IMG/VR virus record: IMGVR_UViG_3300018041_000086 | Coordinates: 1-21,488 of that record | Source of the DNA: a virus | Length of the DNA stretch: 21,488 nt | Direction: 5' to 3' (one strand) | In this document: positions 1 to 21,488 of the stretch, piece by piece | Layout: every line of letters starts with the position of its first letter | Position numbering within the stretch: position 1 is the first letter of the stretch | Notes under the pieces: model-generated | Database searches by the model: none | Told to the model about the DNA's origin: nothing | What the model saw: only the letters and a program-made list of their open reading frames with translations | Position numbers and translations under genes: made by a program

Positions 1-93
1 AATGATGCATCAGTTCAAAAACAAGTATTCAGTTGGATAACTAAAAACGTTCCAAAAGACGCATTGCGTCAGATTAAAATACCCAAGCAGTAA
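1..93 (+). CDS. 3' end of an unidentified gene
   Basis: An open frame runs from the first base of the window to a TAA at 91-93 and encodes the last 30 residues of a protein (NDASVQKQVFSWI at the start, ending IKIPKQ). The start lies outside the window. The tail is lysine-rich and has no motif I recognise. It sits just upstream of the small genes that precede the gp5-like hub gene, so a virion or assembly function is plausible from position only. The next gene's ribosome binding site begins inside its stop codon. Confidence 0.7.
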   Translation, partial: NDASVQKQVFSWITKNVPKDALRQIKIPKQ

Positions 94-98
94 GGAGG
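92..98 (+). promoter_or_regulatory. Strong ribosome binding site for the first 52-aa gene
   Basis: AAGGAGG lies four bases before the ATG at 103 and overlaps the TAA stop of the preceding gene. It is a near-complete Shine-Dalgarno match and supports the short downstream frame as a real gene. Confidence 0.75.
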
Positions 99-102
99 CA
101 AC

Positions 103-261
103 ATGCCATTACCGAAAAAAGAAATGCTACAGGAAATTGTAGAGCATCAAGAACCTGCAGGAGATTCTCCCGCAGTATTTTTACAAGAGATTAAAGAGCC
201 GGTACATGAGGAGGTTCTTGATGAAGGAAAAAAGTCCAAAAGGAAACAAAAGAGCAAGTGA
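103..261 (+). CDS. Small hypothetical protein, 52 aa, charged
   Basis: ATG at 103 to TGA at 259-261 encodes 52 residues starting MPLPKKEMLQEIVEHQEPAG and ending in a strongly basic Lys/Arg tail. It has no signal peptide, membrane segment or recognised domain. The middle is acidic and rich in Glu and Val, the end basic. The AAGGAGG site four bases upstream is the main evidence that it is translated. Its last 41 nt overlap the next small gene in another frame. It precedes the gp5-like gene, so a small hub-assembly or accessory role is possible, but this is inferred from position only and I cannot assign a function. Confidence 0.7.
   Translation: MPLPKKEMLQEIVEHQEPAGDSPAVFLQEIKEPVHEEVLDEGKKSKRKQKSK
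208..214 (+). promoter_or_regulatory. Strong ribosome binding site for the second 52-aa gene
   Basis: GAGGAGG, six bases before the ATG at 221, lies inside the coding sequence of the preceding small gene. It decides the start of the overlapping second frame. Confidence 0.7.
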
Positions 262-379
262 GACCCAATTTAATCATCTCAGTGATTACGTGGATGAAAA
301 ACGTATTCAAAAAGAATCACTGAAAAACGGTCTCTTGAGTTTCCTTAAGTACGCAGAAGAAAAGTATAAGAAAGAATGA
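221..379 (+). CDS. Small hypothetical protein, 52 aa, overlapping both neighbours
   Basis: ATG at 221 to TGA at 377-379 encodes 52 residues starting MKEKSPKGNKRASETQFNHL and ending in a charged stretch with many Lys and Glu. From about residue 15 onward it looks helical and amphipathic. I recognise no domain. A GAGGAGG site six bases upstream and an ATGA overlap with the next gene (ATG at 376) support translation. The first 41 nt overlap the previous small gene in a different frame. Position suggests a small protein co-made with the baseplate hub; the function is unknown. Confidence 0.7.
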   Translation: MKEKSPKGNKRASETQFNHLSDYVDEKRIQKESLKNGLLSFLKYAEEKYKKE

Positions 380-1425
380 AAAACTTTCTAGGACAAAACG
401 GTTTCATCTGGTGGTTTGGTGTTGTTGAGGATATCAATGATCCTGTACAGTTAGGTCGTGTGCGGGTTCGTTGTATTGGATGGCACACTGACGACAAAGA
501 TAAGATCCCAACAGAATCTCTGCCGTGGGCAATTCCAATGTTTGATACTCAGTCAGCATCTCGTAAAGGTGTTGGAGAGTCTCCTACAGGATTGCTCGTC
601 GGTTCTTGGGTTTTGGGATTCTTTGTGGATGGAGCACGTGCGCAGGAACCTGCAGTATTAGCATCTATATCTGGATCATATATTTTAGGTGAGGACACTG
701 CACCAAAAGCATTAGTTCAATCTTTACAAAAGTTTGATGAACAAATTAATAATGATGGATCTAAATCTCTAACTGATGACTCTGGTGAAGTTGTTGTTGA
801 GCAATCAGCAACAATAGATGGTCTGACACAATATAAGCACTTAAAAGATAATGAATTTGGAAAAGCAGGTACCACAACAGTAGAATATGTTTTTTCGGGT
901 GGTCGGACATATAAAACTGTAGATACCGATACTCGCAAAGATGTCGCACCACAATCATTGATTTACTCTGCCCCTACATTAGATGAGAATAGAGTTCCTG
1001 ATATTAATGCATTAGCACGTGGGGTGCAGACCAAACCATATGTACCTGACAGTGTAATCAGTGAACCTGCTGATCCATATGCGGCAGAATATCCGTATAA
1101 TAAAGTCAGAGAAACTGAATCTGGTCACGTCAAAGAATACGATGATACTCCAGATAAAGAACGAATCAGAGAACTACACAAGTCTGGAACTTTTTATCAG
1201 GTGCATCCAGACGGTAGTGTAAGTACACATATCGTTAAAGATAACTACACAGTTATTGCGGGGAATGATTCTGTACATGTGACTGGTAATGTTAAACTTG
1301 TCGTTGATGCAAATGTCGATGCTGACATTACTGGTTACTTAAAAATGAATATAGGTGAAACCTGCGATATTACGTCAGGTAAAAATATGACGTTGATTGC
1401 TCCAGAAATTCACTTGAACCCATAG
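376..1425 (+). CDS. 5: gp5-like baseplate hub / tail spike protein, without a lysozyme domain
   Basis: A 349-residue protein of the T4 gp5 / VgrG-spike type. Residues about 9-105 look like the N-terminal OB-fold domain: a WWFGVVEDINDPVQLGRVRV start, then PWAIPMF and a GSWVLGFFVDG strand. The C-terminal part begins with the FYQVHPDGS motif typical of spike proteins. From about residue 294 to the end it falls into roughly seven eight-residue units of VxGxxxxx type, as in the triple-stranded beta-helix of T4 gp5. T4 gp5 is about 575 residues and carries a lysozyme domain between these parts. Here the middle is a short acidic linker with no lysozyme-like sequence, and the helix is short. The protein should trimerise at the tube tip and carry the PAAR protein encoded next. 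Its ATG overlaps the upstream stop (ATGA). Confidence 0.85.
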   Translation: MKNFLGQNGFIWWFGVVEDINDPVQLGRVRVRCIGWHTDDKDKIPTESLPWAIPMFDTQSASRKGVGESPTGLLVGSWVLGFFVDGARAQEPAVLASISGSYILGEDTAPKALVQSLQKFDEQINNDGSKSLTDDSGEVVVEQSATIDGLTQYKHLKDNEFGKAGTTTVEYVFSGGRTYKTVDTDTRKDVAPQSLIYSAPTLDENRVPDINALARGVQTKPYVPDSVISEPADPYAAEYPYNKVRETESGHVKEYDDTPDKERIRELHKSGTFYQVHPDGSVSTHIVKDNYTVIAGNDSVHVTGNVKLVVDANVDADITGYLKMNIGETCDITSGKNMTLIAPEIHLNP

Positions 1426-1432
1426 GTGTCGT

Positions 1433-1882
1433 ATGCCCGGTGTTGTAAGAAAAGGTAAAGATTCGCATGTAGGACACGCATCACCTAGTCCTGCACCATT
1501 TCATGGAACTAGTTATGCAAAAGGATCCCCAAACGTATATGTCAATAGTGCCTCGGCAGTAAGGATTGGTGATACAACTGCATGTGGAGATCCTGCATCT
1601 GCAGGTTCACCTAACGTATATGTTAATAGTATCAAAGTGCATAGACTTGGAGATGGTACTGGTGGACATGGTTCTTGGGTTCCGAATGCATCTGCTAGTA
1701 GTTCATCGAATGTTTTTGCAAATGGTGGAGGTAACGGTGGATCTGGCACTAAAGGACCAAGTGTTACAAAGAGAACTTGGCCAACAGATCCAGAAAACGT
1801 TAACTACAATGAGGCACTGGCAGGAAAGACTTGTGATGAATATGATTGGAATTCCGGAACTTGTTTAGTTGCTTATAAATAG
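1433..1882 (+). CDS. 5.4: PAAR-domain spike tip protein (gp5.4-like) with C-terminal extension
   Basis: A 149-residue protein. Residues 1-95 are a PAAR-type domain: it opens MPGVVRKGKDSHVGH, has GSPNVYVNS at 31-39 and again at 58-66, IGD and LGDG turns, and a degenerate third copy (SSNVFANG). His12, His15, His79 and Cys51 are candidate metal ligands at the cone tip. PAAR proteins cap the gp5/VgrG beta-helix and sharpen the spike. T4 gp5.4 is about 97 residues. Here about 50 more residues follow a Gly/Ser linker and include Cys134 and Cys144, which could form a disulphide. I do not recognise the extension as an enzyme. The gene starts 7 nt after gp5, and its last codons overlap a late promoter sequence. 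Confidence 0.88.
   Translation: MPGVVRKGKDSHVGHASPSPAPFHGTSYAKGSPNVYVNSASAVRIGDTTACGDPASAGSPNVYVNSIKVHRLGDGTGGHGSWVPNASASSSSNVFANGGGNGGSGTKGPSVTKRTWPTDPENVNYNEALAGKTCDEYDWNSGTCLVAYK
1874..1881 (+). promoter_or_regulatory. T4-type late promoter core
   Basis: The octamer TATAAATA is an exact match to the T4 late promoter -10 consensus recognised by gp55-bound RNA polymerase. It overlaps the PAAR gene's final Tyr-Lys-stop codons and lies about 60 bases upstream of the Hc1-like gene, in the only intergenic gap of any size here. Transcription would start near 1892. By eye I found no other exact copy in the window. Confidence 0.7.
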
Positions 1883-1930
1883 ATTACTAAGAACAACAGT
1901 TCTATTATACACTATAATTTAAAAATGTCA

Positions 1931-1937
1931 AGAGGTG
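1931..1937 (+). promoter_or_regulatory. Ribosome binding site of the Hc1-like gene
   Basis: AGAGGTG, four bases before the ATG at 1942, is a good Shine-Dalgarno match and fixes the start of a gene of only 57 codons. Confidence 0.7.
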
Positions 1938-1941
1938 ACTT

Positions 1942-2112
1942 ATGAATAATCATGATACTTTAGTAAACTTATTTGAAACTTACATCGCAGAAAGTGAAAA
2001 GTTTGACGGTGGAAATAAATCAGCAGGAACTCGTGCTCGTAAAGCACTTGCTGAAATTACCAAAACATGCAAAGAAAGAAGAAAAGAAATTCAGGACATC
2101 AAGAACGGTTAG
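1942..2112 (+). CDS. Hc1-like (histone H1-like) small protein, 56 aa
   Basis: ATG at 1942 to TAG at 2110-2112 encodes 56 residues: MNNHDTLVNLFETYIAESEK, then GGNKSAGTRARKALAEITK and CKERRKEIQDIKNG. The pattern of a helical acidic start, a GNKxAxxRAR turn and a basic helix resembles the N-terminal part of the chlamydial histone H1-like protein Hc1 (family PF07432), whose sequence I recall as having GNKAAAQRVR at the same place. The long Lys/Ala-rich DNA-binding tail of Hc1 is absent. From memory, similar small proteins occur in marine T4-like phages. It is the first gene behind the TATAAATA promoter and precedes gp25 by 4 nt. A nucleoid or DNA-packaging role is inference. Confidence is high that it is a gene and moderate for the family. 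Confidence 0.75.
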   Translation: MNNHDTLVNLFETYIAESEKFDGGNKSAGTRARKALAEITKTCKERRKEIQDIKNG

Positions 2113-2116
2113 TTAA

Positions 2117-2503
2117 ATGGCAGAAGTAATTTACAGTGACATCGACTCTACATTTTTTGCGCATCCTGTCAAACAAGACATTGTGACAAAGAAGAATCGT
2201 GACGCTGTAAAAGCATCTGTCAAAAATTTAATCCTCACAGATTTTTATGAAAGACCTTTTAAACCAACGATTGGGTGTGGCATACGCAATTTCTTGTTTG
2301 AGTTAATGACTCCTGCAACGAGACAGCAAATTAAAAATGCCGCAAAACAGGTTATAGAAAACTATGAACCAAGGGCAGAGGTAATCGATATCCTTGTTGA
2401 GGATTATCCGGATAAGAATGCAATTACGATGAGTATTGCATTTTTTATCATTAACGATCCGGAACCTGTAGTCGTAGACATATTACTAGAAAGAGTACGA
2501 TAA
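2117..2503 (+). CDS. 25: Baseplate wedge subunit gp25
   Basis: A 128-residue protein, close to T4 gp25 (132 residues). It contains the family features: a DFYERPFKP stretch near residue 45 followed by GCGIRNFLFEL, a helix ending in NYEPRAEV (the conserved EPR motif, about 83-90), and a C-terminal strand ending in LLERVR. gp25-type proteins form the wedge core with gp6 and help start sheath polymerisation; the family also includes TssE of type VI secretion. The start follows the Hc1-like gene by 4 nt with only a weak ribosome binding site. The stop overlaps the gp6 start (TAATG). Confidence 0.92.
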   Translation: MAEVIYSDIDSTFFAHPVKQDIVTKKNRDAVKASVKNLILTDFYERPFKPTIGCGIRNFLFELMTPATRQQIKNAAKQVIENYEPRAEVIDILVEDYPDKNAITMSIAFFIINDPEPVVVDILLERVR

Positions 2504-4269
2504 TGGCAGACAGTTATCTAAAAGTTTCAGATGTTGATTTCGATGATATCCGAAATAACTTAAAGACGTTCCTTACAGCGCAGACTCAGTTTAGAGATTA
2601 TGACTTTGAAGGTTCTAATCTTTCTGCATTGTTAGATGTGTTGGCATATAATACACACTATAATGCATTTCATTTAAATATGCTCGCAAACGAGATGTTT
2701 TTAGATACTGCTCAACAGAGAGATAGCATTGCATCACTTGCGAAAATGTTAGGTTATGTTTCTACATCTGCACAAGGACCAACTGCACAGGTCAGTTTAT
2801 CATTTAGTGGACTCCCTGCAGGGACATCACAGTTTACTATCGCAAAGAACTCAAAGTTTAATACAACAATTGATGATATCAGTTATACATTTTCGACACC
2901 ACAAGCATACACGGTCGTTAATAATGCGGGGAACTTTAATATTACTTTAGATATTAAAGAAGGATTTCCTCTAGTTCATAAGTTTGTTCACAATTCGGCA
3001 AGTCCAACTCGTTTTGTAATCCCAAACAAAAATGTAGATACGAGTAGCATTGTTGTTAAAGTTCAAGAGTCGGCAGATGATACGACAACATCTGAATGGG
3101 TACGTGCAACAGATATCAAACAGGTTTTTGAAACATCAGAAATTTATTTTATTGAAGAAGCATACGATGAAAAATATGAAATTGTATTTGGTTCGGGTTC
3201 TTTAGGGAAATCACTGAAAAACGGAAACATTGTTATTGTAGAATACCTTGTATGTAATGGTGATGTTGCTAATGGAGCAAAAACTTTCTCTGTAGAAAAC
3301 CTTATCACAAACCTTGCATATGGAACTGTATCAGAACCGACAACAGTAAAAACTGCAGTCGGTGGTCGGTTTATTGAAACCTCAGAATCAGTTAAGTTTA
3401 ATGCTCCTAGACATTATCAGACACAGAATCGAGCAATCATTGCGGAAGATTACAAAAGAATTATTCTTGCCGAAAATTCAGATTTAGAATCGGTAGTTTC
3501 GTTTGGTGGTGAGAATGCTGATCCCCCTATCTACGGTAAAGTTTATATCGCAGTTAAACCATTTGGTGAGCAATTTACCACGGAGGCAAGAAAGGCATTG
3601 TTAAAAAATAGCATTGTTGATCGCACTCCACTATCGATTGAACCTGTGATTATTGATCCTGAGTACACATACATTATTGCTAATATCAATACATATTATG
3701 ATTCTACAAATACTCTAGACAAAGAGGGTACAATTCGAAGTGCAATACTCAATGCTATTACTAACTTTTCTACTAATAATTTAGAAAGATTTAGTAATCG
3801 TTTGCGTTTTTCAAAATTCTTATCTGCACTAGATAGCGTGACTGTTGGTAAAATTTTAAACAATGATGCGAGGTTAAGTTTGCAGAAACGGGTTGTGCCA
3901 GATACGCAGAGAGCAACCAGACTCGTTTTGAAATTCGCAAATGAATTAAGATCGAGCACATTAACAAGCACCCGTTTTACATTTAAAAACTTTAGTTGTT
4001 TCTTAGATGACGATGGTGTTGGTAATGTTAGAATATATCGTTTTGATGAAACAAAACAAAAAGTGATATTAGATGCTAATGCAGGTACGATCAATTATAC
4101 AACAGGTGTTGTTGACATACCAAATTTTGCACTGACTGCATATGAGGGCATTGAATTTTACGTGACATGCCAAACTCAAAATTTAGACATCGAACCTGTC
4201 AGAGAACAAATACTGATTATGGATGCTCAAAACGCAACAGTTTCAATTGTAGATGAAAGATTGAGATGA
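2503..4269 (+). CDS. 6: Baseplate wedge protein gp6 (baseplate J-like)
   Basis: A 588-residue protein; T4 gp6 is about 660. The N-terminus has the typical pattern of a short acidic start and FLTAQTQFRDYDFEGSNLSA followed by a helical segment with YNTHYNAFHLNM and ANEMFLDTAQQRDS. A PRHYQTQNRAIIAEDYKRII segment and the later VYIAVKP strand match the baseplate J-like region. gp6 dimers form the ring that joins wedges around the hub and contact gp25 and the gp7-like protein. The TAATG overlap with gp25 and the ATGA overlap with the next gene suggest coupled translation. Assignment is from sequence pattern plus position. Confidence 0.9.
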   Translation: MADSYLKVSDVDFDDIRNNLKTFLTAQTQFRDYDFEGSNLSALLDVLAYNTHYNAFHLNMLANEMFLDTAQQRDSIASLAKMLGYVSTSAQGPTAQVSLSFSGLPAGTSQFTIAKNSKFNTTIDDISYTFSTPQAYTVVNNAGNFNITLDIKEGFPLVHKFVHNSASPTRFVIPNKNVDTSSIVVKVQESADDTTTSEWVRATDIKQVFETSEIYFIEEAYDEKYEIVFGSGSLGKSLKNGNIVIVEYLVCNGDVANGAKTFSVENLITNLAYGTVSEPTTVKTAVGGRFIETSESVKFNAPRHYQTQNRAIIAEDYKRIILAENSDLESVVSFGGENADPPIYGKVYIAVKPFGEQFTTEARKALLKNSIVDRTPLSIEPVIIDPEYTYIIANINTYYDSTNTLDKEGTIRSAILNAITNFSTNNLERFSNRLRFSKFLSALDSVTVGKILNNDARLSLQKRVVPDTQRATRLVLKFANELRSSTLTSTRFTFKNFSCFLDDDGVGNVRIYRFDETKQKVILDANAGTINYTTGVVDIPNFALTAYEGIEFYVTCQTQNLDIEPVREQILIMDAQNATVSIVDERLR

Positions 4270-7200
4270 TCAACAAAGTATCAAAGTTAGTAGCAGATCA
4301 GTTCCCAGACTTCTATAAAGAAGAGGGACCATTGTTTCTTGCATTTATGGAAGCATACTATGCGTATCTAGAAGAAAATAATAAACTCAATTATAGAATA
4401 CAGAACCTAGAAAGTTATCGAGATATTAGTACAACCACTGATGAATTTATCGATTACTTCACTAATACTTTTCTTCCTAATGTTCCTGTTGATATTGCCG
4501 CAGACAAAAAAATTGCTACAAAGTATGTCAATGAGTTCAATCAATCCAGAGGAACTCTTGCCGCTTATCGATTACTTTTCCGTGCATTATACAATGAAGA
4601 TGTTGCATTCAATTTTCCTGCCGAAAACATGCTTAAGGTATCAGACGGTAACTGGTCAATTGTTCGATACCTTTCAACTGCATACGATCCGAAGAATTAC
4701 AGTTTTACCGGGAAAACTATCGTTGGTGTCGAATCAAGAGCAAAAGCACTTGTAGAAACGATTGTAAGGAAAACTGTCAGGGGTCGTGATCTACAACAAA
4801 TTATCTTATCCAATATTCGTGGATCATTTAAAAATTTGGAAAGGGTTGTTTTAGAATCAGATTTCCAAGGACATAGTGCTACAATCGAAGCAGGGATTAA
4901 AACTCTAACTATCTTAGGTCAGGGAAGTGAATACGAACCCGGTGATAAAGTAAAGTTAGAATCCTCTTTAAGAGGTGACTTTGCTAAAGCAGTGGTCGTT
5001 GATACTGTTGACTTAGGTGGTATACTTACGTTTAATATTTTAGATGGAGGTTCAGGTTACTCTCCTTCAATTGATGCAGGTGGAACTACAATCGATCTGC
5101 TTGGTGGTGATGGTAATGAACCCGCAAGTTTTAAGTTGTTCAGAAATTCAATAGACGATACTTTTAGAATTCAAGTTAAAACCCCATTTGTAGAATCTAA
5201 TACTATTTTCGGATCGCAAGCACCAACTATTGATGGTGCACCTATATCTACTTTTAAAAATATGCCACTTGCATCTCCTACATTTGGTTTCCCAGAAGAT
5301 GGAGAACCAGTTGAATCTACTGCATATCGAACAAATGCAAATGCTATGATTAATATTGCAACGACGCAAAGTGTTGCAAATGGTGTCAATCTTTATGGAG
5401 TAACTAGTGGTGCTAATGCAATTGTCACCAGAGTCATAGATAATACTATTGGTGATGCTTGGTTTCAAGTAGACACATATTTAAACTTTGATACTGCAGA
5501 AGATATTAAAATAACGCATCCTGCAGGTTCAACGATTGGAACTGTCACAGAGTTTCAAGCAAATACTATTGGAACACACCGTCTTCAGTTGGGTATGATC
5601 AGTGGTGAGAGTGTTACCGAAGGACAAGAAATTAAAGGACTCACATCCGGTGCCTATGGTGTTGTCAAAAGAATTAAATCAATTGCATCCAATCAATATG
5701 AACATTCCCCAACTGAAAATAGAGATTTGTGGACTGTTATCGTATCATCAAACAATAGTGCTAACCTGACAAATAGTTTTGATTCCGGTCCATTGAAATC
5801 ATTTTTAGATGAAGAAGCAATTGTAAAATGGGAAGATCAGGCAACACCGATTGCTAATGTCGAAGGCACAACAACAAACACAACTATTGAATCTATATAC
5901 ACGAACATCGAAGATGCTTTATTAAATTTAACCCCTGCAGTCGGAACAATTGCGGTTCTTGCAGACCGCATTGGAGGAACAGGTTATACTGTTGCTCCGC
6001 AAGTATCGGTGAGAGATGATAACATTGCGGCACTGGGTATTGGTGAGGCATACATTACTGTGCAATCTGATGATCCAAATTGGGGAACGGGCAATAGTCA
6101 AATTATTGCTCTTGATCAAAATGACTTTATTCGTCAACCGTCAACTGGTGCCACAGGGTACATAAAAGGTGGTGCGACATCACCTACAGTAACACGCACA
6201 CTTTATGCAAATGGAACTTACGAATCTGTCCTGAGAGTTTGGCAACCGTATCTGCAAAGGACTCCAAATGATGTTATGTGGGCAAATAACGCAGACATTA
6301 CAATCGATCATTTTGAAAGTGATTATGAAACATTTGGAGTCGAGGATGATAGAACTATAGTAGACACCGGATCGGCAAAAATTGTTAAAGTACAAGATGA
6401 AGGTGTTCTTGGTGACAATGCCAGAATTAAAGCAACTGTTGGTGCTAATGGTGCGATTACAGGAATACGAATGTTAGATTCCGGGTTTGCGTATTTACAC
6501 AATGAAATTGTCACGGTACAAGATTCTGGAAGGTTGAATTCCTCTAAGGCACAAGTTCAATTGACAGTGGACGATGTTGCAAACTCTGAAGGTTTTTACG
6601 CAACCACTCGCGGTCACATTTCTTCATTGAGAGGAAAAATTCATGACGGAAGGTTCTATCAAGAATATGCATATGAAGTAGTATCCCCATTATCATTAAA
6701 TAGGTTTAAAAATATTGCATTGGATCTGGTGCATCCTGCAGGTCAAGAATTGTTTGGACGTTTTTCTACACAGTCAAACGTTTTTATTACTGTTGAGGGG
6801 TCGACAAGTAATGTGAAGAAAATTAAATCTACGGGAACAGTGAGCATAACAAAAACTGCCGCAACTGGAACCGTGGACATTACAAACAATGGTCATGCAT
6901 TGACAGGCAATGGCACCGACTTTGCTAATGAGTTTGCAAACTTAGATTTTGCAGTAATAGAAATAGATCCCGGAATTGCCCAAGAAAATAAATTTTATCC
7001 GATAAGATTTGCTAATGTAGAAAACGCAACTACAGCAAATTTAGTAAGTGAGTGGAAGTTTGGAACTGTTTCCTCTGCAAACGTTTATTTTGCTACACAT
7101 AATATCAATGGATCTGGCACAGAGTTTAGTGCAAGATTTGAAAGTGGTGACAACATGTTTATTCGACTGTCCGACAATAGTTTTAGAAAACTTGAACTAA

Positions 7201-7295
7201 ATACAATTACATCGGATACTTTGGCAAATACTAACACATTGTGGACTGAGAGTGATGTCTCTGGTGCCACAGTTTATTACACGCAAGAGTTTTAA
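4266..7295 (+). CDS. Putative baseplate wedge protein, gp7-like by position
   Basis: A 1009-residue protein between gp6 and gp8, where T4 has gp7 (about 1032 residues). Residues 1-150 form a conserved-looking helical domain (ADQFPDFYKEEGPLFLAFME, YYAYLEE, DEFIDYFTNTFLPNVP, RALYNEDVAF). I associate this start with marine T4-like phages rather than with T4 gp7 itself. The rest is beta-rich and built from short repeated modules: GG(S/T)GY turns near 261 and 571 and a related segment near 723-750; SGA motifs near 378 and 460; and two GxGTxF units near 881 and 948. No enzyme motif is visible. The likely role is the wedge scaffold linking gp6 to peripheral parts. It overlaps gp6 by 4 nt and precedes gp8 by 2 nt. 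Structural role is quite sure; identity with gp7 rests on position. Confidence 0.75.
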   Translation: MINKVSKLVADQFPDFYKEEGPLFLAFMEAYYAYLEENNKLNYRIQNLESYRDISTTTDEFIDYFTNTFLPNVPVDIAADKKIATKYVNEFNQSRGTLAAYRLLFRALYNEDVAFNFPAENMLKVSDGNWSIVRYLSTAYDPKNYSFTGKTIVGVESRAKALVETIVRKTVRGRDLQQIILSNIRGSFKNLERVVLESDFQGHSATIEAGIKTLTILGQGSEYEPGDKVKLESSLRGDFAKAVVVDTVDLGGILTFNILDGGSGYSPSIDAGGTTIDLLGGDGNEPASFKLFRNSIDDTFRIQVKTPFVESNTIFGSQAPTIDGAPISTFKNMPLASPTFGFPEDGEPVESTAYRTNANAMINIATTQSVANGVNLYGVTSGANAIVTRVIDNTIGDAWFQVDTYLNFDTAEDIKITHPAGSTIGTVTEFQANTIGTHRLQLGMISGESVTEGQEIKGLTSGAYGVVKRIKSIASNQYEHSPTENRDLWTVIVSSNNSANLTNSFDSGPLKSFLDEEAIVKWEDQATPIANVEGTTTNTTIESIYTNIEDALLNLTPAVGTIAVLADRIGGTGYTVAPQVSVRDDNIAALGIGEAYITVQSDDPNWGTGNSQIIALDQNDFIRQPSTGATGYIKGGATSPTVTRTLYANGTYESVLRVWQPYLQRTPNDVMWANNADITIDHFESDYETFGVEDDRTIVDTGSAKIVKVQDEGVLGDNARIKATVGANGAITGIRMLDSGFAYLHNEIVTVQDSGRLNSSKAQVQLTVDDVANSEGFYATTRGHISSLRGKIHDGRFYQEYAYEVVSPLSLNRFKNIALDLVHPAGQELFGRFSTQSNVFITVEGSTSNVKKIKSTGTVSITKTAATGTVDITNNGHALTGNGTDFANEFANLDFAVIEIDPGIAQENKFYPIRFANVENATTANLVSEWKFGTVSSANVYFATHNINGSGTEFSARFESGDNMFIRLSDNSFRKLELNTITSDTLANTNTLWTESDVSGATVYYTQEF

Positions 7296-7297
7296 GA

Positions 7298-9067
7298 ATG
7301 GCAACGAGATTAGCAACAAAAAAATTAGCAACTAAGGCTGCAAGAGATTTCTTGAATAGTATAAGTGCTACTGACAGTAGTACACAAAAGAAATCGACAA
7401 TATTGTATACAGTTTTAGGCAAAGACACAGAGTATGCAAACGAACCGACTCCTGACGACGTTTTAGATAACGTAGAGGTCAGTCAAATAAAAGTTCGTCA
7501 AGAATCAATCGGTGCCAAAAAAGTCAATGCTACAGATGTTTCTCTTGCAATTCCTCGTTATGATTGGGTGCAGGGAACTGTGTATGCAATGTACAGGGAT
7601 ATTGACCAATCATTACACACTAGAAATTTTTATGTCATTACAAGAGACAGCAATGTATACAAGTGCTTGAATAACAACAGCAATAGTCCTTCATTATATG
7701 AACCTAGAGGATATGACTTATCTCCATTTACTTCTGCAGACGGATACACTTGGAAGTATATGTACACTGTCAATACTGGTGATGCGGATAAGTTCTTGAC
7801 TACACAGTATATACCTGTAAAAGAAAGATCAGTTTCTGATGGATCGGTAGAAAGTGATAGGCAATTAGAAGTTCAAAATGCATCTGTCAATGGTGCTATT
7901 GAAATGATTGAACTCAATAACGAAGGAATTCGTTATTTGCAAGTAGCTAACGGTGCTGTGATCGACGCAACTGCATTGACTGTTACATTGTCTCCTGTTC
8001 AAGGTGCACCAGAACCAACCAACGATATCTATAACGGATCTTCACTTTATATTACCTCGGGGACAGGTGCGGGACAACTGCGTAGAATTATTAGATATGA
8101 TGGAAACTCTAAGCAATGTGTTGTTAATACTGCATTTACGACAATCCCACAAAACGATTCAACTGTTGTAATTTCACCAACTGTTACGATTGTTGGTGAT
8201 GGCACAGGGGCAAAAGCATATGCGTCTGTAGGAGTTGATGGGGTTATTGCAAATGTCAATTTAGTATCTATTGGTCAAAATTATACAAAAGCAGATATTA
8301 TTATTACTGCTAATGCGCAACACGGGATCGGAGCATCTGCCAATGCTATTATCAGTCCACTCAATGGACATGGTAGTAATCCTGCGGAAGAACTTTTTGC
8401 GGATAAAATTGTTATTAACACACAATTTAGTGGCACTGAAGGTGTTGCAGTGGATGGAAAAGGATATATTCAGTCCAACACTGATTTCAGAACGATTTCT
8501 TTATTGGCAGATCCAATGTTAAAAGTCGACGAAAACAATGAACATATTGAAACAGAAGTTGTTGCAAATACTTCAAACAGTCCACAGACATTGCGATTGA
8601 CAAATATATTAACAATGACATATGACGAAACGGATGGTGATGTTATTCTTAACCCATTGAATATTGGTGATACAATTACGACTGAAGCAATGTTAATTAG
8701 AGCACAGAGTGGGGATCTAGAATTTGTCACTGAACTTTCTCCTAGTGTTAGAAGAGATCAAGCACTATCAAAAGCAGTACAAGCATCAAATGGGCACGTT
8801 GTATTCACAAAAAGAGATTTAACTAGAGATTCTTCCTTCTATAATATTTACATAAATAATGTAAGAAGTTATAGTAACTATGCTCCATTTGTTAAAGATG
8901 ATGATATTTTAAAGAGCACTAGTGAAACGGTAGTTGGAAGAGTTGTTGATGTTTCCGGACCAGAAGCAAACACTTTTTCTGGAGATATTCTGTATGTAGA
9001 AAACGTACAGAAAGTAACAAAAAATTTAGATCAAATAGAAGACATCAAAATCATTTTAGATTTTTAA
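7298..9067 (+). CDS. 8: Baseplate wedge subunit gp8, enlarged
   Basis: A 589-residue protein; T4 gp8 has 334. Matching blocks at both ends can be aligned by eye to T4 gp8: IPRYDW near residue 86, a YVITRDSNVYKCLNNN strand, then EPRGYDL and ADGYTWKYMYTV near 137-160, TQYIPV, then NTDFRTISLLADP near 392, and the C-terminus YVENVQKVTKNLDQIEDIKI. gp8 binds the gp7-like protein in the wedge. The extra length lies mostly between about residues 180 and 390 and is beta-rich. It contains a GDGTGAKAYASV..GVIANVNLVSIGQNY module like those in the preceding gene. The start is ATG at 7298, 2 nt after the upstream stop, with a weak ribosome binding site. Confidence 0.85.
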   Translation: MATRLATKKLATKAARDFLNSISATDSSTQKKSTILYTVLGKDTEYANEPTPDDVLDNVEVSQIKVRQESIGAKKVNATDVSLAIPRYDWVQGTVYAMYRDIDQSLHTRNFYVITRDSNVYKCLNNNSNSPSLYEPRGYDLSPFTSADGYTWKYMYTVNTGDADKFLTTQYIPVKERSVSDGSVESDRQLEVQNASVNGAIEMIELNNEGIRYLQVANGAVIDATALTVTLSPVQGAPEPTNDIYNGSSLYITSGTGAGQLRRIIRYDGNSKQCVVNTAFTTIPQNDSTVVISPTVTIVGDGTGAKAYASVGVDGVIANVNLVSIGQNYTKADIIITANAQHGIGASANAIISPLNGHGSNPAEELFADKIVINTQFSGTEGVAVDGKGYIQSNTDFRTISLLADPMLKVDENNEHIETEVVANTSNSPQTLRLTNILTMTYDETDGDVILNPLNIGDTITTEAMLIRAQSGDLEFVTELSPSVRRDQALSKAVQASNGHVVFTKRDLTRDSSFYNIYINNVRSYSNYAPFVKDDDILKSTSETVVGRVVDVSGPEANTFSGDILYVENVQKVTKNLDQIEDIKIILDF

Positions 9068-9078
9068 AGGTATAATAA

Positions 9079-12000
9079 ATGGCAATCGAAACCAATCTCA
9101 ATAACAGTCCGTACTTTGACGACTTTGATGAAACAAGTCAATACCATCGTATTCTATTTCGTCCGGGGTATTCTGTACAAGCAAGGGAACTGACACAAAT
9201 TCAATCTATTTTGCAAAATCAGATTGAGAAGTTTGCAAACGAAGTTATTGTTGATGGTACCGTTGTTTCTGGATGCTCTGTTAAAGTTCGATCTATCAAT
9301 TACGTTAAGTTGAGAGATAAAGACTTTGCTAATAGTAGAATTGTTCTGTTGAATGATTTCTATGATAGTGGAAAAATTGCTAATGTCGTTGTGACCGGAA
9401 CACTTTCTGGTGTTCAAGCAAGGTTAATTGATGTTAGGGATGGTTCTGAAGTCGGAATTCCAAATAATTTGACTATGTTTGTCGATTATTTAAATTCAGG
9501 AACCGATAAAGCGACCAAAGTATTTAATAACGACGAAGAACTTATCTTTACTACAAATGGTCAGACTCGATCAGCAGGATTTAAATTTGCGGCAAACACA
9601 ATTAAGGCAGACTCTTTTGGGGACTCTACCGGAAGAGGATTGTATGCAACAGTGTCTGATGGCACGATCTATCATAAAGGACATTTTATTTATGTCGAGC
9701 CACAAGGAACTGTTGTATCGAAATATGATTTGACTGCAAACGTCAATATTGGATTCGAAACACGGGAATCTATTATCGATTCAAATCAGGATGTTAGTTT
9801 GCTTGATAATGCTACTGGTGCTACTAATTTTTCTGCTCCCGGTGCTAATAGATTAAAACTTTCACCAACTCTTGCGACAAGAGCAAGAGGAGTTGCAAAT
9901 ACACAAACCTTCTTTACTATTGCTGAAATGGACAATGGTGAAATTGTTCGTAAAAATACTGATACTCGTTACGCAGAAATTTCAAATCATATTGCCGCAG
10001 GTGTATACGATAGTCACGGTAATTTTGCAATGGAACCATTCAACGTAAGAATCCGTGAACACTTGAAGAATGAAAGCAATCTTGGACGGTATGCCGACGG
10101 TGATTCCAATAAACTTGTTTGTGAAGTTGAAAGGGGTTCGGGATATATCATGGGTAGGAAAGTAAGTCTTACCAACGCAATGTATAGATCTTTCGACAAA
10201 GCAACAGATACCGAAGTATTTGATGGGGTGGCAATAGGACAAAATATTGGTAATTATGTTTTTATCAATGAAGTTGTTGGACTTTGGAACTTTACTCAAC
10301 TAGTGCAAGTAGACCTATATGATACTGCGCAGACAGCAGTAACCTCAAAACTATATGGTATTTCTAGTGCAACTGGTGTTAAGATCGGTACTGCTTATCT
10401 GAGAGGGTTCGAATATGAATCTGGTGTTTCAGGAACTGCAAGTGGTAAATATCGTGCATATCTGTTTAACATCGAAATGAATTCTGGACAATCGTTTAAA
10501 GATGTTAAAGGTCTATACGTCAATAATGCTGTTTATTCAGATTCACTTGCTGATATTGTTTTAGAAAATGATGGTTCAGCAAAACTTTATGACTCAGGTT
10601 TAGAATCATCAGTATTCCCCCTACAGCAGGGTGGTACTAAGTTACTAACTAAAGAAAGATTTAGATTTAGACAAAAGTCAAGTGGTAATGTTCAGCAAGT
10701 AAATGACGGTCAGGTAACTATCGACATTGCATCTTCTTACTTAAGTGAAGCAGAAGCACTCGATGTCCAAGGAACATTAACCGGACCTGCAGAAAGATCT
10801 TACGTTGTTGTTGCAAAAGAAGCAGCCGAAACAATAGATCAACCGGGTACCATAGATTCTTCTACTCAAATTGGATCTACACAATCATCTACGATACAAG
10901 GTAATGGTACAAAATTCCGTACTACGTTTAGAGTTGGAGACGTTGTAGAAATTGGTCCTAATGGTTCTCATATTGGACAAGGTATTGTTGCTTCAATTGC
11001 TTCTGATACCGAAATGGTTCTAGATTCATGGGGAGTAAGTGATTTTACTGGTGAAACATACGCATACCGAATCTCATTCCCATCAGGATATATTTTTGAC
11101 TTCTCATCTAATGGTCAGATTACAACTAGTACAGATCAAATTACAATTGATTTTGATCGAGGTGTCTTTAGTGGAGATTTTGAAGTAGATGTTTACTATG
11201 ATGTTAAAAGAGGAACAGTATCAAATCCTGCAAGTCAAGCAGACAAAGATGTAAACAAAAATAAATTTGTTCACATCAATACTGCGAACAACGTTGCGGG
11301 ATCTAGTGGTCCTTGGTCGTTGGGTGTTCCTGATGCATTCAAACTTAGAAAGGTCTATAAAGGAACTGTGAGTGGAGTAAGTACTGGTGACACCGATGTA
11401 ACCTCTGAATTCGAACTTGTTTCGGGGCAAAAAGATTCTTTTTATGATATTTCTACATTACGTAAGAAATCAACCAGTACTTTAAATACAACTGATTGTG
11501 GATTAATGGTAGAGTTTGATTACTTTACTAAAGACGAAACTCAGGGTATTGGTTTTATGACAGTTGAGTCATATCCTGTTGATGACGCAAATCCAACAGC
11601 ATCAGACAAAATTTCAACATCAGATATCCCCTATTTCGTTTCACCGAAAACAGGTAATCAAATTAACTTGCGTGATGCTGTAGATTTTAGATTCTATAAA
11701 CAAGCAGGTACGATTGACGGAGGAACCACTTGCGTTCCTAGTGCCACAGGAACGGTTGTATCTGCTCCAACAAATCCATCTTTGTCGACATCGTTTGAAG
11801 TCAATGCGGCAGGTGCTCATCCTATTTCACCAGATAAAAACTTTGAGTGTAGTGCAGAATTTTATCTTCCAAGAAGAGATAGAGTTTGTATCAGTTCAGA
11901 AGGCACAGTCGAGGTTGTAAAGGGTCGTCCAGACAGACAACCCAGTTTACCTGCAGAAAGAGCCTCAGCAATGACAATTGCTACATTAAATATTCCGGTG

Positions 12001-15000
12001 TACCCATCATTGTCACCATTTTCTGCCAGACAGACAGGAAAGCAAGAATATGCTGTCACAATGGAACTGGTTAACAATCGTAGATTTACAATGCAAGATC
12101 TGCGTCAAATTGATAACCGATTGAAAAAAATGGAGTATTACTCTTCTCTTAATTTCTTAGAGAATTCTGTATCAGGAAAACAATTACTAGGTACTGACGG
12201 TACAGATAGATTTAAGAATGGATTTTTGGTTGATAATTTCGATGGTCATAATGTTGCTGATACTCGGAAGGTTGGGTACAGTACATCTATCGATAGAAAC
12301 AGAAACCAGTTGAGACCAAGATACAAAAGAAAAGATGTGCCATTTAAAACAAGTACACTTGCCGCAACAAATATGCAAACAACAGGTGACTTAATATCCC
12401 TTAACTATTCAAGTGTGGCACAGTTGGATCAGAGATTTGCTTCCAAGTTAAGAAATCCGGTACAAGAAATTCAATTCAACTGGCAGGGTGAAGTTTTATT
12501 GAACCCTTCAATTGACAACACACCTGATATTACTACACTTCCTGAGATCCAAGTTGATTTTGATGGAATGTATTCTGCTATTGAGTTTCTAGCAGCGGAA
12601 GCAGGTGTGACAGGGACTGACTGGGGAAATTGGAGAACTACGTCTCAATCTTCAGTTACACAAACCACTGGATCTTGGAACACTGGTGATGCACGTGGTA
12701 TTAATCAAACAACTACATCTCAGACAGATCAAATCCGAAATGGTGTGACCACTTCTATTAGTCCATCTAATGAAGAGTTTTCTCTTGGTACTTTTGTAGA
12801 AAATGTTGCAGTTAGAGATTTTATGAGGTCTAGACCAATTCAGTTTACTGGTGTGAGAATGAGACCAAACACCATCGTATTCCCATACTTTGACGATGAG
12901 AAAGTATCTGAATACTGCACACCAGTAGGTGGTGCAAGAGGTGATAGTTTGATCACTGACGCACAAGGTAAGGTGGAAGGAACATTCGTTATACCGAATG
13001 ATAACAATCTTAAATTTAGAATAGGCACAAAACGATTTGAACTAAAAGATGTTGCTAATACTCAGACACAAGCAGCTTTATTATCAACTTCTGCACATGG
13101 TGACTTTACTAGTATTCCATTGTCTGTAGATCAAAGAAGTTCATCTATCAACATTAAAACACCGCAGTTTTCTAAGAATCAAGTCATTGATAATAGAACA
13201 CTTACAAGCACAACAAATCAACGTGTTGTAACATGGAGATCCCCTCCGCAATCGAACGATGATGACGACAATGGTCCAAGTAATAATGACGATCCGTTAA
13301 GTCAATCTTTCAGTGTATCTGCAGACTTACGGTCACAAGGTATTTTTGTTACTTCTATTGATCTTTGGTTTGGAAAGAAACATGCGGAGTTGCCAATCAC
13401 TCTTCAAATCAGAGAAATGGAAAATGGATATCCTTCTCCTGTAATTGTTCCGTTTGGTTCTCTTACAAAAGATGCTAGTGAAATTAATGTCAATGTGTCA
13501 TCTGCAACCGAAAGCAGTAAGACAACGTTTACTTTTGAGTCACCCGTGTTCTTACACAATAGAAGGGATTATTGTTTCACGTTAATTCCGGGTGGAAACA
13601 ATCCAGAATATGCCGTTTGGTGTGCGGAATTAGGTCAGACAGATATCGATACCAATGAGTTGATTCACAAACCCGCATCAATGGGTGTCATGTTCGTTTC
13701 ATCAAACGATAAGACATGGACTGCTATTCAAAAAGAAGATGTTAAGTTTAGAATTAATAAAGCAAAATTCTCAACAAGAACAAATGGAACGTACTACATT
13801 GAGAACGAAGACATTGATTATTTAACTGTCGACTCGTTTACTAATGGTGGTGACGGAAGTACATTCATTGCGGGTGAAACAATTCGAGCAGAATCTATTT
13901 TAAGAATTGCCAATACGGATTCGGTATCTGATTTGGGTATACAAGTCGGTTCAATTGTACAAAACAGACCCGCAAAAGACGTTGGAAGCAATACGCAAAT
14001 CTATGCAAATGGTGTAGTTAGACAAATCATTAACACATCAGAGACTATGACTTGTGCGAACGGTGATACTGTTGATGTGATCACACTTAAGATTGATGGG
14101 TTTGGTGATTTTTCAAACTCTACAACAGACAATGTGCACGAAGTATATGTGGGAACTACACTTGTAGGAAACACGGTAGAGTTTTTTGCAAATACTAACG
14201 TGTCCACACTTGAGTTCTTGGATGTTCCATATGGTAAGATGGACATTAAAGTTTCGTCGGTAAACTCGACTCAACCAATTGCTACAGGGACTTATCTCAG
14301 AGGACAAGACTCTGGTGCAAGTTGTAAAATTGTCACTATTGATAATTTGACAGTAAACACTTTAATTCCAAAAATACCTTATCTTACATATGCTAATACT
14401 TCAGCATCATGGGAAGTTAGACCTTCTGATAACTCAAATGATCCAGATGCGTCATATAGAGCAGTTGATGTTGAAGAAGAAAATGATTTACGAGATGAAA
14501 CCAAAGCAATCTTTAGTTTCAGTAATCAAGGTGCAACTGGAAAGTCGATGTTAATCAAAGGAACATTTAGAACAGAAGATCCAAATGTTTCACCTGTTGT
14601 CGATAAATCTAGAATAACTGGTATTGTGGTTGAAAACATTATTAATAATGACTCTACTGGTGAATATAGAGATCGGGGCAACTCAGAGGTTCGGTACATG
14701 ACAAAACCTGTTGTCCTTGGTGATGGAAATGAAGCAGAAGATATTAAAGTATTTTTAACTGCCTATAAACCTTCCGGAACTGATATTAAAGTTTATGCTA
14801 AAGTTTTAAGTGATACTGATGGTCAAGATTTTGATGATAAAGATTGGTCACCGTTAAGACAATTAACGTCAGCAAATACTTTCTCTGATTCTGTCGATGT
14901 GAAAGACTTGAGAGAATTTGAATATGGATTTGGTTCTATTGATTATGAAAATAATGGTTTCTTAACACTCACCAATGTTAATGGTAACACTGCGTTACTT

Positions 15001-15402
15001 TCAGTAGGTGATGTTGTCGGAAACACAGGAGAGCACACGCCTTCTGGTGGAGTATTTGCAAATGCATCTATTTCAGAAATTATTAGTGACAATGAGTCTG
15101 GTACGATTCACGTAAAGGTTACTGGAATTGCCACTAACACATATGCTGACTTTGTAAGTTTAGCAGCGAATAATGATGGAGTGAGTATACCGGGTGGTAT
15201 TGAAGCAACTGCATTATCTTTCACTGCCAATAGTCATGCGCATCTAAATAGTGCTAATAGTAGTGTAGTTACTTATGTTACACAAACGGGAGAAAGGCAT
15301 CATCAGTTCAAAACTTTTGCTGTGAAGATTGTGTTGACTTCTACAAGTTCTCACATTGTTCCGATAGTAAACGATATGAGAACGATTGCATTGCAAGTAT
15401 AA
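9079..15402 (+). CDS. Giant virion structural protein with DUF4815-type N-terminus
   Basis: A 2107-residue protein. The start, with SPYFDDFDETSQYHRILFRP and VQARELTQIQSILQNQIEKF, is the DUF4815 signature (PF16075, recalled) of large tail proteins in marine T4-like phages. Later parts: a GNGTKF unit near 606; RRFTMQDLRQIDNRLKKMEY near 1003; a Ser/Thr/Gln-rich linker at about 1179-1230; a domain with RDFMRSRPIQFTGVRMRPN, YFDDEKVSEYCTP and a TDAQGKVEGTF strand; an acidic Asn/Asp stretch near 1392; DPLSQSF at 1405 followed by a beta domain (GIFVTSIDLWF); and a repeat-like beta C-terminus. It occupies the place of the peripheral baseplate proteins of T4 (gp9-gp12), none of which is recognisable here. 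A role at the baseplate rim or as a fibre anchor is inferred. The start follows a modest AAAGG site. Confidence 0.82.
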   Translation: MAIETNLNNSPYFDDFDETSQYHRILFRPGYSVQARELTQIQSILQNQIEKFANEVIVDGTVVSGCSVKVRSINYVKLRDKDFANSRIVLLNDFYDSGKIANVVVTGTLSGVQARLIDVRDGSEVGIPNNLTMFVDYLNSGTDKATKVFNNDEELIFTTNGQTRSAGFKFAANTIKADSFGDSTGRGLYATVSDGTIYHKGHFIYVEPQGTVVSKYDLTANVNIGFETRESIIDSNQDVSLLDNATGATNFSAPGANRLKLSPTLATRARGVANTQTFFTIAEMDNGEIVRKNTDTRYAEISNHIAAGVYDSHGNFAMEPFNVRIREHLKNESNLGRYADGDSNKLVCEVERGSGYIMGRKVSLTNAMYRSFDKATDTEVFDGVAIGQNIGNYVFINEVVGLWNFTQLVQVDLYDTAQTAVTSKLYGISSATGVKIGTAYLRGFEYESGVSGTASGKYRAYLFNIEMNSGQSFKDVKGLYVNNAVYSDSLADIVLENDGSAKLYDSGLESSVFPLQQGGTKLLTKERFRFRQKSSGNVQQVNDGQVTIDIASSYLSEAEALDVQGTLTGPAERSYVVVAKEAAETIDQPGTIDSSTQIGSTQSSTIQGNGTKFRTTFRVGDVVEIGPNGSHIGQGIVASIASDTEMVLDSWGVSDFTGETYAYRISFPSGYIFDFSSNGQITTSTDQITIDFDRGVFSGDFEVDVYYDVKRGTVSNPASQADKDVNKNKFVHINTANNVAGSSGPWSLGVPDAFKLRKVYKGTVSGVSTGDTDVTSEFELVSGQKDSFYDISTLRKKSTSTLNTTDCGLMVEFDYFTKDETQGIGFMTVESYPVDDANPTASDKISTSDIPYFVSPKTGNQINLRDAVDFRFYKQAGTIDGGTTCVPSATGTVVSAPTNPSLSTSFEVNAAGAHPISPDKNFECSAEFYLPRRDRVCISSEGTVEVVKGRPDRQPSLPAERASAMTIATLNIPVYPSLSPFSARQTGKQEYAVTMELVNNRRFTMQDLRQIDNRLKKMEYYSSLNFLENSVSGKQLLGTDGTDRFKNGFLVDNFDGHNVADTRKVGYSTSIDRNRNQLRPRYKRKDVPFKTSTLAATNMQTTGDLISLNYSSVAQLDQRFASKLRNPVQEIQFNWQGEVLLNPSIDNTPDITTLPEIQVDFDGMYSAIEFLAAEAGVTGTDWGNWRTTSQSSVTQTTGSWNTGDARGINQTTTSQTDQIRNGVTTSISPSNEEFSLGTFVENVAVRDFMRSRPIQFTGVRMRPNTIVFPYFDDEKVSEYCTPVGGARGDSLITDAQGKVEGTFVIPNDNNLKFRIGTKRFELKDVANTQTQAALLSTSAHGDFTSIPLSVDQRSSSINIKTPQFSKNQVIDNRTLTSTTNQRVVTWRSPPQSNDDDDNGPSNNDDPLSQSFSVSADLRSQGIFVTSIDLWFGKKHAELPITLQIREMENGYPSPVIVPFGSLTKDASEINVNVSSATESSKTTFTFESPVFLHNRRDYCFTLIPGGNNPEYAVWCAELGQTDIDTNELIHKPASMGVMFVSSNDKTWTAIQKEDVKFRINKAKFSTRTNGTYYIENEDIDYLTVDSFTNGGDGSTFIAGETIRAESILRIANTDSVSDLGIQVGSIVQNRPAKDVGSNTQIYANGVVRQIINTSETMTCANGDTVDVITLKIDGFGDFSNSTTDNVHEVYVGTTLVGNTVEFFANTNVSTLEFLDVPYGKMDIKVSSVNSTQPIATGTYLRGQDSGASCKIVTIDNLTVNTLIPKIPYLTYANTSASWEVRPSDNSNDPDASYRAVDVEEENDLRDETKAIFSFSNQGATGKSMLIKGTFRTEDPNVSPVVDKSRITGIVVENIINNDSTGEYRDRGNSEVRYMTKPVVLGDGNEAEDIKVFLTAYKPSGTDIKVYAKVLSDTDGQDFDDKDWSPLRQLTSANTFSDSVDVKDLREFEYGFGSIDYENNGFLTLTNVNGNTALLSVGDVVGNTGEHTPSGGVFANASISEIISDNESGTIHVKVTGIATNTYADFVSLAANNDGVSIPGGIEATALSFTANSHAHLNSANSSVVTYVTQTGERHHQFKTFAVKIVLTSTSSHIVPIVNDMRTIALQV

Positions 15403-15608
15403 TGAATAAGTTAAAGATAAAAGATCATGATGATTTGGTACGTGATGTTAAATCCAATGCGGTAATTAATACAAATCAAACCGCATTGGAAAATTATAGA
15501 AATAAACGAAAGGCAAAACGTGAAATGATTAATGACGTAACAAATCTTAAAAATGATGTGCAAGAAATAAAAGAATTATTACAACAACTTTTAGAGAAGA
15601 ATAGATGA
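15402..15608 (+). CDS. Small coiled-coil protein, 68 aa
   Basis: ATG at 15402 overlaps the TAA of the giant gene (TAATG), and its stop overlaps the fibre start (ATGA). The product is basic in the middle (YRNKRKAKREM) and ends in a short coiled-coil helix (residues about 43-66, with Val, Leu and Ile at heptad spacing: VTNLKNDVQEIKELLQQLL). It has no membrane segment or known domain. Its place between the giant tail protein and the tail fibre suggests a small linker or trimerisation factor, which is inference. A perfect 11-bp inverted repeat lies within its codons 18-30. Confidence 0.8.
   Translation: MNKLKIKDHDDLVRDVKSNAVINTNQTALENYRNKRKAKREMINDVTNLKNDVQEIKELLQQLLEKNR
15453..15490 (+). repeat. 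Perfect 11-bp inverted repeat (hairpin) inside a coding region
   Basis: TCCAATGCGGT at 15453-15463 is the exact reverse complement of ACCGCATTGGA at 15480-15490, with a 16-nt AT-rich loop. In mRNA it could form a stable stem within codons 18-30 of the 68-aa gene. No T-run follows, so it is not a standard terminator. The right arm recurs exactly at 5965-5975. Confidence 0.6.
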
Positions 15609-18600
15609 GTATTCAAATCGCAAATACAGGACTAGGAAACAGTTTCGACACTTGGAGACTGAACACTAATCAGATAGCAACCATTATGAGCAACAATGTT
15701 GTTACTGTTGCCACATCTGATTCATCTCGAAAAAACTTTACTGAGGGTGATGGACACATCATCGGCACCTTTACTGCCGAAGAACTAAGGGCATCAGAAA
15801 TCAAAGGTGGGAACACTTCCGTTGATGGTGATCTAACTATTTCTGGAAATACTACGATTGGTGGAGACGGTCTAGGTACTTCAAGATCATTAATCGTTCA
15901 TGCAAACACTACCATTAGTGGCAATCTCATCGTTGACACTATTGGGCAAGAAGTGTTTAAAATGGGAAGTATCGAACGCATCAGAATTAATGGTGGTACA
16001 ACAGGTCAGTTCTTACAGTTAAGAGACAAAAACGATACACCAGATTTTAAAGATCTGGTATTGCGTGACATCACAGATCTTTCAACCAATTCGGCACATA
16101 TTATTCTTTCTGCCGCAAACACCACGTTTAGTGACAATGGAGATTCCCCAAAAGTTGTGTTCTCTACGACTTCTGGTGACAGGATCGAAATGTTCCTTGC
16201 CAAGGCAGCGGGTGTTGGAGACTCGGACCTTTATTTAAAATTAGTAGATACGGTTGGTGATTCAGTATTTGCCGTTGTTGATTCCGGAAACAATATTGTC
16301 GCACAGATTGATTCGACTGGTGAGGCAAACTACGAAGGAAGAATGACTGCAGTGGGATTCACCACAGAAGATCATATTCTTCCGACTGCCGATGATCAAC
16401 AAGATTTAGGTTCATCTACTTTAGAGTTTAAAGATGCATACATCGATGGTGTCGCATACGTAGATGAGTTATCATTAGGGACTGCCGCAACTCAAGGTGT
16501 CAGTACTTCAATAATTCCTAAAACTCATGATACTGTACATATTGGTTCTGCAACTCGTCGGTGGAGAAACTCGTACTTTACAGGAAATATGCAAGCAAAC
16601 AATGTGTATGTCCGTAAAGTGGGTATTGGTGGTGACTTAACTGCAAATGGATTGTCCAAACTTTCCAATACAACTGTTACGAAGTTAAACGCAAATAACG
16701 AAGTATACTTCCATGGTAACCTGACAGTCGATGGTGTATCGTCACTTAGTAACACAACAGTGACCAAGCTGAATGCAAACAATGAGGTTTACTTCCACGG
16801 AAACTTGCAAGTGCAAGGTGTTAGTTCTCTCAGTAATACTACGGTCACACTGTTTACAGCAAACAACAATGCAACTTTTAATGGAGACCGTGTTACTGTT
16901 TCTGGAAACACATTCTTACAATCTCAATTGACGGTCACCGACACAGCAAGTTTCAATGGGGACGTTAACCTTGGTAGTGCAACAGATGACACGATTACCA
17001 TGGAGGGTAACTTTGCAAATCAACACACAGAAGGCAGAGCAACATTTAGTGATTACCAATCGGGTGGTGTAGGTATTGGAACATTACCAGATACTGGATA
17101 TGATTTACATGTAAATAGAGATGCAAAGATCGGAAGAAATCTAGATATTGCGGGGGCAGTCGGTATTACTGGTGATCTTTCGATAGGTGGTAATATTACT
17201 CTTAGCAATGAAAGTGGAACAGTATTACAAGCACAAGATTTTGAAACTGAAAACTTGCATGTATCTGGAAACTCATACTTAGGTTCAGGTACATCTGATT
17301 TGATTTACTTTAACGGTGTTGCTAATAGTTCTTTGTTAATTGCTACAGGAACTCGACATAATATTGGTACGTCGTCTAGTAGACACCACATGATCTATGC
17401 GAACAACATGACAGTTTCGGATACGATCACTGCGAAAGATCTCAATGCAAGTGGTAACTTAGATATCGCAGGTAACACTGATGTCTCAGGTGCAATCACT
17501 AACGATGGCACGACACTGTTTGGTAACAACGGTAAGTTGCATGCAAACAACGTCATTCAGAATGGTAACATCACAACAGATATGTTATCTAATACTGCGA
17601 TTGCCACTGCGTTTGACGGATCAAATGGTGTTGAAAATCCTTCTGTTACATCAGGAACGTTTGGTAGTGCAACCTTAATACCAGTAATTACCGTTAACAA
17701 TAAAGGTCAGATTACTGCTGTTACTAACACTTCAGTTGCAGGTGTATCAGCATTCTCATTTAGTGGACAAGAGTTCAGAAACTTCTACATTGACACTGCT
17801 GATGGAAATAGATTTACTGCAAACATTTCTGCAGGATCTATTTCAACAAACACACTAGCAGTTCCTGTTGATGCTGACGGTACTGCTGTCACAGATTACT
17901 TTGACGGATCAAACACAGTTCAGACATTTGGTAGCTCAACCAAGATACCTCAGATTCAGGTTAACAGTAAAGGGCAAGTTGTTAAGGTAGCAAATGTTAC
18001 TGTTGCAGGTGTGAGTAGTGTTGAATTTACTCAAGCAAATAGTAATCTGAGAATTTCTACTGCGGATGGTGGATCGTTTGATGTCAATATTCATGATGGA
18101 CAACCAAGTAAACTTGAAGGAACAAGTAGTGAAGTAACAGTTACTGCGAAATCTGGTGATGCAAACACTTACGTTATTGGATTGCCTGATGATGTAACTA
18201 TCGCAGGACAGTTAAATGTTTCAGAAAATGTTGTCATTGCAGGTAACCTTATAGTTCAGGGTGCGGTGTCCGAAGTAAGCACTACGAATCTTGAAGTTGA
18301 AGATAACGTTATAAAATTAAACAAAGGTGAAACTGGACAAGGGGTAACTGATACTGGAGGTGAATCTGGTCTTGAAATTGATCGAGGGTCATTAAGAAAT
18401 GTTAGATTGGTTTGGAACGAAGCAGAAGATGTATTCGTTGTCAGAAACCAGACAGATAATCACACACTAAATATAGAAGCAAATAATTTCTTTGGTAATG
18501 CAAACACTGCTACACAATTAGAGACCGCAAGAAATTTTGCGTTGACGGGTGATGTTACAGCAACAGCAGTATCTTTTGATGGTAGTTCTGGTGTATCCTT

Positions 18601-18718
18601 GACAACAGATATAAGTGCTGATATAATTACTTCTACAGAATTAAAAAGTCCTGTTGCATTGAAGATTTATAATTCATCAGGGACGTTACAGAAAACCTTA
18701 TATGGTGCGGGTGAATAA
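15605..18718 (+). CDS. Tail fibre protein built of repeats
   Basis: A 1037-residue protein, beta-rich with many Asn-Thr-Gly repeats typical of trimeric phage fibres. The N-terminus (MSIQIANTGLGNSFDTWRLN) probably attaches to the tail. Following are short GNTTISGNL-type strands and three LGSS/IGS...(R/F)...Y units (near 273, 313 and 584). Next come three 28-residue repeats (LSNTTVTKLNANNEV, from residue 353) and an 89-residue tandem duplication carrying IPVITVNNKGQI and IPQIQVNSKGQV. A domain near 895-950 has NLEVEDNVIKLNKGETGQGV, EIDRG and LVWNE. The C-terminus is SPVALKIYNSSGTLQKTLYG. The last two blocks I recall from marine phage tail fibres. No chaperone or enzyme domain is visible. The likely role is host-surface recognition. 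The start overlaps the 68-aa gene (ATGA). Confidence 0.82.
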   Translation: MSIQIANTGLGNSFDTWRLNTNQIATIMSNNVVTVATSDSSRKNFTEGDGHIIGTFTAEELRASEIKGGNTSVDGDLTISGNTTIGGDGLGTSRSLIVHANTTISGNLIVDTIGQEVFKMGSIERIRINGGTTGQFLQLRDKNDTPDFKDLVLRDITDLSTNSAHIILSAANTTFSDNGDSPKVVFSTTSGDRIEMFLAKAAGVGDSDLYLKLVDTVGDSVFAVVDSGNNIVAQIDSTGEANYEGRMTAVGFTTEDHILPTADDQQDLGSSTLEFKDAYIDGVAYVDELSLGTAATQGVSTSIIPKTHDTVHIGSATRRWRNSYFTGNMQANNVYVRKVGIGGDLTANGLSKLSNTTVTKLNANNEVYFHGNLTVDGVSSLSNTTVTKLNANNEVYFHGNLQVQGVSSLSNTTVTLFTANNNATFNGDRVTVSGNTFLQSQLTVTDTASFNGDVNLGSATDDTITMEGNFANQHTEGRATFSDYQSGGVGIGTLPDTGYDLHVNRDAKIGRNLDIAGAVGITGDLSIGGNITLSNESGTVLQAQDFETENLHVSGNSYLGSGTSDLIYFNGVANSSLLIATGTRHNIGTSSSRHHMIYANNMTVSDTITAKDLNASGNLDIAGNTDVSGAITNDGTTLFGNNGKLHANNVIQNGNITTDMLSNTAIATAFDGSNGVENPSVTSGTFGSATLIPVITVNNKGQITAVTNTSVAGVSAFSFSGQEFRNFYIDTADGNRFTANISAGSISTNTLAVPVDADGTAVTDYFDGSNTVQTFGSSTKIPQIQVNSKGQVVKVANVTVAGVSSVEFTQANSNLRISTADGGSFDVNIHDGQPSKLEGTSSEVTVTAKSGDANTYVIGLPDDVTIAGQLNVSENVVIAGNLIVQGAVSEVSTTNLEVEDNVIKLNKGETGQGVTDTGGESGLEIDRGSLRNVRLVWNEAEDVFVVRNQTDNHTLNIEANNFFGNANTATQLETARNFALTGDVTATAVSFDGSSGVSLTTDISADIITSTELKSPVALKIYNSSGTLQKTLYGAGE
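16661..16891 (+). repeat. Three tandem 84-nt (28-aa) repeats in the tail fibre
   Basis: Units start at 16661, 16745 and 16829. The first two encode an identical 21-residue run (LSNTTVTKLNANNEV and on to FHGNL), yet 14 of those 21 codons differ synonymously. The third keeps LSNTTVT and then diverges. They probably form successive turns of the fibre shaft. Confidence 0.85.
17651..18100 (+). repeat. Direct repeat of an 89-aa unit in the tail fibre
   Basis: Matching segments (FGSATLIPVITVNNKGQI and FGSSTKIPQIQVNSKGQV) begin at 17660 and 17927, exactly 267 nt apart. Both are followed by VAGVSxxxF and DTADGN/STADGG strands, and both are preceded by FDGSN. This is a diverged internal duplication. 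Confidence 0.75.
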
Positions 18719-18721
18719 TTT

Positions 18722-20152
18722 ATGGCATTAGATCATGGCAGACCTATTCAGATAAAACAAAATGTTTTTTCTGATTTTGAAGAAATGACAGATGGTGACA
18801 TGGCATATGTTGCTAATCTTATTTTGGAAGAATTTGCAAAAGATGACACTGGACCGGGTTCCATTAATATTAATGGAAATGATGGAACACCTATAGGAAC
18901 ATTTATTGATACGAGATATACGGGAGTTACTGTTGGTACTCATCCCGTAGACTCAGATGATATAACTGAAATTAACTATGTGTTCAAACAAAATTTAAAC
19001 GAGGTGTCTTTAACGGAGGGAACGGATTATGTTCCTCCTGTAGTATTTGACTCCGGAAACACTGATTTTAGAACAGTTGATGATGGAAGAGATGAAACGG
19101 AGTTTCCTACTCCTCAGATTGGCATCCAAGCAATGGATATCGGTCAAATTAAATCAACTATTATTGATAAATGTTTAGGAAAACTGTCTTCTGGTGGAGT
19201 AGGATCGTATTATATTGGATCGACTGCTCCAGATGATGGTGGTACGTGGAAAATAATTGGTTCTTTTACAGACACTTCATTGGATGATACTGTCGGAAGT
19301 TCTGATATTGAAACTGAGGTCACTTACAATCTTTATAGAAAAACTGATGACAATGCAGAGTATGTTGTTAGGAGACCTCTGTATTTGAGATCTGATGACG
19401 ATTTATCTGAAATGTCAGACGGTGATATTAAGGATATGAAATCTATTTTACAGTACTATATCCGGACTACCGGAATTGGTCAATATGCATTACAAGAAAA
19501 TGCTCCTGCAGTAGGGACTTGGACTGCGGTTGGAAGTTCTTCTGATAAGAGACAAAACGAAGGAAATATTTCATATACTGGATTCTTTACTGGACAATAT
19601 ACAGGTTCCTACACTGCTTCTTATACTGGAACTTATCAGACTACATATACGGGATCTTATACCAGACAATACGCAGGTTCTTATAGTGGGTACTATACTA
19701 CGGATTATTCAGGAAGTTATTCTGGTGGATATTCAGGGACTTATCGTAGAACTTTTACAGGATATTATACAGGTAATTATAAAAGATTGTATGCAGGTAC
19801 TCACGGATTCTTAAAGTATTATGGTGGGTACAGCAAATATTGGACGGGAACTCACAATTATACAAGATATTGGCAAAGAACTGTCACAAAAAAATTCACA
19901 AGGTCATCTACGGGTACTTACACAGGAACTTACACTGGTGAGTACACTGGTGCATACCAAGGAGATTATTCTGGTACTTACGGAAGTCCAGTTAATAAAA
20001 ACTATGTGGGAAATTACTCGGGAAATTATATTCGTAACTATAGTGGAACCTATTCTGGTAATTACTCATCGTTTTTTACAGGGGCAACAGTTTTACAACA
20101 AGAAATTACCGTTTCTGGCACTCCAGTAACACTTTGGCAGAGGACAGCATGA
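18722..20152 (+). CDS. Probable fibre/structural protein with tyrosine-rich tetrapeptide repeats
   Basis: A 476-residue protein with two parts. Residues 1-283 hold two related segments: DFEEMTDGDMAYVANLIL near 17 and DLSEMSDGDIKDMKSILQYY near 227, and GGTWKIIGSFTD near 175 and GTWTAVGSSSD near 261. The second part, residues 285-455, is a repeat of period four, [Y/F]-[T/S]-G-x, in two blocks of 19 and 16 units separated by about 31 aromatic and basic residues. It ends in a short hydrophobic tail. There is no signal peptide and no enzyme motif. It starts 3 nt after the tail fibre stop and lies just before a small gene and a glycosyltransferase. A role as a distal fibre or adhesin is inferred. 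I do not recognise a named family, although I have a faint recollection of similar YTG-rich proteins in marine phages. Confidence 0.75.
   Translation: MALDHGRPIQIKQNVFSDFEEMTDGDMAYVANLILEEFAKDDTGPGSININGNDGTPIGTFIDTRYTGVTVGTHPVDSDDITEINYVFKQNLNEVSLTEGTDYVPPVVFDSGNTDFRTVDDGRDETEFPTPQIGIQAMDIGQIKSTIIDKCLGKLSSGGVGSYYIGSTAPDDGGTWKIIGSFTDTSLDDTVGSSDIETEVTYNLYRKTDDNAEYVVRRPLYLRSDDDLSEMSDGDIKDMKSILQYYIRTTGIGQYALQENAPAVGTWTAVGSSSDKRQNEGNISYTGFFTGQYTGSYTASYTGTYQTTYTGSYTRQYAGSYSGYYTTDYSGSYSGGYSGTYRRTFTGYYTGNYKRLYAGTHGFLKYYGGYSKYWTGTHNYTRYWQRTVTKKFTRSSTGTYTGTYTGEYTGAYQGDYSGTYGSPVNKNYVGNYSGNYIRNYSGTYSGNYSSFFTGATVLQQEITVSGTPVTLWQRTA
19574..20086 (+). repeat. Tyr/Gly tetrapeptide repeat region (12-nt period)
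   Basis: Block 1 (19574-19801) holds 19 consecutive four-residue units and block 2 (19895-20086) holds 16, each opening with Tyr or Phe in most cases and commonly Gly at position three. Codons for the same residues vary freely (TAT/TAC; ACT/ACA/ACG; GGA/GGT/GGG), so the period is conserved in protein more than in DNA. Confidence 0.9.
20139..20144 (+). promoter_or_regulatory. Ribosome binding site deciding the start of the 147-aa gene
   Basis: AGAGGA lies four bases before the ATG at 20149 and seven before the next in-frame ATG at 20152. It favours either of these over an upstream in-frame TTG at 20134. Confidence 0.6.
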
Positions 20153-20592
20153 TGCAGAATGTACATATTAAAAGAGCGTATTATTTAAATAATGCAAGAG
20201 ACAAAATCGAAGTGCATTATACGACACAAGATAGTGATGGTGTTTTTGTAGCACAAACTTCAAAATCTGAAAAAGAAGCTTCTTTGTGGATACAAGCGCA
20301 TTCTCAACTAACTGTTGAAGAAATGACGAATTTTACTAAAGATCATATTGAAGAAATTGATAATAGAAGAAGACGTATTGACGAACAGAAAAAAGCAATA
20401 CTAACAGAAAAAGTTAATGATGAGTTGTTTAAAGCAAAATTAGAAATTTTTGAATTGCCTGAAATTAAAGATTCGAAAAATAGAACTATGAAATCTAAGA
20501 TTCGTAAAGCAGAAACTCTCAATCAAGTTTATATTTATGCAGGAGCGATGATTGCACTTGAAACCCTCAAGAAAGAAAAAGAGTCCAAATAA
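20149..20592 (+). CDS. Hypothetical protein, 147 aa
   Basis: I place the start at ATG 20149, which overlaps the upstream stop as ATGA, like several neighbours. ATG 20152 is equally possible. The N-terminal 50 residues look beta-rich (HIKRAYYLNN, KIEVHYTTQDSDGVFVAQ). From about 50 on the protein is helical and highly charged (HIEEIDNRRRRIDEQKKAIL), ending in LNQVYIYAGAMIALETLKKE. There is no signal peptide; the hydrophobic end stretch is too short for a confident membrane span. I do not recognise the family. Its place right after two fibre-like genes would suit a fibre assembly chaperone or accessory factor, but nothing in the sequence proves this. Confidence 0.7.
   Translation: MMQNVHIKRAYYLNNARDKIEVHYTTQDSDGVFVAQTSKSEKEASLWIQAHSQLTVEEMTNFTKDHIEEIDNRRRRIDEQKKAILTEKVNDELFKAKLEIFELPEIKDSKNRTMKSKIRKAETLNQVYIYAGAMIALETLKKEKESK
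20541..20545 (+). promoter_or_regulatory. Ribosome binding site supporting a TTG start
   Basis: AGGAG lies six bases before TTG at 20552, inside the preceding gene. No in-frame ATG or GTG lies before the conserved start of the glycosyltransferase fold. Confidence 0.55.
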
Positions 20593-21292
20593 CGGATATC
20601 TATATGTTGGCACAACTTCCAAAATTTATCTACGATCAGCAATATACAGTGCCCAGTCTTTAAAAGACTATTATCCAGAAGCAAATGTAACTATAGCAAC
20701 TCAAAAAGAGTGGATTGATGACACTCTTTTTGATACATTTGATCATGTAATCGAAGTCTCAGATCACTACAGAGCAAAACTAGAAGCATTACCAAAAACT
20801 CCATATGACCTAACATTGTATATTGATGCTGACACTGAAGTGTGTCACGAAGATATCTCTAAAGTATTTGAAGAGATTGGCAATGCAGATATCGTTTTAA
20901 CTAAAACCAGAGACTATGCATCAGCAGAAGTTTACTTTCCCGGAGGTGAACTCAGAGATCATTGTGGTGTGTTCTTATATAGGAAAACACCAAAAGTGAT
21001 AACATTCATGGAAAAGTGGTTTGAGTACTACAAGAAACAAAAAGACCACGGAGAAGAAGGATGGCCTTACGATAGGAACTTATACCCATCTTCTTTGAGA
21101 TATTGGGATCAATTTACCTTTTGGTGGTTGCAAAATAAAACTGAATATGCTATAGTAAGAGAATATTTTAAAGATCCGGATGCACGATGGAATTATATTT
21201 GGCCGTATGAAGAAGAGGGAAGGTGTGAATGTGATCCGGATGACATTGTGATTTATCACAGAACTTTACCGAAGGAAGATCGTTTAATATGA
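20552..21292 (+). CDS. Glycosyltransferase-like protein (GT-A fold, DxD motif)
   Basis: A 246-residue protein. After a basic start, GYLYVGTTSKIYLRSAIYSA followed by a Ser-Leu-rich helix and NVTIATQKEWID fit the nucleotide-binding half of a GT-A fold. LTLYIDADTEV, with Asp92-Ala-Asp94, is the metal-binding DxD motif that holds a nucleotide sugar. HCGVFLYRKTP near 145 and WDQFTFWWL near 185 are further segments seen in such enzymes. The pattern recalls the GT8 (glycogenin-like) group, but the exact family, sugar and acceptor cannot be told. The probable start is TTG 20552 behind AGGAG, overlapping the previous gene by 41 nt; TTG 20558 is an alternative. It has no membrane segment. It could modify phage fibre proteins, DNA or host glycans. 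The ATGA overlap couples it to the next gene. Confidence 0.78.
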   Translation: MHLKPSRKKKSPNNGYLYVGTTSKIYLRSAIYSAQSLKDYYPEANVTIATQKEWIDDTLFDTFDHVIEVSDHYRAKLEALPKTPYDLTLYIDADTEVCHEDISKVFEEIGNADIVLTKTRDYASAEVYFPGGELRDHCGVFLYRKTPKVITFMEKWFEYYKKQKDHGEEGWPYDRNLYPSSLRYWDQFTFWWLQNKTEYAIVREYFKDPDARWNYIWPYEEEGRCECDPDDIVIYHRTLPKEDRLI

Positions 21293-21488
21293 AGTTATTG
21301 GATTGCGAATATAATCCAGAAGTTGTAGAAATTTTAAATTCTATTCAACAACAAGTATTCGCAGAATTAGAAAATATTGTTTGTGAAGGAAATCCTGATG
21401 AAGATTATCATACAGGACAAGATTACCTAGAGAAAATGTTAGAAAAAGACTCTCAAGGTAATCATAAAGGATTCCCTGAAGTAACGCA
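21289..21488 (+). CDS. 5' part of a small acidic protein (runs off the window)
   Basis: ATG at 21289 overlaps the glycosyltransferase stop (ATGA). The frame stays open to the window end and gives 66 residues starting MKLLDCEYNPEVVEILNSIQ, acidic, mostly helical, with CEGNPDEDYHTGQDYLEKML later. I recognise no family. The ribosome binding site (AAGGAAG) is about 11 bases upstream, which is distant, so coupling to the upstream gene probably matters. Confidence 0.6.
   Translation, partial: MKLLDCEYNPEVVEILNSIQQQVFAELENIVCEGNPDEDYHTGQDYLEKMLEKDSQGNHKGFPEVT

Follow-up and report, generated by a model that had tools for sequence, protein, structure and literature searches.

Mirror-symmetric tetrad repeats suggest a giant beta-hairpin fibre in T4-like aquatic phages

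In known long viral fibres the chain travels from base to tip only once, and the usual form is a trimeric coiled coil or a beta-helix. Among 50,697 GenBank phages, the protein family described here is present only in Phage C48C1 (OQ984149, Kyanoviridae), where the protein WJE88074.1 is annotated simply as hypothetical. Like the protein encoded in our window (the whole stretch of DNA analysed, a 21,488-base virus record from IMG/VR), it has the N-terminal modules, the aromatic tetrads, the C-terminus and, downstream, a small protein and a glycosyltransferase; unlike it, the C48C1 protein has 3,347 aa, R-rich 12-residue variants and inserted non-repeat domains, and is not mirror-symmetric overall. 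These inserts lie in the arms of the C48C1 protein (L006:11983-22026) at residues ~1810-2090, ~2405-2570, ~2645-2815, ~2890-3060 and ~3135-3290, the first of them being near the array midpoint, partly duplicated and jelly-roll-like by eye. Another giant member, of 3,884 aa (L017:4349-16003), carries at residues ~200-420 an insert that looks beta-propeller-like by eye (repeated VYD..DL.A.PT), and a Pfam search with the inserted central domains of giant members gave no match.

The window is a T4-like baseplate cluster coding for a gp5-type hub, a PAAR protein, a gp25-type protein, a gp6-type wedge and further wedge or structural proteins, and the gp5, PAAR, gp25, gp6 and wedge genes lie upstream of the gene under study (Table 1), whose product is encoded identically in L001, another record of the same phage. 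We read this product as a tail fibre or adhesin of a T4-like aquatic phage with the form of a giant beta-hairpin, a reading to which we give a probability of roughly 75%. The word fibre is one that we infer from the gene neighbourhood. A paralogue in L002 (1561-4992; also L003:406-3837) lacks the N-terminal modules; it has ~165 aromatic tetrads in register, is mirror-symmetric about residue 826, against a midpoint of 827, and has at its end a Gp38 adhesin domain (PF05268, E 1.8e-10) that the window protein does not contain. The genome position, the variable tip and this Gp38-bearing, mirror-symmetric paralogue point to a fibre that would contact the host. The gene directly upstream, at 15605-18718 of the window, codes for a fibre-like protein of 1,037 aa in which SLSNTTVTKLNANNEVYFHGNL motifs recur, and at 10 family loci the upstream gene is its homologue.

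Table 1. Coordinates in the window of the proposed hairpin-fibre gene, its parts and the genes that follow it
Feature	Position	Strand	Basis
Proposed hairpin-fibre protein, 476 aa	18722..20152	+	ORF; family found in IMG/VR
N-terminal module 1, residues 1-112 (boundary approximate)	18722..19057	+	AlphaFold2 pLDDT mostly >85; alignments
N-terminal module 2, residues ~130-222	19109..19387	+	AlphaFold2; alignment
Module 3, first half, residues 223-284	19388..19573	+	AlphaFold2; invariant G/P/W columns in alignment
Proposed outgoing hairpin arm, residues 285-361, aromatic every 4	19574..19804	+	Spacing test; mirror analysis
Proposed hairpin tip region, residues 362-379 (GFLKYYGGYSKYWTGTHN)	19805..19858	+	Tip motif conserved in small relatives
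Proposed returning arm, residues 380-455, aromatic every 4, other phase	19859..20086	+	Break at V424
Module 3, closing strand, residues 456-476 (..PVTLWQRTA)	20087..20149	+	Alignment; strand 440-474 in model
Gene +1, ~147 aa, possible fibre chaperone	20149..20592	+	Homologues beside fibre gene in 43-46 loci; alignment
Gene +2, GT8/glycogenin-like glycosyltransferase	20552..21292	+	Motifs; PDB profile matches; linkage
Gene +3	21289..21486, runs past window end; complete in L001:7568-8233	+	Found at 31 loci

Searching IMG/VR with a profile of the N-terminal region returned at least 176 family loci, and 89 distinct family proteins were taken into the analysis, ranging from 281 aa without repeats (L047) to 3,884 aa (L017), with most small members at 312-430 aa. 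Neither the window protein nor its N-terminus gave a tblastn match in the 50,697 GenBank phages, and the weak matches that the L002 repeat gave in Vibrio phage F23s1 and Enterococcus phage 156 ran antisense to annotated genes and were treated as chance. No relative of the family turned up when 84,980 bacterial and archaeal species genomes were scanned, which leaves it without a prophage or host link. The preliminary description, made from the sequence before any search, knew of no named domain with this period, and the searches agree: scans of the window protein against Pfam and PHROGs were empty at E<=10, giant relatives have only weak PHROG matches, the family and N-terminal module profiles found no useful match in PDB sequences, and Foldseek found no fold match in PDB or BFVD for the models of the window protein and of the short-armed relative L028. 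Open-access PMC literature (subscription literature lay outside the scope) contained no description of the repeat, the family, an out-and-back fibre design or the gene linkage. Judged by these comparisons, the family, of putative tail proteins of aquatic phages, had gone unrecorded; it is absent from Pfam, PHROGs and the PDB.

Within the window protein, an aromatic residue recurs every four residues over 285-455, as the preliminary description had reported, occupying position 1 in 32 of 33 units, and position 3 is usually G or R/K. When the aromatic positions were shuffled 20,000 times, no more than 22 aromatic pairs at +4 arose, against 33 observed. The stricter formulation of 35 [Y/F]-[T/S]-G-x units did not hold in a unit-by-unit count, in which [YF][TS]G fits only ~19 of the 33 units, with YTRQ, YRRT, YKRL, YQTT, YTTD, YIRN and YGSP among the others. 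Likewise, of the two blocks said to be uninterrupted, the first stands (19 units, 285-357), but the second is broken where V424 replaces the aromatic, leaving runs of 6 (400-420) and 7 units (428-452). The 31 residues taken for a spacer between them are themselves aromatic (Y366, Y370 and W374, then Y380, W384 and F392), shifted in phase and situated at the array midpoint. The view that selection acts on the protein is borne out, since synonymous codons are used side by side (Y TAT/TAC 26/11; G GGA/GGT/GGG 15/11/4; four different ones for T) and the DNA itself is only weakly repetitive, Tandem Repeats Finder reporting two weak 12-nt arrays and nothing more; the period is therefore held at the protein level.

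The relatives, on whose keeping of the unit period the idea of a defined repeat had been made to depend, do keep it: across the 89 distinct proteins, 7,145 successive in-register aromatic spacings are exactly 4, and the longest run in exact register reaches 240 units (L040). Position preferences in the family are, in order, Y 68/F 29/W 3, T/A/S/V, G 60/R 15/K 8 and N/T/Q/D. Off-period spacings are mostly even (6: 195, 8: 440, 10: 60, 16: 130; odd 5: 61, 7: 18, 9: 45), as expected of a beta-strand, in which alternate residues share one face.

The array has a definite place in the domain layout. In the AlphaFold2 model, module 1 contains a helix (24-40) and strands at 56-66 and 81-90, and module 2 a helix (140-156) followed by a hairpin of strands 175-186 and 198-209 that carries no insertion. 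The first half of module 3 runs from the EMSDGDI helix through GIGQY to the GTW strand (W267), which leads into the outgoing arm. Modules 2 and 3 look alike, and in module 3 the entire repeat array separates the two strands of the hairpin (267-297 and 440-474); in L047 this insert is almost missing. In alignments, the window protein shares with the family the three-module N-terminus, M-x-D-x-E/D-I, G-x-G-x-Y, GTW and the C-terminal L-W-x-R-t-A, a terminus conserved in the family as tvsLWxRtA, and it also has repeat arms of equal length around a central tip. The midpoint between W267 and W472, 369.5, falls inside the tip region.

If the array is folded as a hairpin, its outgoing and returning halves must match in length, and this is the property that the family displays. 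Along the span from the module 3 W to the C-terminal LW, the largest register break falls at 0.4-0.6 in 51 of 62 proteins and, after clustering at 70% identity, in 30 of 37 clusters (binomial p 2.5e-15). A clean tip is present in 18 clusters; in these, outgoing arm length correlates with returning arm length at r=0.9945, and most share a tip displaced 2.5 residues from the midpoint, although their spans range from 81 to 241. Register breaks are mirrored as well: the first and last runs of L002 have 54 units each (250-462 and 1887-2099) and stand 1,425 residues apart (462 to 1887), while the runs number 128+5 against 126+5 units in L086 and 14+7 against 14+6 in L058. When every possible axis was compared, the highest mirror correlation was found at a distance from the predicted axis of 1 residue in L086 (r=0.85), 8 residues in L002 (r=0.70) and 3 residues in L064 (r=0.58).

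Indels between relatives come in mirror-placed pairs. Over all protein pairs, 164 of 516 indels are mirror-matched, compared with a mean of 53 and a maximum of 85 in 200 randomisations of position; because many pairs share members and repeat alignments are ambiguous, the argument is carried by near-identical pairs. Between L016 and L023, which come from different metagenomes, the first gene copy differs by 32 and 32 aa and the second by 60 and 60 aa; the DNA, at 97-98% identity, shows exact gaps of 96+96 and 180+180 nt, and no other gap in it reaches 6 nt. L100 and L102 differ by 12-10|10-12, and L012 and L022 by 288-48-116|116-48-288 aa, at distances from the base of 97/107, 197/203 and 257/261. 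Assembly collapse would not produce mirrored pairs of this kind. One uncompensated indel of 28 aa (7 units) separates L002 from L003, in the returning arm at L002 residue 1330, and may be an intermediate of paired arm-length evolution or an assembly difference. No mirror symmetry as a whole is present in the proteins of C48C1, L041 and L051, and the V424 break in the returning arm of the window protein has no counterpart in its outgoing arm.

The L016 and L023 phages each carry two family genes in tandem (L016:5983-14067, L023:5983-13515), and each gene has its own mirror-paired deletion between the two phages.

Comparison of sequences thus demonstrates the family, the site of insertion, the equal and mirror-matched arms and the gene linkage taken up below. 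For the window protein itself, the repeats very probably form two antiparallel beta-strand arms, one leading out and the other back over the same length. The sequences did not separate a cross-strand register with Tyr opposite Tyr from one with Tyr opposite Gly.

Structure prediction bears on the same question from the base of the array. The AlphaFold2 monomer of the window protein has confident N-terminal modules and pairs strands 267-297 and 440-474, and L028 (mean pLDDT 87, pTM 0.80) shows strands 236-257, 260-268, 271-280 and 283-312, with a turn at 269-270, close to the midpoint. The base of the hairpin and the start of the arms are in this sense predicted; in the distal arms pLDDT is 29-54 across both monomer models (~50 in L028, <50 in the window protein), and because of this low confidence the far arm rests on the sequence symmetry and not on the model. 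The beta fold proposed in the preliminary description agrees with the extended paired strands at the array base, but its small solenoid or independent blocks do not fit the mirror evidence and the model, from which we read the blocks as the outgoing and returning arms of one hairpin and the spacer as its tip. Its caution that predicted disorder would speak against a defined fold applies in part, since the hairpin base is built with confidence but the distal arms stay below pLDDT 50 in the monomer.

Two other folds were rejected on the mirror evidence. A single-chain beta-solenoid or beta-helix, with a tetrad or pair of tetrads as a side or turn and the blocks as independent stacks, would suit the strict short period, the glycine-rich turns typical of solenoids and distal arms that AlphaFold2 leaves undefined; it gives no reason for equal blocks, mirrored register breaks or mirror-paired indels, and the AlphaFold2 base consists of extended paired strands and not of coils. 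Instead of the stacked repeats and free array length of a solenoid, the arms are equal and the indels paired, and neither the models nor Foldseek returned a solenoid, which makes this fold very improbable. Scarcely more probable is a sticky, prion-like low-complexity tether of Tyr, Gly and Arg without a defined fold: the abundance of Y, G, S/T, R and Q and the array pLDDT below 50 are what it would predict, but such a tether has no need for 240 units in register, even off-period spacings or equal arms with mirrored indels.

A closer competitor to the intrachain hairpin keeps the antiparallel arms and has them pair between chains, as in a domain-swapped dimer or trimer where an arm of one chain lies against the returning arm of another. 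All of the equal-length and mirror evidence is equally compatible with it, phage fibres are usually trimers, and monomer confidence falls along the arm; on the other side, the insertion-free beta-hairpin of module 2 forms within one chain, and the short tips resemble ordinary tight turns. We consider pairing between chains rather unlikely, and the oligomeric state of the fibre is something we infer.

In the family, three genes follow the fibre gene, with products of ~150 aa, ~240 aa (the glycosyltransferase) and ~215 aa. The first, gene +1, matched no protein family at a convincing score. In the alignment of gene +2, the DxD (D80, D82) and R62/K64 are invariant and a C-terminal H224 nearly so; the best matches of its profile in the PDB are all glycogenin, at a weak E of 0.003, and its L004 homologue falls just short of the cut-off for PF01501 (E 7e-5, 23.0 bits against 24.3). 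Gene +3 has the pattern W-H-x-N ... H ... R, with H128-x-N130 in place of HxD and with H188 and R196 invariant; it matched nothing in Pfam or the PDB, and its pattern is reminiscent of 2OG-oxygenase barrels, a likeness that is unproven.

Starting from the glycosyltransferase, a family gene ends within 1.5 kb in 73 of the 73 loci with enough upstream sequence; starting from the fibre gene, the glycosyltransferase is found in 55 of 56 non-redundant loci (ten more were left out of the count). It is missing only at L047, the one examined member without repeats and a single locus, and is still present in L089 and L090, which have only a 3-unit run. Glycogenin glucosylates its own tyrosine. Given the linkage in 73 of 73 loci and the absence beside the repeat-less L047, the repeats would be the substrate of the enzyme, and we lean towards its adding sugar to the arms. 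The preliminary description supposed that the tyrosines could stack against sugars; the linked enzyme points instead to sugars joined to the arms. That it is instead an accessory gene, acting on host surface sugars or phage DNA and not on the fibre, accords with the enzymes that phages carry for DNA and O-antigen modification; against this, an enzyme modifying DNA or LPS needs no such linkage to a fibre gene, and no homologue exists in GenBank phages other than C48C1. An accessory role seems unlikely. Elsewhere near the fibre locus of the same phage, L001:8221-10990 (minus strand) holds a carbamoyltransferase gene (PF16861, PF02543) and another gene of weak GT8 likeness, which suggests more sugar chemistry.

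Taken together, the proposed structure would have the three N-terminal alpha/beta modules as its base, with the tetrad repeats grown into the loop of the module 3 beta-hairpin as outgoing and returning arms. Because the arms run out and back equally, the tip would lie mid-sequence and both chain ends at the base. Each arm of the window protein, at ~85 residues, would measure ~28 nm at full extension (3.3 A per residue), and the arms of relatives would reach ~900 residues. One face of the ribbon would carry Tyr/Phe (position 1) and Gly/Arg/Lys (position 3), and the other the residues at positions 2 and 4; the GT8-like enzyme encoded two genes downstream would most likely put sugars on arm residues that bear a hydroxyl (Tyr, Thr or Ser), and the hairpin tip would contact the host. 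Whether the tip binds a receptor we regard as evenly balanced. The complete picture, of a glycosylated beta-hairpin rod of up to ~300 nm (~900-residue arms fully extended) in which paired mutations keep the register, the receptor tip lies mid-sequence and a dedicated glycogenin-like enzyme decorates a Tyr/Thr ladder, is put forward tentatively, at slightly less than even odds.

The proposed out-and-back architecture would be an unfamiliar one for a viral fibre; the fibre role itself is a known kind of function. If the reading is true, a single chain going out and back with arms of up to ~900 residues would represent a novel principle for constructing long protein rods, and the family would be a clear natural case of long-range paired indels by which arms are kept equal; such indels could allow hairpin architecture to be tested from sequence alone in other repeat proteins. 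Since the linkage to the glycosyltransferase is strict, glycosylation of a phage fibre, possibly on tyrosine, can be tested directly. Aquatic viromes commonly contain the family, which is almost absent from cultured phages, and for this reason it may reveal how uncultured aquatic phages attach to their hosts.

Compared with known systems, gene +2 has the DxD and the C-terminal His in common with glycogenin and other GT8 enzymes at very weak similarity, and differs from them in being confined to phages and always beside the repeat protein. SMC and Rad50-type proteins likewise have sequence-distant arms that fold back on each other, with a hinge or tip mid-sequence and both ends at the head; their arms are alpha-helical coiled coils, whereas those proposed here are beta-strand tetrads, and we claim no relationship. 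The gene in the window follows baseplate genes, as do those of the T-even long tail fibres and Gp38 (PF05268), the domain in which the L002 repeat paralogue ends. In T-even fibres, however, the chain runs once and places the adhesin at its far end, whereas the chain of the proposed hairpin fibre would go out and return.
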